Assembly (NCBI RefSeq): GCF_002007105.1
Contig: NZ_MVBC01000001.1
Coordinates: 186,001 to 250,000 of the forward strand
Direction of reading: 5' to 3'
DNA from: Hymenobacter sp. CRA2
Lineage (GTDB): Bacteria; Bacteroidota; Bacteroidia; Cytophagales; Hymenobacteraceae
DNA: 64,000 nt
The notes below the pieces were generated by a model that did no database searches, was not told the origin of the DNA, and worked only from the letters and a program-made list of their open reading frames with translations. Shown here piece after piece: positions 1-64,000 of this stretch (the stretch's first letter is position 1; each line of letters opens with the position of its first letter). Made by a program: the position numbers and the translations under genes.

Positions 1-1
1 A

Positions 2-2065
2 ACCGGTAGCGAAGGTGTACTGACGGCTGCCCGGGTACAAAACGTCATTGCCCGCCTGCCTGGCCGCCAGCCGGGCGGGCGGGCCGTACTGGTGCTCACG
101 CATTACGATTCCCAACCCCATACCCTCGGCGCCAGCGACGATGGCGCGGGCGTAGCAGCAGCCCTCGAAACGATGCGCGCCTTGCGGGCCGGGCCGCCGC
201 TGACGCACGACGTGATTTGGGTATTTACCGACGGCGAAGAAGCCGGCCTGCTCGGCGCCCGGGCTTATGCGGCCGATACGGCCCGGCTGCGGCGGAAGGT
301 GGGTGTGGTGCTCAATTTTGAAGCGCGGGGCAACGCGGGCGCCAGTTCGCTTTTTGAGGTGAACAGCGGCTGGGCGCTGGGCGAATTTGCCCAAGCCGCG
401 CCGGTGCCCGTGGGCTCGTCGCTGGCCTACGAAATCTACCGGTACCTACCGAACAATACCGATTTCACCGCGTTTCGCGCGGCGGGGCTGCCCGGGCTCA
501 ATTTTGCCTTCAGCGAGGGGTATTCGTACTACCACAGCCTGGCTGATACGCCCGAGCATCTGGACCTAGGCTCGCTGCAGCACCAGGGCGAGTACATGCT
601 GCCCCTGGTGCGGCACTTCGCCAACATTCCGCTGATAGCCCAGGCTACGCCCGCTCGCACGTTCTTTAATCCCCTGGGCAAGTGGCTGGTTCTGTACGAC
701 GCCCGCTGGAATTACGCCCTGAGCGTGCTGGCCGGGACGGCGCTGCTGGCCGCCGCCGGTCGGGCCCGCCAGCGGGGCCAGCTACGCGTCGGCGGGCTGC
801 TGGGCGGGGCGCTGGCCTGGCTTGGCGGCCTGGTGCTGGTGCTGGCCACCGGCTGGGCCCTTACCCGTCTGGTAGCCGAGGCGTATCCGCAGTACGCGGT
901 TTTTTACGACCAGGCTTTTTACAACGTCCGCTGCTACCACCTGGCCCTGATAGCCTTGGGCGGGGCGGTATTCGGCGCCTACTACCGGATGCTGCGCCGA
1001 TGGCTACGCCCGGAGTCGTTGTACGGCGGCGCGCTACTACTCATGGCGGTTCTGCAGCTAGCCATACAAGTGCAGGCCCCGACGCTGGGCTTTCTGCTGG
1101 GCTTACCGCTGCTGTTTGGCGGCCTGAGCTGGCTCTGGACCCAGCGGCAAGACGCGTACTCGCTGGAGGCAGAAGCTTCCTCAAGCAGCCAGCCGTTCGG
1201 CCTGCTGCCTCTGCTGCTGGGTGCGTTGCCGGCCGTGGCACTGTTAGCGCCCCTCCTTTCGGCGGTACTGACGCTGGCAGGCTTGGGGGCGTTGGTACTG
1301 GTGGCTATGTTCCTGCTTACCGTGTTGCTGGGGCTGCTGCTGCCCACGCTTCTGCCCCTGCTGGACCGCGTGGCTTTCACCCCGGCGCGAATGGGCTGGG
1401 GGCTGCCGGTGCTTACGAGCCTCGTCGGCATGGGCGCTTTGGCCGCCGGCCATGCCAGCAGCCAGCCCACGGCCGAGCACCCGCAGCAGACGCACTTGTA
1501 CTACCTGCTTGATGCTGACCAGGCCCAGGCGCACTGGCTGAGCGCCAATCCTCAACCCAATGCCTGGACCCGCCAGCTACTCCCGGCCCCCACGTTCAGC
1601 CCGCTGCCGAACCTGTTTCCCGGCTCGGCCCAACCACTGCTACACCAAGTGGCCCCAGTGCTGGCACTGGCAGCCCCTACTATTGAGGTGCTGGCGGATA
1701 GTATAGTTCCCAACGGTCGTCACTGCCGCGTGCAGGTACGGCCGCGCCGCGCCGGGGTCGTCAGCCTGCGGCTTAGCTGGGAGCGTGGCCGCCTCCGCGG
1801 CTTGCGCGTGGCAGGGCATCCCGTCGAGCCGGCCAGCTTAGCCACCAGTAACGGCTATGTCACCCTCACCTTCTTCGCGCCCGGTCCGGAAGGCGTGCTG
1901 CTTGAACTGGACGCCGCCGACGGCCGCCCACTGCCGCTGCTCGTCACCGACCGTAGCCTGCAGCTACCCGCCGTGGCTGGCACTCCGCCCTTACCCGCCA
2001 GCCTGATTCCGGCTCCCGGCTACAGCAGCTTTACCACGCAGGTAGCCAAAAAATTCACCCTATGA
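2..2065 (+). CDS. M28 family metallopeptidase with C-terminal membrane domain (5' partial)
   Basis: The frame is open from the first base of the window, so the start codon is upstream; 687 residues are visible. M28 zinc-aminopeptidase motifs appear in order: HYDS (metal His), ASDDGAG (bridging Asp), TDGEEAG (catalytic and metal Glu), NFEARG, and YYHSLADTPEH (last His). After the peptidase domain come some eight or nine hydrophobic segments and then a soluble C-terminal domain. That layout resembles the ERMP1/Fxna-like M28 proteins. In this family two zinc ions cleave N-terminal residues from peptides. I infer a membrane-anchored exopeptidase; the substrate and the side of the membrane it faces are unknown. 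Confidence 0.88.
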   Translation, partial: TGSEGVLTAARVQNVIARLPGRQPGGRAVLVLTHYDSQPHTLGASDDGAGVAAALETMRALRAGPPLTHDVIWVFTDGEEAGLLGARAYAADTARLRRKVGVVLNFEARGNAGASSLFEVNSGWALGEFAQAAPVPVGSSLAYEIYRYLPNNTDFTAFRAAGLPGLNFAFSEGYSYYHSLADTPEHLDLGSLQHQGEYMLPLVRHFANIPLIAQATPARTFFNPLGKWLVLYDARWNYALSVLAGTALLAAAGRARQRGQLRVGGLLGGALAWLGGLVLVLATGWALTRLVAEAYPQYAVFYDQAFYNVRCYHLALIALGGAVFGAYYRMLRRWLRPESLYGGALLLMAVLQLAIQVQAPTLGFLLGLPLLFGGLSWLWTQRQDAYSLEAEASSSSQPFGLLPLLLGALPAVALLAPLLSAVLTLAGLGALVLVAMFLLTVLLGLLLPTLLPLLDRVAFTPARMGWGLPVLTSLVGMGALAAGHASSQPTAEHPQQTHLYYLLDADQAQAHWLSANPQPNAWTRQLLPAPTFSPLPNLFPGSAQPLLHQVAPVLALAAPTIEVLADSIVPNGRHCRVQVRPRRAGVVSLRLSWERGRLRGLRVAGHPVEPASLATSNGYVTLTFFAPGPEGVLLELDAADGRPLPLLVTDRSLQLPAVAGTPPLPASLIPAPGYSSFTTQVAKKFTL

Positions 2066-2267
2066 TCAGGCCAGTGCACTCGTCCCCAGCTGTATTCTCC
2101 GAAGGGCCATGCTTGCCGCCACACCAAACGCCTGGCGCTGGCTTCGGCCATCTTACTTATATAACCAAAATATTCATCGACGATAACCTAAACGCATTTT
2201 TCTGCTTGCCTATTCATTACCTTTCAGCCTTAAGCGCCGGGCTACGAACGAAGGCTTTTAAAAAATT

Positions 2268-2340
2268 TACGAAAAAGTTCGTAAGCTTCGAATCAATTAC
2301 GAATCACTTCGTATATATTTACCCTACGAAGATATTCGTA
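2268..2340. promoter_or_regulatory. Three tandem palindromic operators for the BlaI-type repressor
   Basis: Three perfect copies of TACGAA-N4-TTCGTA occupy 2268-2283, 2298-2313 and 2325-2340. Their centres are 30 and 27 bp apart, and the last ends 19 bp before the GTG start of the blaI-like gene. A lone TACGAA half-site lies at 2243-2248. BlaI/MecI repressors bind short dyads in their own promoters, so I infer autoregulation. The local AT-richness is unlike the GC-rich surroundings and fits a promoter. Confidence 0.75.
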
Positions 2341-2359
2341 AGCATAATCAGCTACCGCC

Positions 2360-2767
2360 GTGACCAATATCCCCAAACCGACCGAGGCCGAACTGGCTAT
2401 CCTACAGGTACTCTGGCAGCGCGGTCCGGCCAACGTCCGGCTGATCAACGAGCAGCTCAGCCAGCAGCGCGAGGTGGGCTACACCACCACCCTGAAGTGG
2501 CTGCAGCTCATGCTGGACAAGGGACTAGTGCTGCGCGACGAAAGCGTTTGGCCCCACATCTACCGAGCCGCGGTGCGCGAGGAAGATACCCAGGCCCAGC
2601 TGCTCGATCGGCTAGCCGAATCGGCGTTTGGCGGCTCGGCTTTCAAGCTGGTACTGCGGGCCCTGGGCCGCAATCAGAATACCCGCGAGGAACTGGACCA
2701 GATTCAGGCGCTGCTCAATCAAGCTACTCCTATCCCCCCTACCCCCAACTCCGATGAACGTGCTTGA
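2360..2767 (+). CDS. BlaI/MecI/CopY family transcriptional repressor
   Basis: The protein has 135 residues, close to the usual family length. The N-terminal winged helix has the typical start (PTEAELAILQVLWQRGPA) and the GYTTTLKWLQLMLDKG helix-turn-helix stretch of BlaI/MecI. The C-terminal half would dimerise. The GTG start at 2360 sits just after three palindromic operators. The 3' end overlaps the M56 peptidase gene by 14 bp, the standard pairing in which the membrane peptidase triggers repressor cleavage. No beta-lactamase lies nearby, so the regulon may be cell-envelope or metal related; that part is inference. Confidence 0.9.
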   Translation: MTNIPKPTEAELAILQVLWQRGPANVRLINEQLSQQREVGYTTTLKWLQLMLDKGLVLRDESVWPHIYRAAVREEDTQAQLLDRLAESAFGGSAFKLVLRALGRNQNTREELDQIQALLNQATPIPPTPNSDERA

Positions 2768-4277
2768 AGATGTACTCCCCCCCGCTCTGCTCCGAGCCCT
2801 GGGCTACACCCTGCTGCACTCGCTCTGGCAAGGCGCACTGATAGGACTGGCAGCGGCTCTGCTCCTGATGGTGCTGCAGCGCCACACGGCGGCCGTTCGG
2901 TACTGGGTAGCGGCGGGCGCCCTGACCTGCCTGCTGGCCCTGACTACCGCAACGGGTGCCTGGTACTACACAACGGCGCCGACTCTGACGGCCCCGCACC
3001 CGGCTCAGACTGAGGCGCAGGCCGCGCCCCACGCCGCGCCGGTACTTGCCGAGGTAACCTCTCAGCCTACGAAAAACCCGTTTTCTAACCTGTTGCAGGT
3101 GGGGGCCATTTACGCCGAGCAACATCTGCCCCTGCTGGTAACAGCCTGGCTGCTGGGGATGCTGGCTATGCTGCTCCGCTTGCTGGCGAGCTTGGCCTAC
3201 GTGCAGCGCCTGCGCCATTACCGCGTGGCCGCGTTGCCGGCCCCCTGGCAAGAGCGCCTTGAGACACTGACCGAGCGGGCCGGCCTCCAACACCGGGTGC
3301 AGTTGCTGGCCTCGGCACTGGTGCCCTCGCCCATGGTGGTTGGCCTGTTTCGTCCCATTATCCTGCTGCCCCTGGGGCTGGCCACGGGGCTGCCCCGCCC
3401 CCAGCTGGAAATGATTCTGGCCCATGAAATTGCCCACGTGCTGCGGCGTGACTACCTGTTCAATCTTCTGCAGTCGGTGACCGAAACCATTTTCTTTTAC
3501 CACCCGGCCGTGTGGTACCTAGCCGCAGCCCTGCGCACCGAGCGCGAAAACTGCTGCGACGACATTGCCACGCACCTCTACGGCGACGCCCGACTCCTGG
3601 CACAGGCCCTATCGGCCGTGGCCGAACTGCAGTACACCACTCAGCATGCCCGCACCCGCACGCCGCGCCTGGCCATGGCAGCCCTGGGTCCCGATGGCTC
3701 GCTATTGGGCCGGGTGCGCCGGCTGGTGCAGCACGCGCCCGCCATGCCCACCTTCGCGGAAGGCTTTGCCGCGGCCGTGGTGCTGATAGTCGGGGCCGGC
3801 CTGGTGGTGGGCAGCGCCGTTTTTTGCTTCGGGGAGCCCAGCCAACCGGCGCAGGAGCCTGCTACACACACACCGGCCTTAGCCGCGGGCCAGTCGTTTG
3901 GCAAGGAATGGCCGGCGGGCGCTCCGCGTACCTCCCAAGGAGCACGGGATAGTACAGACCAAGTGGCACAGGCCGCCGCGCGCAGCGCAGTTGCCGCCAA
4001 ACCGGCTGCAGCCGGTACCAGTGCAACATCCCCGGACCCATGGGCCATACGCCAGCAGCAGCTTGCTCTTCTGAAAGAAATACAAGCCGACCCCAAGCTC
4101 CGCGCCAGCACCGGCCAAGCCACCCTGGTCTTTCAGGGCAAAAGCTTGGCTATCAACGGCCATCCGCAGCCGGCAGCAGTAGCAGCCCGCTACCGCCGAC
4201 TGCTCCACGTCCCGCACAACCCAGCCACCGGCAAAGTCAGCGGGGTAGCGCAAATAATCATTACCGACGCCCATTAG
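2754..4277 (+). CDS. M56 family (BlaR1/MecR1-like) membrane metallopeptidase
   Basis: I chose the ATG at 2754 because it overlaps the end of the repressor gene and gives a normal N-terminus (LLHSLWQGALIG, typical of M56 proteins). The product has 507 residues. Several membrane helices precede the zinc motif HEIAH near residue 224, and ERENCCDD supplies the distal Glu. A further helix follows near residue 340. The C-terminus is an Ala/Pro/Gln-rich tail with no recognisable penicillin-binding sensor domain. BlaR1 homologues cleave the cognate BlaI. I infer signal sensing at the inner membrane, with an unknown ligand. Confidence 0.87.
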   Translation: MNVLEDVLPPALLRALGYTLLHSLWQGALIGLAAALLLMVLQRHTAAVRYWVAAGALTCLLALTTATGAWYYTTAPTLTAPHPAQTEAQAAPHAAPVLAEVTSQPTKNPFSNLLQVGAIYAEQHLPLLVTAWLLGMLAMLLRLLASLAYVQRLRHYRVAALPAPWQERLETLTERAGLQHRVQLLASALVPSPMVVGLFRPIILLPLGLATGLPRPQLEMILAHEIAHVLRRDYLFNLLQSVTETIFFYHPAVWYLAAALRTERENCCDDIATHLYGDARLLAQALSAVAELQYTTQHARTRTPRLAMAALGPDGSLLGRVRRLVQHAPAMPTFAEGFAAAVVLIVGAGLVVGSAVFCFGEPSQPAQEPATHTPALAAGQSFGKEWPAGAPRTSQGARDSTDQVAQAAARSAVAAKPAAAGTSATSPDPWAIRQQQLALLKEIQADPKLRASTGQATLVFQGKSLAINGHPQPAAVAARYRRLLHVPHNPATGKVSGVAQIIITDAH

Positions 4278-4396
4278 GCCAGTTTCTGCTCAGTTCTTCT
4301 CTCACCCAGTAGGCAGAATTCCCCTCTTCGCCACGCTTGCTGCGCCCGGATTTACCGGTCGCCTGGCTCCGCACTGCCTACTCCATCTTTCCCGCT

Positions 4397-6856
4397 ATGA
4401 ATAGCTTAACCTTCTCCCCCCGAATGCAGCCGTTAGCTCGTTTGCTACTGGTTTGTTGCTGGCTGGGCTGCACCCTGACCGCTTGGGCCCAAGGCCCGGC
4501 GCGTGTCACCGGTGTCTTGCTGAACGCCGATGGCGCTCCGGTCGAATTTGCGACGGTTACCCTTCACCACGTAAAGGACTCATCCGTCGTCAAGTCCGAA
4601 TTTAGCAACGAAAAAGGTGCTTTCGAACTGCAAGCCCCGTCGGGCGGCCCCTACCTGGTGTCGGCGGCGCAAGTAGGGTTCGTACGCTACTGGAGTGCCC
4701 CGTTTGACCTGCCCGCGGCGGGTCTGGCGCTGCCCTCCGTAACGCTGCGCACCAGCGCAGCCACGGTGCTGAAAGAAGTAACCGTGCTGGGCCAGAAACC
4801 GCTGTTTGAGCGCCAGGCCGACCGCACGGTGGTAAACGTGGAAAGCTCGCCGCTGGCCGCTGGCAACACGGCGCTGGATGTGCTGTCCCGCTCGCCAGGC
4901 GTCACCGTCGACGGCAGCGACAACCTGGCCCTGCGGGGCAAGCAGGGCCTGCTGGTCATCATCGACGGCAAACGCCAGCCCATGACGGGCACCGAGCTGG
5001 CCGATTACCTGCGCACCCTGCCGGCCGAGCAGCTGAAAAGCATCGAACTGATAACCAACCCGCCCGCCAGCTACGACGCGCAAGGCACGGCCGGCATCAT
5101 TGCCATCAACCTGAAGCAGGACCAGCGCCGGGGCGCCAATGGTAGCGTAAACCTGGGTTACGGGCGCGGTAAGTTTGGTCGCCTGACGGCTGGCACTACG
5201 CTTAACTACCGCCGGGACAAGCTTAACGCGTTTGGCTCCTATACGTACGCCGACCGCGGCAACTACCTGCGTCTGAACAACAACCGCGCATTCTACGAGC
5301 AAGGCCGCCGGGCCGGTGGCAGCACGCAGGAAGACTACACCGCCATTAGCTCCTGGACCCAGAACTGGAAGGCCGGTGTGGACTATAACTTCACGGACCG
5401 GACGACGCTCGGCGCCGAACTCACCGGCCAGGCTGCGTTGAGCAAGGGCAAGGGCACCAACGCGGTGACTTTGCTGGACGCCGATGGCGGCGCCATTCGC
5501 ACGCTGGTATCGGATGCGTACCGCAACGCCAAAACGCCCAACCTGACGGCCAACCTCAACCTGCGACACGCGTTTGCCGACTCCAGCAACAGCCGCGCCC
5601 TGACGGCGGATGCCAACTACGCGAGCTACCGCCTCAGCCGGCAGCAAGGCCTGGCCTCGCTGCTCGATACCGGCTCGGCGCCACGCCAGCTTCTCAGCGA
5701 CCAGACCGGGCACCTGACCTTGTTTACTGGCCAGGTAGATTATGCGCATCCACTGCTGCATCGCCGGCTGCTCTCGGGTGGGGTCAAAACCAGCCACGTG
5801 GAGTCCGACAACGATGCCCTGTTTCTGCAGACGGCCGACGGCGTGACGGTGGTGGATACCGACCAGACCAACCGGTTCCGCTACAACGAGACGATTCAGG
5901 CCGCGTACGTCAGTTTTCAGCAGACGGGCACCCGCGCCACCTGGCAGGCAGGCCTGCGCGGCGAGCATACCACCGCGCGCGGCGTGCAGGATGTCGGCAA
6001 TCAGCGCTTCGACCGCAAGTACTTTCAGCTCTTCCCGAGTGCTTCGCTCAAGTATGCCTTCAGCACCAAGCACGAGCTGACGCTGGCCCTGAGCCGCCGT
6101 CTCGACCGGCCCGGCTACGACCAACTCAACCCGTTCCGGGTGTACCTCAACGCCACCACTTACCGCTCGGGCAACTCGGCCCTGCTCCCGCAGACGAGCT
6201 ACAATGCCGAGCTGACGCACACGTACCTGCAGAAATACACCGTCGGGCTGAGCTACAGCAATATGCACCACCCGATTATCATCGTGGTGCAGCCCGCCAC
6301 GGCCACGAGCCGCCTCATCCTGGCCCGCCCCGTCAATCTCACCACCCAGCACTACGCCGCCCTCACGCTGACTGCGCCCATCGAGCCGTGCAAGGGGTGG
6401 TCGATCTACAACAACGTCGTGTTCTACTACAGCCGCTTCACTGGTGAGCTGGCGGGCACCGCTCTGGACCGTGCCAAGCCGTCTGTCAACCTGAGCAGCA
6501 CGCACACCGTGGCGCTGGGTGAGGGCTGGAGCTTCGACCTGAGCGCGACCTACCAGTCGCCGGAAGTCTACGGCTTCATTACCTCCCGCGCCAACGGCGA
6601 CGTCACCGCCGGCTTGCAGAAAAGCCTGTGGAAAGGACTGGGTACCCTCAAGCTCAACGTGACCGACATCTTTTACACCAACCGCAATATTGCCACGTCT
6701 ACCTACGACAACTACGTGGAAAACTTTACCCAGCGCCGCGATTCGCGGGTCGGCACGGTCTCGTTCAGCTACCGCTTCGGCGGCAGCCAGACGTCGTCCC
6801 GGTCACGCACCGATACCGCCGAAGAGGAAAAGCGCCGCGTAGGCAGCGGCCAGTAA
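4397..6856 (+). CDS. Outer-membrane beta-barrel receptor (TonB-dependent receptor-like) with carboxypeptidase-regulatory domain
   Basis: From the ATG at 4397 the protein has 819 residues; another ATG at 4424 would leave a cleaner signal peptide ending at AWAQ. An N-terminal CarboxypepD_reg-like domain (VTGVLLNADGAPVEFATVTL) is followed by a plug-like region (LDVLSRSPGVTVDG, LLVIIDGKRQP, IELITNPPASYDAQGTAGIIAI). A long beta-barrel with alternating aromatic strands ends in VSFSYRFGG and a short charged tail. This is the outer membrane beta-barrel type that often sits next to BlaI/M56 genes in Bacteroidota. The substrate cannot be told. An intergenic gap and a strong terminator after it mark it as its own unit. 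Confidence 0.85.
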   Translation: MNSLTFSPRMQPLARLLLVCCWLGCTLTAWAQGPARVTGVLLNADGAPVEFATVTLHHVKDSSVVKSEFSNEKGAFELQAPSGGPYLVSAAQVGFVRYWSAPFDLPAAGLALPSVTLRTSAATVLKEVTVLGQKPLFERQADRTVVNVESSPLAAGNTALDVLSRSPGVTVDGSDNLALRGKQGLLVIIDGKRQPMTGTELADYLRTLPAEQLKSIELITNPPASYDAQGTAGIIAINLKQDQRRGANGSVNLGYGRGKFGRLTAGTTLNYRRDKLNAFGSYTYADRGNYLRLNNNRAFYEQGRRAGGSTQEDYTAISSWTQNWKAGVDYNFTDRTTLGAELTGQAALSKGKGTNAVTLLDADGGAIRTLVSDAYRNAKTPNLTANLNLRHAFADSSNSRALTADANYASYRLSRQQGLASLLDTGSAPRQLLSDQTGHLTLFTGQVDYAHPLLHRRLLSGGVKTSHVESDNDALFLQTADGVTVVDTDQTNRFRYNETIQAAYVSFQQTGTRATWQAGLRGEHTTARGVQDVGNQRFDRKYFQLFPSASLKYAFSTKHELTLALSRRLDRPGYDQLNPFRVYLNATTYRSGNSALLPQTSYNAELTHTYLQKYTVGLSYSNMHHPIIIVVQPATATSRLILARPVNLTTQHYAALTLTAPIEPCKGWSIYNNVVFYYSRFTGELAGTALDRAKPSVNLSSTHTVALGEGWSFDLSATYQSPEVYGFITSRANGDVTAGLQKSLWKGLGTLKLNVTDIFYTNRNIATSTYDNYVENFTQRRDSRVGTVSFSYRFGGSQTSSRSRTDTAEEEKRRVGSGQ

Positions 6857-6880
6857 ACCGCTGCTCCGGCAGTTCATAGA

Positions 6881-6930
6881 TCTAGCGCCCGGCGTTCTGC
6901 TTCATGGAACGCCGGGCGCTAGACCGTTTT
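6881..6930 (+). terminator. Strong hairpin terminator after the receptor gene
   Basis: A perfect 17-bp stem (6881-6897 with 6907-6923) has a 9-base loop and is followed by CCGTTTT. It lies between converging genes and could serve both strands. Confidence 0.8.
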
Positions 6931-7036
6931 GGGCAGATCTGACGGCCGCCGCGGGTGCTTAGTAAGCATTAGAATTGTCTCTTACGCCGATCTGCTACAA
7001 CTCAATGCTGGGCGCGGCGGCGCTTTTTCCCTCTCC

Positions 7037-7618
7037 CTACAGCAACCACGAATGCAGCCCCGACAGCAGACCGCTCAGCTTGTCGCGCATGATACGTAGC
7101 GCCTTGCCCATCTGGTTCTCCACGGTTTTGGGCGCTACTTCCAGGGCCTCGGCAATCTGCTGGTAGCTCAAGCCCTCCTGCCGGCTCATCAAAAACACGG
7201 CCCGGCACTGCGGCGGCAACGCTTCCAAGGCCTCAGCCACCAGCTGTTCCGCTTCCTGCCCGTCGAGGTGCTCGGCGGTGGTGTCGCGCGCGGGCTCGGG
7301 CACGGCAGCCTCGTCCCAGCTTACCTGCCGCTTGCGGCGCTCGGCGTGGCGCAGCGCAGCATTCATGGCCGCGCGGTAGAGGTAGGCTTTGTAGGTGGTG
7401 CTGATGACGAGCGTTTCGCGGTGGTTCCAGATGCGCATGAACACGTCCTGCAGCAGGTCCTCGGCCACAGCGCGGTCCTGCACCACCCGAAAAATCACGC
7501 CCGCCAGCGGCCGGTAGTAGTGCTTGAATAAAGCCTGCATAAAAGCCTCACCGTCCCCGCCGCGCTGCAGCTCCGCCAGGCGGACTTCAAGGGCATCCAG
7601 GGTATCGACTTCGGGCAT
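7037..7618 (-). CDS. RNA polymerase ECF-type sigma-70 factor
   Basis: The ATG at 7618 gives 193 residues; a GTG seven codons upstream is possible. Region 2 (RAVAEDLLQDVFMRIWNH) and region 4 (LPPQCRAVFLMSRQEGLSYQQIAEAL, then a helix-turn-helix) are clear. The sequence fits the Bacteroidota-expanded ECF group usually followed by a FecR anti-sigma and a SusC-like receptor. Here the downstream side holds only the converging receptor gene, so no cognate anti-sigma is visible. Its targets are unknown. Confidence 0.9.
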   Translation of the reverse strand: MPEVDTLDALEVRLAELQRGGDGEAFMQALFKHYYRPLAGVIFRVVQDRAVAEDLLQDVFMRIWNHRETLVISTTYKAYLYRAAMNAALRHAERRKRQVSWDEAAVPEPARDTTAEHLDGQEAEQLVAEALEALPPQCRAVFLMSRQEGLSYQQIAEALEVAPKTVENQMGKALRIMRDKLSGLLSGLHSWLL

Positions 7619-7807
7619 AACGACGGCAGCAAGCACCACAGCAACACCCCAATAGGTAGTTTGGCGCGGCGTAAAGCTACGGAAGATACCGTTTCGGCTA
7701 TGCTTTATCGAAGGCAGAATTGCATAGGCCAGCCGCCGGTTTTATTGAGCGCACTGGCTCCTTCCCCATCTTATCAGCTTGCCCAGCATCAGTTGCCCGA
7801 ACCGGTT

Positions 7808-9103
7808 TTACCCGGCGGGCACTTCCTCCTTCACGTCGTGCAGGCGGCGCAGGTGGGGCGCCAGCAAGGCCGTGGCCCCGACCACCACCATGGTCATCAC
7901 GCCGCCAAATACCACCGAGGGCACCGTGCCCAGCAACCGGGCCATGGCACCCGATTCAAACGCGCCCAGCTCGTTTGAGGAGCCGATAAAGATGTTATTC
8001 ACCGCCGACACGCGGCCCTTCATGTACTCGGGCGTGAAGGTGTGAATCAGCGTCGAGCGCACGATTACCGACACGGAGTCGAACACGCCGGTCATAAACA
8101 GCAAGAACAGCGACAGGTAGAAGTTGGTGGACAAGGCAAAGAGCACTGTGGCCAAGCCGAAGCCGGCTACCGCCCACAGCAGCTTCCGCCCGACGCGGTG
8201 GCGCAGCGGAAAGTACGTCAGCGCCACAGCCATCAGCACCGAACCCACGGCCGGCGCGGCTTCCAGGTGCCCCAGGCCTTCGGCCCCTACTTTCAGGATC
8301 TTCACCGCGAAAATCGGCAGCAGGGCCACCGCCCCACCAAAGAGCACCGCGAACATATCCAGCGACAGCGCCGCCAGCACCAGTTGGTTGCTAAAGATGA
8401 AGCGCAAGCCGCTGAGCACGCTTTCTTTCAGCCCCAGCTTCTGGCCTTCTATGGGTGGCAGCGGGCGTCCCTTGATGCTCACAAACTGTAGCAGAGCTAT
8501 CAGCAACAGCCCCGAGGCCACGGTGTAGGAGTTGGCCACGTCGATGGCCGCCACCAGGTAGCCGCCGATGGCCGGCCCGAGCACTGCCGAGGCCTGGTAT
8601 GTGGTGCTGTTCCAGGTAATGGCGTTGGGCAGCCGCTCCCGGTCGGGCAGCAGTTGCGGCATAAAGGAAAACAGCGCCGGCCCCAGGAACCCACGCGCAA
8701 TGCCGCTCACAAAAATCACCGCGTACAGCGGCCACGTGTACAGCGACGACTTGGCCAGCAGCGGCAGCCCCACCGGCGAAGCGAGTACCCACAACGCCAC
8801 CGCGCACAGCAGCAGCACCGCCACCGCGGCCACGATAATATTCTTGCGCCGCACCGAATCGGCCACGTGCCCCGCGTACAGCGACACCCCGATGCTCGGC
8901 ACGGCCTCGGCCAGCCCGATCAGCCCCAGCGCCAACGGGTCGTTGGTCAGGTGCAGAATCTGCCAGCTCACTACCAGCCCCTGAATGCGGGTGGCTACCA
9001 CAAAGCACACGCGGGCTGATATCAGGCGGCGGAACTCGGGTAGGCGTAGCGCGGCATAGGGGTCGTGGCGGGGCGTGGGCGCGGCGGATTCGGCAGTACT
9101 CAT
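7808..9103 (-). CDS. MFS transporter (EntS-like, MFS_3 type)
   Basis: The protein has 431 residues and about twelve hydrophobic segments. After a short soluble N-terminus comes the MFS loop 2-3 signature, here YAGHVADSVRRKNIIV. The sequence resembles the group of enterobactin-exporter-like MFS proteins, which export siderophores or drugs by proton exchange in the inner membrane. It stands alone, with a -7-like box 27 bp upstream of its ATG. The substrate cannot be inferred from its neighbours. Confidence 0.87.
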   Translation of the reverse strand: MSTAESAAPTPRHDPYAALRLPEFRRLISARVCFVVATRIQGLVVSWQILHLTNDPLALGLIGLAEAVPSIGVSLYAGHVADSVRRKNIIVAAVAVLLLCAVALWVLASPVGLPLLAKSSLYTWPLYAVIFVSGIARGFLGPALFSFMPQLLPDRERLPNAITWNSTTYQASAVLGPAIGGYLVAAIDVANSYTVASGLLLIALLQFVSIKGRPLPPIEGQKLGLKESVLSGLRFIFSNQLVLAALSLDMFAVLFGGAVALLPIFAVKILKVGAEGLGHLEAAPAVGSVLMAVALTYFPLRHRVGRKLLWAVAGFGLATVLFALSTNFYLSLFLLFMTGVFDSVSVIVRSTLIHTFTPEYMKGRVSAVNNIFIGSSNELGAFESGAMARLLGTVPSVVFGGVMTMVVVGATALLAPHLRRLHDVKEEVPAG

Positions 9104-9129
9104 AGGAAGCCTCTAACGAAAGTCGGGCG

Positions 9130-9137
9130 CAAAGGTA
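9130..9137 (-). promoter_or_regulatory. -7 box for the MFS transporter gene
   Basis: The minus strand reads TACCTTTG, matching the Bacteroidota -7 consensus TAnnTTTG, placed to give a short leader before the ATG at 9103. I did not find a convincing TTTG -33 box. Confidence 0.5.
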
Positions 9138-9498
9138 ACCCGCACCCCGGGCCCGCTCCTGCGTGCTTTACCCCGGTGTTATTTCTTGGGTGTCCGGCTC
9201 CAGTCGGGCTTGCCAGGCATGCTATGTTTTCGTATCATTGTTAAGAGCCCATTACCGCCTCTGCTTCCGCCGGGTCGTTACGTTCCCCGCCGGCGTTTCT
9301 GCTTCTCCGCTGCTCTTTGCCAGCCGCAGCGGCCTGCTCACCTTCCCGCTTCCGCATCAGCTGTTTCCGGGTTCTTCGTTGAATTTGGTCAGCCTGCCAA
9401 ACCGCCCGCCACGGTCGTTCGGCTTCTTCACCGGGTTATTGGTCTTACCAGGTCGCGCTTCGTTTCGCCAGCGCCGTGCTACCGCTTGCTGCCTTTGC
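9138..9498. other. Intergenic stretch without a supported gene
   Basis: This 361-bp stretch lies between divergent genes. The frame of the next gene is open through it, but the translation is low-complexity (Ser, Arg, Phe, Pro rich) and does not look like protein. I see no repeat or RNA structure in it. Confidence 0.5.
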
Positions 9499-9942
9499 AT
9501 GAGCACTGTTCTACCCGAATTCCTCGATTTATCGTTTCGCGACGACCTCGGCCTGCTCTTTGGGCGCTGGCTCCGTGGCACGGACGACGCCGAAGTACGC
9601 CAAGGCTACGAGGCCGCGCTGTCGGTGGCCGTGACGCGCCAGGCCCGCTACTGGCTGCTGGACATGCGCCGCCGCGGCCCGGCCAGCAACACGGCCATGC
9701 GCTGGGTTATCGATGCATTTCTGCCGCGTCTGGTTGGCTGCCTGCACGCGCGCATCTACCTAGCTTATCTGCTCTCCCCCTCGCACCTAAGTGCCATGAC
9801 ACCACCCGCTTACGCCCCCGCCACGCCGCTGGCTCACTGCGACATTCGTATGTTTTCCGACGAATTCTCGGCCCTACAATGGCTCACCGCGTGTCACCAA
9901 CAGGAAAACGCAGCTACTGTAGTATCGTCCCACCGCTCCTAG
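9499..9942 (+). CDS. Hypothetical protein, possibly STAS-like
   Basis: I set the start at the ATG at 9499, where protein-like sequence begins (LPEFLDLSFRDDLGLLFGRW); the open frame reaches further upstream but reads as noise. The product has 147 residues and no signal peptide or membrane helix. The pattern of an N-terminal strand, a conserved RYWLLDMRRRG and a helix ending in WVIDAFLPRLV recalls small STAS/SpoIIAA-like proteins of Hymenobacter-type genomes. This is a weak resemblance only and no function is assigned. Confidence 0.55.
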   Translation: MSTVLPEFLDLSFRDDLGLLFGRWLRGTDDAEVRQGYEAALSVAVTRQARYWLLDMRRRGPASNTAMRWVIDAFLPRLVGCLHARIYLAYLLSPSHLSAMTPPAYAPATPLAHCDIRMFSDEFSALQWLTACHQQENAATVVSSHRS

Positions 9943-10038
9943 TGCCTGCGCCGGCTGGGCCGAGCAACGGCTACCGGCACGGCTGCGTATTCCGGCTGAC
10001 GCCGCGGCGCCTACCTTCCGCCGCGGTGCTCTGCTGCC

Positions 10039-10572
10039 ATGCGCCGTTTCCTGCTCACCCTGATCCTGCTCGCTTCTGCCCTGCTCACGTACGCCCAATC
10101 GACGGCCTACAGCCTGAAAGACGGCGCCTTTCGGGAAAGCGGCGTGGTGATGCGCCTGCAAGCGGGCCAGGCACGGCGCCTGGAGGGCCCCCTGACGCTG
10201 AACGACGGCTCCGTGATGAACCCCACCGGCATCCTGGTGCGCAAAGACGGCACCCGCCAGCTGCTGCCCAATGGCCAGGCCGTAAACATGCAGGGCGTGG
10301 TCGTGAATCTGCGCGACGACATGCAATCGGCCCAGGCTATTGAGCAGCGCAACCGGCAAGTAGCGGGCGGACGCGGCGAAATCAGCATTACCACCGGCGG
10401 CAGCACCGTCTCCACCGCTACGGCCGAGCAGCTGCGGCAACTAGAGCGGCGCGTGGCCCTGCTGCAGAAGCTCACCGACCGCCTCGCCGACCGCACCTCG
10501 CAGGCGGTGGGCAACGCGCCCGGCACTAGCGGTTTAGACGAGCAATTACGAGCGTTGGAAGCTCAACGCTGA
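10039..10572 (+). CDS. Secreted DUF6799-type protein
   Basis: The protein has 177 residues, with a clear signal peptide (MRRFLLTLILLASALLTYAQ). The body has two repeats with the pattern of a DGxxxxxGxVMRLQAGQ strand pair and LNDGSVMNPTGILVRKDG. This matches the DUF6799 motif as I remember it: short beta repeats around 'DG...G' turns. A coiled-coil stretch (EQLRQLERRVALLQKLTDRL) follows. It is probably periplasmic. The role is unknown. A good terminator follows, so it is a single-gene unit. Confidence 0.7.
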   Translation: MRRFLLTLILLASALLTYAQSTAYSLKDGAFRESGVVMRLQAGQARRLEGPLTLNDGSVMNPTGILVRKDGTRQLLPNGQAVNMQGVVVNLRDDMQSAQAIEQRNRQVAGGRGEISITTGGSTVSTATAEQLRQLERRVALLQKLTDRLADRTSQAVGNAPGTSGLDEQLRALEAQR

Positions 10573-10602
10573 GGTTGCCAGCACGATTATTGTTCCTGCT
10601 TT

Positions 10603-10626
10603 GCCCGCCCTTTGGCGGGCTTTTTT
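10603..10626 (+). terminator. Rho-independent terminator
   Basis: A 7-bp GC stem GCCCGCC/GGCGGGC with a 4-base loop is followed directly by TTTTTT, 30 bp after the stop codon. Confidence 0.9.
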
Positions 10627-10678
10627 ATGGCCGAGCTTCAAGGCCTAAAAAAATATTGTCGTTAACTGGGCGGTACCC

Positions 10679-10710
10679 GTTGCATTGGACGTAGCAGAAT
10701 TCTACATTTG
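10679..10710 (+). promoter_or_regulatory. Promoter of the ECF sigma gene
   Basis: GTTG at 10679-10682 and TACATTTG at 10703-10710 are separated by 20 bp. They fit the Bacteroidota -33 (TTTG/TTG) and -7 (TAnnTTTG) boxes. The leader to the ATG would be roughly 90 bases. Confidence 0.5.
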
Positions 10711-10809
10711 GTCACTGCGATAATTCATCCGCTCTTCACTTCCTGATCTTTTTCACGGCAACCTGCACAATATGGCCTAAAGCTCTACGTTCCCCTAACC
10801 GTAGCCTTT

Positions 10810-11445
10810 ATGGAAACCATGCAGCCGAGCGACTCCGCGTTGATATCGCTCTACATTGCCGGCAAGGAAGAAGCCTTCGCCCTGTTGCTCACCCGCCACA
10901 AGCGCCGGGTCTTCACCACGATCATGCTGATTGTGAAAGACCCCATCGTGGCCGAAGACCTGCTGCAGGATGCGTTCATCAAAGCGGTGCACACGATGAA
11001 GAGCGGACGGTATAATGAAGAGGGGAAATTTTCGTCGTGGATCTGCCGTATTGCCCACAACTTAGCCATCGACTTTTTCCGGCGCCAGAAGCGCAACCCC
11101 CAGTTTAACCTCGACGCCACGGGTCACGCGTTCAACTCGTTGTCGTTGTCGGAGGAAAGTGTAGACATGACTCTCTCGCGGGAGGAAACCTACAGCCGCC
11201 TTCGGGAGTTAATACAGGAGTTGCCGGCCGCGCAAAAGGAAGTGCTCATCATGCGTCACTACGGCGACATGAGCTTCCAGGAAATTGCCGACGCAACGGG
11301 GGTGAGCATCAACACGGCGCTGGGCCGCATGCGCTACGCGCTCATCAACTTGCGGAAGAAAATGGCCGCCCAACCTGTTTTCTATGATCAAAACCTTTAC
11401 CCACGAGACCCTGCTCCGGTATGTGTACAACGAGCTGCCAGCTAA
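10810..11445 (+). CDS. RNA polymerase sigma-70 factor, ECF type
   Basis: The protein has 211 residues; ATGs at 10810 and 10819 are both possible starts. Region 2 (DPIVAEDLLQDAFIKAVHTM, FSSWICRIAHNLAIDFFRR) and region 4 (LPAAQKEVLIMRHYGDMSFQEIADA, then VSINTALGRMRYAL) are complete. The C-terminal tail after KKMAAQPV overlaps the next gene by 62 bp in another frame. Such sigma genes with a small downstream partner are common in Cytophagales. I infer that the partner modulates the sigma factor. Confidence 0.9.
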   Translation: METMQPSDSALISLYIAGKEEAFALLLTRHKRRVFTTIMLIVKDPIVAEDLLQDAFIKAVHTMKSGRYNEEGKFSSWICRIAHNLAIDFFRRQKRNPQFNLDATGHAFNSLSLSEESVDMTLSREETYSRLRELIQELPAAQKEVLIMRHYGDMSFQEIADATGVSINTALGRMRYALINLRKKMAAQPVFYDQNLYPRDPAPVCVQRAAS

Positions 11446-11614
11446 GGAGCAACAGAACATAGAGCAGGCCCTGCTGCACGACGCCGATTTGGCGGCCCGC
11501 TGCGCCGACCTGCTGGAGGCCCAGCGCTACCTTGATGCGCTGCAGCCCGGCCCCTCGGACCGCGCCGTACAGAACATTCTGCAGTACTCCCGCACTTTCC
11601 TGCGCCCGGCCTAA
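11384..11614 (+). CDS. Small acidic protein, putative anti-sigma partner
   Basis: The product has 76 residues and starts inside the sigma gene (62-bp overlap, different frame). The N-terminus (FTHETLLRYVYNELPAKEQQNIEQALLHD) looks like the helical N-terminal domain of anti-sigma factors, where ExLLxYxYxEL...EExxxxExHL is usual. There is no zinc-binding His/Cys set and no membrane helix. The position argues for a cytoplasmic regulator of the sigma factor, but this is inference. Confidence 0.65.
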   Translation: MIKTFTHETLLRYVYNELPAKEQQNIEQALLHDADLAARCADLLEAQRYLDALQPGPSDRAVQNILQYSRTFLRPA

Positions 11615-11633
11615 AAAGCCGCCGCACCTTCAG

Positions 11634-11692
11634 AGCGAATGATTGCCCGCCCAGCCGGATATTTGTCGGCTGGTTGCGGGCTGTCATTCGCT
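11634..11692. repeat. Long imperfect hairpin between sigma unit and nth
   Basis: Three paired blocks nest around an AT-rich loop: AGCGAATGA (11634-11642) with TCATTCGCT (11684-11692), GCCCGC with GCGGGC, and AGCCG with CGGCT. It ends 26 bp before the nth ATG and may be a terminator with read-through or a REP-like element. Confidence 0.6.
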
Positions 11693-11718
11693 CGCTTGTT
11701 TCCATAAGCTCCGCTGTT

Positions 11719-12393
11719 ATGCGCCTCGCCGAACGGTTTCGCCGCTTTCTGGCCTACTTCACCGACAACTTTCCCGCGCCCGAAACCGAGCTGCACTACG
11801 GCAGCCCGTACGAGCTGCTCGTGGCCGTGGTGCTCAGCGCCCAGTGCACCGACAAGCGGGTCAATATGATTACCCCGAAGCTGTTCGAGCAGTTTCCCAC
11901 GCCGCAGCACCTAGCCGCTGCTTCGGCCGAGGAGGTATTCCCGTTTATCCGTAGCGTCTCCTACCCCAACAACAAAGCCAAGCACTTGGCGGGGCTGGGT
12001 AAGATGCTGGTGGAACGCTTCAACGGCGAAGTACCCGACCGGCTGGAAGACCTGCAGCTGCTGCCCGGCGTGGGCCGCAAGACGGCCAACGTTATCGTGT
12101 CGGTCATCTATAACCAACCCGCTATGGCCGTGGACACGCACGTCTTCCGCGTATCGCACCGCCTGGGGCTGGTGCCGCGCACGGCCACCACGCCGCTGGC
12201 GGTGGAAAAGGCCCTGGTGAAATACACGCCCGAGGAGCTCATTCCGAAGGCGCATCACTGGCTGATTCTGCACGGGCGCTACATCTGCGTGGCGCGCAAC
12301 CCCAAATGCATGGAGTGCCCGCTGACGGACTTCTGCAAGTACTACAACGACAAAGTACGCCCGAGCCTGGAGCCTGTGGTGGCGCCGGTTTAG
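11719..12393 (+). CDS. nth: Endonuclease III
   Basis: The ATG at 11719 gives 224 residues, near the 211 of E. coli Nth; upstream codons in the frame look non-coding. The helix-hairpin-helix LPGVGRKTAN carries the catalytic Lys, VDTHVFRVS the catalytic Asp, and the C-terminus has the iron-sulfur cluster loop C-X6-C-X2-C-X5-C. Nth is a DNA glycosylase/AP lyase that removes oxidised pyrimidines in base-excision repair. Its stop overlaps the stop of the converging glycosyltransferase gene by 4 bp. Confidence 0.95.
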   Translation: MRLAERFRRFLAYFTDNFPAPETELHYGSPYELLVAVVLSAQCTDKRVNMITPKLFEQFPTPQHLAAASAEEVFPFIRSVSYPNNKAKHLAGLGKMLVERFNGEVPDRLEDLQLLPGVGRKTANVIVSVIYNQPAMAVDTHVFRVSHRLGLVPRTATTPLAVEKALVKYTPEELIPKAHHWLILHGRYICVARNPKCMECPLTDFCKYYNDKVRPSLEPVVAPV

Positions 12394-13589
12394 CCGGCCG
12401 CCTGCTCCAGCACTCGTTCCACCACGGCCGCTATCTGCCGGCGGTCGAATTCGGCCGCGGCTACCTGTTGGCCCCGGGCGCCGGCCTCGCGTAGTATCGC
12501 GGGCTCAGCGAGTACTTCGCCCAGCTTCCGGGCCAGGGCATCGGCATCGTCGGCGGGCACGTACCAGCCGCAGCGGTGCTGCTCCACCCAGGTCTTGGTC
12601 CACCCTTGGTTCGTGACGATGACCGGCGTGCCTACGGCCAGGCTGTCGTAGAACTTGGCCGGCGAGTTGGCGTCGAGTACGGGCAGGCCCATAAAGGGCG
12701 CCACGGATACATCGGCCAGCCGGAACCAGGCGAATACCCGGTGGCGCGGCTGCGGCTCGATGAGACGGATGAACGGGTGAGCGGCCGCCGCCTGCTGCAG
12801 CAACTCGTCGTAAAAGCCGTGACCCATAAAGCACCAGACCACGTCGGGATACTGCTCGGCCAGGCGCACGGCGGCGGCTACCAGCATCGGAATGCTGTTG
12901 GCGCGGCCGAAGGTGCCGGCGTACAGCACCACGCGCCGGCCGCGCAGGCCTTGGCCGGTACGCAGCGCTTCTACTTGCTGCTCGGTAGCCTGGGCGGCTA
13001 AGTCGAAGTCGGTACCGTTGAGCACAGTGGTCAGCTTCTCGCCGGCAATACCGAGTTGGCGCACGTAGGCCGTCATATCCGGCGACAAAGGCAGGATGTG
13101 CCGGGCCGAGCGGTACAGGCCATGCTCCAGGGCGTAGAGGCTACGCTGGGCCAGCGGGTTGGGCACGGCGCCCATGGCAATGGGAAACGACGGCCACAGA
13201 TCCTGCACTTCGAACACCCACGGCACCCGCCGCAATCGGGCGACCTGTGCAGCGGCCCAGGCTGCCGTCAGCGGCGTGCTGATACCCCACACCACGTCGG
13301 GCCGGGCGATGCGTAGGCCTTGCCGCACGGCGTACGCTACGTACTTGGAAAAGGCCCAGCCGCGCGCGGCCACGCCCATGCGGTTGTGGTAAGGGATATC
13401 AGCTGCCAGCATTTCCACGCCCGCCGGCAACCACGGGTACTCGTGCGTCAGCCGTTGCCGCTCCCAGGTATTGGTCGTAATCAGCGTAACCCGGTGCCGC
13501 CGGGCCATGTGCGCCAGCAGCGAATAATGCCGGCTGGTCGCGGGGCAGTCCGGGTTGGTGTGGTACTGACTGAAAACGGCAATGTGCAT
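12390..13589 (-). CDS. Glycosyltransferase family 4 protein (WcaI/WbuB-like)
   Basis: The protein has 399 residues in the GT-B fold. The N-terminal domain begins MHIAVFSQYHTNPDCPATSR, typical of the WcaI-like subgroup. The acceptor-domain motif WVFEVQDLWP and the C-terminal donor-binding region around VVLYAGTFGRANSIPMLV and the SPAKFYDSLAVGTPVIV loop (ExG-type) are visible. Such enzymes transfer sugars from nucleotide sugars during polysaccharide synthesis at the inner membrane. No other polysaccharide genes are adjacent, so the product is unknown. A palindromic repeat lies just upstream of its start. Confidence 0.88.
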   Translation of the reverse strand: MHIAVFSQYHTNPDCPATSRHYSLLAHMARRHRVTLITTNTWERQRLTHEYPWLPAGVEMLAADIPYHNRMGVAARGWAFSKYVAYAVRQGLRIARPDVVWGISTPLTAAWAAAQVARLRRVPWVFEVQDLWPSFPIAMGAVPNPLAQRSLYALEHGLYRSARHILPLSPDMTAYVRQLGIAGEKLTTVLNGTDFDLAAQATEQQVEALRTGQGLRGRRVVLYAGTFGRANSIPMLVAAAVRLAEQYPDVVWCFMGHGFYDELLQQAAAAHPFIRLIEPQPRHRVFAWFRLADVSVAPFMGLPVLDANSPAKFYDSLAVGTPVIVTNQGWTKTWVEQHRCGWYVPADDADALARKLGEVLAEPAILREAGARGQQVAAAEFDRRQIAAVVERVLEQAAG

Positions 13590-13611
13590 GGGCAGGTGAA
13601 TTGGTGAAATG

Positions 13612-13680
13612 GTGACATAGTGAAATGGTGAGTTTGGCTCTAGAACTCAGAACATCAAACTCACCATTTCACTATGTCAC
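13612..13680. repeat. Perfect 24-bp inverted repeat (CACCATTTCAC family)
   Basis: Bases 13612-13635 and 13657-13680 are exact reverse complements, with a 21-base loop. The arms contain the short periodic words GTGAAATGGTGA / TCACCATTTCAC. Related, less perfect copies lie at 21491-21584 and 46024-46142. Each is just upstream of a start codon. Confidence 0.8.
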
Positions 13681-13687
13681 TACCTCA

Positions 13688-14707
13688 CTACTTGGGCCGG
13701 GGGCGGTAGCGCGAGTCGCTGAGGATGCGCTGCGGGTCTTTGTTCGCCATGAGCTGGGCCAGCGTCACGTTGGGGTGCTCGGCCATGTACTTGCGCACAA
13801 TCTGCCAGCCAATCCAGTTGCCCACCCGGCCCGGGCAGGTTTTGTCGATTTCGGGCACGTTGGGCCGCTCGCCCACGTACTTCTGAATCTGAAAAGGATT
13901 GGTGGTGTACAGCAGATTGCGCTGCAGAAAATGCCCCCAGATTTTGGCCTCGTTGTAGTTGACGTTCTGCAGGTCCTTGGCCGGAAAGCCGATCAGCAAC
14001 GAATCATCGGTGCAGGGCAAGGTCTTCTCGGCGAAGTAAAGGGCCTTACCGTTCTGAATCATCTCCGCCAGCATCGTGGTATTGGTCAGCTTCTTCTGGT
14101 TGTACTTGCTCGATACGGCTTCGGCTACGCGCGGCATCACGTACTCCGGCTGGTAGCGGCGCAGCAGGTAATTAGGGGCGTTGGGCCGGTACACGGCCTT
14201 GGGCCCCACGAAGAAGTCGGTGCTGATGACCAGCAGGCTGTCGTTGGCGAAGATGTCCTGACTCAGGCCGCTGACGAAGGTGGCGGTTTGGGGCACCTTG
14301 AAGTCAGGAAAGTAGTAGCGCACGTGCTGAAAGAAGCGCTGCAGTTCACCCTGCCACTGCTCGGTGTTCTGAAAGGTGCTGTCGGCTTGCCGCCCGAGCT
14401 GCTGCAGGCCGGGGTTGGTAGACAGCTTCAGCAGCGTTTGCTGGAGCATGGCGTCGGAGGGGTATTTGCCGCGCTGCAGGAAGTAGCGCGCAAATACCGG
14501 CTGCGCATCCAGAAAGCGCTGCGCATCAGCGGGCGTCTTGATCTGGAAGAAGGGATTTTCCAGCCGCTGCAGCGTCACCGGCGCTTTCACGGCGGCTACT
14601 TCCGGCGACATTTCGCACTTCTGGTCACGGTTGCAGGCCGACTGGCCCAGCAGCAAAGTAGCCAGCACCGCAGTGCTCAGCCAAGGGCGCAAACGCGGAA
14701 AGGGCAT
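13688..14707 (-). CDS. gldB: Gliding motility lipoprotein GldB
   Basis: The protein has 339 residues with a lipoprotein signal (hydrophobic stretch ending LLLGQSAC). The body follows GldB of Flavobacterium and other Bacteroidota: DAQRFLDAQPVFARYFLQRG, VRYYFPDFKVPQTATFVSGL, NDSLLVISTDFFVGP, LLYTTNPFQIQKYVGERP and PGRVGNWIGWQIVRKYM. GldB is needed for gliding and is linked to the type IX secretion/gliding apparatus; its biochemical role is not settled. A palindromic repeat separates it from the downstream glycosyltransferase, so co-transcription is uncertain. Confidence 0.88.
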   Translation of the reverse strand: MPFPRLRPWLSTAVLATLLLGQSACNRDQKCEMSPEVAAVKAPVTLQRLENPFFQIKTPADAQRFLDAQPVFARYFLQRGKYPSDAMLQQTLLKLSTNPGLQQLGRQADSTFQNTEQWQGELQRFFQHVRYYFPDFKVPQTATFVSGLSQDIFANDSLLVISTDFFVGPKAVYRPNAPNYLLRRYQPEYVMPRVAEAVSSKYNQKKLTNTTMLAEMIQNGKALYFAEKTLPCTDDSLLIGFPAKDLQNVNYNEAKIWGHFLQRNLLYTTNPFQIQKYVGERPNVPEIDKTCPGRVGNWIGWQIVRKYMAEHPNVTLAQLMANKDPQRILSDSRYRPRPK

Positions 14708-14819
14708 GGTAGGTGGCGGGGGGCTTCTATATTTAGGGCGAAATTAGCCAAAACACGGGCGCGCCCGTATCCGGCTTGGCATCAGCAACGCACGGCGCCG
14801 CCCAAGCGTGTCATCTCCT

Positions 14820-15497
14820 ATGAAAAAAGCCTTACTCGCGCTGGCCCTCGTTACGGGCGGCGCCGTCACCACGGCCTCGGCCCAGGTAGAAATCGGTCTG
14901 AAAGTCTCGCCTAGCATCAGCAGCCTGGCAGCTTCCTCACCCTCTCAGTACAACTTCGACAAAGACGGCGGCTTGGCCAACATCGGCGGCGGCCTGGTAG
15001 TCGACTACTTTTTCGGCCAAAACTACGCCTTCAGCACCGGGCTGCAGCTGACCGGCAAAGGTGGTACCATTACGTACAACGAGCCGGCTATTGCGGGTAA
15101 CCCGCTGCTCAAGCAGAAAGTCCGCCTTCAGTACGTGGAGGTACCCGTGACGGTGAAGCTCTTCACCAACGAGGTGGCGACCGACGTAAAGGTGTACTTC
15201 CAGGTCGGTGGGGTACTCAGCGGCCTGACCGGCGGCCGCATCAACGGCGAAAAGTATTTCACCGACTTCAACAACGAGCAGAAACGCTCCCGCAGCCACT
15301 TCCTGTTCGCCGATGCGGGCCTGCTCGGCGGCACCGGTGTCGAATACCAGCTCGGCCAAAGCACCAAGGTATTTGCCGGCATATCGTACCACCACGGCCT
15401 GCTCAACGTCGACCGGTTTTTCGACAACACGCGCAAGTACAAGGACGTGAGCATCAAGAACCGGGAAGTTGCCCTGGACCTGGGCTTGAAGTTCTAG
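14820..15497 (+). CDS. Porin-like outer-membrane beta-barrel protein (PorT family-like)
   Basis: I chose the ATG at 14820 because MKKALLALALVTGG begins a standard signal peptide ending at ASAQ; an in-frame GTG four codons upstream is less likely. The 225-residue product shows the eight-stranded small-barrel pattern: IGGGLVVDYFFG, YAFSTGLQLTGKGG, LQYVEVPVTVKLF, YFQVGGVLSG, VFAGISYHHGL, and a final VALDLGLKF strand with terminal Phe. The type is 'porin family/outer membrane beta-barrel domain 2'. It is probably in the outer membrane; a transport or assembly role is not known. Confidence 0.82.
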   Translation: MKKALLALALVTGGAVTTASAQVEIGLKVSPSISSLAASSPSQYNFDKDGGLANIGGGLVVDYFFGQNYAFSTGLQLTGKGGTITYNEPAIAGNPLLKQKVRLQYVEVPVTVKLFTNEVATDVKVYFQVGGVLSGLTGGRINGEKYFTDFNNEQKRSRSHFLFADAGLLGGTGVEYQLGQSTKVFAGISYHHGLLNVDRFFDNTRKYKDVSIKNREVALDLGLKF

Positions 15498-15552
15498 CAG
15501 TAGCAGTACAGGTTCTTGGCCTTACCACCATTTACCTGTTGCTCAATACCGA

Positions 15553-15607
15553 CACGGCGCCCCCACCGTTCCAGAAGCGTGAACAGTGGGGGCGCCGTGG
15601 TTTTTAT
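15553..15607. terminator. Bidirectional terminator between converging genes
   Basis: A 14-bp perfect GC-rich stem (15553-15566 with 15586-15599) is followed by GTTTTTATT on the plus strand. The genes on both sides end here. Confidence 0.88.
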
Positions 15608-15630
15608 TCAGCTCACGAAGCGGGCGGCAG

Positions 15631-17238
15631 CTAGTCGTCCGATTCGTCGTCGCGGTCCTGCAGGCTGTTGATTTCGGCTGCGCGGCTGTGCAGCTCGATT
15701 TCCTCGCCCCGCTCGTCGTGGATGCGGTAGTCGGTGAGGCCCAAGGAGGTATCCTTCACCACTTTCACCCACTTGTAATACTTCATGTACCACTTCATCT
15801 GCTTGCTTACCAAGCCTTTGGTGTAGTACGCGTGCAGGAAGGGGTGCACGTACAAGGTCAGGCCGGAGTGGTTCTGGTTTACCAGCAGCTCGTCGATGCT
15901 GAAGTCGATTTCGTCGGTAACCAGAATCGAAGCGGTAATCTTGCCCGTGCCGCCGCAGGTGGGGCACACCTCCGTGGTGGTAATGTTCTGCTCGGGCCGC
16001 ACGCGCTGCCGCGTGATTTGCAGCAGGCCGAACTTGGTGATGGGCAGGATGGTGAACTTGGCCCGGTCGCGGGCCATGATCTGCTGCACCGTGTCCTCCA
16101 CCTTCTTGCGGCTGTCGGCCGAGCGCATGTCGATGAAGTCGACCACCACGATGCCGCCCATGTCGCGCAGGCGCAGCTGCCGGGCTACTTCCTTCGCCGC
16201 CGCCAGATTGACCATCAGCGCAGTGGCTTCCTGGTCGCTCTGCTGGTTGCTCTTGTTGCCCGAGTTTACGTCGATGACGTGCAGGGCCTCGGTATGCTCG
16301 ATGACGAGGTAGCCGCCGCCGGGCACAGTCACCGTCTTGCCGAAGAGTGTTTTGAGCTGCTTTTCGATGTCGAACTGCTCAAAAATCTTCGTCTTGCCGG
16401 TGTACAGTTTCAGCAGATCCAGCCGGTCGGGCGCAATCTGCTGCAGGTAGCTGCGCAGCTCCTCGTACATGGGCTGCGAGTCGACGTGAATAGCGTCGAA
16501 CGAGTCGCTGAGCATGTCGCGCAGCATGGAGGAGGTGCGGCCCAGCTCGCCCAGCACCTTGTCGTTCGGCTTGGCCGTGCGCAGATTCTGGTAGAGCTGC
16601 TCCCACATGGCCACCATGTTGGTCATGTCGCGGTCCAGCTCGGCCACGTCGCGGCCCTCGGCCACGGTGCGGATAATCACGCCGAAGCCGTCGGGCTTAA
16701 TCGACGCAATCAGGCGCTTGAGCCGGTCACGCTCCGTCCGGCTCACGATTTTCTTCGACACCGAGATAGTGTCGGAAAACGGGATGAGCACGAGGTAGCG
16801 GCCGGCCATCGACAGGTCGGAAGACAGGCGCGGCCCCTTGGTCGAAATCGGCTCCTTGACAATCTGCACGAGCAGCTGCTGGCCTTTTTTGACGATGTCG
16901 GCCATCTTGCCGACTTTCTCAAGGGCCGCATCGCGCGGAAAACCCTTCAGGTGCGCTACGGGCGCTTTGCCGCCGTGCACCAGCCGGGTCCACTTGGCCA
17001 GGGTCTGGAATTGCTCGCCCAGGTCGCCGTAATGCAGGAAGGCGTCCTTCTGATACCCGATATCAATAAACGCGGCGTTCAGGCCGGGCATCACCTTCTT
17101 GACGGTGCCCAGAAAGATGTCGCCCACCGCGTAGTTGGTGTCGTTGCGGTCGAAGTGATACTCGATCAGCCGCTTGTCCTGAAGCAGGGCAATCCGCTCG
17201 CCTTCCTGAGTCGAATTAATGATTAACTCGTTACTCAA
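15631..17238 (-). CDS. rng: Ribonuclease G/E family endoribonuclease
   Basis: The protein has 535 residues, close to RNase G plus a short acidic tail (DRDDESDD). An S1 domain (YAVGDIFLGTVKKVMPGLNAAFIDIG, residues 38-63) leads to the RNase domain. This contains the KGPRLSSDLSMAGRYLVL motif, the catalytic Asp pair in VIDVNSGN and VVDFIDM, and the zinc-link CPTCGGTGK. The enzyme cuts single-stranded RNA in rRNA maturation and mRNA decay. There is no degradosome scaffold extension, so it is RNase G-like rather than E. coli RNase E-like. Confidence 0.93.
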   Translation of the reverse strand: MSNELIINSTQEGERIALLQDKRLIEYHFDRNDTNYAVGDIFLGTVKKVMPGLNAAFIDIGYQKDAFLHYGDLGEQFQTLAKWTRLVHGGKAPVAHLKGFPRDAALEKVGKMADIVKKGQQLLVQIVKEPISTKGPRLSSDLSMAGRYLVLIPFSDTISVSKKIVSRTERDRLKRLIASIKPDGFGVIIRTVAEGRDVAELDRDMTNMVAMWEQLYQNLRTAKPNDKVLGELGRTSSMLRDMLSDSFDAIHVDSQPMYEELRSYLQQIAPDRLDLLKLYTGKTKIFEQFDIEKQLKTLFGKTVTVPGGGYLVIEHTEALHVIDVNSGNKSNQQSDQEATALMVNLAAAKEVARQLRLRDMGGIVVVDFIDMRSADSRKKVEDTVQQIMARDRAKFTILPITKFGLLQITRQRVRPEQNITTTEVCPTCGGTGKITASILVTDEIDFSIDELLVNQNHSGLTLYVHPFLHAYYTKGLVSKQMKWYMKYYKWVKVVKDTSLGLTDYRIHDERGEEIELHSRAAEINSLQDRDDESDD

Positions 17239-17465
17239 TGGAGTTCGGGGTTAGCCGGCTGTCCGAACGTGTAAAACTAGTAGTCAATAAGTTAACCCTC
17301 GCATAAGCCAAGAAGGGAAGCCAGCGCCGAGGCACTAGCTTCCCCCTATTCAGTTCCACGGGGAGAACGTAACCACAAAGCCACGCCCGGGAGTCGGCGG
17401 GGTGAAACATAGGGCGTACGATGGCTCACAGCCAAGGCGTTAGCGCCCAGCAAACCCCCGCGGGC

Positions 17466-17555
17466 TTACTTCTTCTTGTGACGGTTCTTGCGCAGACGCT
17501 TCTTCCGCTTGTGGGTGGCAATCTTGTGGCGCTTTCTCTTTTTACCGCAGGGCAT
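17466..17555 (-). CDS. AURKAIP1/COX24-domain small basic protein (29 residues)
   Basis: The minus strand reads a complete 30-codon frame from the ATG at 17555 to the TAA at 17466. The product begins MPCGKKRKRHK and ends RHKKK, with 17 Lys/Arg and 3 His among 29 residues. This fits the short AURKAIP1/COX24 (DUF1713) family seen throughout Bacteroidota, whose mitochondrial and actinobacterial relatives (mS38, bS22) bind the small ribosomal subunit. I infer a ribosome-associated protein. Length and composition make chance unlikely. Confidence 0.85.
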   Translation of the reverse strand: MPCGKKRKRHKIATHKRKKRLRKNRHKKK

Positions 17556-17603
17556 GAGTTAGAGTGGTTAAGGGTTGGGTTGATTGATTTCTTAGAAACC
17601 CGC

Positions 17604-17638
17604 CCGTCATGCTAAGCCCACCGGGCTTGGCATGACGG
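17604..17638 (-). terminator. Hairpin downstream of the TPR gene
   Basis: CCGTCATGC-TAAGCCC pairs with GGGCTT-G-GCATGACGG with one bulge. It has the GTCATG ends of the dispersed palindromic repeats, and lies 12 bp after the stop codon of the minus-strand TPR gene without a clear T-run. Confidence 0.5.
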
Positions 17639-17649
17639 ACTGAGGTTCC

Positions 17650-18561
17650 TCACTGAAGCTTTTGAAGTTCTTCGTTGACCGAAGTCAGCAGGCCAGGGTC
17701 CGCACTCAGGCTTTTGGTCTTGAGAAACGCTTGCTTGGCTTGCTCTTTTTTCCCGCTTTGTGCCAAGGATACGCCCAAGTAGAACTGTCCGTTCACATTC
17801 TTGGGATTTACCTTCACCAATTCTTCGAAACGTTCTACTGCCTTGTCGGGCTGGTTGCTCTGCAGCGCCAGAATGCCCAGGTTGTAGATGGCCTTTTCGT
17901 TTTTGGGGTCGGCGGCCAGCACCTCGCGCAGCATCATGATGCCGGAGACGGGGTTGTCGCTGGCCATCAAGGCCATGCCCATGTTGGTTTTGGCGTCGAG
18001 GTTTTGCGGGTTCTGCTTGAGCACCTTCTCGTACAGCTCGCGCGTTTTGGCGCTCAGCAGCTTGGCACGCGCCTCCGTAGCCGCGAAGCTGTAAGCTTCG
18101 AAGTACTGGTCGGCAGCGCGCTTCCAGGTCTGTTCGCCCGGCCGTACCAGGGCCACCTGCTCAAAGTAATAGCCGGCGCTGTCGAAGCGCTGCACCTTCT
18201 GGTACTGCTTCGCCAGGTCGTTGGCTAAGGAGAGCTTGGCAGGCCCTTCGGCGGTCTGATACCGGGCCACGAGCTTGTTAAGCTCCTGTCGTTGCTCGGG
18301 CGAGGCCATGGTGTGGGGCTGCTCCGGCGTAGTGCCGGTGCTGGCCGGTACCGGGCCCGACGAAGCCTCGGCCTTGGAGCCGTTGGTCTGCGGTCCGCCG
18401 CCGTCACGCGTGGCGGTAGCGGCAGCATCACGGGCGGCTTCGCCCTTACCTTCCTTTGGCTTCATCACCCCTTTCGGCAGCAAAAACAGCCCAGCCACCA
18501 CAGCGGCGGCGAGGATGAGAATCAGGAGCTGGGGGGAAGCAAAAGAGCGGCTGGTAGCCAT
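17650..18561 (-). CDS. Membrane-anchored tetratricopeptide-repeat protein
   Basis: The protein has 303 residues. One N-terminal membrane helix (LLILILAAAVVAGLFLLP) is followed by a low-complexity Ala/Gly/Pro linker to about residue 90. Four or five TPR units come next, for example NLDAKTNMGMALMASDNPVSGIMML, EKAIYNLGILALQSNQPDKAVERFEEL and VNGQFYLGVSLAQSGKKEQAKQAF. TPR arrays are protein-interaction scaffolds. The order with HU upstream and the small COX24-type gene downstream suggests a housekeeping context, but no specific partner can be named. Confidence 0.85.
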   Translation of the reverse strand: MATSRSFASPQLLILILAAAVVAGLFLLPKGVMKPKEGKGEAARDAAATATRDGGGPQTNGSKAEASSGPVPASTGTTPEQPHTMASPEQRQELNKLVARYQTAEGPAKLSLANDLAKQYQKVQRFDSAGYYFEQVALVRPGEQTWKRAADQYFEAYSFAATEARAKLLSAKTRELYEKVLKQNPQNLDAKTNMGMALMASDNPVSGIMMLREVLAADPKNEKAIYNLGILALQSNQPDKAVERFEELVKVNPKNVNGQFYLGVSLAQSGKKEQAKQAFLKTKSLSADPGLLTSVNEELQKLQ

Positions 18562-18657
18562 ACGCGGAAGAAAAAGGCGGCCGCCGGGCTGCTGCTTTCG
18601 GGGCAGACCAGCACGGCGGCGGCCGGCAAGTTTACGAAGAACCGAGCGGTTTCAAGC

Positions 18658-18966
18658 TTAGGCTTGTACCGGCTGCTCTTTTACCTTCTTGCTGTTTTTG
18701 ATCTTGCTGATGAAGGTTTTCGAGGGTTTGAAGCTCGGGATGAAGTGCTCGTCGATGATAATCGACGTGTTTTTCGAAATGTTACGGGCTACTTTCCGGG
18801 CCCGCTTCTTGTTTACGAAGCTACCGAAGCCACGCACGTAGATGTTGCTGCCGTTGGCCATCGAATCCTTCACCACTTTGAAAAAAGCCTCAACGGTTGC
18901 AGACACGTCGGTTTTCTCAATGCCGGTCTTCTCGGCAATCTCGGCAATTACTTCTGCTTTGGTCAC
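18658..18966 (-). CDS. HU family DNA-binding protein
   Basis: I prefer the GTG at 18966, giving 102 residues that start (V/M)TKAEVIAEIAEKTG, the usual HU N-terminus; an ATG 13 codons upstream adds non-homologous sequence. The dimer core is followed by GFGSFVNKKRARKVARNISKNTSIII and IPSFKPSKTF, the DNA-wrapping arm and C-terminal helix of HU/IHF. It bends DNA in the nucleoid. A good promoter lies upstream, divergent from mutY. Confidence 0.92.
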   Translation of the reverse strand: MTKAEVIAEIAEKTGIEKTDVSATVEAFFKVVKDSMANGSNIYVRGFGSFVNKKRARKVARNISKNTSIIIDEHFIPSFKPSKTFISKIKNSKKVKEQPVQA

Positions 18967-19054
18967 TGTATTAGGAACCTGAAAAGTGAAAAAAAGTATG
19001 GGCAAAAAGCTTTCAAAATCCCGTAAGCCCTTGCCCGGTAGGCATTTCGGGGCA

Positions 19055-19085
19055 CAAAGGTAGCCCCGATTTTTGGTTTTACAAA
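19055..19085 (-). promoter_or_regulatory. Promoter of the HU gene
   Basis: On the minus strand TTTG (19085-19082) and TACCTTTG (19062-19055) are 19 bp apart, an exact Bacteroidota -33/-7 pair. The transcript would start near 19050. Confidence 0.7.
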
Positions 19086-19145
19086 TGTAATTGCCAAATA
19101 CCGTGAAGGGAGCAATTACAAAGCAATATATTCACAATCAACAAG

Positions 19146-20240
19146 TTGACCAACTCTTCGCCGCAATCCGCTCATCCTTTCTTTGCCCAGTCCTTATTGG
19201 ACTGGTACCCGAGGCACCGCCGCGACCTGCCTTGGCGCCATACCCAGGACCCGTACGCTATCTGGCTGTCAGAAATCATTTTACAGCAAACGCGGGTGCA
19301 GCAGGGTCTGCCCTACTACCAGCGTTTTCTGGCGGCCTACCCCACCGTACAGGACCTCGCCGCTGCGCCCGAACAAGAGGTATTGCGCCTCTGGCAGGGC
19401 CTGGGCTACTACTCCCGGGCCCGCAACATGCGCCATACTGCCCAGCAGATCGTGGATGAGCACGGCGGGCAGTTTCCGCAGCGGTATGCCGAGCTGGTGA
19501 AGCTGCGCGGTATTGGGCCGTATACGGCGGCCGCCATTGCTTCCTTTGCTTTTGGGGAGCGGGTAGCCGTCCTCGACGGCAACGTGTACCGGGTGCTGAG
19601 CCGCGTGTTCGGCATCACCACGGACATTGCCCAGCCTTCGGCCCGCAAGGAGTTTCAGAGCTTGGCCGATCAGCTGATTTCGCCCGATAACCCGGCCGAC
19701 TACAACCAGGCCATCATGGAGTTCGGAGCCATTCAGTGCACGCCGGTGAACCCGGATTGCCTGTTTTGCCCGGTGCGGGAGCAGTGCTTCGCGTTTCAGC
19801 ACGGCATGGTACAGCAGTTGCCGGTGAAGTCCAAAGCCAAGGCGGCCCGCACCCGCTACTTCCACTACTTCGTGCTGCGGCACGGGGAGCAGGTATATCT
19901 GCGCCAGCGGGCGGGCAAGGACATCTGGCAGAGCCTGTACGACTTTCACCTGCTGGAAACACCGGAAGCGGTGCTGCCAGCTAAAGCCATGGCTACGGAA
20001 CTGGAGCAGCTTGGCGCTCAACTGGACACGAGCAGGGTAAGCGAACCTGCGGCGGCTATGCGTCACACCCTGAGTCATCAGAAAGTTGAGGCTTTGTTTC
20101 ACGAGCTTTGGCTCGCTGCGCCACTAGCGGCCTCGTCACGTGAAACCGCTGGTTTAGAGCCCTATACCGCTGATCAGCTCGATGAACTGCCCAAGCCCGT
20201 TATTATCACCAACTACTTGTCAGACAAAGGAATACTTTAA
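19146..20240 (+). CDS. mutY: A/G-specific adenine glycosylase
   Basis: The protein has 364 residues from a TTG start; no ATG fits. The HhH-GPD domain shows the catalytic Glu (SEIILQQTRV), the HhH loop LRGIGPYTAAAI, the Asp in AVLDGNVYRVL, and the cluster motif C-X6-C-X2-C-X5-C (CTPVNPDCLFCPVREQC). The NUDIX-like C-terminal domain (from about residue 235) recognises 8-oxoguanine. MutY removes adenine paired with 8-oxoG. The order HU | mutY-ssb-gldD is the usual one in Bacteroidota. Confidence 0.95.
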   Translation: MTNSSPQSAHPFFAQSLLDWYPRHRRDLPWRHTQDPYAIWLSEIILQQTRVQQGLPYYQRFLAAYPTVQDLAAAPEQEVLRLWQGLGYYSRARNMRHTAQQIVDEHGGQFPQRYAELVKLRGIGPYTAAAIASFAFGERVAVLDGNVYRVLSRVFGITTDIAQPSARKEFQSLADQLISPDNPADYNQAIMEFGAIQCTPVNPDCLFCPVREQCFAFQHGMVQQLPVKSKAKAARTRYFHYFVLRHGEQVYLRQRAGKDIWQSLYDFHLLETPEAVLPAKAMATELEQLGAQLDTSRVSEPAAAMRHTLSHQKVEALFHELWLAAPLAASSRETAGLEPYTADQLDELPKPVIITNYLSDKGIL

Positions 20241-20332
20241 TGCTAAATAATTTGGAATTGTGCGTCTTTATTTAGTTATTGTATAGCAATTCAAGCCTTA
20301 TTCCTCCATTCTTAACCACAAACGAAGACACC

Positions 20333-20770
20333 ATGTCGAGCGTAAACAAAGTCATTCTCATTGGCAACCTGGGCACTGATCCAGAAGTACGTCACCTGGA
20401 AAGCGGCGCGGCCGTGGCGCAGTTCCGCCTGGCTACCAATGAATTCTATAAAGACAAGCAAGGTAACCGCGTTGAGCGTACGGAGTGGCACAACATCGTA
20501 GCTTGGCGCGGCCTGGCCGAAATGGTCGAGAAGTACGTGAAGAAAGGCCAATCCATTTACGTGGAAGGCAAGATTCGCACGCGCCAGTACCAGGACAAGG
20601 ACCAGCAGACGCGCTACGTCACCGAAATCGTGGCTGATGAAATCACGATGCTGGGTGGCGGCCGCGCCCAGGGCGACCAGTCCGGTACTCAGCAGAGCGG
20701 CGCCCAAACTGCGCCGGCCGAGCAAAAGACCTTCCGCCAGGAAGCCGAGCTGAACGAACTGCCGTTCTAA
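20333..20770 (+). CDS. ssb: Single-stranded DNA-binding protein
   Basis: The ATG at 20333 gives 145 residues starting MSSVNKVILIGNLGTDPEVR. The OB-fold (residues 3-110) has VAQFRLATNEFYKDKQGNRVERTEWHN-type strands, then a Gln/Gly-rich linker, and the C-terminal peptide ELNELPF that recruits repair and replication proteins (usually DDDLPF). It follows mutY by 92 bp and has its own terminator. Confidence 0.95.
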   Translation: MSSVNKVILIGNLGTDPEVRHLESGAAVAQFRLATNEFYKDKQGNRVERTEWHNIVAWRGLAEMVEKYVKKGQSIYVEGKIRTRQYQDKDQQTRYVTEIVADEITMLGGGRAQGDQSGTQQSGAQTAPAEQKTFRQEAELNELPF

Positions 20771-20792
20771 TTTAGCTGTTCATGGGCCAGTG

Positions 20793-20829
20793 CCGCCCCG
20801 GTCACGTGTTGGCCGGGGCGGTTTTGTTT
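20793..20829 (+). terminator. Rho-independent terminator of ssb
   Basis: CCGCCCCGG (20793-20801) pairs with CCGGGGCGG (20813-20821), followed by TTTTGTTT. This hairpin argues against the long upstream frame of gldD being translated. Confidence 0.88.
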
Positions 20830-20903
20830 GCCTCGCGCCGCGCGGAACGGCTTGGTGCCGATTTCCGGCTAATTTTGGCTTATCACCTCACCCCCGCTTG
20901 CCT

Positions 20904-21485
20904 GTGCTTCGCTCCTGCTGTGCGCTGCTGGTAGCTGGTTTGCTGCTTTCGGGCTGCAACTCGGCGCCCGACTACACGCCCAAACCCAAAGGCTACAACC
21001 GCATCGACCTGCCGCCGCACGTCTACCAGCAGCTGGCGCCGGGGCACCCTTATCGGTTTGAGTACTCGAAGTACGCCCGCATCCTGCGCGACTCTTCGTA
21101 CCTGGCGCAGCCGCACTGGATCAACGTGAACTACCCCAAGCTGCACGCCAACGTGCAGATTACCTACACGAACATTGCCGGCAACCCCAAGCTCTTCAAC
21201 AAAATGCTGGAGGACGCGCGCAAGCTCACGGGCAAGCACCAGATCAAAGCCACGGCCATCGAAGAAAACACGCTAAAGACGCCGGATGGGAGGAAGGTGG
21301 CCGTGTTTGAGCTGAGCGGCGACGTACCCAGCCAGTTTCAGTTCTACACCACGGACTCGACCAAGCACTTTTTTCGCGGGGCGCTGTACTTCCGCACGGC
21401 CGTAGCCAACGACTCCCTGGCGCCGGTTATCGACTACGTGAAAGAGGACATCGTGCACCTGGTCAACACGCTTAAGTATCAGTAG
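20904..21485 (+). CDS. gldD: Gliding motility lipoprotein GldD
   Basis: I chose the GTG at 20904. It begins a short lipoprotein signal (LRSCCALLVAGLLLSGC) after the ssb terminator; the open frame further upstream runs through that hairpin. The product has 193 residues. Diagnostic GldD stretches are YTPKPKGYNRIDLPPHVYQ, YRFEYSKYARI, QPHWINVNYPKLHANVQITY, FELSGDVPSQFQFYTTDS and HFFRGALYFRTAVANDSLAPV. GldD is required for gliding and type IX secretion and is membrane-associated. Confidence 0.92.
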   Translation: MLRSCCALLVAGLLLSGCNSAPDYTPKPKGYNRIDLPPHVYQQLAPGHPYRFEYSKYARILRDSSYLAQPHWINVNYPKLHANVQITYTNIAGNPKLFNKMLEDARKLTGKHQIKATAIEENTLKTPDGRKVAVFELSGDVPSQFQFYTTDSTKHFFRGALYFRTAVANDSLAPVIDYVKEDIVHLVNTLKYQ

Positions 21486-21490
21486 GCCTT

Positions 21491-21584
21491 GATGGTCAAA
21501 TGGCTAAACTGTTCAATGGCTGGTCGTTCAAATCCTAACCGAACAATCATCAATTCAGCAATTTAACCATTTAACAATCTAACC
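21491..21584. repeat. Imperfect inverted repeat (CACCATTTCAC family) before recG
   Basis: GATGGTCAAATGGCTAAACT at 21491-21510 faces ATTTAACCATTTAACAATCT in 21561-21580. The wording resembles the repeat at 13612-13680 with C changed to A at several places. It ends at the recG start codon. Confidence 0.55.
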
Positions 21585-21585
21585 C

Positions 21586-23682
21586 TTGAGTAGCTTTTTC
21601 AACACCAAGATTGCCCTGCTCCGCGGCATGGACACGCGGCGGGCCGACGTGCTGGCTAAGGAGCTGAACCTGTTCACCTACGGCGACCTGGTGCAGTTTT
21701 ATCCGTTCCGCTACCTCGACCGCACGCAGTTTTACAACGTGGTGGACCTGCACGACGACCTGCCGATGGTGCAGGTAAAGGCAACGGTGCGCACCAAGGA
21801 GCTGCTGGGCGAAGGCCGCAAGCAACGCCTGGTGGCCCAAGCGCAGGACGAGAGCGGACACGTGGAGCTGGTGTGGTTTAAGGGCGTGAAGTGGTTCGAG
21901 AAGTGGGTGAAGAACCACCAGGAGTACATCATCTTCGGCAAGCCGACGCTGTTCAACGGCAAGCCGCAGATTGCGCACCCGGAGCTGGAAGAAGTATCGG
22001 AGCAGAAACCGGGCACTTCGTTTCTGCAGCCGGTGTATTCCAGCACCGACAAGCTGCGCAACTTCAACCTCGACAGCAAAGGCATAGCCCGGCTCACGGC
22101 GCAGGTGCTCAAACTGTGCGCTCCGCACTTCCACGAGACGTTGTCGCCGGAATTGATTCAGCGCTACGCCCTCATGCCCAAGGCGGAGGCCATGCAGCAG
22201 ATTCACTTCCCGCAGAGTACCGATCTGCTGCAGGCAGCGCGCTTCCGGCTGAAGTTTGAGGAGCTGTTCTACGTGCAGCTCAAGCTGCTGCGGCAGCGCA
22301 CCGTGCGTAAGGTGGAGCTGGCCGGGCAGATCTTCGATAAGGTGCCCACGCTCACGCACTTCTATAAGAACGTGCTGCCCTTCGACCTGACGATGGCGCA
22401 GAAGCGGGTTATCCACGAAATCTACAAGGACTTCTGCGCGGGCAAGCAGATGAACCGTCTGCTGCAGGGCGACGTGGGCTCCGGCAAGACCATCGTGGCC
22501 TTTATTGCCATGCTCATTGCCGCTGACAACGGCGCGCAGTCCTGCCTGATGGCCCCGACGGAAATCCTCGCCGACCAGCATTACGAGGGTCTGAAGAAGT
22601 TCGCCGACATGCTCGGCCTCAAGATCGGGTTGCTGACCGGCTCGACGCGCACGGCCGCTCGGCGGGTGCTGCACGAGCAGTTGCGCTCAGGCGAGCTGCA
22701 CATGCTGGTGGGCACGCACGCGCTGCTGGAAGACGTGGTGCAGTTCAAGAACCTGGGCCTGACTATTATGGACGAGCAGCACCGCTTCGGGGTGGCTCAG
22801 CGCTCCAAGCTCTGGCAGAAGAATCCCAACGTGATTCCGCACGTGCTGGTGATGACGGCTACGCCCATCCCGCGCACCTTGGCCATGACGCTCTACGGCG
22901 ACCTGGACGTGTCGGTCATCGACGAGCTGCCGGCCGGCCGCAAGCCTATCGTGACGGTACACCGCTTCGATGCCAACCGCCTGAAGGTGTTCGAGTTCAT
23001 GCGGCAGGAAATCCGCAAGGGCCGGCAGTGCTACGTGGTGTACCCGCTCATCGAGGAAAGCGAGGCCATGGCCGACTACAAGGACTTGATGGACGGCTTC
23101 GAGAGCGTGTCGCGGGCGTTTCCCGAATACCACGTCAGTATCGTGCACGGGCGCATGACGGGCGGAGAAAAGGATGCCGAGATGCAGCGCTTCGTCAAAA
23201 ATGAGTCGCAGATTATGGTGGCTACTACCGTGATTGAGGTGGGTGTGAATGTACCCAATGCCTCGGTAATGGTCATTGAGTCGTCGGAACGGTTCGGCCT
23301 TTCGCAGCTGCATCAGTTGCGGGGCCGGGTGGGCCGCGGCGCCGACCAGAGCTACTGCATCCTGATGTCGGGCTACAAGCTGAGCAAGGACACGCGCACG
23401 CGTCTGGAAACGATGGTGCGCACCAACAACGGCTTCGAAATTGCCGACATCGACCTGAAACTGCGCGGGCCGGGCGACTTAATGGGCACCCAGCAAAGCG
23501 GGGTGCTGGACCTGCTGGTGGCCGATCTGGCCAAGGATGGCAAGATCCTGGCCGAGTCGCGGGCAGCGGCGCAGGAAATACTCAACGAGGATCCGGATTT
23601 GAGCAAGCCGGAAAATCAAAATATCCGCCGACACATCGAGTCGTTGCCGGCATCGGCGGTTAACTGGAGCCGAATTAGCTAA
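21586..23682 (+). CDS. recG: ATP-dependent DNA helicase RecG
   Basis: The protein has 698 residues, the normal length, from a TTG start. An N-terminal wedge/OB domain (to about residue 230) precedes the helicase core. Walker A is GDVGSGKT, motif II is DEQH (TIMDEQHRFGVAQR), then ATPIPRTLAMT, VATTVIEVGVNVPNA and QLRGRVGRG. The C-terminal TRG-like region is FEIADIDLKLRGPGDLMGTQQSG. RecG regresses stalled replication forks and processes Holliday junctions. Confidence 0.96.
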   Translation: MSSFFNTKIALLRGMDTRRADVLAKELNLFTYGDLVQFYPFRYLDRTQFYNVVDLHDDLPMVQVKATVRTKELLGEGRKQRLVAQAQDESGHVELVWFKGVKWFEKWVKNHQEYIIFGKPTLFNGKPQIAHPELEEVSEQKPGTSFLQPVYSSTDKLRNFNLDSKGIARLTAQVLKLCAPHFHETLSPELIQRYALMPKAEAMQQIHFPQSTDLLQAARFRLKFEELFYVQLKLLRQRTVRKVELAGQIFDKVPTLTHFYKNVLPFDLTMAQKRVIHEIYKDFCAGKQMNRLLQGDVGSGKTIVAFIAMLIAADNGAQSCLMAPTEILADQHYEGLKKFADMLGLKIGLLTGSTRTAARRVLHEQLRSGELHMLVGTHALLEDVVQFKNLGLTIMDEQHRFGVAQRSKLWQKNPNVIPHVLVMTATPIPRTLAMTLYGDLDVSVIDELPAGRKPIVTVHRFDANRLKVFEFMRQEIRKGRQCYVVYPLIEESEAMADYKDLMDGFESVSRAFPEYHVSIVHGRMTGGEKDAEMQRFVKNESQIMVATTVIEVGVNVPNASVMVIESSERFGLSQLHQLRGRVGRGADQSYCILMSGYKLSKDTRTRLETMVRTNNGFEIADIDLKLRGPGDLMGTQQSGVLDLLVADLAKDGKILAESRAAAQEILNEDPDLSKPENQNIRRHIESLPASAVNWSRIS

Positions 23683-23693
23683 CAATAGGGCAT

Positions 23694-23717
23694 AAAAAAA
23701 CGGCTGTATAAGCCGTT
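23694..23717 (-). terminator. Terminator of the small secreted-protein gene
   Basis: On the minus strand AACGGC-N7-GCCGTT is followed by seven T. It also lies directly behind recG on the other strand. Confidence 0.8.
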
Positions 23718-23724
23718 CAGCAGT

Positions 23725-23955
23725 CTAGTTGAGCGAGACTGGGTTCGTCTTTCGAGCGTACTCGTCGGCAACGGTGGAAGAAGCAGGTGCCTGCTTGTAG
23801 TTCACGTGCTGCACGAAGAACGACTGCATAGACTCTACGTGGCGCTGCACTGGCTGCTGCGTGCTGCCAACAACCGAAATGCGGGCTTGATCTTTTACTT
23901 GCTTGCCGACTACGACCAGAGCGGTCAGGAGGATGAATTGTAATAAAGACTTCAT
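23725..23955 (-). CDS. Hypothetical small secreted protein
   Basis: From the ATG at 23955 the product has 76 residues with an N-terminal hydrophobic segment (LLQFILLTALVVVG) that can act as a signal or anchor, followed by a polar domain. I recognise no family. A clear terminator after the stop supports it as a real gene. Confidence 0.6.
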   Translation of the reverse strand: MKSLLQFILLTALVVVGKQVKDQARISVVGSTQQPVQRHVESMQSFFVQHVNYKQAPASSTVADEYARKTNPVSLN

Positions 23956-24348
23956 GGTGAAAGAACATTCGGTGGAGAAGCGGCCTGCCGTATCAAACAA
24001 CAAGCCAGGATTTCTGCTGGGCCCGGCTGGCGCAGCTAGCTAAGCCCAGTGGCGTGGGCTTTGCGCACAGAAATCAGCTAGAGGGGGCTGGAAAGGCAAT
24101 ATCTGTGCACAAAATTATCAATTATATACAAATCAGCAAGTTTTTCGACTACTGACCTGTATGCTTTTGCCTGACAAAGAAAACGCAGGTGGATGCGCAA
24201 CGGATGAATTTTGGCGTTATGAAAGCGTGAACTTTCGTTTGCTGAACTCACCCAGCGGGGCCTTTACGCGAATGGCTGTTTGAATGATACCTTTGGGAAG
24301 TACATTTTTTTGACTGAGCGTTTTTGGCCCCGTTAACTTCTTAACGAC
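23956..24348. other. Intergenic region with a promoter and a repeat fragment
   Basis: This 393-bp AT-richer stretch separates divergent genes. It holds AAAGCGTGAACTTTCGTTTG at 24222-24241, resembling one arm of the palindrome at 36661-36750. TACCTTTG at 24288-24295 is a -7 box about 54 bp before the next gene. No reading frame is convincing. Confidence 0.5.
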
Positions 24349-25800
24349 GTGCGTTTTACCCTTCTGAAATTTTCCGTAGCCGGGCTATTGTCAGGCTTTT
24401 TGCTGCATACCCCGCTGGCTCAGGCCCAGCGGGTGAAGTCCACTCCTTTTGCCTACGTGCCCGAGCACACGGAGGACCCGTACAACCAGCGCGTACACGT
24501 AAAGACGCTGGCTTTGCCCGGCAGCACCGACTTCATCATCCTGAGTCACCGTTCGGCCAGCGAGTACGCCGTGGAGCGCTACGACGCTGACCTCAAGAAG
24601 GTCTGGACGGCCACTGTACCCATTGCGCCCGGGGAGAGCATGGAAGCTTTTGCCCGCAACGACCAGCAGGCACTGGTGGTACTCCATCACGGCGACGAAA
24701 CCGGCCAGCACCTGCTCGTGCAGCCCGTCGACCTTAAGACCGGCCAGAAGCTGCCGGCCAAGAAAATGGCGGAAGGCAACGCGCAGGAACGCCGCCCTGG
24801 CGTGAGCATCTCCCCCGACGGCACCCACCTGATAGCGTGGCGCTATGTCACCCGCGACGCGCAAATCAAGGCGCTGACGGCGGCGCACTACGACCGGCAG
24901 CTGAACAAGGTCAAGGACCGCTCTTACGACTTCCGCGACCTGGGCTCCTTCTTCTCGCCCAGCGTGCACGTAGCCAACGACGGTACGCAGTACGTGGCCC
25001 TCATCGGCGACAACAACCAGAAGCTGACCGTGCGCCGCTACCGCGACCAAGACGCGGATATAAAGGTGATGTCCGTAGCAGTCGGCGGCACCTTCGGGGG
25101 CAAAAAAGTAACGGTGCGCGACTCGCAGTGGCGTTTGCTCGATGGGCAAACCCTTTACGCGGCTGCCCTCTGTGCTGATTACGCCTCGGGCGAGTACTAC
25201 AGCCTGAAGCTGGTCAAATTCGATTTCGGCACGGCCGACATGAAGTTTGCGCCGGAGTTCAAGTTCACGCCCGAATACCTGGCTGAGACCAACAAGCTTA
25301 CCGGCGCCAGCTACAAGCGCCTCGACGACGTGTACCTCTCCGACGTGATTCGCACGGAGGACCAGAATGTGGTAGTCCTTGCCGAGCACAAAGCCGAGGA
25401 AGGCCCCGATGCACCGGTGCGGGCCCGGGAACTGCACGTATTCGGGTACAACGAGTTTCAGTCGCCAACCTGGCAACAGATTATTGCCAAAAACCAATCG
25501 GCGCCCATCACCGAAAGCTTCACCGGCATCGGCTACCGCGCCGCCCCTATCGGCAACGACGTGCAGGTGGTAACGCTGGAAAAGCTCAAGGACAAAACCG
25601 ACCTGTACCTGCGCAAGATTGCGGCCCTACCCGGCACCGTAACCGAGCCCAAAGCCCTCGGCCTAAACGTAGCCAACGACCAGCAGGTGGCCTACGTGAA
25701 GGACTTCACCACCTGGCTCGACGGCAAGACGATGATTGTGGTGACACGGCCCAGCAAGAAGTCAGCGGCGCTGCAGCTGAACAAGCTCGTTTTTAAATAG
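24349..25800 (+). CDS. Hypothetical secreted protein, propeller-like
   Basis: The protein has 483 residues from a GTG start, with a signal peptide ending at AQAQ. The body has repeated strand-rich units (FIILSHRSASEYAVERYDADLKKVW, VSISPDGTHLIAWRY, AHYDRQLNKVKDRSYDF, HVANDGTQYVALIGDNN) suggesting a beta-propeller-like fold. I recognise no enzyme motif. It is probably periplasmic or surface exposed. It is followed 3 bp later by a small gene, so the two form an operon. The -7 box at 24288-24295 is its likely promoter. Confidence 0.7.
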   Translation: MRFTLLKFSVAGLLSGFLLHTPLAQAQRVKSTPFAYVPEHTEDPYNQRVHVKTLALPGSTDFIILSHRSASEYAVERYDADLKKVWTATVPIAPGESMEAFARNDQQALVVLHHGDETGQHLLVQPVDLKTGQKLPAKKMAEGNAQERRPGVSISPDGTHLIAWRYVTRDAQIKALTAAHYDRQLNKVKDRSYDFRDLGSFFSPSVHVANDGTQYVALIGDNNQKLTVRRYRDQDADIKVMSVAVGGTFGGKKVTVRDSQWRLLDGQTLYAAALCADYASGEYYSLKLVKFDFGTADMKFAPEFKFTPEYLAETNKLTGASYKRLDDVYLSDVIRTEDQNVVVLAEHKAEEGPDAPVRARELHVFGYNEFQSPTWQQIIAKNQSAPITESFTGIGYRAAPIGNDVQVVTLEKLKDKTDLYLRKIAALPGTVTEPKALGLNVANDQQVAYVKDFTTWLDGKTMIVVTRPSKKSAALQLNKLVFK

Positions 25801-25803
25801 ACC

Positions 25804-26118
25804 ATGCTCACCTTTTACCTGCTGGCAGACGATGCGCCCCGCCCCGGCCGCACCAAGCTCGATGAGCTGCCCAAAGCCGGGGAGCTGTCGGCCGAGGACT
25901 TCGTGCAGCTGCAGGCGCAACGTATTCTGGAAAGCCGCCTGGATGCGGAGCAGGACTTCCGCTGGAGCAGCGGCGTGGCGCAGATGAAGCTGCAACTGCT
26001 ATTGCACCGCCACCCGCAGCTCCGTCCCAACAATGCCAGCACGCCGGAACAGCGCTTTTTCGTGCTGCTGCTCAATGCCTCGGCCGCCGACTCTGGTTTG
26101 CTGGCCATTGCTGATTAA
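25804..26118 (+). CDS. Hypothetical protein, 104 residues
   Basis: It starts 3 bp after the preceding stop, so it is translationally coupled. There is no signal peptide or membrane helix. The sequence is amphipathic (KLDELPKAGELSAEDFVQLQAQRIL, MKLQLLLHRHPQL). I recognise no family. A perfect 21-bp terminator follows. Confidence 0.65.
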   Translation: MLTFYLLADDAPRPGRTKLDELPKAGELSAEDFVQLQAQRILESRLDAEQDFRWSSGVAQMKLQLLLHRHPQLRPNNASTPEQRFFVLLLNASAADSGLLAIAD

Positions 26119-26132
26119 TTCTTGCCAAGACT

Positions 26133-26180
26133 AAAACTTGAAAGGGCCGCTCCAATACCGGAGCGGCCCTTTCAAGTTTT
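26133..26180. terminator. Perfect 21-bp bidirectional terminator
   Basis: Arms 26133-26153 and 26160-26180 are exact complements with a 6-base loop. A-rich and T-rich ends suit both converging transcripts. Confidence 0.92.
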
Positions 26181-26242
26181 CCCCCATCGGGAAATAACAA
26201 CCGGCCGTTTCCCCGCGGCCAGTTGCTGCTGGTGCGCTCGGC

Positions 26243-28030
26243 TTAGAACGCGTATTCGTTGGCCTGGATAAGCACGTCAGCGATGCGGCGACGGGCGTCC
26301 TTGGCGTTGAAGAGGTCAGCTTTGGTGAAGCGCTTCAGGCCCAGGGCCAGCAGGCGCTGCTCGTCGCCTTCGGTCATCGAGGCAATGGCCTCTTTGCCGA
26401 ACTTGTTCACGTTGTCCACCGTGTCGTTGAGGTACACGCGGGCAATGTCAATTTGGGCGCTCAGTGCTTCTTCGCCGCGTACGCCGGCTTCCTTCTGCAC
26501 GCGCAGGATGGTGCTTTCGGCGGTGTACACCTTGATGGCCATGTCGGCGATGTTCATCAGTACTTCCTGCTCCTTGGCGAGCGAGTTCATGTACTTCTGC
26601 ACGGCCGTACCGGCTACCATCAGGATGGCCTTTTTCAGCTTGGCAATGGTGCGCAGCTCGGCGGCGAACAGGCTGTTGTCCTCATCCGTGTTGAAGTCCG
26701 GAATGGCCATCAGCTCCTGCTGCACGGCTTGGGCCGGGCCCATCAAATCCAGCTCGCCCTTCAGCCCCTTCTTCAGGATCATGTCGACGGCCAGCATGCG
26801 GTTGATTTCGTTCGTGCCCTCGAAGATGCGGTTGATGCGCGAGTCCCGGTAGGCGCGGTCCATCGGGTAGTCGGCCGAGAAGCCGTAGCCACCGTACACC
26901 TGTACACCTTCGTCCACCACATAGTCGAGCACCTCGGAGCCTTCCACCTTCAGCACGGCGCACTCCACGGCGAATTCGCGGGCGGCGCCCAGTAGGGCTT
27001 CGTTGTGGCTCATGCCCTTGCCGAGCAGCTCCTGCTCCATGCGGGCAATGTCCATCCCGGCGCGGTAAATGGCCGACTCCACGGCGTAGATGCGCACGGC
27101 CTGCTCGGCCAGCTTGTACTTGATGGCACCGAACTTCGAGATGGGCAGCTTGAACTGCACCCGCTCGTTGGCGTACTTCACGCTCAGCGAAGCAGCCATT
27201 TTAGAAGCACCCAGGCAAGCGGCAGCCAGCTTGATGCGGCCGATGTTGAGGATGTTGAAGGCAATCAGGTGGCCCTTGCCGATTTCGCCCAGCACGGCCG
27301 ATTTCGGCACTTTGCAGTCCGACAGGAACACCTGGCGCGTGGAGGAGCCCTTAATGCCCATCTTGTGCTCCTCGTTGCCGAGGCTCAGGCCGGGCGTGTT
27401 TTTCTCCACGATGAAGCCCGTGAACTGCTCGCCGTCAATCTTGGCAAACACTACGAACACGTCGGCGAAGCCGCCGTTGGTAATCCACATTTTCTGGCCG
27501 TTGAGCACGTAATGCTCGCCGTCCTCGGTCAGCACGGCCTTGGTTTTGGCGCCCAGCGCGTCGGAGCCCGAGCCGGGCTCGGTCAGGCAGTAAGCACCCA
27601 TCAGTTCGCCGGAGGTCAGGCCGGGCAGGTACTTGGCTTTCTGCTCCTCGTTGCCGAAGTACAGAATCGGCAGCATGGCAATGCCGGTGTGGGCCGCGAA
27701 GGCGACCGGGAACGAGTGGCCGCCGCCCACGCCTTCGGTCACGCGCAGCGACGTGGGGAAGTCCATGTTCAGTCCGCCGTACTCCTCGGGGATGCTCACG
27801 CCGAACAGACCCAGCTCGCCGGCCTTTTCCATCAGGCTGCGCATCAGGCCTTCTTCGTGGTTGTCGAGGCGCTCCAGCAGGGGCTGCACCTCTTTTTCCA
27901 CGAAGTCCAGTGCGGTCTGGTGCATCATGTTTTGCTCCTCCGAAAAATCGGCGGGCGTGAATACATCCTGGGCGTCGGTCGGTTTGATGATGAACTCGCC
28001 GCCTTTTACAAGCTTGTTGCCTACTTCCAT
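26243..28030 (-). CDS. Acyl-CoA dehydrogenase
   Basis: The protein has 595 residues, the long form with an extra C-terminal helical domain seen in VLCAD/ACAD9-like enzymes and common in Bacteroidota. FAD and substrate motifs are AYCLTEPGSGSDALGAKT and YVLNGQKMWITNGGFADVFVVFA. The catalytic Glu lies in RDSRINRIFEGTNEINRM, and VYGGYGFSADYPMDR is the flavin-binding loop. It performs the first oxidation of beta-oxidation, passing electrons to ETF. Two operator-like sites shared with the marR promoter lie upstream. Confidence 0.95.
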   Translation of the reverse strand: MEVGNKLVKGGEFIIKPTDAQDVFTPADFSEEQNMMHQTALDFVEKEVQPLLERLDNHEEGLMRSLMEKAGELGLFGVSIPEEYGGLNMDFPTSLRVTEGVGGGHSFPVAFAAHTGIAMLPILYFGNEEQKAKYLPGLTSGELMGAYCLTEPGSGSDALGAKTKAVLTEDGEHYVLNGQKMWITNGGFADVFVVFAKIDGEQFTGFIVEKNTPGLSLGNEEHKMGIKGSSTRQVFLSDCKVPKSAVLGEIGKGHLIAFNILNIGRIKLAAACLGASKMAASLSVKYANERVQFKLPISKFGAIKYKLAEQAVRIYAVESAIYRAGMDIARMEQELLGKGMSHNEALLGAAREFAVECAVLKVEGSEVLDYVVDEGVQVYGGYGFSADYPMDRAYRDSRINRIFEGTNEINRMLAVDMILKKGLKGELDLMGPAQAVQQELMAIPDFNTDEDNSLFAAELRTIAKLKKAILMVAGTAVQKYMNSLAKEQEVLMNIADMAIKVYTAESTILRVQKEAGVRGEEALSAQIDIARVYLNDTVDNVNKFGKEAIASMTEGDEQRLLALGLKRFTKADLFNAKDARRRIADVLIQANEYAF

Positions 28031-28061
28031 GGCCGTGGTGGGAATGTTGAAGTGTCGAAAC

Positions 28062-28151
28062 TGTTAGGCTTGCCGACTAATTAAGGCCGACAAGGGCCGC
28101 CTGACTGTTGTACCGAAAGGTAATAAAAAATGTTAGGCGTGCCGACTATTT
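28062..28151. promoter_or_regulatory. Two operator-like repeats upstream of the acyl-CoA dehydrogenase gene
   Basis: GTTAGGCTTGCCGACTA at 28063-28079 and GTTAGGCGTGCCGACTA at 28132-28148 lie 33 and 102 bp upstream of the start codon. They align with GTTATGCTTGCATACTA in front of marR. The shared core is GTTAnGCnTGCnnACTA. I infer binding by the cluster's MarR regulator. Confidence 0.6.
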
Positions 28152-28289
28152 CTGGTAAAAGAAACCCCGAAAACGCCGGGGTCTCTGTTTGTTACCAATA
28201 TCAGAACGCCAAGATATGCGCTCCGGTTCTGATTGTCAATGGGTTTTTGCCTCAGGAGCCGCAGCGCCAGCGCCGTTGCTATCCGGAGG

Positions 28290-28586
28290 CTATCCCGACG
28301 ACTTCAACCGCTGCATAAACGAGCGAAACGCCGGGGCCAGCTCCTCGAACAGTGGGTGCTGCCGGTTCTTGAGCATTACCTCGCTGAACAGCTTCAGCCC
28401 GATGGCAAACTCGGTGGACTGGCCGGGCTCCTGAAACAGATTACGCTGCTGCAGGCGCTCCACGATGCTGAAGATGTCGTCGTGGTTGTCGAACTCCAAC
28501 TCTAGTGGCTCGTGCTCGGGGCTGCCGGGTGAGATGCCAGCTACCTGCTCCAGGCGCAGGCGGTAGTGGTAAGCGCGCTTGCTCAT
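28290..28586 (-). CDS. DUF3861-like small protein
   Basis: The product has 98 residues beginning MSKRAYHYRLRLEQV, with ELEFDNHDDIFSIVERLQ and a helical C-terminus (LKLFSEVMLKNRQHPLFEEL). This resembles the DUF3861 family from memory. It is soluble. It sits between the thiolase and acyl-CoA dehydrogenase genes on the same strand, 47 bp after the thiolase, so it is probably co-transcribed with the beta-oxidation genes. Its role is unknown. Confidence 0.65.
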   Translation of the reverse strand: MSKRAYHYRLRLEQVAGISPGSPEHEPLELEFDNHDDIFSIVERLQQRNLFQEPGQSTEFAIGLKLFSEVMLKNRQHPLFEELAPAFRSFMQRLKSSG

Positions 28587-28633
28587 GATTCTGATGAAAA
28601 GGATTTGAGCAGGCAGACGCTTACCAGCCCGTT

Positions 28634-29812
28634 TTACTTTAGCAATTCGTAGATGCCGGCTACGCCCTGACCACCGCCTACGCAGGCCGTGACCATGCCG
28701 TACTTCTTGTTGCGGGCGCGCAGCTCGTGGAATAGCTGAATGCTCAGCTTGGCGCCCGAGCAGCCCAGCGGGTGACCGAGGGCAATGGCGCCGCCGTTCA
28801 CGTTGAGCTTGTCCGGGTCGATGCCCAGCTCGCGCACCACGGCAATGGACTGCGAGGCAAAGGCTTCGTTCAGCTCGAAGAGGTCGATGTCGTCGAGCTT
28901 CATACCGGCTTGCTTGAGCACTTTCGGCACGGCCTTGATCGGGCCCATGCCCATGATGCGCGGGTCGACGCCTTCGGTGGCGTAGTTCACCATGCGGGCA
29001 ATGGGCTCCAGGTTCAGCTCCTTCACCAGGCGCTCCGACATGACGATGACGAAAGCCGCCCCGTCGGAGGTCTGCGAGGAGTTGCCGGCCGTTACGGAGC
29101 CGCCTTGGGCGAATACCGGGCGCAGCTTGCCCAGGGCTTCTACCGAGGTGTCGGCGCGGGGGCCTTCGTCGGTATCGACCACGTACGAGCGGGTTTTCTT
29201 TTTACCCGAAGCCTGATCGAGGTAGGTTTCCTCAACGGTAATCGGCACAATCTGCTCCTTGAACTTGCCTTCGGCAATAGCCTTAATGGCTTTCTGGTGC
29301 GACTGGTAGCTAAACTCGTCCTGGTCCTGGCGCGAGATTTTGTAGTCCTGCGCTACGGCTTCGGCCGTCAGGCCCATGCCCAGGTAGTAGTCCGGGTGCT
29401 GCTGGGCGAGCTTGTAGTTCGGCACGGTCTTCCAGCCGACGGTCGGCACCAGGCTCATGCTTTCGGTGCCGCCGGCGATGATGCAGTCAGCCATGCCGGC
29501 CATGATCTTGCCCACGGCCATGGCAATGGTTTCCACGCCCGAGCCGCAGTAACGGTTCACGATGAGGCCCGACACGTTCAGCGGCAGGGCCAGCAAAGAA
29601 ATCAGGCGGCCCATCTGCAGGCCTTGCTCAGCTTCCGGCACGGCGTTGCCGACGATAACGTCGTCGACGCGCGTCGGGTCCAGCTGCGGCACCTCTTTCA
29701 TCAGGTGCTTGATTACCTCGGCGGCCAGGTCGTCGGGGCGGGTGAAGCGGAAACCACCGCGGGGCGCCTTGCCCACGGCCGTGCGGTAACCAGCTACGAT
29801 ATATGCTTCCAT
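28634..29812 (-). CDS. fadA: Acetyl-CoA acyltransferase (3-ketoacyl-CoA thiolase)
   Basis: The protein has 392 residues, normal for thiolases. The nucleophilic Cys89 is in NRYCGSG, GGTESMS follows, the catalytic His is in [15 protein letters not shown], and the second Cys is in CVGGGQG near the C-terminus. It cleaves 3-ketoacyl-CoA with CoA to acetyl-CoA in the last step of beta-oxidation. Its upstream partner is the FadN-like multienzyme, with a palindromic repeat between them. The symbol is by function; a FadI-type assignment is equally possible. Confidence 0.93.
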
Positions 29813-29856
29813 GAGGAGTTTCTTCTTTTAGGGGTTGTCCAAACGTCACCAATCGT

Positions 29857-29976
29857 TGTCATTCTGAGGCGCAAGCCGAAGAACCTTATCACGCGTGGAG
29901 TCTTGTAGAACAGTCTTTTGACCGTAATAAGCTCCTTGACTACGTCGACCTTTGGTTCGCTTGGCTCAGGATGACA
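29857..29976. repeat. Palindromic repeat (GGACCTTATCAC family), degenerate copy
   Basis: The left arm begins TTGTCATTCTGAGGCGCAAG and runs to AACCTTATCACGCG; the right arm ends GGCTCAGGATGACAGC. The centre is no longer self-complementary. The copy at 40265-40384 shares the same words. Confidence 0.65.
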
Positions 29977-29985
29977 GCTGGGAGC

Positions 29986-32391
29986 TTAGTTGCGCAGCGG
30001 CTTGCCAGTGGTCAGAATCGACTGAATACGCTCCAGCGTTTTCCGCTCGCCGCAAAGGCTGAGGAAGGCTTCGCGCTCCAGATCCAGCAGGTACTGCTCC
30101 GATACTTCCGTGGGGGCCGACAGGTCGCCGCCGCACATGATATAGGCCAGCTTGTTGGCAATTTTCAGGTCGTGGTCGGAGATGTAGCGGCCCTCCTTCA
30201 TGGCGTGCACGCCGGTCATGAACATGCCTAAGGCGCCTTTGCCGTGCACCTTGATGTTGGTTTTCTGCACCGGCATGGTGTAGCCATCCTCGGCCAGCTC
30301 GATGGCGGCCGCTTTGGCTTGGGCAATGACGCGGTTGCTGTTCACCACCACTTCGTCGCCGCGACGCAGGAAGCCCAGGTCGAAGGCTTCGTGAGCCGAC
30401 GTGGATACCTTGGCCATGGCAATGGTCATGAACGAGTTACGCAGCAGGTTGTACTCCGGCTCGCCTTCCTCGTACTTGGCCGCGGTGCGCAAGGTCATTT
30501 CCTTGGAGCCGCCGCCACCCGGAATCAGGCCCACGCCGAATTCCACGAGGCCGATGTAGCTTTCCGCGGCTGCCACCACCCGGTCGCAGTGCAGGTTCAG
30601 CTCACAGCCGCCACCCAGGGTGAGGCCGTGCGGGGCACCCACTACCGGAATGGAGCTGTAGCGCATGCGCATCATGGCCTGCTGGAACTGCGCAATCATC
30701 ATGTTCAGCTCGTCGTAGTCCTGTTCGAGGGCGAACATGTAGACCAGGCCCAGGTTGGCGCCGGCCGAGAAGTTGGGCGCGTCGTTGCCCACCACGAGGC
30801 CGCGGAAGTCCTTTTCGGCAATTTCCACGCCCTTCAGCAGGCCCTGGATGACGTCGGAGCCCAGCGCGTTCATCTTGCTGTGGAACTCCACGTTCAGGAT
30901 ACCGTCGCCCAGGTCGATAACCGAGGCACCGGCGTTTTTCCACACCACCTTGCCCGAAGCACGCAGGTTGTCGAGCACCACGAAGTTCTCCACGCCCGGA
31001 ATCGGCTGGTAGCTCTTCGATTCGGCGTCGTAGTACTTCTTCACGCCGCCTTCCACCTTGTAGAAGGTGGTGTTGCCGGCAGCCAGCATTTCTTCTACCC
31101 ACGGGGCCAGCTGCTTGCCATTGGCCTTTACCAGCTCCACGCCAGCTTGCACGCCCAGCGCGTCCCAGGTCTCAAACGGGCCCAGCTCCCAGCCGAAGCC
31201 GGCGCGCAGGGCGTCGTCGATTTTGTAGAGGGAATCGGTGATTTCCGGAATGCGGTTCGACACGTAGGCAAACAGCCCGGCAAACATCTGCCGGTAAAAC
31301 TCCCCCGCTTTGTCCTTGCCCGCGGCCAGCACCTTGAAGCGGTCGGCCAGCTTTTCGATGGGCTTGGTGGTTTCCAGCGTGGTGAACTTCACCTTGGCGC
31401 CGGGCTTGTATTCCAGCGTAGCCAGGTCCAGGGCCAGGATTTCGGACTTGCCGCCCTCCCCTTTCACCTTTTTGTAGAAGCCCTGGCCGGTTTTGTCGCC
31501 TAGCCACTTGTTCTCGGCCATCTTCTTGAGGAAGTCGGGCAGTTGGAACACGTCCTTGGCTTCGTCGTTGGGCAGGTTCTGCGCCAGGCCGTTGGCCACG
31601 TTGATCATCGTGTCCAGGCCCACCACGTCGGAGGTGCGGAAGGTGGCCGACTTGGCGTGGCCGATAACTGGACCGGTGAGCTTGTCGACTTCTTCCACCG
31701 TCAGGCCGATTTTCTGCATTACCTGCAGCACGTCCATGATGGCAAACACGCCCACGCGGTTGGCAATAAATGCCGGCGTGTCCTTGGCCAGCACGGTGGT
31801 CTTGCCCAGGTACAGGTCGCCGTAGTGCATCAGGAAGTCCACCACCGACTGGTCCGTGTCCGGCGTCGGGATGATTTCCAGCAGCTTCAGGTAGCGCGGC
31901 GGGTTGAAGAAGTGCGTGCCGCAGAAGTGCTTCTTGAAGTCTTCGGAGCGGCCTTCCGTCATCAGGTGAATCGGAATGCCGGAGGTGTTCGAGGTGATGA
32001 GCGTACCGGGCTTGCGGTACTGCTCCACGCGCTCAAACAGACTCTTTTTGATGTCGAGGCGCTCCACCACTACCTCAATGGTCCAGTCGCACGAGGCAAT
32101 GTCCTTGAGGTTGTCGTCGAAGTTGCCGGTCTTGATGCGTGAAGCATCGGCCTTGCGGTACAGGGGCGAGGGATTGGCGGCAATAGCGGCCTGTAGCGAA
32201 GCGTTGACGATGCGGTTCTTCACCAGCGGCGAGTCGAGCTTGAGGCCCTTCTTTTCCTCGTCGGGCGTCAATTCTTTCGGCGCGATGTCGAGCAGCAGTA
32301 CCTGCACGCCGATGTTGGCGAAGTGAGCCGCGATGCGCGAGCCCATCACGCCCGAGCCCAGCACGGCTACTTTCTTGATGGTACGATTCAT
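29986..32391 (-). CDS. fadN: 3-hydroxyacyl-CoA dehydrogenase / enoyl-CoA hydratase (FadN-like)
   Basis: The protein has 801 residues, similar to Bacillus FadN. The N-terminal NAD-binding fold shows GSGVMG at residues 12-17. The dehydrogenase part includes LITSNTSGIPI, HFFNPPRYLKLLEIIPT, and ANRVGVFAIMD. The C-terminal crotonase domain (from about residue 500) carries FSAGANLGLV and GLTLGGGCELNLHCDRV. The order, dehydrogenase then hydratase, is the reverse of FadB. It catalyses hydration and oxidation in beta-oxidation. It lies 89 bp downstream of marR, probably in the same transcript. Confidence 0.93.
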   Translation of the reverse strand: MNRTIKKVAVLGSGVMGSRIAAHFANIGVQVLLLDIAPKELTPDEEKKGLKLDSPLVKNRIVNASLQAAIAANPSPLYRKADASRIKTGNFDDNLKDIASCDWTIEVVVERLDIKKSLFERVEQYRKPGTLITSNTSGIPIHLMTEGRSEDFKKHFCGTHFFNPPRYLKLLEIIPTPDTDQSVVDFLMHYGDLYLGKTTVLAKDTPAFIANRVGVFAIMDVLQVMQKIGLTVEEVDKLTGPVIGHAKSATFRTSDVVGLDTMINVANGLAQNLPNDEAKDVFQLPDFLKKMAENKWLGDKTGQGFYKKVKGEGGKSEILALDLATLEYKPGAKVKFTTLETTKPIEKLADRFKVLAAGKDKAGEFYRQMFAGLFAYVSNRIPEITDSLYKIDDALRAGFGWELGPFETWDALGVQAGVELVKANGKQLAPWVEEMLAAGNTTFYKVEGGVKKYYDAESKSYQPIPGVENFVVLDNLRASGKVVWKNAGASVIDLGDGILNVEFHSKMNALGSDVIQGLLKGVEIAEKDFRGLVVGNDAPNFSAGANLGLVYMFALEQDYDELNMMIAQFQQAMMRMRYSSIPVVGAPHGLTLGGGCELNLHCDRVVAAAESYIGLVEFGVGLIPGGGGSKEMTLRTAAKYEEGEPEYNLLRNSFMTIAMAKVSTSAHEAFDLGFLRRGDEVVVNSNRVIAQAKAAAIELAEDGYTMPVQKTNIKVHGKGALGMFMTGVHAMKEGRYISDHDLKIANKLAYIMCGGDLSAPTEVSEQYLLDLEREAFLSLCGERKTLERIQSILTTGKPLRN

Positions 32392-32480
32392 AGGGAGTTC
32401 GGTCGGGTAGGTTGGGAGTCCGAAGCGTATGAAAGGGTGAATGGATGCGAGGAACGCACAAGCGCCGCGAAGCCAGCCCG

Positions 32481-32957
32481 TCAGGCCTTCTTCTCAGCGC
32501 GCAGGGGCTTCACTTTGAAGCCTTCGAAAATGCTCTTGCTATCGATCAGGCCGTTGATTTGCCCAACGACGCGGAAGAAAACCTCCAGCTGATCGGCCGG
32601 GACTTTCTCGCGGATTTTCTGGTTGAACTGGCGCACCGTCTGGCGCGACACTTCTTTTTTCTTCAGGCCTTCCTCGGTCAGGAAAATGCGCACGGAGCGC
32701 TTGTCCTGCTGGTCGGCCTGTTTGTAGATGAGCCCTTTTTCTTCCATCGAGCGCAGAATGCGGGTCAGGGAGCGGGTCTCCAGGCCCAGCAGCGGCGCGA
32801 TTTTAGTCGCAGGCGTACCGTTTTCCTGGTCGATGTTCAGCAACACGAAGCCGATGCTCGTGGTGATGTCGTGCTTGGCTGCCTGCACATTGTACATGCG
32901 CGAAATGGCGTGCCACGCTACCTTGATGTTATAGTCGACGGTTTCTTCGGGTTTCAT
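32481..32957 (-). CDS. MarR family transcriptional regulator
   Basis: The protein has 158 residues. The winged helix is complete: HDITTSIGFVLLNIDQENGTPATKIAPLLGLETRSLTRILRSMEEKGLIYK, then the wing with DKRSVRIFLTEEGLKKK. It starts the beta-oxidation unit. An operator-like palindrome 35 bp upstream of its start recurs before the acyl-CoA dehydrogenase gene, so I infer autoregulation and control of beta-oxidation, with an acyl-CoA as the probable ligand. Confidence 0.92.
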   Translation of the reverse strand: MKPEETVDYNIKVAWHAISRMYNVQAAKHDITTSIGFVLLNIDQENGTPATKIAPLLGLETRSLTRILRSMEEKGLIYKQADQQDKRSVRIFLTEEGLKKKEVSRQTVRQFNQKIREKVPADQLEVFFRVVGQINGLIDSKSIFEGFKVKPLRAEKKA

Positions 32958-32991
32958 CTCGGGGTCGATGTCCGGTAAACGTACGCAAATT

Positions 32992-33012
32992 TGTTATGCT
33001 TGCATACTAGTT
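32992..33012. promoter_or_regulatory. Operator-like site upstream of marR
   Basis: The plus strand reads GTTATGCTTGCATACTA, with the palindrome TATGC-TT-GCATA at its core. It matches the two sites upstream of the acyl-CoA dehydrogenase gene and lies where a -33/-7 region would be. Confidence 0.6.
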
Positions 33013-33083
33013 TACGAAAAAATATTCGACAACGTTTCGAAGGGGGTGATGAACCACTCACCGGCCATGCAGGGGTTGAAATA

Positions 33084-33211
33084 AGAACGTCATTCCGAGC
33101 GCAGCCGAGGAATCTCGCGTGCTGATACCCGATACCAAACTCCTACAACGAGGAAATTACTACCAGACGTCAGCACGCGAGATTCCTCGGCTGCGCTCGG
33201 AATGACGTTCT
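33084..33211. repeat. Perfect 42-bp inverted repeat (GAATGACG/CGAGGAATCTC family)
   Basis: Bases 33084-33125 and 33170-33211 are exact complements around a 44-base centre. The words ACGAGGAAATTAC and AGATTCCTCG recur in the copy at 47428-47559. It lies between marR and the downstream end of the acyl-CoA ligase gene. Confidence 0.88.
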
Positions 33212-33243
33212 ATTATTTGTCTATCAGGCGTCGTTACAAAAGC

Positions 33244-35028
33244 CTACCGGTGCCCGTCGGCGTTGTACAGGCTATCGATGATCTGCTTGTTGTTCTCGCT
33301 GATGATTTTGCGCTTGACCTTCATCGTCGGCGTCATTTCGCCCGATTCCACGGTCCATTGCTGAGGCAGCAGTACCTCTTTCTTCACCTGCTCCCACTGC
33401 GCGAAGCTCTGGTTGTACTTCGTTACCAGCTCGTGGTACATCTTCTGCACCTGCTCGTTCTTGATGAGTTCCTCGTTGGAGCCGTTGACGGGCACGTTGT
33501 TGCGCTTGCACCAGCCTTTCAGCTCATCGAAGGCGGGCACCAGCAGCACGGCGGGGAACTTCTGGCCGTCGCCCACCACCATGGCCTGCTCGATGAGCGG
33601 CGACTCCTTCAGCTTGCCTTCGATAACCTGCGGGGCCACGTACTTGCCGCCCGAGGTCTTGAACATTTCCTTTTTGCGGTCGGTGATTTTGAGGAAGCGA
33701 CCCTTCACGAACTCGCCGATGTCGCCGGTGTGAAACCAGCCTTCCGAGTCGATGGCTTCTTTGGTCAGGTCCGGCTTGTTGTAGTAGCCCTTCATCACCG
33801 AGGCCGAGCGGGTGAGGATTTCGCCGTCCGGGGCAATCTTCACTTCCACCTTATCGATGAGCGGGCCCACCGTGCCGATGAGGTTATTCTCCGGCTCGAA
33901 GCCACCCACGGCAATAACGGGCGAGGTTTCCGTCAGGCCGTAGCCTTCCATTACCCGGATTTCGGCGGCCCAGAACACGCGGGCCAGGCGCGGCTGCAGC
34001 GCTCCGCCGCCCGACACAATCACGCGGATGTTGCCACCCAGCGCCTCGCGCCACTTCGCGAAGATGAGCTTGCGGGCCAGCTTCAGTTGGGTGTTGTAAA
34101 AGAAGCCTTTGTCCTCCTGCGTATCGTACTCCAGGCCTAAGTTCAGGGCCCAGAAGAACAGGCTTTTTTGCACGCCGCCGAGTGTGTGCCCCTTCGCTAC
34201 AATCTTGTCGTAGACTTTTTCGAGCAGGCGCGGCACGGTGGTGAAGATGCTGGGCTTCACCTCGCGCAGGTTGTCGGCAATGGTGTCCATGCTCTCGGCG
34301 TAGTAGATGCTCACGCCGTTGATCATGTACAGGTAGGTCACCATCCGCTCGAAGATGTGGCAGAGCGGCAGGAAGCTCAGGGCCGAGTCGTCCTTGGTAA
34401 CGGGCACGAAGGCCTGGGCGCTGCGGCAGTTGCTCAGGATGTTGTTGTGCGAGAGCATCACGCCCTTGGGCGAGCCGGTGGTGCCGGAGGTATAGATCAG
34501 CGTCAGCAGGTCGTCGGGCTGCACCGCGGCGCGCAGGGGCTCCAGCTCGGCCACGTTGCCGCGGCGGCCTAGCTCCAGCAGCTCCGCGAAGGGGCGGCCA
34601 CCGGTCAGCTTTTCGAAGGTAAAGATGTGGTCGTCGGCGATGTTCAGTCCGGCGGTAGCTTCCTTCACCTTATCGTACAGGTCCTGGGTCGAAACGAAGA
34701 TGGCCTTGACGCCCGCATCGGCGAAGATGTACTTGTAATCTTCGATGGTGATGGTGGGGTACATCGGCACCGTCACACCCCCGATCTGGGAGATGCCGAA
34801 GTCGGCGTACAGCCACTCGGGGCGGTTCATCGAGATGATGGCCACTTTGTCGTCTTTGCCGATGCCGAGCTGGCGCAGGCCGAGGCTGACGAGGTTGGCC
34901 GTGTCGGACACCTGCTGGGTGCTGAACGGCTGCCAGGTGCCGTCGCGCTTGGCGGCGAGGCAATCGGACTTGGGCGCCGTAGCCAACTGGTAGGGCAGAA
35001 TATCAAAAGCGCGGCTGGGAGCTTGCAT
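33244..35028 (-). CDS. Long-chain fatty acid-CoA ligase (AMP-forming)
   Basis: The protein has 594 residues, as in FAA1/FadD15-like synthetases. The P-loop motif is LIYTSGTTGSPKGVMLSHNN; the adenylate motif is EGYGLTETSPV. The hinge region has WFHTGDIGEFV and ITDRKKEMFKTSGGKYVAP. It activates fatty acids to acyl-CoA, feeding the beta-oxidation genes downstream on the same strand. A palindromic repeat separates it from marR, and I saw no copy of the MarR site before it, so it may be regulated separately. Confidence 0.94.
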   Translation of the reverse strand: MQAPSRAFDILPYQLATAPKSDCLAAKRDGTWQPFSTQQVSDTANLVSLGLRQLGIGKDDKVAIISMNRPEWLYADFGISQIGGVTVPMYPTITIEDYKYIFADAGVKAIFVSTQDLYDKVKEATAGLNIADDHIFTFEKLTGGRPFAELLELGRRGNVAELEPLRAAVQPDDLLTLIYTSGTTGSPKGVMLSHNNILSNCRSAQAFVPVTKDDSALSFLPLCHIFERMVTYLYMINGVSIYYAESMDTIADNLREVKPSIFTTVPRLLEKVYDKIVAKGHTLGGVQKSLFFWALNLGLEYDTQEDKGFFYNTQLKLARKLIFAKWREALGGNIRVIVSGGGALQPRLARVFWAAEIRVMEGYGLTETSPVIAVGGFEPENNLIGTVGPLIDKVEVKIAPDGEILTRSASVMKGYYNKPDLTKEAIDSEGWFHTGDIGEFVKGRFLKITDRKKEMFKTSGGKYVAPQVIEGKLKESPLIEQAMVVGDGQKFPAVLLVPAFDELKGWCKRNNVPVNGSNEELIKNEQVQKMYHELVTKYNQSFAQWEQVKKEVLLPQQWTVESGEMTPTMKVKRKIISENNKQIIDSLYNADGHR

Positions 35029-35184
35029 GGGTGCGGAATTCGGGAGGGAAAAGCAGGTGAAATAAATGGATTTTTCGGCGCAAAGCCTATTAAGACGCTT
35101 TAAGGCTCATACGCAAGGTGGGGTTTTTGAGTAGTTTTGGCCTATGCCTCCGCGGGCACCTGCACCGCGGCAGCCACCTGTGCT

Positions 35185-36327
35185 ATGAATCTGGCCCTGT
35201 TCTTCGACCCGCTCACCGACGATGCCCCCACTGCCCCTGGCACTACGCTGGGCGCCCACGTCGCGCGCTTCGTGGACACTTTCCCGGATTGGCGCGGCGC
35301 CGATCTGGCCATTATCGGCCTGAACGAGTGGCGCGGCAGCGCCGCCGGCACGCCCGCCGCCTCGGCCCCCGACGCCATCCGGCCGCGTTTTTACCAGCTG
35401 CAGCGCGGCGCTGGCCCCTGCCGGCTCGTGGACCTGGGCAACCTGCGCAACGGCCTGACGCTGGAAGATACTTACCTGCGCCTGCGCGAAATCGTGGCGG
35501 CGCTGCTGGAGGAAAAAACGGTGCCCATTCTGCTCGGCGGCTCCCACGACCTCGACATCGGCCAATTTCTGGCTTATGAAACGCTGGAGCGCGCCGTGAG
35601 TTTGACCTGCATCGACGCGCGCGTGGACATGGTGGAGGAAGCCGGCGCGCCGGCCGAGGACAGCCACCTGCGCCGCATCCTGATGCACGAGCCGAACTTC
35701 CTGTTCAACTTCGGGCAGCTCGCCCACCAGCAGTACCTGGTACCCACCAGCGTGCTGGCGGCGCTGGAAAAGCTGCACTTCGAAACGCTGCGCCTAGGCC
35801 AGATTCGCGACGACGTACGCCAGGCCGAGCCGCTGCTGCGCCAAGCCGACCTGATCAGCTTCGATCTGACGGCCCTGCGCTGGCCGGAGTTTCCGGGCTA
35901 CTTGCCGGCCTCTCCTTTCGGCCTGACGGCCGAGGAAGCGGCGCAGTTGTGCTGGTACGCCGGCCACAACGACCAGCTCACCAGCATCGGCCTCTACGGC
36001 TACCGCCCCGACCACGACCTGCTGGGCCTGGGCGCCGCTACGGCCGCCACCATGCTCTGGTACTTCGTGGAAGGCTACTACCACCGCCGCTACGAAACCG
36101 ACTTTACCAGCCGCCGCTTCATCCGCTACGCCGTGGGGCTGCCGGGTAATCCGGCCAAGCTGGTTTTTTACAAAGCCAAGCGCACCGAAAAGTGGTGGAT
36201 GGAAGTGGAGAGTCTGGCCGACCACTCCGTGCGCCGCATCGTGCCGTGCAGCTACCAGGATTACCTGCGCGCCGCTCAGGGCGACTTACCCAACCGCTGG
36301 ATTCTGACGCAGGCGCTGCTGGGCTGA
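35185..36327 (+). CDS. Arginase/formimidoylglutamase-fold protein lacking two metal ligands
   Basis: I set the start at the ATG at 35185 (MNLALFFDP), giving 380 residues. The arginase fold is recognisable by ILLGGSHD, LTCIDARVDM and LISFDLTALRW. In true ureohydrolases these positions read GGxH, DAHxD and SxDxDxxD, so here one His is Arg and one Asp is Thr: two of the six manganese ligands are missing. The downstream region (GYRPDHDLLGLG, MLWYFVEGYYHRRY, KWWMEVES, IVPCSYQDYLRA) is typical of a Bacteroidota group annotated as formimidoylglutamase. I infer a non-classical or non-catalytic role. No histidine-degradation genes are nearby. Confidence 0.8.
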   Translation: MNLALFFDPLTDDAPTAPGTTLGAHVARFVDTFPDWRGADLAIIGLNEWRGSAAGTPAASAPDAIRPRFYQLQRGAGPCRLVDLGNLRNGLTLEDTYLRLREIVAALLEEKTVPILLGGSHDLDIGQFLAYETLERAVSLTCIDARVDMVEEAGAPAEDSHLRRILMHEPNFLFNFGQLAHQQYLVPTSVLAALEKLHFETLRLGQIRDDVRQAEPLLRQADLISFDLTALRWPEFPGYLPASPFGLTAEEAAQLCWYAGHNDQLTSIGLYGYRPDHDLLGLGAATAATMLWYFVEGYYHRRYETDFTSRRFIRYAVGLPGNPAKLVFYKAKRTEKWWMEVESLADHSVRRIVPCSYQDYLRAAQGDLPNRWILTQALLG

Positions 36328-36354
36328 TGAAGACGCAGGAATTAAGAAGCAAGA

Positions 36355-36654
36355 ATGGCTGAGGAAGCGAGCATTCCGCACACTCCGAGCACGGCCAGCG
36401 GCCAGCCCATTGCCGAGCTGCCGGAGTACTCCAAGCACCAGCTGGCCCTGCGCAACGGACAGGACCGTGACGAAATCTGGTTTGCCTACCAAGGCTTGAT
36501 TTACGACGTCACGCATTCACGGCTGTGGCGCCGCGGCAACCACTACGAGCATTGGGCCGGCCAGGACCTCACGGCCGAACTGGACCGTGATGCGCCGCAC
36601 ACCGTAAATGTGCTCGATAAGTTCTACGTCGTCGGCCGGCTGAAAACGAGCTAG
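36355..36654 (+). CDS. Cytochrome b5-like heme-binding domain protein
   Basis: The product has 99 residues. A 20-residue leader precedes a minimal cytochrome b5 domain: YSKHQLALRNGQDRDEIWFA, YQGLIYDVTHSRLW, GNHYEHWAGQDLTAEL and APHTVNVLDKFYVVGRL. His residues in GNHYEHWAG and APH are candidates for heme or ligand binding, as in the short soluble b5/MAPR-like proteins of bacteria. It follows the arginase-fold gene by 27 bp and is probably co-transcribed. No membrane anchor is seen. Confidence 0.82.
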   Translation: MAEEASIPHTPSTASGQPIAELPEYSKHQLALRNGQDRDEIWFAYQGLIYDVTHSRLWRRGNHYEHWAGQDLTAELDRDAPHTVNVLDKFYVVGRLKTS

Positions 36655-36660
36655 TCAGCG

Positions 36661-36750
36661 TTGTAGCGCGAACTTTCCGTTTGCGTATCCCAGCTGACAT
36701 GTGTACGGTAATCGTTCTGGAATACGCGAACGGGAAGTTTGCGCTGTACA
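36661..36750. repeat. Palindromic repeat (GCGCGAACTTT family)
   Basis: TTGTAGCGCGAACTTTCCGT at the left is matched in reverse by ACGGGAAGTTTGCGCTGTAC at the right, with a few mismatches over about 30 bp and a 28-base centre. A related single arm lies near 24222. Confidence 0.7.
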
Positions 36751-36786
36751 CCGGCTCCTAACCTCAATTCCTCACCCATCCTCATT

Positions 36787-37593
36787 ATGAGCACTACCGA
36801 AAGCGCCTCGCACTTCGACCACCTCGAAACCCTGCCCACCGCCCAGCTGCTGGCCAGCATCAACCAGCTGGATCACACCGTGCCGCTGGCCGTGGAAAAG
36901 GCTCTGCCGCAGATTGAGGCGTTGGTAGAAGCCACCGTCGCCCGGCTGCGCGAAGGTGGTCGGTTGTTCTACATCGGGGCGGGTACCAGCGGCCGACTGG
37001 GCATCTTGGACGCCTCGGAGTGCCCACCCACGTTTGGGGTACCGCATGGGCTGGTAATCGGGCTGATTGCCGGGGGCGACACCGCCATTCGCAAAGCCGT
37101 GGAAAACGCCGAGGACGATGCCGAGCAAGCGTGGCGTGACCTGTCGGCGCACGACATCAACGCCAAGGACATCGTGGTGGGCATTGCCGCCTCGGGCCGC
37201 ACGCCTTACGTTATCGGCGGGCTGGAGCAGGCTCGGGCACACGGCCTGGCTACGGGCTGCATCGTGTGCAACGCGGGCTCGAAGGTGGCCGCAGCGGCTG
37301 AGTTTCCGGTGGAAGTGGTGACGGGGCCGGAGTTTGTGACCGGCAGCACCCGCATGAAGGCCGGCACCGCCCAGAAGCTGGTGCTGAACATGCTCACTAC
37401 GGCCACCATGATCCGGCTAGGCCGGGTGAAGGGCAACAAGATGGTGGACATGCAGCTCACCAACGCCAAACTGGTGGACCGCGGGCAGCGCATGCTGATG
37501 GACGAGCTGGGCATCGACCAGGATAAGGCCGCCGAGCTGCTGGAGCTGCACGGCTCGGTGCGGGCTGCGCTGGCGGCGCACCACGGACACTAG
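36787..37593 (+). CDS. murQ: N-acetylmuramic acid 6-phosphate etherase
   Basis: The ATG at 36787 gives 268 residues, slightly shorter than E. coli MurQ. The SIS fold shows RLFYIGAGTSGRLGILDASECPPTFG (sugar-phosphate loop and catalytic Glu), VGIAASGRTPYVIGGL, and TGSTRMKAGTAQKLVLNMLTT. It cleaves the lactyl ether of MurNAc-6-phosphate in peptidoglycan recycling, giving GlcNAc-6-phosphate. No PTS or AnmK gene is adjacent. It has its own terminator. Confidence 0.95.
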   Translation: MSTTESASHFDHLETLPTAQLLASINQLDHTVPLAVEKALPQIEALVEATVARLREGGRLFYIGAGTSGRLGILDASECPPTFGVPHGLVIGLIAGGDTAIRKAVENAEDDAEQAWRDLSAHDINAKDIVVGIAASGRTPYVIGGLEQARAHGLATGCIVCNAGSKVAAAAEFPVEVVTGPEFVTGSTRMKAGTAQKLVLNMLTTATMIRLGRVKGNKMVDMQLTNAKLVDRGQRMLMDELGIDQDKAAELLELHGSVRAALAAHHGH

Positions 37594-37623
37594 CCTGATA
37601 ATCAACACCTGACACAACGCATC

Positions 37624-37652
37624 AATAGCGCGCTTCGGTGCGCTATTTTTTT
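37624..37652 (+). terminator. Terminator of murQ
   Basis: AATAGCGC pairs with GCGCTATT around a TTCGG-containing loop; the T-run extends to 37652. Confidence 0.88.
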
Positions 37653-37764
37653 GCCCGCATTTTTCCGTCGGGCACAGGAACACTCCGGGCGAGTGTGCGT
37701 TTTTACTGGAGCAAGGCTGCGCCGCGTGGTGGGCTTGCCTGACTCCCCCCTTTCCTAGTAAGCT

Positions 37765-38334
37765 ATGCACACCATCGAACCCCACTACGCCTGGCTGGAG
37801 CAATACCAGGCCTCCGAGGACGAACGTTCCCCGCTCTACGGCGCTGAAAACAGCCTCGATAACTACGTCAATACCATTTACGGCTACTACATCCACCCGC
37901 AGTGGGACGGCATGGAGTCGGACACCCTGTTCCTGAAAATCCTGTTCGTGGATTACGAGGAGAAGGTGGGCGTGATTGAGTTTATCGGGGAGTGGAACGA
38001 CGCCATCGAAAACGACATCATGCAGCTCAAGCGCCAGATCATCGACCCGATGGTGCACGAGGGCATCCGCAAGTTCATCCTCATCGGCGAAAACGTGTTC
38101 AACTTCCACGGCTCCGACGACTCGTACTACGAAGAGTGGTTTGAGGACGTGGAAGACGGCTGGATTGCGGCCGTGAACTTTCAGGAGCACGTGGAACGCG
38201 AAATGCGCCAGTACAACATTGACTCCTACGTGAACTTCGGCGGGCAGCTCGACGAACTGCCGTGGCGCACCTATCCGCCCAAAAAACTGGTGCACGTGGT
38301 GGACGGCCTCTTGCAGCGCCGCCTGGGCATGTAG
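37765..38334 (+). CDS. Conserved hypothetical protein, 189 residues
   Basis: The protein is soluble and acidic, beginning MHTIEPHYAWLEQY. Features include DTLFLKILFVDYEEKVGVIEFIG, IRKFILIGENVFNFHGSDDSYYEEWFEDVEDGW and VNFGGQLDELPWRTYPPKKL. The central strand-helix pattern suggests an alpha/beta domain. I cannot assign a family, though the strong codon structure and flanking terminators show a real single-gene unit. Confidence 0.75.
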   Translation: MHTIEPHYAWLEQYQASEDERSPLYGAENSLDNYVNTIYGYYIHPQWDGMESDTLFLKILFVDYEEKVGVIEFIGEWNDAIENDIMQLKRQIIDPMVHEGIRKFILIGENVFNFHGSDDSYYEEWFEDVEDGWIAAVNFQEHVEREMRQYNIDSYVNFGGQLDELPWRTYPPKKLVHVVDGLLQRRLGM

Positions 38335-38354
38335 CCCACCCGTTCAGACACAAC

Positions 38355-38390
38355 AAAAAAGGCGCCCCGCACGAAGCGGAGCGCCTTTTT
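38355..38390. terminator. Bidirectional terminator
   Basis: AAAAAGGCGC and GCGCCTTTTT flank an inner CCGC/GCGG stem. The genes on both sides converge here. Confidence 0.9.
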
Positions 38391-38426
38391 ATTCAGCAAG
38401 CGGCCGAGGGGCCGTTGCCGGTATAA

Positions 38427-38690
38427 TTACTGCTGGGTCGTGGTAGCGCCTTCAGCGGGAGCCGGGGTAGCCTGGCTAGCACCAGCGTCGGCAGCGTCTT
38501 CCATAGCGTCAGCCTTAGCGTCGGCCGAGTCACGTACGGCGTCAGCCTGCTGCTCCATAGCATCAGCCTTCTGCTCGCCAGCAGCTTCTACGTTGTCAGC
38601 AGCGTTTTCCTGCGTGTTTTCGGTCTTGCTGTCGCACGAAGCGAAGGTGAACGAAGCAGCAGCCAGAGCGAGGAACAGAACCTTTTTCAT
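38427..38690 (-). CDS. Small Ala/Asp-rich lipoprotein
   Basis: The product has 87 residues with a lipoprotein signal peptide ending FTFASC. The mature part is a low-complexity helix rich in Ala, Asp, Glu and Gln (EQKADAMEQQADAVRDSADA) with heptad-like spacing, ending in a Thr/Pro/Gln tail. It resembles small envelope lipoproteins common in Bacteroidota. A coiled-coil envelope role is a guess. Confidence 0.75.
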   Translation of the reverse strand: MKKVLFLALAAASFTFASCDSKTENTQENAADNVEAAGEQKADAMEQQADAVRDSADAKADAMEDAADAGASQATPAPAEGATTTQQ

Positions 38691-38803
38691 GGTAATGGGT
38701 GTGGAGAAAATGGAGGTGAGTTTTCTTTGGCAGGCTTCACCACCTTGCGGCGGCGAAATCTGCAGCTTTATACCCCGCTACCGTTCAGGTAACCCGACGA
38801 GCT

Positions 38804-38842
38804 TAAAAAAAATCGGGCGGGCCCTGAAAAAGGCCCGCCCGA
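38804..38842 (-). terminator. Terminator of der
   Basis: On the minus strand an 11-bp GC stem (TCGGGCGGGCC/GGCCCGCCCGA, 38813-38842) is followed by eight T. Confidence 0.9.
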
Positions 38843-38857
38843 CATTTCCAGGGACGT

Positions 38858-40180
38858 TTATTTTTTGCGGTACACGATGCCGATAGGCACACCCGTAAAG
38901 TCGAAATTCTCGCGCAGGCGATTTTCGAGGTAGCGGGTGTACGACTCCTTCACGTACTGCGGCAGGTTGCAGAAGAAGGCAAACACCGGGTTGTGCGTGG
39001 GCAGTTGCGTCACGTACTTGATGCGCACCATCTTGCCCTTGGTGGAGGGCGGCGGGTAGGCTTCGATTTCGCGCAGCATCACCTCGTTCAGCTCCGAGGT
39101 CGGCACTTTTTTGCGCTTGTTCTCATACACCTGCATCACCGTTTCGATAGCCTTGTGCACACGCTGCTTGGTGATGGCCGAGGTGAAGACGATGGGCGGA
39201 TAGCTGATCGGCTTGATCTTCTCGTAAATCTGGTCCTCGAACTCCTTGGCGGTGTTCGACTCTTTATTCTCGATCAAATCCCACTTGTTCACCAAGATAA
39301 CGATGCCTTTGCGGTTGCGGTCGGCCAGGCCGATGATGCTCACGTCCTGGGCCTCGATGCCGCGGGTGGCGTCGAGCATGACGATGACCACGTCGGACTC
39401 CTCCATGGCCCGCAGGGAGCGAAGGTTGGAGTAGAATTCGATGTCTTCATCCACGCGGGCTTTGCGGCGCAGGCCGGCCGTGTCGATGAGGATAAACTCG
39501 TTGCCGAAGGCGTTGTAGCGGGTGTGGATGGCGTCGCGCGTGGTGCCGGCAATGTCCGTCACGATGCTGCGCTCCTCGCCCAGCAGCACATTCACCAGCG
39601 AGGACTTGCCCACGTTGGGGCGGCCCATCACGGTGATGCGCGGGATGCCCGCGTCGGGGTCTTCCACGCCTTCTTCCTCGAAGTGGCTGATAACGGCGTC
39701 AAGCAGCTCACCGGTACCGGAGCCCGATTGGGAGCTGATGGGGAAAATGTCGCCGGTGCCCAGGCCCAGGGCGTAGAACTCGCCGGCGGCCTGGTAGCGG
39801 GCCGTGCTGTCAGCCTTGTTGGCCACCAAGTAGATCGGCTTTTTATCCTCGTAGCGGCGTAGCACGTTGGCGAATTCCTCGTCCAGCGGGTGCAGCCCGG
39901 CGTCCACGTCGACCATGAACAGGACCACGTCAGCCTCGTCGATGGCCAGCTTCACCTGCCTGCGGATGCTTTCCTCGAATACGTCATCCGAGCCCACCAC
40001 GTAGCCGCCCGTGTCGATGACGGTGAAGTACTTGCCCGTCCACTCGCCGTAGCCGTAGTGCCGGTCGCGCGTGACACCCGACTGGTTGTCCATGATGGCT
40101 TTTCGCTCGCCGACGAGGCGGTTGAACAGGGTGGACTTGCCCACGTTCGGGCGGCCCACAATGGCAATGGTATTTTGCAT
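38858..40180 (-). CDS. der: Ribosome biogenesis GTPase Der
   Basis: The ATG at 40180 (MQNTIAIVGRPNVGKST) gives 440 residues; upstream codons do not match the family. Two tandem GTPase domains carry GRPNVGKST and GRPNVGKSS, DTGG and DTAG, and NKAD and NKWD. A KH-like C-terminal domain follows (PPSTKGKMVRIKYVTQLP, FFCNLPQYVKESYTRYLENR). Der is essential for 50S assembly. It lies downstream of era, with a palindromic repeat between them. Confidence 0.96.
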   Translation of the reverse strand: MQNTIAIVGRPNVGKSTLFNRLVGERKAIMDNQSGVTRDRHYGYGEWTGKYFTVIDTGGYVVGSDDVFEESIRRQVKLAIDEADVVLFMVDVDAGLHPLDEEFANVLRRYEDKKPIYLVANKADSTARYQAAGEFYALGLGTGDIFPISSQSGSGTGELLDAVISHFEEEGVEDPDAGIPRITVMGRPNVGKSSLVNVLLGEERSIVTDIAGTTRDAIHTRYNAFGNEFILIDTAGLRRKARVDEDIEFYSNLRSLRAMEESDVVIVMLDATRGIEAQDVSIIGLADRNRKGIVILVNKWDLIENKESNTAKEFEDQIYEKIKPISYPPIVFTSAITKQRVHKAIETVMQVYENKRKKVPTSELNEVMLREIEAYPPPSTKGKMVRIKYVTQLPTHNPVFAFFCNLPQYVKESYTRYLENRLRENFDFTGVPIGIVYRKK

Positions 40181-40264
40181 GTTGCTGACCCCAGCCGCCG
40201 CTCCGACCATGTGCGGCAGTGCCCGGGGTAGTTAAGTGAGTTTGAAGGGTCGGATTCTATTCGT

Positions 40265-40384
40265 CTGTCATGCTTCATCTGGCGTCCGCAAAGCGAAGGA
40301 CCTTATCACGCTGCCACGGCAGACGTCAGGTAGTGACTATCTGATGTGACAAGGTCCTTCGGCTGCGCCTCAGGATGACAGATA
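40265..40384. repeat. Palindromic repeat (GGACCTTATCAC family)
   Basis: GAAGGACCTTATCAC on the left pairs with GTGACAAGGTCCTTC on the right with one mismatch. The ends CTGTCAT and ATGACAG also pair. It lies between era and der and could act as an mRNA-stabilising or terminating hairpin. Confidence 0.8.
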
Positions 40385-40388
40385 ATTG

Positions 40389-41288
40389 TTACTCCGGCTT
40401 GTAGCCGAAGCGGTTGAGCATTTTCGGGTCGGCGCGCCAGTTTTCGTTGACTTTGACGTGCAGCTCCAGGAACACCTTTTTCAGGAAAAACTTCTCCATT
40501 TCCTCCCGCGCCCAGGTGCCCACTTTCTTCAAAGCGGCGCCGCCCTGGCCGATGATGATGCCTTTCTGCGAGGCCCGCTCGGTGTAGATGATGCCGCGGA
40601 TGCGGATAATGGTTTCATCTTCCTTGAACTCCTCGATGACCACTTCCGTGCTGTAGGGCACCTCTTTTTTATAGAGCTTGAAGATTTTCTCGCGGATCAT
40701 CTCCGAGGCGAAGAAGCGTTCCGGCTTGTCGGTCAGCTCGTCCTTGGGATAAAAGGCTTCGTGCTCGGGCAGGCGGTCGAGGATGTGGTTGAACACCTGC
40801 TCGGTGTTGAAGGCGTTTAGGGCCGAAATCGGGATGATTTCGGCGGCGTTGGGCATGTGCTCCCGCCAGTAGGCCATTTTGGCCTCTACTTCTTCCTGCG
40901 TGGCCTGGTCGATTTTGTTGATGAGCAGCAAAATCGGCACCTCGGAGCGCCGCAGACGCTCCACTACGGGCTCCTCATCGTGCTTCTCGTAGATATCCGT
41001 CACGAACAGAATGACGTCGGCATCTTCGAGCGACGAGTACACAAACGACATCATGGCCGATTGCAGCTCGTATTTGGGCTGAATGATGCCGGGCGTATCG
41101 GAGTAGACGAGCTGAAAATCAGGGCCGTTCAGGATGCCCAGAATACGGTGGCGCGTGGTCTGGGCCTTGCTGGTGATGATGCTGAGCCGCTCGCCGACCA
41201 GCACGTTCATCAGCGTGGACTTGCCCACGTTGGGCTTGCCAATGATGCTTACAAAGCCGGCGCGGTGCGGTTTGGGGTCGGTAGTCAC
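40389..41288 (-). CDS. era: GTPase Era
   Basis: I chose the GTG at 41288 (299 residues). A GTG at 41312 falls inside the -7 box and is unlikely. G1 is GKPNVGKST, G3 is DTPG and G4 is NKID. The C-terminal KH domain shows RIRGIIYTERASQKGIIIGQGGAALKK and ENWRADPKMLNRFGY. Era binds 16S rRNA and couples 30S maturation to growth. It is the first gene of an era-der unit. Confidence 0.95.
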   Translation of the reverse strand: MTTDPKPHRAGFVSIIGKPNVGKSTLMNVLVGERLSIITSKAQTTRHRILGILNGPDFQLVYSDTPGIIQPKYELQSAMMSFVYSSLEDADVILFVTDIYEKHDEEPVVERLRRSEVPILLLINKIDQATQEEVEAKMAYWREHMPNAAEIIPISALNAFNTEQVFNHILDRLPEHEAFYPKDELTDKPERFFASEMIREKIFKLYKKEVPYSTEVVIEEFKEDETIIRIRGIIYTERASQKGIIIGQGGAALKKVGTWAREEMEKFFLKKVFLELHVKVNENWRADPKMLNRFGYKPE

Positions 41289-41311
41289 AGCAGGTAATCG
41301 ATTAAGGGGCA

Positions 41312-41319
41312 CAAAGGTA
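41312..41319 (-). promoter_or_regulatory. -7 box of era
   Basis: The minus strand reads TACCTTTG (consensus TAnnTTTG), 24 bp upstream of the chosen GTG start, predicting a leader of roughly 15-20 bases. No good -33 box was found. Confidence 0.55.
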
Positions 41320-41453
41320 CGGCTTTACGGCGAGGCGCACACGCTTGGCGTCCAATCTGCCGAATGAGCCATGGTACTGATACGGCACTGGTCCTGACTG
41401 CGCTTACGATAAATTGCTGCCGGTTTGTCCTCCGGCTGCTTATTCTTTATCGC

Positions 41454-42218
41454 ATGGTCCGTGTTCTGTCGCTCTGCGCGGTTTACTTGCTTCTGCCCAA
41501 CCTCGTCTTCGGCTCCAATCAGATGGAAGCCATTGCCCTGGGAGAAATGATGCCGTTGATTATGGCATCCCTGGCATTGCTCCTAGCGCTGCTGGTCGGC
41601 GGCATCTGGGCCACGCTCGTCGATTTTCGCTCGCCACGGGATAATCCCCGACCGGTTACCGTATTTTTCATCGTGGTGGCGTGGCTGGTGGGCTTCTTTA
41701 TTACGTGGCTACGGCGCAATGAGGACGGAAACATCGCTCTGCCCAACGTGTTTTCCGAGCTGTACGTCCCGTTGGCTTTCCTGCTTATCGCCGTGAAAAA
41801 GCTGCGTCACGATTCGAGTCGGCCCACGGCGAGTCGTTGGCTGATCCTGGCTGCCGCGTGCCTGCTGGTGCCGGCGCTGAGCCTGAACGGTTTGCTACAG
41901 CACGCCAGCGCCTACGTCCTGCTGACGTTGCCCCTGCTGGGGTTGTGGTGGGGCTACTTTGCGAAGTTCAACAAGCACATCATTACCCCGAAAGAGACGA
42001 ACCTGGACGCATGGCAAATTCCGCTGTTTGCTTCTACGCTAGCAGTGCTCTACAATACCTTCCTGCTGCTGTTTAGGGTCGCGGAAATGCGGGGCAGCCC
42101 GGGCCCGTTTCTACTGAAGCAAATCATCGTTTGGAGCATCTGCTTCGTAATCGGGTTAATAGCCTCGCAACCAATCCTCTGGAATCCGTCCGACCGGAAC
42201 GCATCGGTGGATAGCTAG
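41454..42218 (+). CDS. Hypothetical integral membrane protein
   Basis: I set the start at the ATG at 41454, giving 254 residues; the frame is open further upstream. The first segment (VLSLCAVYLLLPNLVFG) could be a signal or helix 1. Six or so more membrane helices follow, including PLIMASLALLLALLVGGIWATL, VTVFFIVVAWLVGFFITWL, YVLLTLPLLGLWWGYF and IIVWSICFVIGLIAS. I recognise no family or conserved polar motif. Confidence 0.65.
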   Translation: MVRVLSLCAVYLLLPNLVFGSNQMEAIALGEMMPLIMASLALLLALLVGGIWATLVDFRSPRDNPRPVTVFFIVVAWLVGFFITWLRRNEDGNIALPNVFSELYVPLAFLLIAVKKLRHDSSRPTASRWLILAAACLLVPALSLNGLLQHASAYVLLTLPLLGLWWGYFAKFNKHIITPKETNLDAWQIPLFASTLAVLYNTFLLLFRVAEMRGSPGPFLLKQIIVWSICFVIGLIASQPILWNPSDRNASVDS

Positions 42219-42255
42219 TCTTGCTTGGGATATTAAAACCTCAACGGCGTCTTGT

Positions 42256-42504
42256 TTAGGCACTCAAATTAGAATAGGATCTGCTTTTGGCGCACACCGG
42301 CCGCGCACAGCCATCAGCGTGGCGGCTGAGGTGCACGGCCAACTCGTACTTCTGCTCCATCATGCCCCTGCCGAGGTGCTGCAAACAATCGTCGGGAACG
42401 AGGCATAAGGCGCGGGGCTCGTCCTGAAACCTGACGGAAATCAGTCGGCAGCCCAGCTTGTTGGCGCCGCCGCAAACTTTGGGGGCCGTACCTTTGTATG
42501 CCAT
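42256..42504 (-). CDS. Possible small protein, 82 residues, uncertain
   Basis: A minus-strand frame begins MAYKGTAPKVCGGANKLGC and includes VRFQDEPRALCLVPDDCLQH and GMMEQKYELAVHLSRHADG. Third codon positions look GC-rich, as in true genes here, and it fills an otherwise empty gap. Its start overlaps the hemH promoter, and I recognise no family. It has five or six Cys residues in two clusters. Confidence 0.35.
   Translation of the reverse strand: MAYKGTAPKVCGGANKLGCRLISVRFQDEPRALCLVPDDCLQHLGRGMMEQKYELAVHLSRHADGCARPVCAKSRSYSNLSA
42489..42496 (+). promoter_or_regulatory. -7 box of hemH
   Basis: TACCTTTG matches TAnnTTTG and lies 28 bp before the ATG at 42524. No well-spaced -33 box is visible. 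Confidence 0.5.
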
Positions 42505-42523
42505 TCGGACGATTCTATTCGGC

Positions 42524-43603
42524 ATGATTTCACCTGCTTCCGCACCTGTTCCTACTACTTCCTCGGCATCAGCTTCCACGCGCGGCCGCATCGGCGTGCT
42601 GCTCGTCAACCTGGGCACGCCCGACTCGCCCAAAACGCCCGACGTACGCCGCTACCTCAACGAGTTTCTGACCGACGCGCGCGTCATCGACATGCCCGCC
42701 GCCGTGCGTTACCCGCTGTTTCAGGGTTTGGTAGTACCGCTGCGCGCTCCGAAATCGGCCAAGATCTACCAGCAGCTCTGGGATGAGCGCGGCTCTCCCC
42801 TGCTCTACCACGGCCTGGATTTGCAGAAACTGGTGCAGGAAAAGCTCGGCAAGGACTACCTCGTGGCCTTCGGCATGCGCTACCAGAATCCCAGCATCGA
42901 ATCGGCGCTACAGGAGTTGCGCGACGCGGCCGTGGAGCGCATCATCGTGCTGCCGCTGTTTCCGCAGTACGCAGCAGCCAGCACCGGCTCGGTGCAGGAA
43001 AAGGTGATGGACATCGTGGGCAAGTGGTGGGTGGTGCCCAGTATCAACTTCATCGGCACCTTCGCCGACGACCCAGGCTTCATCCAAACCTTCGCCCACC
43101 TCGGGCTGGAGGAGATGAAAAAGCACGACTACGACCACGTGGTGTTCAGCTACCACGGCATCCCGGAGCGCCACGTGCTGAAGGGTAGCCACAAGGGCCA
43201 CTGCAAGCTGGGCAACTGCTGCAACCACTACAACAAGAACAACCGCTACTGCTACCGCGCGCAGTGCTTTGCCACTTCGCGTCTGCTGGCCGAAGCCATG
43301 GGCCTCACGCCGGAGCAGTACACCGTCTCGTTCCAGAGCCGCCTGCAAAGCCGCCTGCGCGACCCGTGGCTGCAACCCTACACCGACGAGGTGCTGAAGG
43401 ATATGCCAGCCAAGGGCATCAAAAACGTGCTGGCCTTCAGCCCCGCTTTCGTCGCCGACTGTCTCGAAACCACCATCGAGGTAGGTGCAGAATTCAAAGA
43501 GATGTTTGAGCAAGCCGGCGGCGCGCACTGGCAGCTGGTGCCCTCGCTGAACTCGCACCCCATGTGGGTGGACGCCGTAGTTGACATGATCCAGCAAAAT
43601 TAA
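42524..43603 (+). CDS. hemH: Ferrochelatase
   Basis: From the ATG at 42524 the protein has 359 residues. VLLVNLGTPDSPKTPDVRRYLNEFL is the N-terminal signature, VFSYHGIPERH contains the active-site His, and YTVSFQSRLQSRLRDPWLQPYTDE and LAFSPAFVADCLETTIEV (conserved Glu) follow. An insertion with Cys residues (GHCKLGNCCNHYNKNNRYCY) is typical of the Bacteroidota form. The enzyme inserts ferrous iron into protoporphyrin IX at the end of heme synthesis. It is a single-gene unit with a strong terminator. Confidence 0.95.
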   Translation: MISPASAPVPTTSSASASTRGRIGVLLVNLGTPDSPKTPDVRRYLNEFLTDARVIDMPAAVRYPLFQGLVVPLRAPKSAKIYQQLWDERGSPLLYHGLDLQKLVQEKLGKDYLVAFGMRYQNPSIESALQELRDAAVERIIVLPLFPQYAAASTGSVQEKVMDIVGKWWVVPSINFIGTFADDPGFIQTFAHLGLEEMKKHDYDHVVFSYHGIPERHVLKGSHKGHCKLGNCCNHYNKNNRYCYRAQCFATSRLLAEAMGLTPEQYTVSFQSRLQSRLRDPWLQPYTDEVLKDMPAKGIKNVLAFSPAFVADCLETTIEVGAEFKEMFEQAGGAHWQLVPSLNSHPMWVDAVVDMIQQN

Positions 43604-43633
43604 TTACGCGCTGGACTGCTGTTTAAAACCCTT

Positions 43634-43673
43634 TTTTGGCCCCGCTGGAATGTATTTTCCAGCGGGGCCAAAA
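43634..43673 (+). terminator. Terminator of hemH
   Basis: A perfect 17-bp stem (43634-43650 with 43657-43673) has a 6-base loop and TTTT/AAAA ends, so it would work in both directions. Confidence 0.88.
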
Positions 43674-43754
43674 CATTTCAGGCGCAATATTTGTAGAACC
43701 CACATCAGCCGAAGCGCGACACAACTGATAAGGAAATTGCCCCAGTAAAAAGGA

Positions 43755-43787
43755 TTTGCAATTCCAAATTTTGTGTACCTACCTTTG
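43755..43787 (+). promoter_or_regulatory. Promoter of the sulfate-assimilation operon
   Basis: TTTG at 43755-43758 and TACCTTTG at 43780-43787 are 21 bp apart, fitting Bacteroidota -33/-7 boxes. Transcription would begin near 43793, about 20 bases before the riboswitch P1 helix. Confidence 0.7.
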
Positions 43788-43811
43788 CTGCATCAATTCT
43801 GCCAAGGATTG

Positions 43812-43903
43812 TTTTTATACAGAGGCGTGGAGAGACAGGCTCCGTGAAGCGCCGGCAACCTCGGGACCAGCCCGAACGGTGCCAATTCCTGACCATATAA
43901 AAA
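43812..43903 (+). ncRNA. SAM-I (S-box) riboswitch
   Basis: P1 is formed by TTTTTATA (43812-43819) and TATAAAAA (43896-43903). Between them are the conserved class I SAM aptamer words: AGAGGCGTGGAGAGAC, a GGCTCCGTGAAGC hairpin side, CCGGCAACC, a short P3 stem TCGGGACCAGCCCGA, and GGTGCCAATTCCTGACC. No T-run terminator follows directly, so control may be translational or act through the downstream leader. In sulfur operons these elements switch expression off when S-adenosylmethionine is abundant. Confidence 0.92.
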
Positions 43904-43940
43904 CGCCGACGTCGTGAACTTCGACCTCAACCTCCGCGCC

Positions 43941-44033
43941 ATGAATGCTAGCTCCGCTGCCCCGCAGCCGAGCTTTTTGGGTTTCAACAGCTGCTGTTGC
44001 TGTTGCATGCCCATGGGCCGCGCCTGTTGTTGA
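43941..44033 (+). CDS. Polycysteine leader peptide upstream of cysH
   Basis: An ATG at 43941 opens a 30-codon frame ending TGA at 44031-44033; an in-frame GTG at 43914 would add nine residues. The peptide has seven Cys: residues 18-22 form CCCCC, and it ends RACC-stop. It lies 37 bases after the SAM riboswitch and 194 bases before cysH. Leaders with runs of the regulated amino acid are the hallmark of ribosome-stalling attenuators. I infer cysteine (charged tRNA-Cys) sensing. The frame is too short for composition statistics, but the Cys run in this place is hard to explain by chance. Confidence 0.7.
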   Translation: MNASSAAPQPSFLGFNSCCCCCMPMGRACC

Positions 44034-44100
44034 GGCTTTTACGACCTCTTTCCTACTCGCTGGAAACGACTGACAACTAAAGCGCACGGCTTCTTCGAGC

Positions 44101-44200
44101 GCCGCTTAGCCGTATCCGTCGGCCCCGCCGCTTGAGCCTGCCTCGCCGCCCGGCCATCAGCCCCCTTCCTTTTTTGCTTCCCCGACGCCGTTTGCCCCAG
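44101..44200 (+). promoter_or_regulatory. C-rich, G-poor RNA stretch (possible Rho-loading region)
   Basis: By my count about 47 of 100 bases are C and 23 are G, with a CCCCCTTCCTTTTTT run near the end and no stable hairpin that I can draw. It lies between the leader stop codon and cysH. A rut-like role is an inference from composition only. Confidence 0.3.
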
Positions 44201-44227
44201 AGCTGCGCGTCCTAGATTTTACTGCGC

Positions 44228-44977
44228 ATGTCGACTCTTATCGATGCACAAGTAGCCGAAATCCGGCAGCAATTAACCGGCGCCGACCCGCTGGATATTC
44301 TCCGTTTTATTGCCGCAGAATTTGCCGGCAAAGCCGCTTTTTCTACCTCTTTCGGGCTCGAGGATCAGGTAATTACCCACCTAATTTTTGCCCACAATTT
44401 ACCCATCGAAGTATTTACGCTCGACACGGGGCGTAATTTCCAGGAGACGTATTCGACCTGGAGCAAAACCGTACTCAAATACGGTAAAACCATCCGCGCT
44501 TACTACCCCCATCAGGACGAAGTAGCGGCGCTGGTGGAGCGCCAGGGGCCCAACGGCTTCTACGAAAGCGTGGACACGCGCAAGGCCTGCTGCCACGTGC
44601 GCAAGGTGGAACCGCTGAGCCGTGCCCTCACCGGCAAAGCCGCCTGGGTAACCGGCATCCGGGCCGAACAGTCGGCCAACCGCACCGGCATGCACGCCGT
44701 GGAGTGGGACGCCAACTACCAGCTCTTCAAAGTAAACCCGCTGCTGGACTGGACCTGGGAGCAAACCTGGGCCTTCGTTCGGGAATACAGCATTCCGCAC
44801 AACCCGCTGCATATGCAGGGCTTCGTGAGCATTGGTTGCGCGCCGTGCACGCGGGCCGTTAAGCCCGGTGAAGACTTCCGGGCCGGTCGCTGGTGGTGGG
44901 AAGACCAGTCGGCCAAGGAGTGTGGCTTGCACGCCACCGCCGCTGTCGTTCCTACTGCCACGCTCGAAGGCCATTAA
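44228..44977 (+). CDS. cysH: Phosphoadenylyl-/adenylyl-sulfate reductase
   Basis: The protein has 249 residues. The PAPS-reductase fold starts with AAFSTSFGLEDQVITHL, and IEVFTLDTGRNFQETY follows. Cluster cysteines are present as CC at 121-122 and CxxC at 204-207, and the catalytic Cys is in ECGLH at 231-235. The CC...CxxC set marks the [4Fe-4S] type that reduces adenosine 5'-phosphosulfate, so APS rather than PAPS is the likely substrate; this agrees with the absence of an APS kinase in the operon. It is the first enzyme gene after the riboswitch and leader. Confidence 0.94.
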   Translation: MSTLIDAQVAEIRQQLTGADPLDILRFIAAEFAGKAAFSTSFGLEDQVITHLIFAHNLPIEVFTLDTGRNFQETYSTWSKTVLKYGKTIRAYYPHQDEVAALVERQGPNGFYESVDTRKACCHVRKVEPLSRALTGKAAWVTGIRAEQSANRTGMHAVEWDANYQLFKVNPLLDWTWEQTWAFVREYSIPHNPLHMQGFVSIGCAPCTRAVKPGEDFRAGRWWWEDQSAKECGLHATAAVVPTATLEGH

Positions 44978-45006
44978 CGCACTAGGCCTAAAATGAGGGC
45001 TTGAGC

Positions 45007-45024
45007 TAGTCGTCTTGACGACTA
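45007..45024. repeat. 18-bp palindrome between cysH and cysD
   Basis: TAGTCGTC-TT-GACGACTA is perfectly symmetrical. With a 2-base centre it is more like a protein-binding site than an RNA hairpin. The binding factor is unknown. Confidence 0.5.
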
Positions 45025-45108
45025 CCGTCCCTGCCTCACCGCATTCCCCGCCTTTCCTGACTTCTTCACAATCGGCCCAAAAAGGCCGGACAGGCACCCC
45101 CTTGCCTT

Positions 45109-46023
45109 ATGCCTACGCTGCCTCGCATCGACTACCTCGACCGGCTCGAAGCCGAAGCCATCCACATCCTGCGCGAAGTGGCCGGGCAGTTTCAGCGCCC
45201 TGCGCTGCTGTTCTCGGGCGGCAAAGACTCCATTGCCTTGGTGCGCCTCGCCCAGAAGGCCTTTCGCCCCGGTAAGTTTCCCTTCCCGCTGGTGCACATC
45301 GACACCGGCCACAACTTCCCCGAGGTGCTGCAGTTCCGCGACCAGCTGGCCGCCGAGCTGGGCGAGCAGCTGATTGTGCGCCGGGTAGAAGATACCATCA
45401 AGCAGCGCGGCCTGCGCGAGCCGGGCGGCAAGTTTCCGAGCCGCAACGCCCTTCAGACCTACACCCTACTGGATACCATCGAGGAGTTCGGCTTCGACGC
45501 CTGCATCGGCGGGGCGCGCCGCGACGAGGAAAAGGCCCGGGCCAAGGAGCGCATCTTCTCGGTGCGCGACGAATTTGGCCAGTGGGACCCGCGCCGGCAG
45601 CGCCCGGAGCTGTGGAACATCTACAACGGGCAGATTCAGCCCGGCGAAAACGTGCGCGTGTTCCCCATTTCCAACTGGACCGAGCTGGACGTGTGGAACT
45701 ACATCCAGCGCGAGAACATCCTGCTGCCCAGCATCTATTTCGCCCACGAGCGCCGCTGCGTGGTGCTGCCCTCGGGCCAGCTGCTGGCCGTGACCGAGCA
45801 CCTGACGCTGGACGCCTCCGACGAGCTGACGACCCGGCAAGTGCGCTTCCGCACCGTGGGCGACGCCACCTGCACCGCCGCCGTGGAAAGCGACGCCCAC
45901 ACGCTAGAGGCCATCATCGAGGACATCCTGCAGGCCAAAGTCAGCGAACGGGGCGCCACCCGCCTCGACGACAAGATTTCGGAAACCGGCATGGAAGACC
46001 GGAAGCGCAACGGCTACTTCTAA
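45109..46023 (+). CDS. cysD: Sulfate adenylyltransferase subunit 2
   Basis: The protein has 304 residues, matching E. coli CysD. The ATP pyrophosphatase P-loop is SGGKDS at 36-41, then HIDTGHNFPEVL, GGARRDEEKARAKERIFSVRD, FPISNWTELDVWNYI and the C-terminal TRLDDKISETGMEDRKRNGYF. With CysN it makes APS from ATP and sulfate, GTP hydrolysis driving the reaction. It lies 131 bp after cysH and before cysN in the same operon. Confidence 0.97.
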   Translation: MPTLPRIDYLDRLEAEAIHILREVAGQFQRPALLFSGGKDSIALVRLAQKAFRPGKFPFPLVHIDTGHNFPEVLQFRDQLAAELGEQLIVRRVEDTIKQRGLREPGGKFPSRNALQTYTLLDTIEEFGFDACIGGARRDEEKARAKERIFSVRDEFGQWDPRRQRPELWNIYNGQIQPGENVRVFPISNWTELDVWNYIQRENILLPSIYFAHERRCVVLPSGQLLAVTEHLTLDASDELTTRQVRFRTVGDATCTAAVESDAHTLEAIIEDILQAKVSERGATRLDDKISETGMEDRKRNGYF

Positions 46024-46142
46024 GTGGTGAAATGATGAGGTGGTGAACCAGTGAGTGTCAGCTCCGAGGCACAACGCCTGCCGACGTCAGCGCATTCATC
46101 ATCTCCCAGAACACCAAACTCACCACTTCACAATCTCACCAC
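46024..46142. repeat. Imperfect inverted repeat (CACCATTTCAC family) between cysD and cysN
   Basis: GTGGTGAAATGATGAGGTGG at 46024-46043 is matched in reverse by CACCACTTCACAATCTCACC at 46121-46140. It begins directly after the cysD stop codon and ends at the cysN ATG. Confidence 0.65.
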
Positions 46143-47414
46143 ATGGACCTTCTCCGATTCATCACCTGCGGCAGCGTCGACGACGGCAAAAGCACCCTGA
46201 TTGGCCGTTTGCTCTACGATTCCGACGCCGTGTCCTTGGACGTGCTGGCCGCCCTGGAAGAGCAGAACCGCACTTCCGCCGCCGGTACCGTGGACCTGGC
46301 TTTGCTGACGGACGGACTGCGCGCCGAGCGGGAACAGGGCATCACCATCGACGTGGCGCATAAGTACTTCACCACGCCGCGCCGCAAGTTCATCATCACC
46401 GATACGCCCGGCCACGTGCAGTACACCCGCAACATGGTGACGGGTGCTTCCAACGCCGATCTGGCCATCGTGCTGGTCGACGCCCGGCAGGGCATCGTAG
46501 AGCAGACGCGGCGGCACACCATCGTGTCGGTCCTGCTCGGCATCAAGCGCTTCGTGCTGGCCGTGAACAAAATCGACCTGATGGGCTACTCCGAGGCCGT
46601 CTTCCACGACATCGTAGCCGATTACGCCGCCGTGGCCGCTCAGCTCGGCATCAAGCAGGTGGCCAATATTCCCATCAGCGCCCTGCACGGCGACAACGTG
46701 GTAAAGCCTTCGGCCAACTTGCCCTGGTACAAGGGGCCGAGCCTGCTGGAATACCTCGAAACGGTGCCGGTAGCCACCGAAGCCAACACCGACGCGGCGC
46801 GCTTCCAGGTACAGTACGTCATCCGCCCGCAAAGCGTGGAGCTGCCCGATTACCGCGGCTACGCCGGCCGCATTCAAAGCGGAGTGTACCGCCGTGGCGA
46901 CCAAGTGCTGGTGCTGCCCGCCGGCATCGAGACGACGCTGGAAGCCATTGAAATCAACCAGCAGGAAGCAGACGTGGCCGTGGCCCCGCAGGCGGTGGTA
47001 CTCCGCCTCACCGACGACGTGGACGTGAGCCGCGGCGACACCATCGTGCCGCTGGCGCTGGCCCCGGAGCCCACCCGCGAGCTGGAAGCCACGCTGTGCT
47101 GGATGGTGGAGCAGCCCCTGCGCGCGGGCCACAAGCTGCTGGTGCAGCACCACACGGCCAAAACCCGCGCCGTGGTGCAGGCCATCGTGGGCAAAACCGA
47201 CATCCAGTCCTTCGCCCAGCAGGAAGCCACCGAAGCCAAGCTCAACGACATCGTGCGGGTGCGGCTGAAAACGGCCCAGCCCCTGGCTGCCGACACCTAC
47301 CAGCAGAACCGCACCACCGGCGCCTTCATCCTGCTCGATGAGCAAACCGGGGCCACGCTGGCCGCCGGCCTGATTGAGCAAACGGTACTGGCCGAACCTG
47401 AATTTGAAATTTAA
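46143..47414 (+). CDS. cysN: Sulfate adenylyltransferase subunit 1 (GTPase)
   Basis: The protein has 423 residues. The translation-factor-type GTPase shows G1 GSVDDGKST (10-18), G3 DTPGH (VQYTRNMVTGASNADLAIVLVDAR after it) and G4 NKID. Beta-barrel domains II and III follow. The length shows a stand-alone CysN without the APS-kinase domain found in CysNC. It is the regulatory partner of CysD. Its 3' end faces a palindromic element and a broken sulfite reductase gene. Confidence 0.96.
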   Translation: MDLLRFITCGSVDDGKSTLIGRLLYDSDAVSLDVLAALEEQNRTSAAGTVDLALLTDGLRAEREQGITIDVAHKYFTTPRRKFIITDTPGHVQYTRNMVTGASNADLAIVLVDARQGIVEQTRRHTIVSVLLGIKRFVLAVNKIDLMGYSEAVFHDIVADYAAVAAQLGIKQVANIPISALHGDNVVKPSANLPWYKGPSLLEYLETVPVATEANTDAARFQVQYVIRPQSVELPDYRGYAGRIQSGVYRRGDQVLVLPAGIETTLEAIEINQQEADVAVAPQAVVLRLTDDVDVSRGDTIVPLALAPEPTRELEATLCWMVEQPLRAGHKLLVQHHTAKTRAVVQAIVGKTDIQSFAQQEATEAKLNDIVRVRLKTAQPLAADTYQQNRTTGAFILLDEQTGATLAAGLIEQTVLAEPEFEI

Positions 47415-47427
47415 CCGCTGACGGTCT

Positions 47428-47559
47428 ACCACAGAACGTCATGCTGAGCCCCGCGAGACATCTCGCGTGCTGACTTCAGGGAGTAACCCACGAGGAAATT
47501 ACCCCCGGACGTCAGTACGCAAGATTCCTCGACTTCGTCCGGAATGACGACCTACTACA
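47428..47559. mobile_element. Palindromic MITE-like element flanked by 9-bp direct repeats
   Basis: The element shares ACGAGGAAATTAC and AGATTCCTCG with the perfect repeat at 33084-33211, but its arms have diverged. TGACGGTCT occurs on both sides (47419-47427 and 47560-47568), as expected of a target-site duplication. It has no coding capacity. I infer a non-autonomous element. Confidence 0.6.
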
Positions 47560-47560
47560 T

Positions 47561-48151
47561 GACGGTCTGAAAAGCGAACCGTCCCTTTCGCCCGGCTTCC
47601 ACTCCGACGATTTTCGCCTGATAGGCAACCAAAACCTGGTCGTTGCCAACATCAGCGCCGCCGACCGCGGCCGCGTGGAGCAGGTGCTGACGCAGTACGG
47701 CGTGCTGGCCGGCACCGCGGAGCGCACGGCTTTGCGCCTGGGCGCGTTGGCCTGTGTGGCACTTAACACGTGCTCATTAGCATTTGCGGAAGCCGAACGT
47801 TATCTTCCCCAACTCCTTGACCGACTGGATGCTGTTATCCGGGCCCATGGCTTGGCCAACGAAGGCATCCTGATCCGCATGACCGGCTGCGCCCGCCCCT
47901 ACCTGGGCGAAATCGGGCTGGTGGGCAAATCGGTCGGCCGCTACAACCTGTACCTCGGCGCCAACCACGCCGGGGAGCGGCTCAACAAGCTGTACCGCGA
48001 AATGCTGGACGAAGAAGGCATCGTGCAGGAGCTTACGCCCCTGCTGGCGGCCTACGCCCAGCACCGCCTCCCGTCCGAACGCTTCGGCGACTTCGTCATC
48101 CGTCAGGGTTACGTCGCCGCTACCACCCACGGCCAAAACTTTCACGCCTAA
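47561..48151 (+). pseudogene. cysI: Remnant of assimilatory sulfite reductase hemoprotein subunit
   Basis: The open frame encodes the C-terminal third of a CysI-type sulfite reductase: DDFRLIGNQNLVVANI, ACVALNTCSLAFAEAERYLP, RMTGCARPYLGEIGLVGK, GRYNLYLGANHAGERLN and FGDFVIRQGYV. Intact proteins have some 350-400 more residues upstream; here similarity stops at a palindromic element. In E. coli CysI the motif is TGCPNGC; here four residues including one cluster/siroheme Cys are missing (TGC-ARPY), consistent with a 12-bp deletion between GGCTGC repeats. No good start codon is present. The next gene's ATG overlaps its stop. I infer a non-functional relic. Confidence 0.85.
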
Positions 48152-49671
48152 TGAACTCGTCTGCTTTGCCCCTCCAGCTGGCGGCCACCGGCCCGCCGGC
48201 CGACGACCCCACCCCGGCCGCTGGCAATGCCCTGTTCCCGGTTTTCCTGAAGCTCGAACAGCTGCGCGTGCTGCTCGTCGGCGGCGGCGCGGTGGGCCTG
48301 GAAAAGCTCACCGCCTTGCTGCGCAACAGCCCGGCCACGGCCATTACGGTCGTGGCCGGCAGCATTTCCAGCGAAATCCGCACGCTGGCTGCGCAGTACC
48401 CCAAGGTGCAGCTGCACGAACGTCCCTACCAGCTCACCGACCTCATCGGCCACGACCTGGTGCTCATCGCCACCAACGACCGGGCCCTGAACAGCCGCAT
48501 CAAGCAGGAAGCTACCGGCCACGGCCTGCTGGCCAACGTAGCCGACACGCCCGAGGAGTGCGACTTCTACCTAGGCTCGGTGGTGCAGAAAGGCGACTTG
48601 AAGGTGGCCATCAGCACCAACGGCAAGTCGCCGACCGTGGCCAAGCGCCTGCGCGACGTGCTCGGCGAAGTGCTGCCCGACGAGCTGAACGACGTGCTGC
48701 AGCACATGGGCGTCATCCGCAGCCGCCTCAAAGGCGACTTCGCCCAGAAAGTAAAGGCGCTGAACGAGGTAACGGCCGAGCTGGCCGAGTCGCCCGAAAC
48801 GACGATGTGGCGGCGCATTGCTACTCTCTCGCTGTTCGCGTTTGCCCTCATGCTGGGCATCAACGTGCTGACGATTTACTACACCTGGCCGGAAGTCTGG
48901 GGCGTGGTCAGCTCCGCGCAGACATTCTACATCTTCGTGGCCGTAGGCTTCGCCGCCCAGCTCGTCGACGGACTACTGGGCATGGGCTACGGCGTAGTCA
49001 CGGCCATCAGCCTGATGTCCCTGGGCCTGAACCCGGCGGCGGTCAGCGCCAGCATCCACACGGCCGAAATGTTTGCCAGCGGTGCCTCGGGCTATAACCA
49101 TTACCGCTTCGGCAACGTGAACCGCCGCCTGTTCCGCGCCCTGCTGATTCCGGGCATCCTGGGTGCGGTGAGTGGAGCATTTTTGCTCTCCAAGCTCGGC
49201 GAAGAGTACGCGGGTTACGTGAAACCCGTACTGGCCGCTTACCTGCTGCTGCTGGGCGTGCGCATCATCAGCAAGGCCTTCCGCAAGCCCGACCTGCGCA
49301 AGCGCAAGGTGAAGCACGTGGGCTGGCTGGCCGGCGCCGGCGGCTTCCTTGACTCGTTCGGTGGCGGCGGCTGGGGGCCTCTAGTGACCAGCACACTTAT
49401 CTCGCAGGGCCGCACGCCGCAGTACGTTATCGGCTCCGTGAGCCTGACAGAGTTCTTCGTCACCTTCGCCAGCGCCCTCACGTTCTTCGCTACCATTGGC
49501 ATTTCGCACTGGCAGGTGGTACTAGGGCTGATTGTGGGCGGTGTGGCGGCCGCGCCATTTGCGGCCCGCTTAGCGGGGCGCGTCTCCACCCGGGTTATGT
49601 TCCTGGGCGTCGGCACCATGGTTATCGTCTGGAGCCTGTGGGCACTGCGGAAAGTGTTTCTGCTGTTCTAG
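48151..49671 (+). CDS. Siroheme synthase N-domain fused to TauE/SafE (TSUP) sulfite exporter
   Basis: The protein has 506 residues. Residues about 28-215 match precorrin-2 dehydrogenase/sirohydrochlorin ferrochelatase (VLLVGGGAVGLEKLTALL with GGGAVG at 44-49, IATNDRALNSRIKQEA, CDFYLGSVVQKGDLKVAIST). From about residue 228, eight or so helices belong to TSUP (FAAQLVDGLLGMGYGVVTAI, NPAAVSASIHTAEMFASGASG, GGFLDSFGGGGWGPLVTSTL). The first part makes siroheme, the cofactor of sulfite reductase; the second should export sulfite. Coupling both in one gene fits a sulfur operon. It is translationally coupled to the cysI remnant. Confidence 0.9.
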   Translation: MNSSALPLQLAATGPPADDPTPAAGNALFPVFLKLEQLRVLLVGGGAVGLEKLTALLRNSPATAITVVAGSISSEIRTLAAQYPKVQLHERPYQLTDLIGHDLVLIATNDRALNSRIKQEATGHGLLANVADTPEECDFYLGSVVQKGDLKVAISTNGKSPTVAKRLRDVLGEVLPDELNDVLQHMGVIRSRLKGDFAQKVKALNEVTAELAESPETTMWRRIATLSLFAFALMLGINVLTIYYTWPEVWGVVSSAQTFYIFVAVGFAAQLVDGLLGMGYGVVTAISLMSLGLNPAAVSASIHTAEMFASGASGYNHYRFGNVNRRLFRALLIPGILGAVSGAFLLSKLGEEYAGYVKPVLAAYLLLLGVRIISKAFRKPDLRKRKVKHVGWLAGAGGFLDSFGGGGWGPLVTSTLISQGRTPQYVIGSVSLTEFFVTFASALTFFATIGISHWQVVLGLIVGGVAAAPFAARLAGRVSTRVMFLGVGTMVIVWSLWALRKVFLLF

Positions 49672-49687
49672 GCCCGGCAAACAACAG

Positions 49688-49729
49688 CCAGCCCGTCATT
49701 CCGAGCGCAGCCTCAGAATGACGGGCTGG
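49688..49729. terminator. Hairpin between converging genes
   Basis: CCAGCCCGTCATTC (49688-49701) and GAATGACGGGCTGG (49716-49729) form a perfect 14-bp stem. The GTCATTC ends and GAGCGCAGCC centre are those of the dispersed palindromic family, apparently reused as a bidirectional terminator. Confidence 0.7.
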
Positions 49730-49747
49730 TTCCTTTAAGCTAAAGCC

Positions 49748-50278
49748 TCAGGCCAGCGGCTCGCGGCCTTCTTCACGACGGCGGAAGCTGCTGGGCAGTT
49801 CGGCTGGCCGGCGACGATTGTAGAAGGCATCTTCGTTGTAGCCAGGCTGCTCGTAGAAGGGGCTGCCGTCGCGCACAGGTACGGGCAGATTCAGGGCCCG
49901 CAGCATGGCCTCCTCGTAGTCGCGGCTGATGTTGATTTCGAGATAAGGCGGGTAGTTCAGCACCGATTCGCTCGTCAGCGCCGGCACGAACACGTTGTCG
50001 CCGTCGTCATCCAGCGCCGCGGCGCCGATGGGAATCAGGATGTGCCGCTCGTTTTTGTTGATGTGCAGGCCGCCGTCCAGCTCCACGTCGAGGTAGCGGA
50101 CTTTCATGGCGTCGGGCTCCACAATCAGCTCGTACACGTCGCCGAAGCGCTTGCCATCGGCGCCGCGCACGGCCCAGCCGCGTACGTCGGGGCTGCCGTC
50201 GGCTACTTCAAAATCGTGCAGGTCGCGCAGCCGCACCAAGTGCATGCCGGCGGCGCTGGGCACCGGGGTCGTTTCCAT
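49748..50278 (-). CDS. PRC-barrel domain protein
   Basis: The protein has 176 residues. A PRC-barrel (VRLRDLHDFEVADGSPDVRGWAV, then ADGKRFGDVYELIVEPDAMKVRYLDVEL) occupies residues 14-75. A second strand-rich part (RHILIPIGAAALDDDGDNVFV) and a proline-rich, basic tail follow. PRC-barrels occur in photosystem and ribosome maturation proteins and as stress-related general proteins. This two-part form resembles the DUF2382/photosystem H-like group. The function is unknown. The next gene upstream on the same strand is 29 bp away. Confidence 0.82.
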   Translation of the reverse strand: METTPVPSAAGMHLVRLRDLHDFEVADGSPDVRGWAVRGADGKRFGDVYELIVEPDAMKVRYLDVELDGGLHINKNERHILIPIGAAALDDDGDNVFVPALTSESVLNYPPYLEINISRDYEEAMLRALNLPVPVRDGSPFYEQPGYNEDAFYNRRRPAELPSSFRRREEGREPLA

Positions 50279-50307
50279 GTTGCAAGCGAAGGTTCAGGGG
50301 TTGGGAG

Positions 50308-50994
50308 TTACACCGCAGCCGGCTTTTCCAGCACGCGCAGCACGTTGGCGGCTTGCTGAAAAAACTCCTGCGTGGCTTGCTGCTCGGCGGGCGTAGCGGT
50401 GCGGCCGCTGAGTTGGCCAGCTTTATTTACCAGGCTGGTTACGTCGCGCTCCAGGGTGCCGTAGCCACGGCGCTGCATTTCCTGCATTAGTTCGGCCGCT
50501 GCCACAAAGCCGGGCCGCAAAGAGCCGCCGTCGGCCACGCGGCTAGTGGCGCTGGTCAGGTCGTTGCGCTTTTCGTCCACGGCGGGGTTGCGCAGGTCGT
50601 TGCGGTCGGCCATGGTGCTTAGTACACTGCTGAGCATCAGCAGCCCGTGCCGGGCGTAGTCGGTGCCGGCCGGATCATCCGCCACGAAGGCGTAGAAGTC
50701 AGCTGGGGTAGCGTTGCTCTCGTCGCCGGGCTGCTCTTCGGTAGCCAGGGCCCCTACCGATGGGTCACCGGTGGGTGCGGCAGGGTCGGCGGCTTGGCCG
50801 GTGGTATCGGTGGGGGCACCGGGCAGCGCCGCGGCGCTGCTGGTAGCAGCCGGGGCGGCCTCGGGCGTAGCGGGTTGTTCCTGGTCGCGGCTGACGAGGT
50901 ACCAGATGCCCAGCCCCAGCAGCACCAGCACTGCTACGAGCAGGGGCCACGGGCTAATCGTTCGTTTTTTGCGCTGAATGTTGATTTCGGCCAT
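50308..50994 (-). CDS. Hypothetical membrane-anchored protein
   Basis: The protein has 228 residues: a basic N-terminus, one membrane helix (PLLVAVLVLLGLGIWYLVS), and an Ala/Pro/Thr-rich linker to about residue 95. A helical domain follows (DFYAFVADDPAGTDYARHGLLML, FVAAAELMQEMQRRGYGTLE). No family is recognised. It is 29 bp upstream of the PRC-barrel gene, so they likely form an operon with a possible joint envelope-stress role, which is a guess. Confidence 0.72.
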   Translation of the reverse strand: MAEINIQRKKRTISPWPLLVAVLVLLGLGIWYLVSRDQEQPATPEAAPAATSSAAALPGAPTDTTGQAADPAAPTGDPSVGALATEEQPGDESNATPADFYAFVADDPAGTDYARHGLLMLSSVLSTMADRNDLRNPAVDEKRNDLTSATSRVADGGSLRPGFVAAAELMQEMQRRGYGTLERDVTSLVNKAGQLSGRTATPAEQQATQEFFQQAANVLRVLEKPAAV

Positions 50995-51279
50995 AGGGGT
51001 TTGGGAGGCGCGGGTACGGGCAATCCATACGCGCTGCGCCCCAAATAAGGTACAATTCCCTTACCAGCGCCTGTTCAGGCGTAAGGAGCCGGCGCCGGTG
51101 TGTGCTGACATTGCGCCTCACTCCCCGCCCCCCTCTCCGAAAAAGGAGAAGGGAGCTAGACGAAGCGGTAGAAATACTTCGGCGTCGCTTAGCAGGACGC
51201 TCAATAAACTGTAAATAGCTTTTCAGCCCGGCTGCCAACTGGTCCGCCTGCTGGTCCGCAGTCGTTTCATTGTCGTTTC

Positions 51280-52704
51280 TCAGGAGACGACCGGCAATGG
51301 AATAAATTCCGCCGGACTGAGCGTGTCAACGTTGGCAGTACCGCGCACCCGCGCCAGAATGGCTTCCAGCAGCGGCCGCATGCTGTGCAGCTGCCGCGTC
51401 TTGATCATGAAATTCCACAGCGGCTCGAAGCGCTTCCAGCCGCCGGCGTAGGCCAAATGCTTGAGCTTGTGCTTCAAGTCATCGTGGGTGAGGCTGCCGG
51501 CCAGGATGTTGCGCCAGGAATAAAACTCCTCGTACGCCCAGTCGTAGCCAGCCTTCAGCTGCTCGGCCGTCAGGCGCGGCCCGGTTTTGTAGACGACTGT
51601 GCGCGTGTCGTACTCATCCCAGCGCTGGTGCAACAAGCGGCCGGCGGCTTCCATCTGCTTGTAGAGCGCCGTGCTAGGATAGGGCGTGAGAATGTGGTAG
51701 GTGGCCGTGGTGATGCCCTGCTGCACACCCCAGTCCACGGTGCGCCGGAATACGTCCGGGTCGTCATCGTCGAGCCCGAACACGAAGCTGCCGTTGATCA
51801 TAATGCCCAGATCGTGCAGCTTCCGGATGGCCAGGGCGTAGTCGCGGCCCAGGTTCTGGTGCTTGTTGCTGGCCCGTAGGTTCTCGGTGCTCAGCGTCTC
51901 GAAGCCAACGAACAAGCTGCGCAGCCCGGCCGCAGCTGCTTTTTCCAGTAAGCCGTTGTCGCGCAGGATGCTGTCGACGGTGGCGGCGCCCTGAAACAGC
52001 CGCCCCATGCCGCGCATGCCCTCGAACAGCACTCCAGCAAACCGTTGGTGCCCGAGCAGGTGGTCGTCGAGGAAATACAGATGCCGCCCGGGTAGCCGGT
52101 CGATTTCGGCCAGGGCATCGTCTACGGGCTGGGTGTAGAAGGTTTTGCCGCCCTCGAAAAAGGCATCCTTGTAGCAGAAGTCGCAGTGGTGCGGGCAGCC
52201 GCGCGTCACCACAATGGAGTTGGGCACCAAGTACAGCTCCCGCCGAATCAGGTCGCGGCGAATGGGCGGGGCGCCCACCAGCGTGCGCACCGCCGAGCTG
52301 TAGCGCGACAGGGCCCGGCCCTGCTGCCAGTCGCGCAGAAACTGCGGGAAAGTATCTTCGCCGGGTCCCAGGAAAATGCTGTGCGCGTGTGGAGCTGCTT
52401 CGTCGGGCAGGCTGGTTACGTGCAGGCCGCCGAGGCACACGTAGCTGCCCCGGGCCCGGTACATATCGGCCAGCGCGTAGGCCCGAAAGGCATTGGTGAT
52501 GTACACCTGAATGACGACCAGGTCGGGCGCGTCATCGGTCCGGAGCTCCTCCACGTGCTCATCCTGCAGCTCTACTTCCCAATCGGCGGGCACGTAGGCG
52601 GCCAGCGTGGCCAGGCCCAGCGGCGGAAACAACGAATACTTGATAGGGCGCCAATAGGGGTTCTTGGCTTCGGTCAGGGCAGGCAAAATGAACTTGGCGT
52701 GCAT
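51280..52704 (-). CDS. B12-binding-domain radical SAM protein
   Basis: The protein has 474 residues. An N-terminal cobalamin-binding-like Rossmann domain (PLGLATLAAYVPADWEVELQDEH, DLVVIQVYITNAFRAYALADMYRARG) is followed by the radical SAM core with CxxxCxxC at residues 170-177 (RGCPHHCDFCYK). A C-terminal region follows (LAGSLTHDDLKHKLKHLAY). The cobalamin-binding His motif is not obvious. Relatives are class B methylases or hopanoid-type enzymes. The substrate is unknown, as no biosynthetic neighbours are present. Confidence 0.88.
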   Translation of the reverse strand: MHAKFILPALTEAKNPYWRPIKYSLFPPLGLATLAAYVPADWEVELQDEHVEELRTDDAPDLVVIQVYITNAFRAYALADMYRARGSYVCLGGLHVTSLPDEAAPHAHSIFLGPGEDTFPQFLRDWQQGRALSRYSSAVRTLVGAPPIRRDLIRRELYLVPNSIVVTRGCPHHCDFCYKDAFFEGGKTFYTQPVDDALAEIDRLPGRHLYFLDDHLLGHQRFAGVLFEGMRGMGRLFQGAATVDSILRDNGLLEKAAAAGLRSLFVGFETLSTENLRASNKHQNLGRDYALAIRKLHDLGIMINGSFVFGLDDDDPDVFRRTVDWGVQQGITTATYHILTPYPSTALYKQMEAAGRLLHQRWDEYDTRTVVYKTGPRLTAEQLKAGYDWAYEEFYSWRNILAGSLTHDDLKHKLKHLAYAGGWKRFEPLWNFMIKTRQLHSMRPLLEAILARVRGTANVDTLSPAEFIPLPVVS

Positions 52705-52880
52705 AGCAGTAATGGGTAGATGACGCCAGCAAGGAAGTAGTTATGCTTTGAATTACAAAGTTCTTTACAAAACTACGTACAGCAAGACAGTGCCTGCGCT
52801 GCCTCACCTCTGCCCCATCAACGCCACGCCGGAATGTGGCGCCGAACGCATTACTTACCGCGTCAATCTTCCCGTTATCC

Positions 52881-53876
52881 ATGTCGCCCGAGTCCATCCT
52901 TGCCGAACTGCAGACCCGGCAGCTACTGCCACCCGCGCAGGCCGAGCTCATCCGCACCGACGAAGCCCGCCGCCCCTTTTCCCTGCACCGGGAGTTGCGG
53001 CTGCTCTTGTACCTGGGCATCGTGCTGCTCAGCGGCGGGCTGGGCGTGCTTATCTACCAGCACATCGATGACATTGGGCACGGTGTGATAGTGGCCGCCA
53101 TTACCGGGCTTATGCTGGCCTGTTTCGCCTATGCAGCCCGGCGCCTACAGCCCTTTACCTGGGGCGAGGCTCCGCGCGCCGGCTTTCTGCCCGACTATGC
53201 TCTGCTACTGGGCTGCCTGCTATTTGTCACCCTCGAAACCTACCTGCAGGTACAATACGGCCTGTTCGGCAGCCGCTACGGGCTGGCCACGGTGCTGCCG
53301 GCAGTGGTATTTTTCGCCCTGGCTTACCGGTTCGACCACCGGGGCGTGCTGGCCATGGGCATCACTGCGTTGGCGACTTGGATCGGCGTCACCATTCAGC
53401 CCCTGTCAGCCTTCGTCACCAATGACTTCTGGCATTCCCGCCTGAGCACGGCCGCCATCGTGCTGGGGCTCGGGCTGATGCTGGCCGGGCTGCTGGCGGA
53501 GCGCTACGGCCGCAAGGCGCACTTTGCCTTCACCTACCTCTCCCTGGGCAGCAATCTGTTACTGCTGGCCGCTACCGCTTCCCTGCTCGACTTCACGCCC
53601 GGCTACGGTAGCTTTCCGCCGGTGGTGCTGGTGCCGCTGATTCTGCTGGTATGCGCGGCGCTGGTGTGGTACGCCCGCCGCAGCCATTCCTATCTGTTGC
53701 TGCTGATGGGCATCGGCTACGCCTACGTGGCCGTGACTTATGTGCTGGTCCGCCTTATTGCGGCCACCGAGTCCGGGGAAGCCGGCTTTACCTTGCTGCT
53801 GTTCTATGTGCCGCTGTCGGCCGCGGGCGTGGTGCTGCTGTTCGTAAACATCAAGAAAATCCTGCGCCTGAAATGA
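52881..53876 (+). CDS. DUF2157-type membrane protein
   Basis: The ATG at 52881 gives 331 residues. A short soluble N-terminus (ILAELQTRQLLPPAQAELI) is followed by about nine hydrophobic helices: LLLYLGIVLLSGGLGVLIYQ, IVAAITGLMLACFAYAARRL, DYALLLGCLLFVTLETYLQV and others. This arrangement is that of DUF2157-like proteins. Its stop overlaps the start of the next gene by 4 bp (ATGA). The role is unknown. Confidence 0.75.
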   Translation: MSPESILAELQTRQLLPPAQAELIRTDEARRPFSLHRELRLLLYLGIVLLSGGLGVLIYQHIDDIGHGVIVAAITGLMLACFAYAARRLQPFTWGEAPRAGFLPDYALLLGCLLFVTLETYLQVQYGLFGSRYGLATVLPAVVFFALAYRFDHRGVLAMGITALATWIGVTIQPLSAFVTNDFWHSRLSTAAIVLGLGLMLAGLLAERYGRKAHFAFTYLSLGSNLLLLAATASLLDFTPGYGSFPPVVLVPLILLVCAALVWYARRSHSYLLLLMGIGYAYVAVTYVLVRLIAATESGEAGFTLLLFYVPLSAAGVVLLFVNIKKILRLK

Positions 53877-55078
53877 GCCTGTACGCCTACGACCCTATCT
53901 GGCCGCGTCACGAAGCAATCCAGGAGCAGGCCACGCGCTGGCACAAGCGCGGCTTGCTCTCGGCGGAGCAGCTCACAGCCGTGCAGGCCGCTTTTCCGCT
54001 CACCTTCTACCGCCCGCACCTGTTCCTGCGCATCGGGCTGTTCCTCTTCACCACGCTGGGTGCGCTGGCCGGCGTCGGTTTCGTGGGCATGATGTGTCAG
54101 TTCCACTTTCTCGGCATGCTCCTGCTCAGCCTGGCTATCGGCGCGGTGGTGCTGGAATTGGTAGTGCGGGGCAAGCATCTCTACCACTCCGGTGCCGACA
54201 ATGCTCTGCTATACCTGGAGCTGGCAGGACTCGTGACACTGATATTTTACCTCGTCTACCGCCAGCTAAACCAATACGGCTACGAGGACGTCCAGGACCC
54301 GGTGCCCGGCACTGTCCTCCTCTCCGTGGCGCTACTGTTCACCCTGGTGGTACTGTTGCTGGCTACCCTGCGCTACGCCGACCGTCTCGTAGCCATTGCC
54401 ACCTACCTAAACGCGCTCCTGCTTCTGGGCAACCTGCTGCTGATGTTGCCTCACGGCACGCTGCTGCTGCCTTTTGCCTTGGGCGCCGCGTCGGCGGGTG
54501 CTTACGTTTGGTTTACGCGGCAGCTCCGGCAGCCTGAGCGGCAGTATTACCACCGCTGCCTGAGGCTGCTGCGCGGCGTCGCGCTGGGTACGGCCTACCT
54601 GTCCGTCAACTATTGGGCGGTGCGGGAAGGCAACGCCGCGCTGCTACCCGGCTATGTGTACCAGTCGCCGCAGATTCCGCTGGCGCCGCTGTTCTACTTG
54701 TTCACGGCCGGTATTCCGTTGGTCTACCTGCTTCAGGGCCTGCGCCGCCCCGACCGTACCTGGCTGTGGCTCGGCCTGCTGACGGCGGCCTTTTCCGTCT
54801 TCACCCTGCGTTATTACCGCAGCGTATTGCCGGCCCCCTGGGCGGCCACGCTGGCCGGCGCCCTGCTCACGGGCGTAGCCGTGTGGGCCACACGCTACCT
54901 ACGCCGGCCCCACCACGGCCTAACCGCCGCTGCTGATGAAGCCGAAGACCCACAGCTCAACCTGGAGTCGCTGATAGTAGCCCAGACGGCCCACAGTGCC
55001 CCCACTGCCACTGAGGCGGCTGGAGTGCAGTTCGGTGGCGGCCACTCCGGCGGAGGCGGCGCTACGGGCGCGTACTAA
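53873..55078 (+). CDS. Hypothetical polytopic membrane protein, partner of the DUF2157-type gene
   Basis: I set the start at the ATG at 53873, which overlaps the previous stop (ATGA). The product has 401 residues. A soluble start (PIWPRHEAIQEQATRWHKRGLLSAEQ) precedes about ten helices, such as LFLFTTLGALAGVGFVGMM and LLSLAIGAVVLELVV, with an extended Gly/Ala-rich C-terminus (GGGHSGGGGATGAY). The N-terminus resembles the start of the upstream protein, so the two may be distant paralogues working together. A terminator follows. Confidence 0.75.
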   Translation: MSLYAYDPIWPRHEAIQEQATRWHKRGLLSAEQLTAVQAAFPLTFYRPHLFLRIGLFLFTTLGALAGVGFVGMMCQFHFLGMLLLSLAIGAVVLELVVRGKHLYHSGADNALLYLELAGLVTLIFYLVYRQLNQYGYEDVQDPVPGTVLLSVALLFTLVVLLLATLRYADRLVAIATYLNALLLLGNLLLMLPHGTLLLPFALGAASAGAYVWFTRQLRQPERQYYHRCLRLLRGVALGTAYLSVNYWAVREGNAALLPGYVYQSPQIPLAPLFYLFTAGIPLVYLLQGLRRPDRTWLWLGLLTAAFSVFTLRYYRSVLPAPWAATLAGALLTGVAVWATRYLRRPHHGLTAAADEAEDPQLNLESLIVAQTAHSAPTATEAAGVQFGGGHSGGGGATGAY

Positions 55079-55143
55079 GTCCCGTTACTGCTGCCGGCCC
55101 TTTGAGCGGCAAGCAGCCTGCCGCTTGGCCCAGTCCTAAAAAC

Positions 55144-55179
55144 AAATGGCCCGCCGCGTCATTGCTCGGCGGGCCATTT
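55144..55179. terminator. Bidirectional terminator
   Basis: AAATGGCCCGCCG (55144-55156) and CGGCGGGCCATTT (55167-55179) form a perfect 13-bp stem between converging genes. Confidence 0.85.
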
Positions 55180-55205
55180 GGCTGCATTAGTCTTTATACT
55201 GCCAG

Positions 55206-56369
55206 CTAGGCCGGCACCTTGCGGTACATTTTGGCGAGCTGCGCTACAGCATAGTCGACTTCTTCAGCAGTGTTGTACTTGCTCATCGAGAAGCGAATAG
55301 CGCCGCGAGCCGGGTCGCAGCCCAGTGCCGTCAGCACGTGCGAGCCGATGTTGGAGCCGCTAGTACATGCCGAGCCACCCGAAGCCGACACGTGGTTGAT
55401 GTCAAGATTGAAGAGCAGCATCTCGTTCATATCCGAGGGCGGCAGGCTCACGTTCAGCACCGTGTACAGGCTCTGGTCGGCCTCAGCCGACAGCCCGTTG
55501 AACTGCACGTCCTCTATTTCAGTCCGCAGCCGCTCAATGAACCGGTCCTTCAGCCCCTGAATGTGCTGCCGGTGCGCGTCCATGTCACGGTAGGCAATTT
55601 CCAGCGCTTTGGCCAGCCCGATGATGCCGTACACGTTTTCGGTGCCGGCGCGCACGTTGCGCTCCTGCGAGCCGCCGTAGATGAGCGGCTGCACCTGCAC
55701 CGCCGAGTTGGTGTAGAGGAAGCCCACGCCCTTAGGTCCGTGAAACTTGTGCGCCGAGCCCACCAGGAAATGGTTTTGCAATTGCTGTACGTTGTGGCGG
55801 TAGTGGCCCATCGTCTGCACCGTATCGGTGTGGAAAATGGCCCCGTGCGTCCGGCACAGCTGCCCAATGGCTTCGATGTCGTTCAGGTTACCGATTTCGT
55901 TGTTGCCGTGCATCAGGCTCACGAAGGAGCGCGTGTGCGAGCCCAGCAGCTCATCGAGGTGCTCCAGGTCCAGCTTGCCCTGCTCGTCGAAGCGCACGTA
56001 GCTCAGCTCTATCTCGCCCGACTTCTCCAGCGCCTCCAGCGTGTGCAGCACCGCGTGGTGCTCCAGCTTCGAGGTCACGGCGTGCTTCAGCCCCAGCGTC
56101 CGGATCGAGCCGAACGCGGCGTAGTTGTCGGCTTCGGTGCCCCCCGAGGTAAAGCTGATTTCGGCCGGTGCGGCCCCAATCAGGTGGGCAATGGTCTTGC
56201 GGGCATTTTCGATGGCGGCGCGCACCTTACGGCCGTGGCCGTGGATGGAGCTGGGGTTGCCGAAAAACTCCCGCATAAAGGGCAGCATGGCATCCAGCAC
56301 TTCCGGGTCCAGGGGAGTGGTAGCGGCGTTATCGAAGTAAACCGAAGGCGTAGTGGAGTTCGGCATCAT
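55206..56369 (-). CDS. Cysteine desulfurase (IscS/NifS-like)
   Basis: From the first ATG of the pair at 56369 the protein has 387 residues. YFDNAATTPLDPEVLDAM, FGNPSSIHGHGRKVR and TSGGTEADNYAAFG are class V PLP signatures. The PLP Lys is in GSAHKFHGPKG; the catalytic Cys lies in SGGSACTSGSN on a short IscS-like loop. It releases sulfur from cysteine for iron-sulfur and tRNA thiolation. No iscU or sufE neighbour is present. TATTTTTG at 56400-56393 on the minus strand is a possible -7 box. Confidence 0.94.
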   Translation of the reverse strand: MMPNSTTPSVYFDNAATTPLDPEVLDAMLPFMREFFGNPSSIHGHGRKVRAAIENARKTIAHLIGAAPAEISFTSGGTEADNYAAFGSIRTLGLKHAVTSKLEHHAVLHTLEALEKSGEIELSYVRFDEQGKLDLEHLDELLGSHTRSFVSLMHGNNEIGNLNDIEAIGQLCRTHGAIFHTDTVQTMGHYRHNVQQLQNHFLVGSAHKFHGPKGVGFLYTNSAVQVQPLIYGGSQERNVRAGTENVYGIIGLAKALEIAYRDMDAHRQHIQGLKDRFIERLRTEIEDVQFNGLSAEADQSLYTVLNVSLPPSDMNEMLLFNLDINHVSASGGSACTSGSNIGSHVLTALGCDPARGAIRFSMSKYNTAEEVDYAVAQLAKMYRKVPA

Positions 56370-56485
56370 GCGCAACACGTTGGGGTGGGCTGCAAAAATA
56401 ACGGATTCACCCTATCCAACCCCGGCCGCATCCATTTGTGCTTCCAGCGACGGTTGTCATACCTCTAAGTAACCAGTCTTATTGC

Positions 56486-56527
56486 TACAAAAACAACAAT
56501 AGCCCGACTATTAAGCCGGGCTATTGT
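56486..56527 (-). terminator. Terminator of glmM
   Basis: ACAATAGCCCG (56496-56506) and CGGGCTATTGT (56517-56527) form an 11-bp stem; the minus strand continues with a T-rich run (TGTTTTTG). Confidence 0.78.
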
Positions 56528-56590
56528 ATAAAATTCCGCAACGGTTCACGTAATCTGCGCAATCCGATAAAGCGCAGCTTAACTCAGCCG

Positions 56591-57985
56591 TTAGCTCTTG
56601 GCCGAAATGATTTCCTTGATGTCGCCGATGATTTTCTGCGCCAAGTGGTCAGCCGTAGCATTCGAGTCCGATTCAGCATAGATGCGGATAATGGGCTCGG
56701 TGTTCGACTTGCGCAGGTGCACCCACTCCTTGTCGAACTCAATCTTTACCCCGTCGATGGTATTCACTGGTTGCTTGGCGTAGCGCTTTTCCATCTGCGC
56801 CAGCACCAGGTCGGTATCGATGTCGGGCGTCAGCTCGATCTTGTTCTTGGAGATGTAGTAGTTCGGGTACGAAGCACGCAGCTGGGTCATCGTCTTACCC
56901 GACTTTGCGAGGTGCGTCAGGAACAGCGCAATACCAGCCAGCGCGTCGCGGCCGTAGTGCAGCTCGGGGTAGATGATGCCGCCGTTGCCCTCCCCGCCGA
57001 TAACGGTGTTGGTTTGCTTCATCATGGTTACCACGTTCACCTCGCCCACCGCGGCGGCGGCGTAGCTTCCGCCGTGCTTTTCGGTCACGTCGCGCAGGGC
57101 GCGGGTGCTGCTCAGGTTGCTCACGGTGTTGCCGCCGCCCAGCTGCCCAAGTACGTAGTCGGCCACGGCCACCAGCGTGTATTCCTCACCGAACATGGTG
57201 CCGTCCTCGTTGATCAGGGCCAGGCGGTCCACATCCGGGTCCACCACGATGCCGAGGTCAAACGAGCCCTTTTCGAGCACCTTGGCAATGTCGCGCAGGT
57301 TCTCCGGCAGCGGCTCGGGGTTATGGGCGAAGTCGCCCGTGGGCTCGCAGAATAGCTTTTCCACTTTCTCCACGCCCAGGGCCTCCAGCAGCATTGGCAC
57401 GGCAATGCCGCCCGAGGAATTGACGGCGTCTACCACCACCCGGAAGTTTTTGGCCTTGATGGATGCCGCATCCACCAGCGGCAGCGCCAGAATAGCGTCG
57501 ATGTGCTTCTGCAGCGCTTCATCGTCGCTGCTCACCTTACCCAAAGCAGTTACCTGCGCGAAATCGAAGGCTTCCTGCTCGGCCAGTTCCAGCACCAGCT
57601 TGCCGTCGGCATCGGAGATGAACTCGCCTTTGTCGTTGAGCAGCTTCAGCGCGTTCCACTGCTTGGGGTTGTGCGAAGCCGTGAGAATGATGCCGCCGCC
57701 AGCTTGGCGGGCCGGCACGGCCATTTCCACGGTGGGCGTGGTCGACAGGCCGAGGTCGATGACGTCGATACCGAGCCCCTGCAGGGTGCCGATAACCAGC
57801 TTGTTAACCATGTCGCCGGAAATGCGCGCGTCGCGCCCGACCACGATGGTGCGGTTTTGCGTTTGGGCCAGCACCCAGGTGCCAAAGGCAGCCGTGAACT
57901 TTACCACATCGATGGGGGTGAGAGCATCTCCCGCCGCGCCACCAATGGTACCCCGAATGCCCGAAATGGATTTGATCAGTGCCAC
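56591..57985 (-). CDS. glmM: Phosphoglucosamine mutase
   Basis: I chose the GTG at 57985, giving (V/M)ALIKSISGIRGTIGG and 464 residues, the usual Bacteroidota form. A start at 58012 would overlap the -7 box. The active-site Ser is in TASHNPKQWNALK, the metal loop is DPDVDRLA, and GGEGNGGIIYPELHYGRDAL is the sugar-binding loop. The phosphate-binding loop is RKSNTEPIIRIYAES. It converts glucosamine-6-phosphate to glucosamine-1-phosphate for UDP-GlcNAc; a general phosphomannomutase activity cannot be excluded. It is divergent from mazG. Confidence 0.93.
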   Translation of the reverse strand: MALIKSISGIRGTIGGAAGDALTPIDVVKFTAAFGTWVLAQTQNRTIVVGRDARISGDMVNKLVIGTLQGLGIDVIDLGLSTTPTVEMAVPARQAGGGIILTASHNPKQWNALKLLNDKGEFISDADGKLVLELAEQEAFDFAQVTALGKVSSDDEALQKHIDAILALPLVDAASIKAKNFRVVVDAVNSSGGIAVPMLLEALGVEKVEKLFCEPTGDFAHNPEPLPENLRDIAKVLEKGSFDLGIVVDPDVDRLALINEDGTMFGEEYTLVAVADYVLGQLGGGNTVSNLSSTRALRDVTEKHGGSYAAAAVGEVNVVTMMKQTNTVIGGEGNGGIIYPELHYGRDALAGIALFLTHLAKSGKTMTQLRASYPNYYISKNKIELTPDIDTDLVLAQMEKRYAKQPVNTIDGVKIEFDKEWVHLRKSNTEPIIRIYAESDSNATADHLAQKIIGDIKEIISAKS

Positions 57986-58009
57986 AAGCAATGTTGATTT
58001 TTCAGGCGG

Positions 58010-58017
58010 CAAAAGTA
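58010..58017 (-). promoter_or_regulatory. -7 box of glmM
   Basis: The minus strand reads TACTTTTG (TAnnTTTG), 25 bp upstream of the GTG start, which supports that start over one at 58012. Confidence 0.5.
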
Positions 58018-58080
58018 ACGAATACCCACGGGCCAGCCTACTTGGTGGGTACTCACTCCACCGGTTTTTAACTTGTGCCG

Positions 58081-58088
58081 TATATTTG
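58081..58088 (+). promoter_or_regulatory. -7 box of mazG, predicting a leaderless or near-leaderless mRNA
   Basis: TATATTTG matches TAnnTTTG exactly and ends only 5 bp before the ATG at 58094, so transcription would start at or next to the start codon. Confidence 0.5.
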
Positions 58089-58093
58089 AATCA

Positions 58094-58927
58094 ATGCAGT
58101 ACAACACCCCCGCCCGCCGGCCCGAGCAGCTTGCCGCTTTCAGCCGCTTACTCGATGTGCTCGACCGGCTCCGGGCCGAATGCCCCTGGGACCGGAAGCA
58201 GACCATGCAGAGTCTGCGGCACCTGACCATCGAAGAAACCTACGAGCTGGCCGATGCCATCCTGCGCGACGACCTGTCCGATGTGCAGAAGGAACTGGGC
58301 GACGTGATGTTGCACCTCACGTTTTACGCCAAAATTGCCAGCGAACAGGGCCGCTTCGACATTGCCGACGTGCTCAACGCCCAATGCGACAAACTCATTC
58401 ACCGCCACCCCCATATTTATGGCGACGTGCAGGTGGAAAACGAGGACGACGTCAAGCGCAATTGGGAACAGCTGAAACTCAAAGAGAAGGGCAACGAATC
58501 CGTACTCGGCGGCGTACCAGTTTCGCTGCCGGCGCTGGTAAAGGCCATGCGCATTCAGGAAAAAGCGCGGGGCGCCGGCTTCGATTGGGAAGAAAAAGCA
58601 CAAGTTTGGGCGAAAGTGCAGGAAGAATTAGCCGAATTCGGCGCTGAGTTTCGCGACGGCGACGTCGTCGACCAAGCTCGTGCCGCCGCTGAATTTGGCG
58701 ACCTGCTGTTTTCGCTCGTCAACTTTGCCCGCTTCGCCGGCATCAATCCCGAAGAAGCCCTGGAGCACACCAACCGCAAGTTCATTCACCGTTTTCGCTA
58801 CCTCGAAACCGAAGTTTCCCGCACCGGCCGGCGCCTAACCGACCTCTCGCTGGCCGAGATGGACCAATACTGGAATGCGGCCAAACAGCTGCCGAACGAC
58901 ACTTCCAAAGCAGAATCTACGAAATAG
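58094..58927 (+). CDS. mazG: Nucleoside triphosphate pyrophosphohydrolase MazG
   Basis: The ATG at 58094 gives 277 residues, as in E. coli MazG. The first MazG domain has ECPWDRKQTMQSLRHLTIEETYELADAI and DVQKELGDVMLHLTFYAKIA (EExxE and ELGDxxL metal motifs). The second has VQEELAEFGAEF and EFGDLLFSLVNFARFAGINPEEAL. It hydrolyses NTPs to NMP and pyrophosphate and cleans non-canonical nucleotides. It should not be confused with the antitoxin-operon role; no mazEF is present here. Confidence 0.95.
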   Translation: MQYNTPARRPEQLAAFSRLLDVLDRLRAECPWDRKQTMQSLRHLTIEETYELADAILRDDLSDVQKELGDVMLHLTFYAKIASEQGRFDIADVLNAQCDKLIHRHPHIYGDVQVENEDDVKRNWEQLKLKEKGNESVLGGVPVSLPALVKAMRIQEKARGAGFDWEEKAQVWAKVQEELAEFGAEFRDGDVVDQARAAAEFGDLLFSLVNFARFAGINPEEALEHTNRKFIHRFRYLETEVSRTGRRLTDLSLAEMDQYWNAAKQLPNDTSKAESTK

Positions 58928-58976
58928 CCTTTTTTCGGGTCTAATACCGTTTTAAACGGTTTAAACAGGTTTTTAA

Positions 58977-59008
58977 TTTGGCGGCGCCAAGCGTTTTGTT
59001 TAGGTTTG
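58977..59008 (+). promoter_or_regulatory. Promoter of the exbB operon
   Basis: TTTG (58977-58980) and TAGGTTTG (59001-59008) are 20 bp apart, an exact Bacteroidota -33/-7 pair. A 15-bp palindrome ACCGTTTTAAACGGT (58946-58960) lies just upstream and could be an operator. Confidence 0.72.
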
Positions 59009-59030
59009 CCAAGGATAGACCTACTACGGA

Positions 59031-59114
59031 AGACGGCCCCGCACACGAGCAGACCCACGGTTTTGGCTTCTTTTCCCAGAGCCAGTTGTGAGGGTGAGCG
59101 GGGCTCCGCCGTCT
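59031..59114 (+). ncRNA. Structured 5' leader of exbB
   Basis: AGACGGCCCCGC at 59031-59042 can pair with GCGGGG...GCCGTCT in 59098-59114, enclosing a smaller GGCT/AGCC stem. It lies inside the roughly 180-base untranslated leader. It matches no riboswitch class I know. Confidence 0.4.
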
Positions 59115-59196
59115 TAGGCCTAGAGTTGTTTGCGCAACTCGCTCAACCACAGTCAACCTTTTTCACCAACCAACCCTTTTCTTAATCTCCGGAACA

Positions 59197-60087
59197 ATGG
59201 AACAAAAGAATGCCACGAACAAGCCGGCTACGGCTCCCCGGCCTGCCGCTCCTGCAGCGCCGAAGACTGGCGAAGCCAAAGGCGGTTCGGCATTAGCCGC
59301 TATCGTTATTCCGCTGGCCCTCGTCATCAGCTACCTCGTGTGGAAATTCGTCATGGGCGACAACAGCCACTTCCAAGGCGGCAACAACCACAACAACCCC
59401 CTGCCCGGTGATTACCTCGGCATTGTGTACAAAGGTGGTGTTATCGTACCGATCCTGATGTCCATGTTCCTGATCGTGGTGACGTTCTCGATTGAGCGCT
59501 TCCTCACCATCAGCCGCGCCAAAGGCTCGAAGAGCATTGAGTCGTTCGTACGCACCGTGCGTCAGAAGCTGAATGTGAACGACATCACCGGTGCCATTGC
59601 TACCTGCGACCAGCAGAAGGGCTCGGTGGCCAACGTGGTGAAGGCTGGCCTGCTGAAGTACCAGGAAATGGCCCGCGAGCGGGGCATCGACAAAGACCAG
59701 AAGATCTTGGCTATCCAGAAAGAAATCGAGGAATCGACCGCTCTGGAACTGCCCATGCTGGAAAAGAACCTGGTTATCATCTCGACCCTGGCTTCGGTTG
59801 CTACCCTGGTAGGTCTGCTCGGTACCGTATTCGGTATGATCAACGCCTTCGCCGCTCTGGCTAACGCCGGTGCTCCGGATGCAGTAGGTCTCGCTAACGG
59901 TATCTCGGAAGCACTGATCAACACGGCTCTCGGTATCTTGACGTCGGCTATTGCCATCATCATGTACAACTTCTTCACGAGCCGCATCGACGAACTGACC
60001 TACAGCATTGACGAAGCCGGTTTCTCGATCATTCAGACCTTCGCCTCGCAGCACGGTGAAGAGCGCGTACAAAACACGGTAGCGTAA
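59197..60087 (+). CDS. exbB: MotA/TolQ/ExbB family proton channel protein
   Basis: The protein has 296 residues. An N-terminal Ala/Pro/Lys-rich tail precedes helix 1 (LAAIVIPLALVISYLVWKFV). Helix 2 (GVIVPILMSMFLIVVTFSIERFL) follows a short periplasmic part. The signature TolQ/ExbB stretch is LVIISTLASVATLVGLLGTVFGMINAFAAL and ISEALINTALGILTSAIAIIMYNFF. With ExbD it forms the inner-membrane motor that energises TonB. It is the first gene of an exbB-exbD-exbD-tonB operon. Confidence 0.94.
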   Translation: MEQKNATNKPATAPRPAAPAAPKTGEAKGGSALAAIVIPLALVISYLVWKFVMGDNSHFQGGNNHNNPLPGDYLGIVYKGGVIVPILMSMFLIVVTFSIERFLTISRAKGSKSIESFVRTVRQKLNVNDITGAIATCDQQKGSVANVVKAGLLKYQEMARERGIDKDQKILAIQKEIEESTALELPMLEKNLVIISTLASVATLVGLLGTVFGMINAFAALANAGAPDAVGLANGISEALINTALGILTSAIAIIMYNFFTSRIDELTYSIDEAGFSIIQTFASQHGEERVQNTVA

Positions 60088-60143
60088 ACTAAACGCGCCA
60101 CCTTGTACGTTACTGAATCAACGAACCCTTTGACTAGCCAGAA

Positions 60144-60767
60144 ATGCCTAAAGTAAAACCTCACCGAGTGTCGCCATCGTTGGACATGACTCCGATGGTA
60201 GACTTGGCCTTCTTGCTGGTGACCTTCTTCATGCTCACCGCAACGCCGACCGAAGACACGGCCGTGGTGGTGGACACCCCGTCATCCACTTCGGACAGGC
60301 AATTGCCGGACAAGGGCGTGCTTACGATTACCATCGATAAGAACAAGCGCGTCTTCTTCAGCACCGAATCCCAGCAGGTCAAAATGCAGGCCCTGGAGAA
60401 AGTAGGTGCTAAGTACGGTCAGAGCTTCTCGGAAAAGCAGAAAAAGCAATTTGCGCTGCTGCCCGATTTCGGCTTGCCGGTTCAGCAGTTGGGGGCTTTC
60501 CTCAACCTGCCCGGTGATCAGCGCAAGCAGGTCAACCAGCCCGGCATCCCCGTCGACTCGCTGAACAACCAGCTGGCTGAGTGGGTGATGACTTCGCGGA
60601 ACGCGAATATCAACGTGCTGGGCAGCGCGCCCTATATCGCCATCAAAGGCGACGGTACTGCTGACGTACCGACGGTGAAGAACGTCATCAAGATTCTGCA
60701 GGAGAAGAACCTTAACCGTTTCTACCTCATCACCGACTTGGAAAACAAGCCGGTGGCTAGCAACTAA
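60144..60767 (+). CDS. exbD: ExbD/TolR family biopolymer transport protein (first copy)
   Basis: The protein has 207 residues, longer than E. coli ExbD (141). LDMTPMVDLAFLLVTFFML is the single membrane helix with the proton-carrying Asp (MVDL). The periplasmic domain has a Bacteroidota insertion (EKQKKQFALLPDFGLPVQQLG) before the conserved IKGDGTADVPTVKNVIKILQE. It partners with ExbB in the proton-driven motor. It starts 56 bp after exbB. Confidence 0.92.
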   Translation: MPKVKPHRVSPSLDMTPMVDLAFLLVTFFMLTATPTEDTAVVVDTPSSTSDRQLPDKGVLTITIDKNKRVFFSTESQQVKMQALEKVGAKYGQSFSEKQKKQFALLPDFGLPVQQLGAFLNLPGDQRKQVNQPGIPVDSLNNQLAEWVMTSRNANINVLGSAPYIAIKGDGTADVPTVKNVIKILQEKNLNRFYLITDLENKPVASN

Positions 60768-60772
60768 TCGCC

Positions 60773-61291
60773 ATGGCAGAAATTCAACAGTCCGCCGACT
60801 CCGGCGGAAAAGGCGGGAAGAAGCGGGCCAAGAAAATGTCGACCAAAATCGACATGACCCCGATGGTGGACTTGGCCTTCTTGCTCCTGACCTTCTTCAT
60901 GCTTACCACGACGTTTGCCAAGCCGAAGGTGATGCAGATTTCGATGCCGGTTAAGCCTGACAGGGAGGAAGAGCAGAACGAGCTGAAAGCTTCGGACGCC
61001 TTCACCGTGCTGCTGGGTGAAAACAACAAGATCTTCTACTACGAAGGTTTGATGGACCCCAACACGAAACTGCAGCCGACCGACTACACGGCCACTGGCA
61101 TCCGCCAAATCCTCTTGCAGCGCCGCGCCAGCCGCCCTTCCACGGTGGTGATGATCAAGGCCGCCGATAAGGCAAACTACAAGAACATGGTGGACATCCT
61201 GGATGAGATGACCATCACCGGGCAGAAGAAATACGCCCTGGTTGATATCTCGAAGGAAGACGAAAACCTTATTCAAAAATCTGGCTTATGA
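60773..61291 (+). CDS. ExbD/TolR family biopolymer transport protein (second copy)
   Basis: The protein has 172 residues and starts 5 bp after the first exbD. A Lys/Gly-rich cytoplasmic start precedes IDMTPMVDLAFLLLTFFMLTT (membrane helix with the same Asp). The C-terminus has VVMIKAADKANYKNMVDILDEM. Two non-identical ExbD subunits in one operon may form a mixed dimer. The 3' end overlaps tonB by 4 bp. Confidence 0.92.
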   Translation: MAEIQQSADSGGKGGKKRAKKMSTKIDMTPMVDLAFLLLTFFMLTTTFAKPKVMQISMPVKPDREEEQNELKASDAFTVLLGENNKIFYYEGLMDPNTKLQPTDYTATGIRQILLQRRASRPSTVVMIKAADKANYKNMVDILDEMTITGQKKYALVDISKEDENLIQKSGL

Positions 61292-62112
61292 TGGACAACG
61301 CCCAACTGGCTCGGGCATCCTTCAACGACATCGTCTTTGAAGGCCGGAATAAAGCCTACGGCGCCTACGTACTGCGCAAGCTGTACGGCAAGCACGTAAC
61401 GCGCGCATTCCTGGTCGCCATCATCTTCTTCGCCCTGATGATCGGCGGGCCGCTTCTGGCTCGCATGCTCACGCCGAAAGAGGATACGACGAAAGTCAAG
61501 ATGGATACTGAAGTGGTGCTGGAAGCGCCGCCTCTGGACAAGACCGAGCCGCCACCCCCTCCTCCGCCCCCCACGGCCCCGCCGCCCCCTCCCCCCAAGC
61601 TCTCTACCATTAAGTTTACCCCGCCCGTCGTGAAGAAAGACGAGGAGGTACGCAAGGTGGAAGAGATTCCGGATCAGGAAGAACTGGAGGACAAGGTTGT
61701 TGCCACCGAAACGGTAAAAGGCAACACCGACAACCCCATCGACCTGTCGGGTCTGGGCGACGAGAAAAACGAAGCTGTAGCCGAGGTGGTAGAAGAAAAG
61801 GTCTACACCTACGTGGAGCAGATGCCTCAGCCTCCGGGCGGCATGGAAGGCCTGATGCAGTACTTGGGTAAAAACATCAAGTACCCCGCACTAGCTCTCC
61901 GCAACCAGGTAGAAGGCAAGGTATTCGTGAACTTCGTGGTTGGCCCGAACGGCCAAATCTCAGATGTGAAAGTGACCAAAGGCATTGGTGCCGGCTGCGA
62001 CGAAGAAGCAGTTCGCGTTATCAAAGGCATGCCGGCCTGGTCGCCGGGCAAGCAGAACGGTCGCTCGGTTAGCGTATCTTACACGGTACCGGTAACCTTC
62101 ACCATCAAGTAA
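61288..62112 (+). CDS. tonB: Energy transducer TonB
   Basis: The protein has 274 residues; starts at 61288 or the next codon are equally possible. A cytoplasmic motif DIVFEGRNKAYGAYVLRKLY and one helix (FLVAIIFFALMIGGPLL) precede a periplasmic proline-rich stretch with PPPPPP runs near residues 88-106. The TonB C-terminal domain shows MPQPPGGMEGLMQYLGKNIKYP, VEGKVFVNFVVGPNGQISDV, DEEAVRVIKGMPAWSPGKQNG and a final VTFTIK strand. It carries energy from the ExbBD motor to outer-membrane receptors. Confidence 0.95.
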   Translation: MMDNAQLARASFNDIVFEGRNKAYGAYVLRKLYGKHVTRAFLVAIIFFALMIGGPLLARMLTPKEDTTKVKMDTEVVLEAPPLDKTEPPPPPPPPTAPPPPPPKLSTIKFTPPVVKKDEEVRKVEEIPDQEELEDKVVATETVKGNTDNPIDLSGLGDEKNEAVAEVVEEKVYTYVEQMPQPPGGMEGLMQYLGKNIKYPALALRNQVEGKVFVNFVVGPNGQISDVKVTKGIGAGCDEEAVRVIKGMPAWSPGKQNGRSVSVSYTVPVTFTIK

Positions 62113-62140
62113 GCTTCCCGACTACTTCGCTTAGTCAACA

Positions 62141-62179
62141 AAGAACCCCGAATTGAGCTTGGCTCGGTTCGGGGTTCTT
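62141..62179 (+). terminator. Terminator after the exbB-tonB operon
   Basis: AAGAACCCCGAA (62141-62152) and TTCGGGGTTCTT (62168-62179) form a 12-bp stem, extended by an inner GAGC/GCTC; TGCTTTTAT follows. Confidence 0.88.
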
Positions 62180-62342
62180 GCTTTTATAGATTATTCGAAA
62201 TTTTTCTACTCGAATACATACTGCGCAGTAATACCTCCACGTTTTGCTGCTAAAGGTCGGGCCAACGGGCAGGTACTGAGGAAGTGTGGGCAGTCGACCA
62301 ATTAATCTATTGTACCATCGTTCACTTCACTTACCCACTGCC

Positions 62343-63173
62343 ATGACTCCGCTGCAACTCCGCCCTAGCACCCTGGACGAAATCGTCTTCGAAGGCCGTA
62401 ACAAGGCCTACGGTGCCTTTGATTTACGCCGTTCGTATCCTGACCACCTGCGCCGTGCCCTTGGTATTTCCCTGGCTCTGTTTGCGCTGCTGGCTGCGTC
62501 GCCCATAATTGTGCACGCTATATGGCCTGAGAAGGCGGCTCATACCTCTGGCAGAATCATTGACATTGCGCCAATAATTGATCCGGTTCTTCCGCCTAAG
62601 CCCATAGAGCCTGCAAAGCCTATAGCTCAGCCAATGGCTGCGAAACCGGTAGCAACGATAGCCGTACCTACGCGCATCAAGCCTGATGATCAGGCGCGGA
62701 CTCAGCCAGAGCCCATTGTTGCGCCGCCGGCGGATGCTTTGATTAGCTCAACCAGCAGTGTGGGCGAAGGCGTAGTACCCAACGACGGGACGGTATCTAC
62801 GACTACTACCGGCTCCATCGACAGCGGCACGACTAACACCGTTGCTAAACCGGAGCCAGTCTTCAACTACGTAGAGAAGATGCCCGAATTTGCCGGTGGG
62901 CAGGAGGCATTGGCCAAATACCTGCAGAAGAACATGCACTACCCGGCCCGGGCGTTGCGCGAAGGCGTGGAGGGTAAAGTATTCGTGGCTTTCACCGTTA
63001 ACTCCACCGGCGAAATCGTGGACGTGGAAGTGGTGAAAGGCCTGGGCTACGGCACCGATGAAGAAGCCCTGCGGGTGATTCGGCAGATGCCGCGCTGGCA
63101 GGCTGGCCAGCAGAACGGCCGGGCTGTATCGGTACGCTACACCCTGCCGATTACCTTCAAATACTCAAACTAG
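62343..63173 (+). CDS. Energy transducer TonB (second copy)
   Basis: The ATG at 62343 gives 276 residues. It repeats the plan of the upstream TonB: LDEIVFEGRNKAYGAFDLRR, one helix (ALGISLALFALLAASPIIVHA), a Pro-rich linker without the long PPPPPP runs, and a TonB domain (KMPEFAGGQEALAKYLQKNM, VEGKVFVAFTVNSTGEIVDV, LPITFKYSN). The codon use of its first half looks more AT-rich than the first copy. I infer an old tandem duplication with a changed linker. It has its own terminator. Confidence 0.92.
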   Translation: MTPLQLRPSTLDEIVFEGRNKAYGAFDLRRSYPDHLRRALGISLALFALLAASPIIVHAIWPEKAAHTSGRIIDIAPIIDPVLPPKPIEPAKPIAQPMAAKPVATIAVPTRIKPDDQARTQPEPIVAPPADALISSTSSVGEGVVPNDGTVSTTTTGSIDSGTTNTVAKPEPVFNYVEKMPEFAGGQEALAKYLQKNMHYPARALREGVEGKVFVAFTVNSTGEIVDVEVVKGLGYGTDEEALRVIRQMPRWQAGQQNGRAVSVRYTLPITFKYSN

Positions 63174-63217
63174 GGTAGTGCACGTTAAGGCTGCGCCCTA
63201 TTGTATTCTTAAGGCTC

Positions 63218-63254
63218 AAAAGCCTGTTTGAGGTGAACACTCAAACAGGCTTTT
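63218..63254 (+). terminator. Terminator of the second tonB
   Basis: AAAAGCCTGTTTGAG (63218-63232) and CTCAAACAGGCTTTT (63240-63254) form a perfect 15-bp stem with a 7-base loop, followed by a T-rich stretch. Confidence 0.9.
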
Positions 63255-63363
63255 GCCTTTTTACCCACATGTGCTGTATTAGAGCGGCGCGATGCAGCGA
63301 ACAATCCTCCTACTTTTACGCGTTAAGCAAGAGCAGGCCTTTCTGCTCCTTAAATTTTGCTCC

Positions 63364-63612
63364 ATGCTCGATACCAATGCCGATGAGCGCATCGCGGGCC
63401 GCCAACGCCTGAAAACGATGCCCTACTTCATGCTGCTGATGTCACTGGTGTACATGGCTCTGGGAGCCTTCGTCATTGCTGCCCCGGCGGGCATGATTGT
63501 CCTCTCGCAGCAATCCAAGCGTATAGTTGGCGCCCTGTTCATCCTGTACGGATTAATTAGATTTGTTCGCACGTTCCGCCAGCATTTCCGCAAACGTCAT
63601 GACTCCTTTTAG
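63364..63612 (+). CDS. Small membrane protein upstream of a PstS-like gene
   Basis: I set the start at the ATG at 63364 (MLDTNADERIAGRQRLKTM), giving 82 residues; upstream frame is not protein-like. Two hydrophobic helices (YFMLLMSLVYMALGAFVIAA and IVGALFILYGLIRF) span the membrane. It overlaps the next gene by 14 bp. Small membrane proteins in this position between tonB and a pstS-like gene are frequent in Bacteroidota. No function is assigned. Confidence 0.7.
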   Translation: MLDTNADERIAGRQRLKTMPYFMLLMSLVYMALGAFVIAAPAGMIVLSQQSKRIVGALFILYGLIRFVRTFRQHFRKRHDSF

Positions 63613-64000
63613 CGCACGCTGGTCCACCCTGGGGGTGTCGCTGGCATTGGTCCTGGGCTTACTCGGCAGTTGCAACCGCAACAAGCCCATCGATGCCGAG
63701 GACGCCGAGAATGATACGCCCACCAGCGGGACCATTCACGTTAGCATCGACAACACGTTCGAGCCCATTCTGAAGTCGCACGTCGACACGTTTCAGAAGC
63801 TGTACCAGTATGCCCACGTCATTGCCGAGTACAAGCCGGAGCAAACGGCAGTGCGTGACCTGCTCACTGATAAAGTGCGGGCTATAGTTATTGCGCGGGG
63901 CCTGCGGCCCGGTGAGCAAGCCGTCTTCGACAGCCTTAAGATCGTGCCGCGTATTACCCATGTGGCCACCGATGGCATTGCCATCATCGTACATCCCTCC
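63599..64000 (+). CDS. PstS-like substrate-binding lipoprotein (3' partial)
   Basis: The frame starts with the ATG at 63599 inside the previous gene and runs off the window; 134 residues are visible. A lipoprotein signal (STLGVSLALVLGLLGSC) is followed by GTIHVSIDNTFEPILKSHVDTF, AEYKPEQTAVRDLL and RITHVATDGIAIIVHPS, the start of a type 2 periplasmic binding protein fold as in PstS. The final 'DGIAIIV' strand precedes the usual ligand loop, which is outside the window. It probably binds phosphate or another oxyanion. Confidence 0.85.
   Translation, partial: MTPFSARWSTLGVSLALVLGLLGSCNRNKPIDAEDAENDTPTSGTIHVSIDNTFEPILKSHVDTFQKLYQYAHVIAEYKPEQTAVRDLLTDKVRAIVIARGLRPGEQAVFDSLKIVPRITHVATDGIAIIVHPS

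What the first reader, a model, noticed from the sequence alone, without database searches (positions are those of the whole stretch)
43755..44230. SAM riboswitch followed by a polycysteine leader peptide ahead of a sulfate-assimilation operon
One leader RNA carries two apparent sensors in series: a class I SAM aptamer (43812-43903) and a 30-codon frame with five consecutive Cys codons and a terminal Cys-Cys-stop (43941-44033). This would let the operon respond to both sulfur end products, S-adenosylmethionine and cysteine. Polycysteine leader frames are described for mycobacterial sulfur genes; I do not know of this tandem arrangement in Bacteroidota. The peptide cannot be explained by a neighbouring gene, and its Cys run sits exactly where attenuation would act.
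Basis: partly seen in the sequence, partly recalled or inferred. Interest (0 to 1): 0.9.

Follow-up and report, generated by a model that had tools for sequence, protein, structure and literature searches.

The report
SAM switch gating a cysteine-codon leader
In front of this bacterium's sulfur-uptake genes, and of many other genes in its relatives, a riboswitch for S-adenosylmethionine is followed at a fixed short distance by a tiny reading frame ending in a run of cysteine codons, which looks like a two-step RNA sensor for both end products of sulfur metabolism.

Summary
A SAM-I aptamer lies at 43812-43903 (77.8 bits). The Cys-run frame is intact, but its conserved start is the GTG at 43914, 10 nt after the aptamer, not the ATG at 43941. 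Of 35 SAM-I matches listed in eight genomes of the genus, 27 of 27 not at metH carry such a frame; 8 of 8 at metH do not. In 157 aptamer loci of the family, a Cys-clustered frame follows 92 of 98 at sulfur-assimilation, sulfhydrylase and transport-type genes, 0 of 57 at methionine-synthesis genes. Its start lies 6-12 nt behind the aptamer in 91 of 92; a start in the other two frames in 2 of 92. I read it as a riboswitch whose expression platform is the start of a cysteine-sensing leader peptide: SAM blocks its translation, cysteine scarcity stalls it, the operon is on when both are low. What a stalled ribosome does downstream is unresolved; intrinsic terminators are not clearly enriched there. 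Nothing here is experimental. Ten searches of the held library found no description.

The parts
43755..43787 (+). promoter-like element TTTG-N21-TACCTTTG (Bacteroidota sigma-A type: TAnnTTTG -7 box)
   Evidence: pattern; kept in the 7-leader genus alignment; the consensus TAnnTTTG is in PMC9723704 (passage)
43812..43903 (+). SAM-I riboswitch aptamer, without the P4 helix (19 model positions replaced by 3 nt)
   Evidence: RF00162, 77.8 bits
43895..43903 (+). 3' strand of aptamer helix P1 (AUAUAAAAA), inferred to mask the leader start when SAM is bound
   Evidence: alignment; P1 duplex about -7.0 kcal/mol and 43894-43903 0.98 unpaired in the ligand-free fold (prediction only, without ligand or pseudoknot)
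43914..44033 (+). leader ORF, GTG start 10 nt after the aptamer, 39 codons, stop TGA
43992..44006 (+). run of five Cys codons TGC TGT TGC TGT TGC
   Evidence: run kept in relatives
44025..44030 (+). terminal Cys-Cys codons before the stop
44032..44048 (+). small possible hairpin GAGG...CCTC overlapping the leader stop codon, present in 7 of 7 genus cysH leaders; role unknown
   Evidence: alignment, read by eye; invariant, so no covariation
44034..44227 (+). pyrimidine-rich spacer between leader stop and cysH; candidate site of the downstream decision (Rho-dependent end, or masking of the cysH start)
   Evidence: C exceeds G in 84 of 92 such spacers; terminators not clearly enriched
44228..44977 (+). 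cysH, phosphoadenylyl-sulfate / adenylylsulfate reductase
   Evidence: NF002537 266 bits, PF01507
45109..46023 (+). cysD, sulfate adenylyltransferase small subunit
   Evidence: NF003587 439 bits
46143..47414 (+). cysN, sulfate adenylyltransferase large subunit
   Evidence: TIGR02034 532 bits
47675..48151 (+). C-terminal fragment of cysI (sulfite reductase hemoprotein)
   Evidence: matches only TIGR02041 394-541 of 541 (367-541 in six-frame search); only match in the genome
48151..49671 (+). siroheme-synthase-like N-domain fused to a TauE-type permease domain
   Evidence: TIGR01470, PF01925

Best explanation
The leader is a serial two-input RNA sensor. (1) Shown by sequence: a SAM-I aptamer, then after 6-12 nt a start codon that opens a short frame ending in Cys codons, then a spacer, then the gene. 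(2) Inferred: without SAM the A-rich 3' strand of P1 is free and ribosomes start on the leader frame; with SAM, P1 forms over that initiation region and the frame is not translated. (3) Inferred: when it is translated, the ribosome counts charged tRNA-Cys; in cysteine shortage it stalls at the Cys run close to the stop. (4) Inferred: a stalled ribosome keeps the spacer from ending transcription (Rho) or from hiding the next start; a ribosome that finishes quickly, or none, leaves the operon off. The output is on only when SAM and cysteine are both low. Genes that make methionine itself (metH, a cystathionine-gamma-synthase-like gene, hom) have the SAM aptamer without the leader frame.
For: Aptamer. 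Genus: 27 of 27 listed non-metH aptamers have the Cys frame, 8 of 8 at metH do not. Family, 157 aptamer loci: Cys-clustered frame in metY 35/37, cysH 17/17, amino-acid permease 14/17, ATP-grasp 11/11, NhaC-like 5/5, M14 peptidase 4/4, TonB-receptor-like 5/6, NIR_SIR 1/1; metH 0/46, CGS-like 0/7, hom 0/4; peroxiredoxin-like 0/1; no gene called 1/1. Start codon 6-12 nt after the aptamer in the Cys frame 91/92, in either other frame 2/92, met genes in any frame 5/57; the one exception, L299, starts at 3 nt. Composite test 91/99 against 15/9900 shuffles; met genes 0/57 against 0/5700. Terminator directly behind the aptamer: 3/98 here (1.8 expected), 10/11 at CGS-like and hom (2.2 expected), so this class lacks the usual transcriptional platform. 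Cys at the last five codons in 64, 76, 73, 63 and 47 of 91, from the stop backwards; Cys 466/1365 in the last 15 codons, 40/2276 before. Gaps in the seven genus cysH frames are three of 9 nt; in the spacer 52 of 1-5 nt, 31 of them not multiples of 3. TGT 325 to TGC 181 in the frames, 46 to 209 in the ORFs behind. Ligand-free fold leaves the P1 3' strand unpaired. cysH leaders of genus g6 in which no aptamer was seen keep a Cys frame, 12 of 12, so it seems to have a function of its own.
Against: No measurement of SAM binding, translation, stalling or expression. The leaders are related, so counts are not independent; the design recurs over eight gene classes with unlike N-terminal peptides, but copying between leaders is not excluded. 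Terminators behind the frame 29/92, 20.8 expected, and weak structure in the spacers (class mean z -0.79 to +0.82): step 4 rests on base composition, and C over G is nearly as marked in met-class leaders (0.069 against 0.079). Folds of the window leader with the ribosome at different places show the cysH start region paired in every case. Six of the 98 loci have only a Cys-Cys pair. Outside the family the frame is a minority: 9 of 90 aptamer loci, and 6 of 12 metY-like ones; L383 and L386 have a start at +9 without a Cys run, though L383 also has a TTG frame at +2 ending in Cys-Cys; in L365 the frame starts 112 nt after the aptamer. Differences in the cysH frames are not concentrated at third codon positions (177, 173, 140 at positions 3, 1, 2).
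Confidence: 0.72

Rival explanations
1. Two independent sensors that merely share a leader: the riboswitch acts on the operon by its own means and the Cys leader acts separately; the fixed spacing only reflects a convenient start site.
For: The Cys frame survives where no aptamer is seen: genus g6 cysH leaders (12 of 12) and L113. Tandem independent switches on one leader are known, SAM-I plus AdoCbl in B. clausii metE (PMC2258182 passage).
Against: Start codon 6-12 nt after the aptamer in 91 of 92, and no terminator directly behind the aptamer (3 of 98, 1.8 expected) such as 10 of 11 CGS-like/hom aptamers have.
Confidence: 0.18
2. The Cys-rich peptide is itself the product: a small thiol or metal-binding peptide made with the genes behind it.
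For: A frame with in-frame indels only in the genus cysH set and a conserved C-terminal Cys cluster.
Against: Outside the Cys run the peptide varies freely, length runs from 26 to 55 codons, and differences are not concentrated at third positions; eight such peptides match no NCBIfam family above cut-off, the one listed hit being listeriolysin S at E 0.11; none of 57 methionine-synthesis leaders has it.
Confidence: 0.05
3. The TGY repeat acts as RNA sequence (pairing partner in the leader), not as codons.
For: TGT is preferred although the ORFs behind prefer TGC. In the g6 cysH leaders the last Cys codons and the stop can pair with the following bases: 98.8% of cells paired, 2 of 500 shuffles as high, three cells with changes on both sides; but the number of pairs with such changes (one) is matched by 309 of 500 shuffles, and the segments were cut by hand around this structure.
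Against: The run is in the frame of the fixed start codon (91/92 against 2/92), lies at the end of the frame, and Met codons, which are not TGY, are enriched beside it (7.7% of the last 18 codons, 1.4% before).
Confidence: 0.05

Closest known systems
Actinobacterial polycysteine leaders (Seliverstov-type analysis 2005, PMC1262725, passages read; Canestrari 2020, not held, known only from citing passages)
   Same: short ORF with a run of Cys codons near its stop in front of sulfur genes; no terminator found in Mycobacterium; Rho suggested there
   Different: no riboswitch mentioned in the passages; the frames of the 2020 title are leaderless, whereas here the start lies behind an aptamer; other phylum
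M. tuberculosis Mbox controlling uORF Rv1805A (PMC12810186, abstract and section 8) and B12 ppe2 riboswitch controlling uPPE2 (PMC11260477, abstract and section 20)
   Same: a riboswitch whose first target is the translation of a small upstream ORF, with Rho-dependent or translational consequences for the gene behind
   Different: in what I read those uORFs are not described as amino-acid sensors with a codon run; ligands Mg2+ and B12; single leaders rather than a regulon
SAM-I riboswitch of Xanthomonas that also senses uncharged initiator tRNA (PMC7270179, abstract)
   Same: SAM-I aptamer plus a second, methionine-related input in one leader
   Different: tRNA binds the expression platform directly; the abstract names no leader peptide and no cysteine
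uORFC-8-2 motif upstream of cysS in Rhodobacterales (PMC8632094, passages) and Rfam Bacteroid-trp RF01692 (seen only as a hit in L148)
   Same: amino-acid codons in a leader peptide: cysteine in the first, a Bacteroidota leader peptide in the second
   Different: no riboswitch; uORFC-8-2 has two Cys codons and an intrinsic terminator
Tandem SAM-I and AdoCbl riboswitches in front of metE in B. clausii (PMC2258182, passage)
   Same: two inputs on one leader
   Different: two aptamers that control termination separately, no translated sensor

Membership tests
SAM-I riboswitch (RF00162) | matches the covariance model over its length above the gathering score | tested here: met
   43812-43903, model 1-108, 77.8 bits, cut-off 44.4
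SAM-I riboswitch (RF00162) | binds SAM and switches expression | not testable with these tools
   no binding or expression data
polycysteine attenuator leader | short ORF with a Cys-codon run near its stop, upstream of a sulfur gene, kept in relatives | tested here: met
polycysteine attenuator leader | leaderless start (as in the title of the 2020 mycobacterial paper) | tested here: not met
   the start lies behind the aptamer, 127 nt after the end of the promoter-like element; the transcription start itself was not mapped
polycysteine attenuator leader | expression responds to cysteine through the Cys codons | not testable with these tools
   needs a reporter
riboswitch-controlled uORF | uORF initiation region adjoins or overlaps the aptamer's switching helix | tested here: met
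   start 6-12 nt after the aptamer in 91 of 92 leaders
riboswitch-controlled uORF | ligand changes uORF translation | not testable with these tools
   needs lacZ fusion or ribosome profiling
trp-type transcription attenuator | terminator hairpin after the leader peptide | tested here: inconclusive
   29 of 92 leaders with a terminator-like hairpin, 20.8 expected from dinucleotide shuffles; 10 of 35 metY against 4.6 expected, 3 of 17 cysH against 4.2
Rho-dependent leader attenuator | C-rich, G-poor untranslated stretch after the leader peptide used by Rho | tested here: inconclusive
   C exceeds G in 84 of 92 spacers, mean C-G 0.079 against -0.010 in gene bodies, but 0.069 also in met-class leaders

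The most novel reading that the evidence does not exclude
A regulon-wide RNA AND gate: in Hymenobacteraceae and parts of the wider Bacteroidota class, a metabolite riboswitch licenses translation of a codon-counting leader peptide, so that sulfur assimilation, sulfhydrylation and amino-acid transport respond jointly to SAM and cysteine (and perhaps to Met-tRNA, since Met codons cluster beside the Cys run) without a protein regulator.
Probability: 0.6. Interest if true: 0.9.

Novelty: new variant of a known kind. Interest (0 to 1): 0.82.

Why it matters
Riboswitches and leader-peptide attenuators are usually treated as separate devices. Here they appear joined in series, at a nearly fixed geometry, in front of a whole set of genes, and the same genomes use the SAM aptamer without the leader frame for methionine-synthesis genes. 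That makes a clean, testable case of how a cell could weigh two end products of sulfur metabolism with RNA alone, and it gives these Bacteroidota riboswitches a concrete target: the start codon of a uORF. It also predicts which unannotated small ORFs in many genomes are real.

Tried and rejected
Chance: rejected by the composite shuffle test. Reading the frame from ATG 43941: rejected as the main start; it is in 3 of 7 genus leaders, the GTG in 7 of 7. A repeat or coding artefact: the frames of all 24 TGY x5 hits were listed and the surroundings of nine looked at; these lie inside or against longer ORFs in another frame, several with Leu-rich signal-peptide-like starts, unlike the two leader hits (L063, L067). 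Other residues as control (74 Cys-type and 53 met-type loci by the first classification): runs of three near a stop are most common for Cys (66) and Leu (61, the +1 frame of the same TGY run); then Ala 18, Val 14, Arg 10, Pro 7, others fewer; in met-type loci Thr 27, Arg 15, Ala 10, Cys 0. Intrinsic termination: a first scan (25 of 98 within 150 nt of the aptamer, 5 shuffled; 32 of 92 after the frame, 12 shuffled) accepts TTGTTG of the Cys run as a T tract; stricter scans gave 29/92 after the frame, 20.8 expected, and 3/98 directly behind the aptamer, 1.8 expected. Consensus folds behind the frame of three leader sets gave no shared structure; metY leaders of genus g6 show candidate alternative hairpins whose sign I could not reconcile with antitermination. 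Translational coupling to cysH: thought unlikely, the spacer is 194 nt. Prior description: ten paper searches, none found; most subscription papers are not in that library.

Rows dropped or missed: L234 was fetched at a wrong coordinate by my typing and dropped from the 157 loci; the intended place was read later as L420 and has the frame. Only listed matches were read, and only 90. L297 was missed by my regex but kept by its listed coordinates. Gene classes were set by BLAST clusters and motif regexes, with 20 loci set by hand and 13; Pfam was run on ten representatives only, and for the loci the gene names are by eye. For the 12 g6 cysH leaders called aptamer-less, cmscan was run on two (L102, L109), seven more rest on a core-motif regex, and L417-L419 were not tested.

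Full report
What is there. The window is part of a 5.88 Mb genome in 45 contigs. The best named CysH relatives found are from Hymenobacter (67 and 64% identity), so I take it as a member of Hymenobacteraceae; that is an inference. Between a ferrochelatase gene and cysH lies a leader with a Bacteroidota-type promoter-like element (43755-43787), a SAM-I aptamer (43812-43903) and a short frame with five Cys codons in a row and a final Cys-Cys-stop. cysH, cysD and cysN follow. The aptamer lacks P4: 19 model positions are replaced by 3 nt.

Where the frame starts. In seven genus cysH leaders the ATG at 43941 is present in three, while a GTG ten or so bases behind the aptamer is present in all seven. 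The frame is therefore most likely 43914-44033, VNFDLNLRAMNASSAAPQPSFLGFNSCCCCCMPMGRACC.

One case or a system? The search found five SAM-I aptamers in the genome. Four are followed by a frame ending in Cys codons, in front of cysH, an amino-acid permease, a RimK-like ATP-grasp gene and a Cys/Met-metabolism PLP enzyme that I call metY from its motifs; the fifth, at metH, is not. In the eight genus genomes I read all 35 listed matches: 27 of 27 not at metH have the frame, 8 of 8 at metH lack it.

Family level. From 60 genomes of six genera I read 157 aptamer loci: 58, and 99 of the 100 regions. By gene class a Cys-clustered frame was found in metY 35 of 37, cysH 17 of 17, permease 14 of 17, ATP-grasp 11 of 11, NhaC-like 5 of 5, M14 peptidase 4 of 4, TonB-receptor-like 5 of 6, NIR_SIR 1 of 1; in metH 0 of 46, cystathionine-gamma-synthase-like 0 of 7, hom 0 of 4; a peroxiredoxin-like gene 0 of 1 and a locus with no gene called 1 of 1. 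The seven misses outside the methionine genes (peroxiredoxin included) each have a frame starting 3-10 nt after the aptamer that holds a Cys-Cys pair. So the split follows pathway for the main classes: genes that make methionine have the SAM aptamer alone, genes that bring in or fix sulfur have the double device; the peptidase, NhaC-like and TonB-receptor-like genes also have it.

The fixed joint. In 91 of 92 leaders a start codon lies 6-12 nt after the aptamer in the frame of the Cys run; in either of the other two frames this happens in 2 of 92, and in methionine genes in any frame in 5 of 57. The one exception (L299) starts at 3 nt. The composite feature is met by 91 of 99 leaders (peroxiredoxin included), by 0 of 57 methionine-gene leaders, and by 15 of 9900 and 0 of 5700 dinucleotide shuffles. 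The leaders are related, so these are not independent trials, but they cover eight gene classes with unlike peptides. Directly behind the aptamer a terminator-like hairpin is found in 3 of 98 of these loci (1.8 expected) and in 10 of 11 CGS-like and hom loci (2.2 expected); metH 2 of 46 (2.2 expected).

The peptide. Ninety-one frames have 26-55 codons, median 39. Cys fills the last five positions in 64, 76, 73, 63 and 47 of 91, counted back from the stop; 466 of 1365 residues in the last 15 codons are Cys and 40 of 2276 before that. The rest varies: in the genus cysH set differences are spread over codon positions (177, 173, 140 at 3, 1, 2), yet the gaps keep frame (three of 9 nt) while the spacer has 52 gaps of 1-5 nt, 31 of them not multiples of 3. 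Cys codons in the frames are mostly TGT (325 to 181), against 46 to 209 in the ORFs called behind them. Met codons are enriched beside the Cys run (7.7% of the last 18 codons against 1.4%), mainly in metY and cysH leaders.

Modules come apart. cysH was found in 45 of 60 family genomes, and 30 loci were fetched. Twenty-nine of the 30 have the frame, 20 with an aptamer core and nine, all of genus g6, without one; L100 has neither. Three more g6 leaders have the frame. In L113 (Hymenobacter sp. ASUV-10) cmscan finds no aptamer and a Cys frame is present; L114 (H. nivis) has both. In g6 the last Cys codons and the stop can pair with the following bases: 98.8% of cells pair and 2 of 500 shuffles reach this; one pair changes on both sides in three sequences, which 309 of 500 shuffles match as a pair count. 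The segments were cut by hand around this structure, so it is modest support for something that a ribosome at the end of the frame would open.

Beyond the family. Of 90 aptamer loci outside the family, from a search of 197 genomes of the class, nine have a Cys-clustered frame: two metY-like in family f2, four metY-like in f4, one metX-like in f9 and one PAPS-reductase-like in f51, these eight with starts 7-14 nt after the aptamer, and one cysH in f5 where the frame starts 112 nt after it (gene names by eye). Among the 12 metY-like loci six have it. L377 (f7) has a Met- and Cys-rich frame at +8, L351 and L353 weaker Cys pairs, L383 and L386 a start at +9 without Cys run. Of 110 cysH loci have any Cys cluster in the 600 nt upstream by a loose rule, some surely by chance, and 86 have none; so the device is not general in the phylum. 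Three of the 110, two from Flavobacterium (L138, L148) and one unnamed (L216), carry two tandem frames rich in both Met and Cys codons; no aptamer is found in L138 or L148.

How it may work. The 3' strand of P1 is A/U-rich and directly precedes the start codon. In the predicted ligand-free fold it is 0.98 unpaired; the P1 duplex alone is worth about -7 kcal/mol (no ligand or pseudoknot is modelled). I infer that SAM-bound P1 hides the initiation region and that ligand-free RNA lets ribosomes in; that ribosomes then sense charged tRNA-Cys; and that a ribosome held at the end of the frame keeps the spacer from switching the operon off. None of this has been tested. That Bacteroidota start sites rely on A-rich stretches rather than Shine-Dalgarno pairing is recalled, not from a call (one search failed). 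For the last step, terminator-like hairpins behind the frame are found in 29 of 92, 20.8 expected; metY alone has 10 of 35 against 4.6. The spacers have more C than G in 84 of 92, which suits Rho, but met-class leaders are nearly as C-rich. Folds of the window leader with the ribosome at different places leave the cysH start paired in each.

What is known. Cys-run leaders are described for Actinobacteria (PMC1262725, passages; Canestrari 2020 seen only through citations). Riboswitches that govern a uORF are described for M. tuberculosis (PMC12810186 and PMC11260477, abstract and one section each). A SAM-I switch with a tRNA input exists in Xanthomonas (PMC7270179, abstract). Leader-peptide attenuation is mentioned for F. 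psychrophilum and B. thetaiotaomicron in transcriptome papers (PMC9723704, PMC7366714, passages). Ten searches showed me no paper joining a SAM aptamer to a Cys-codon leader; listings were seen, and only the papers named here were opened. The parts are known kinds; the joint, its constancy and its spread over a regulon are, as far as this library shows, new.

Noticed in passing
window 47675-48151: cysI behind cysN is only a C-terminal fragment (TIGR02041 367-541 of 541) and no other match is found in this genome, while five of the other seven genus genomes have a full-length match and two have none.
   Followed up: partly
window 43812-43903: The aptamer lacks helix P4. The cysH and permease aptamers of the genus are mostly of the same 90-93 nt length, while metY and metH aptamers are 110-122 nt; P4 was checked only in the window.
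   Followed up: no
L138, L148, L216, upstream of cysH: cysH leaders with two tandem short frames rich in Met and Cys codons (MMMCMCC and MMMMCC type): Met and Cys perhaps sensed by codons alone.
   Followed up: partly
L102-L109, L112, L417-L419: cysH leaders of genus g6 have a near-identical Cys frame (MVYSSYIKRMRFCCCSSCCCCC type) without a detected SAM aptamer, and a possible hairpin of the last Cys codons, the stop and the following bases.
   Followed up: partly
L055, L237-L239 and L242, L258, L259, L261: The same SAM aptamer plus Cys frame stands before M14 peptidase and TonB-receptor-like genes (Pfam run on L055 and L242 only), perhaps peptide uptake or digestion as a sulfur source.
   Followed up: no
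91 leader frames of the family: Cys codons in the frames are mostly TGT although the ORFs behind prefer TGC (325:181 against 46:209), and Met codons are enriched beside the run.
   Followed up: partly
window 47430-47560: An inverted-repeat-like stretch lies between cysN and the cysI fragment, perhaps a small mobile element linked to the loss; seen by eye.
   Followed up: no
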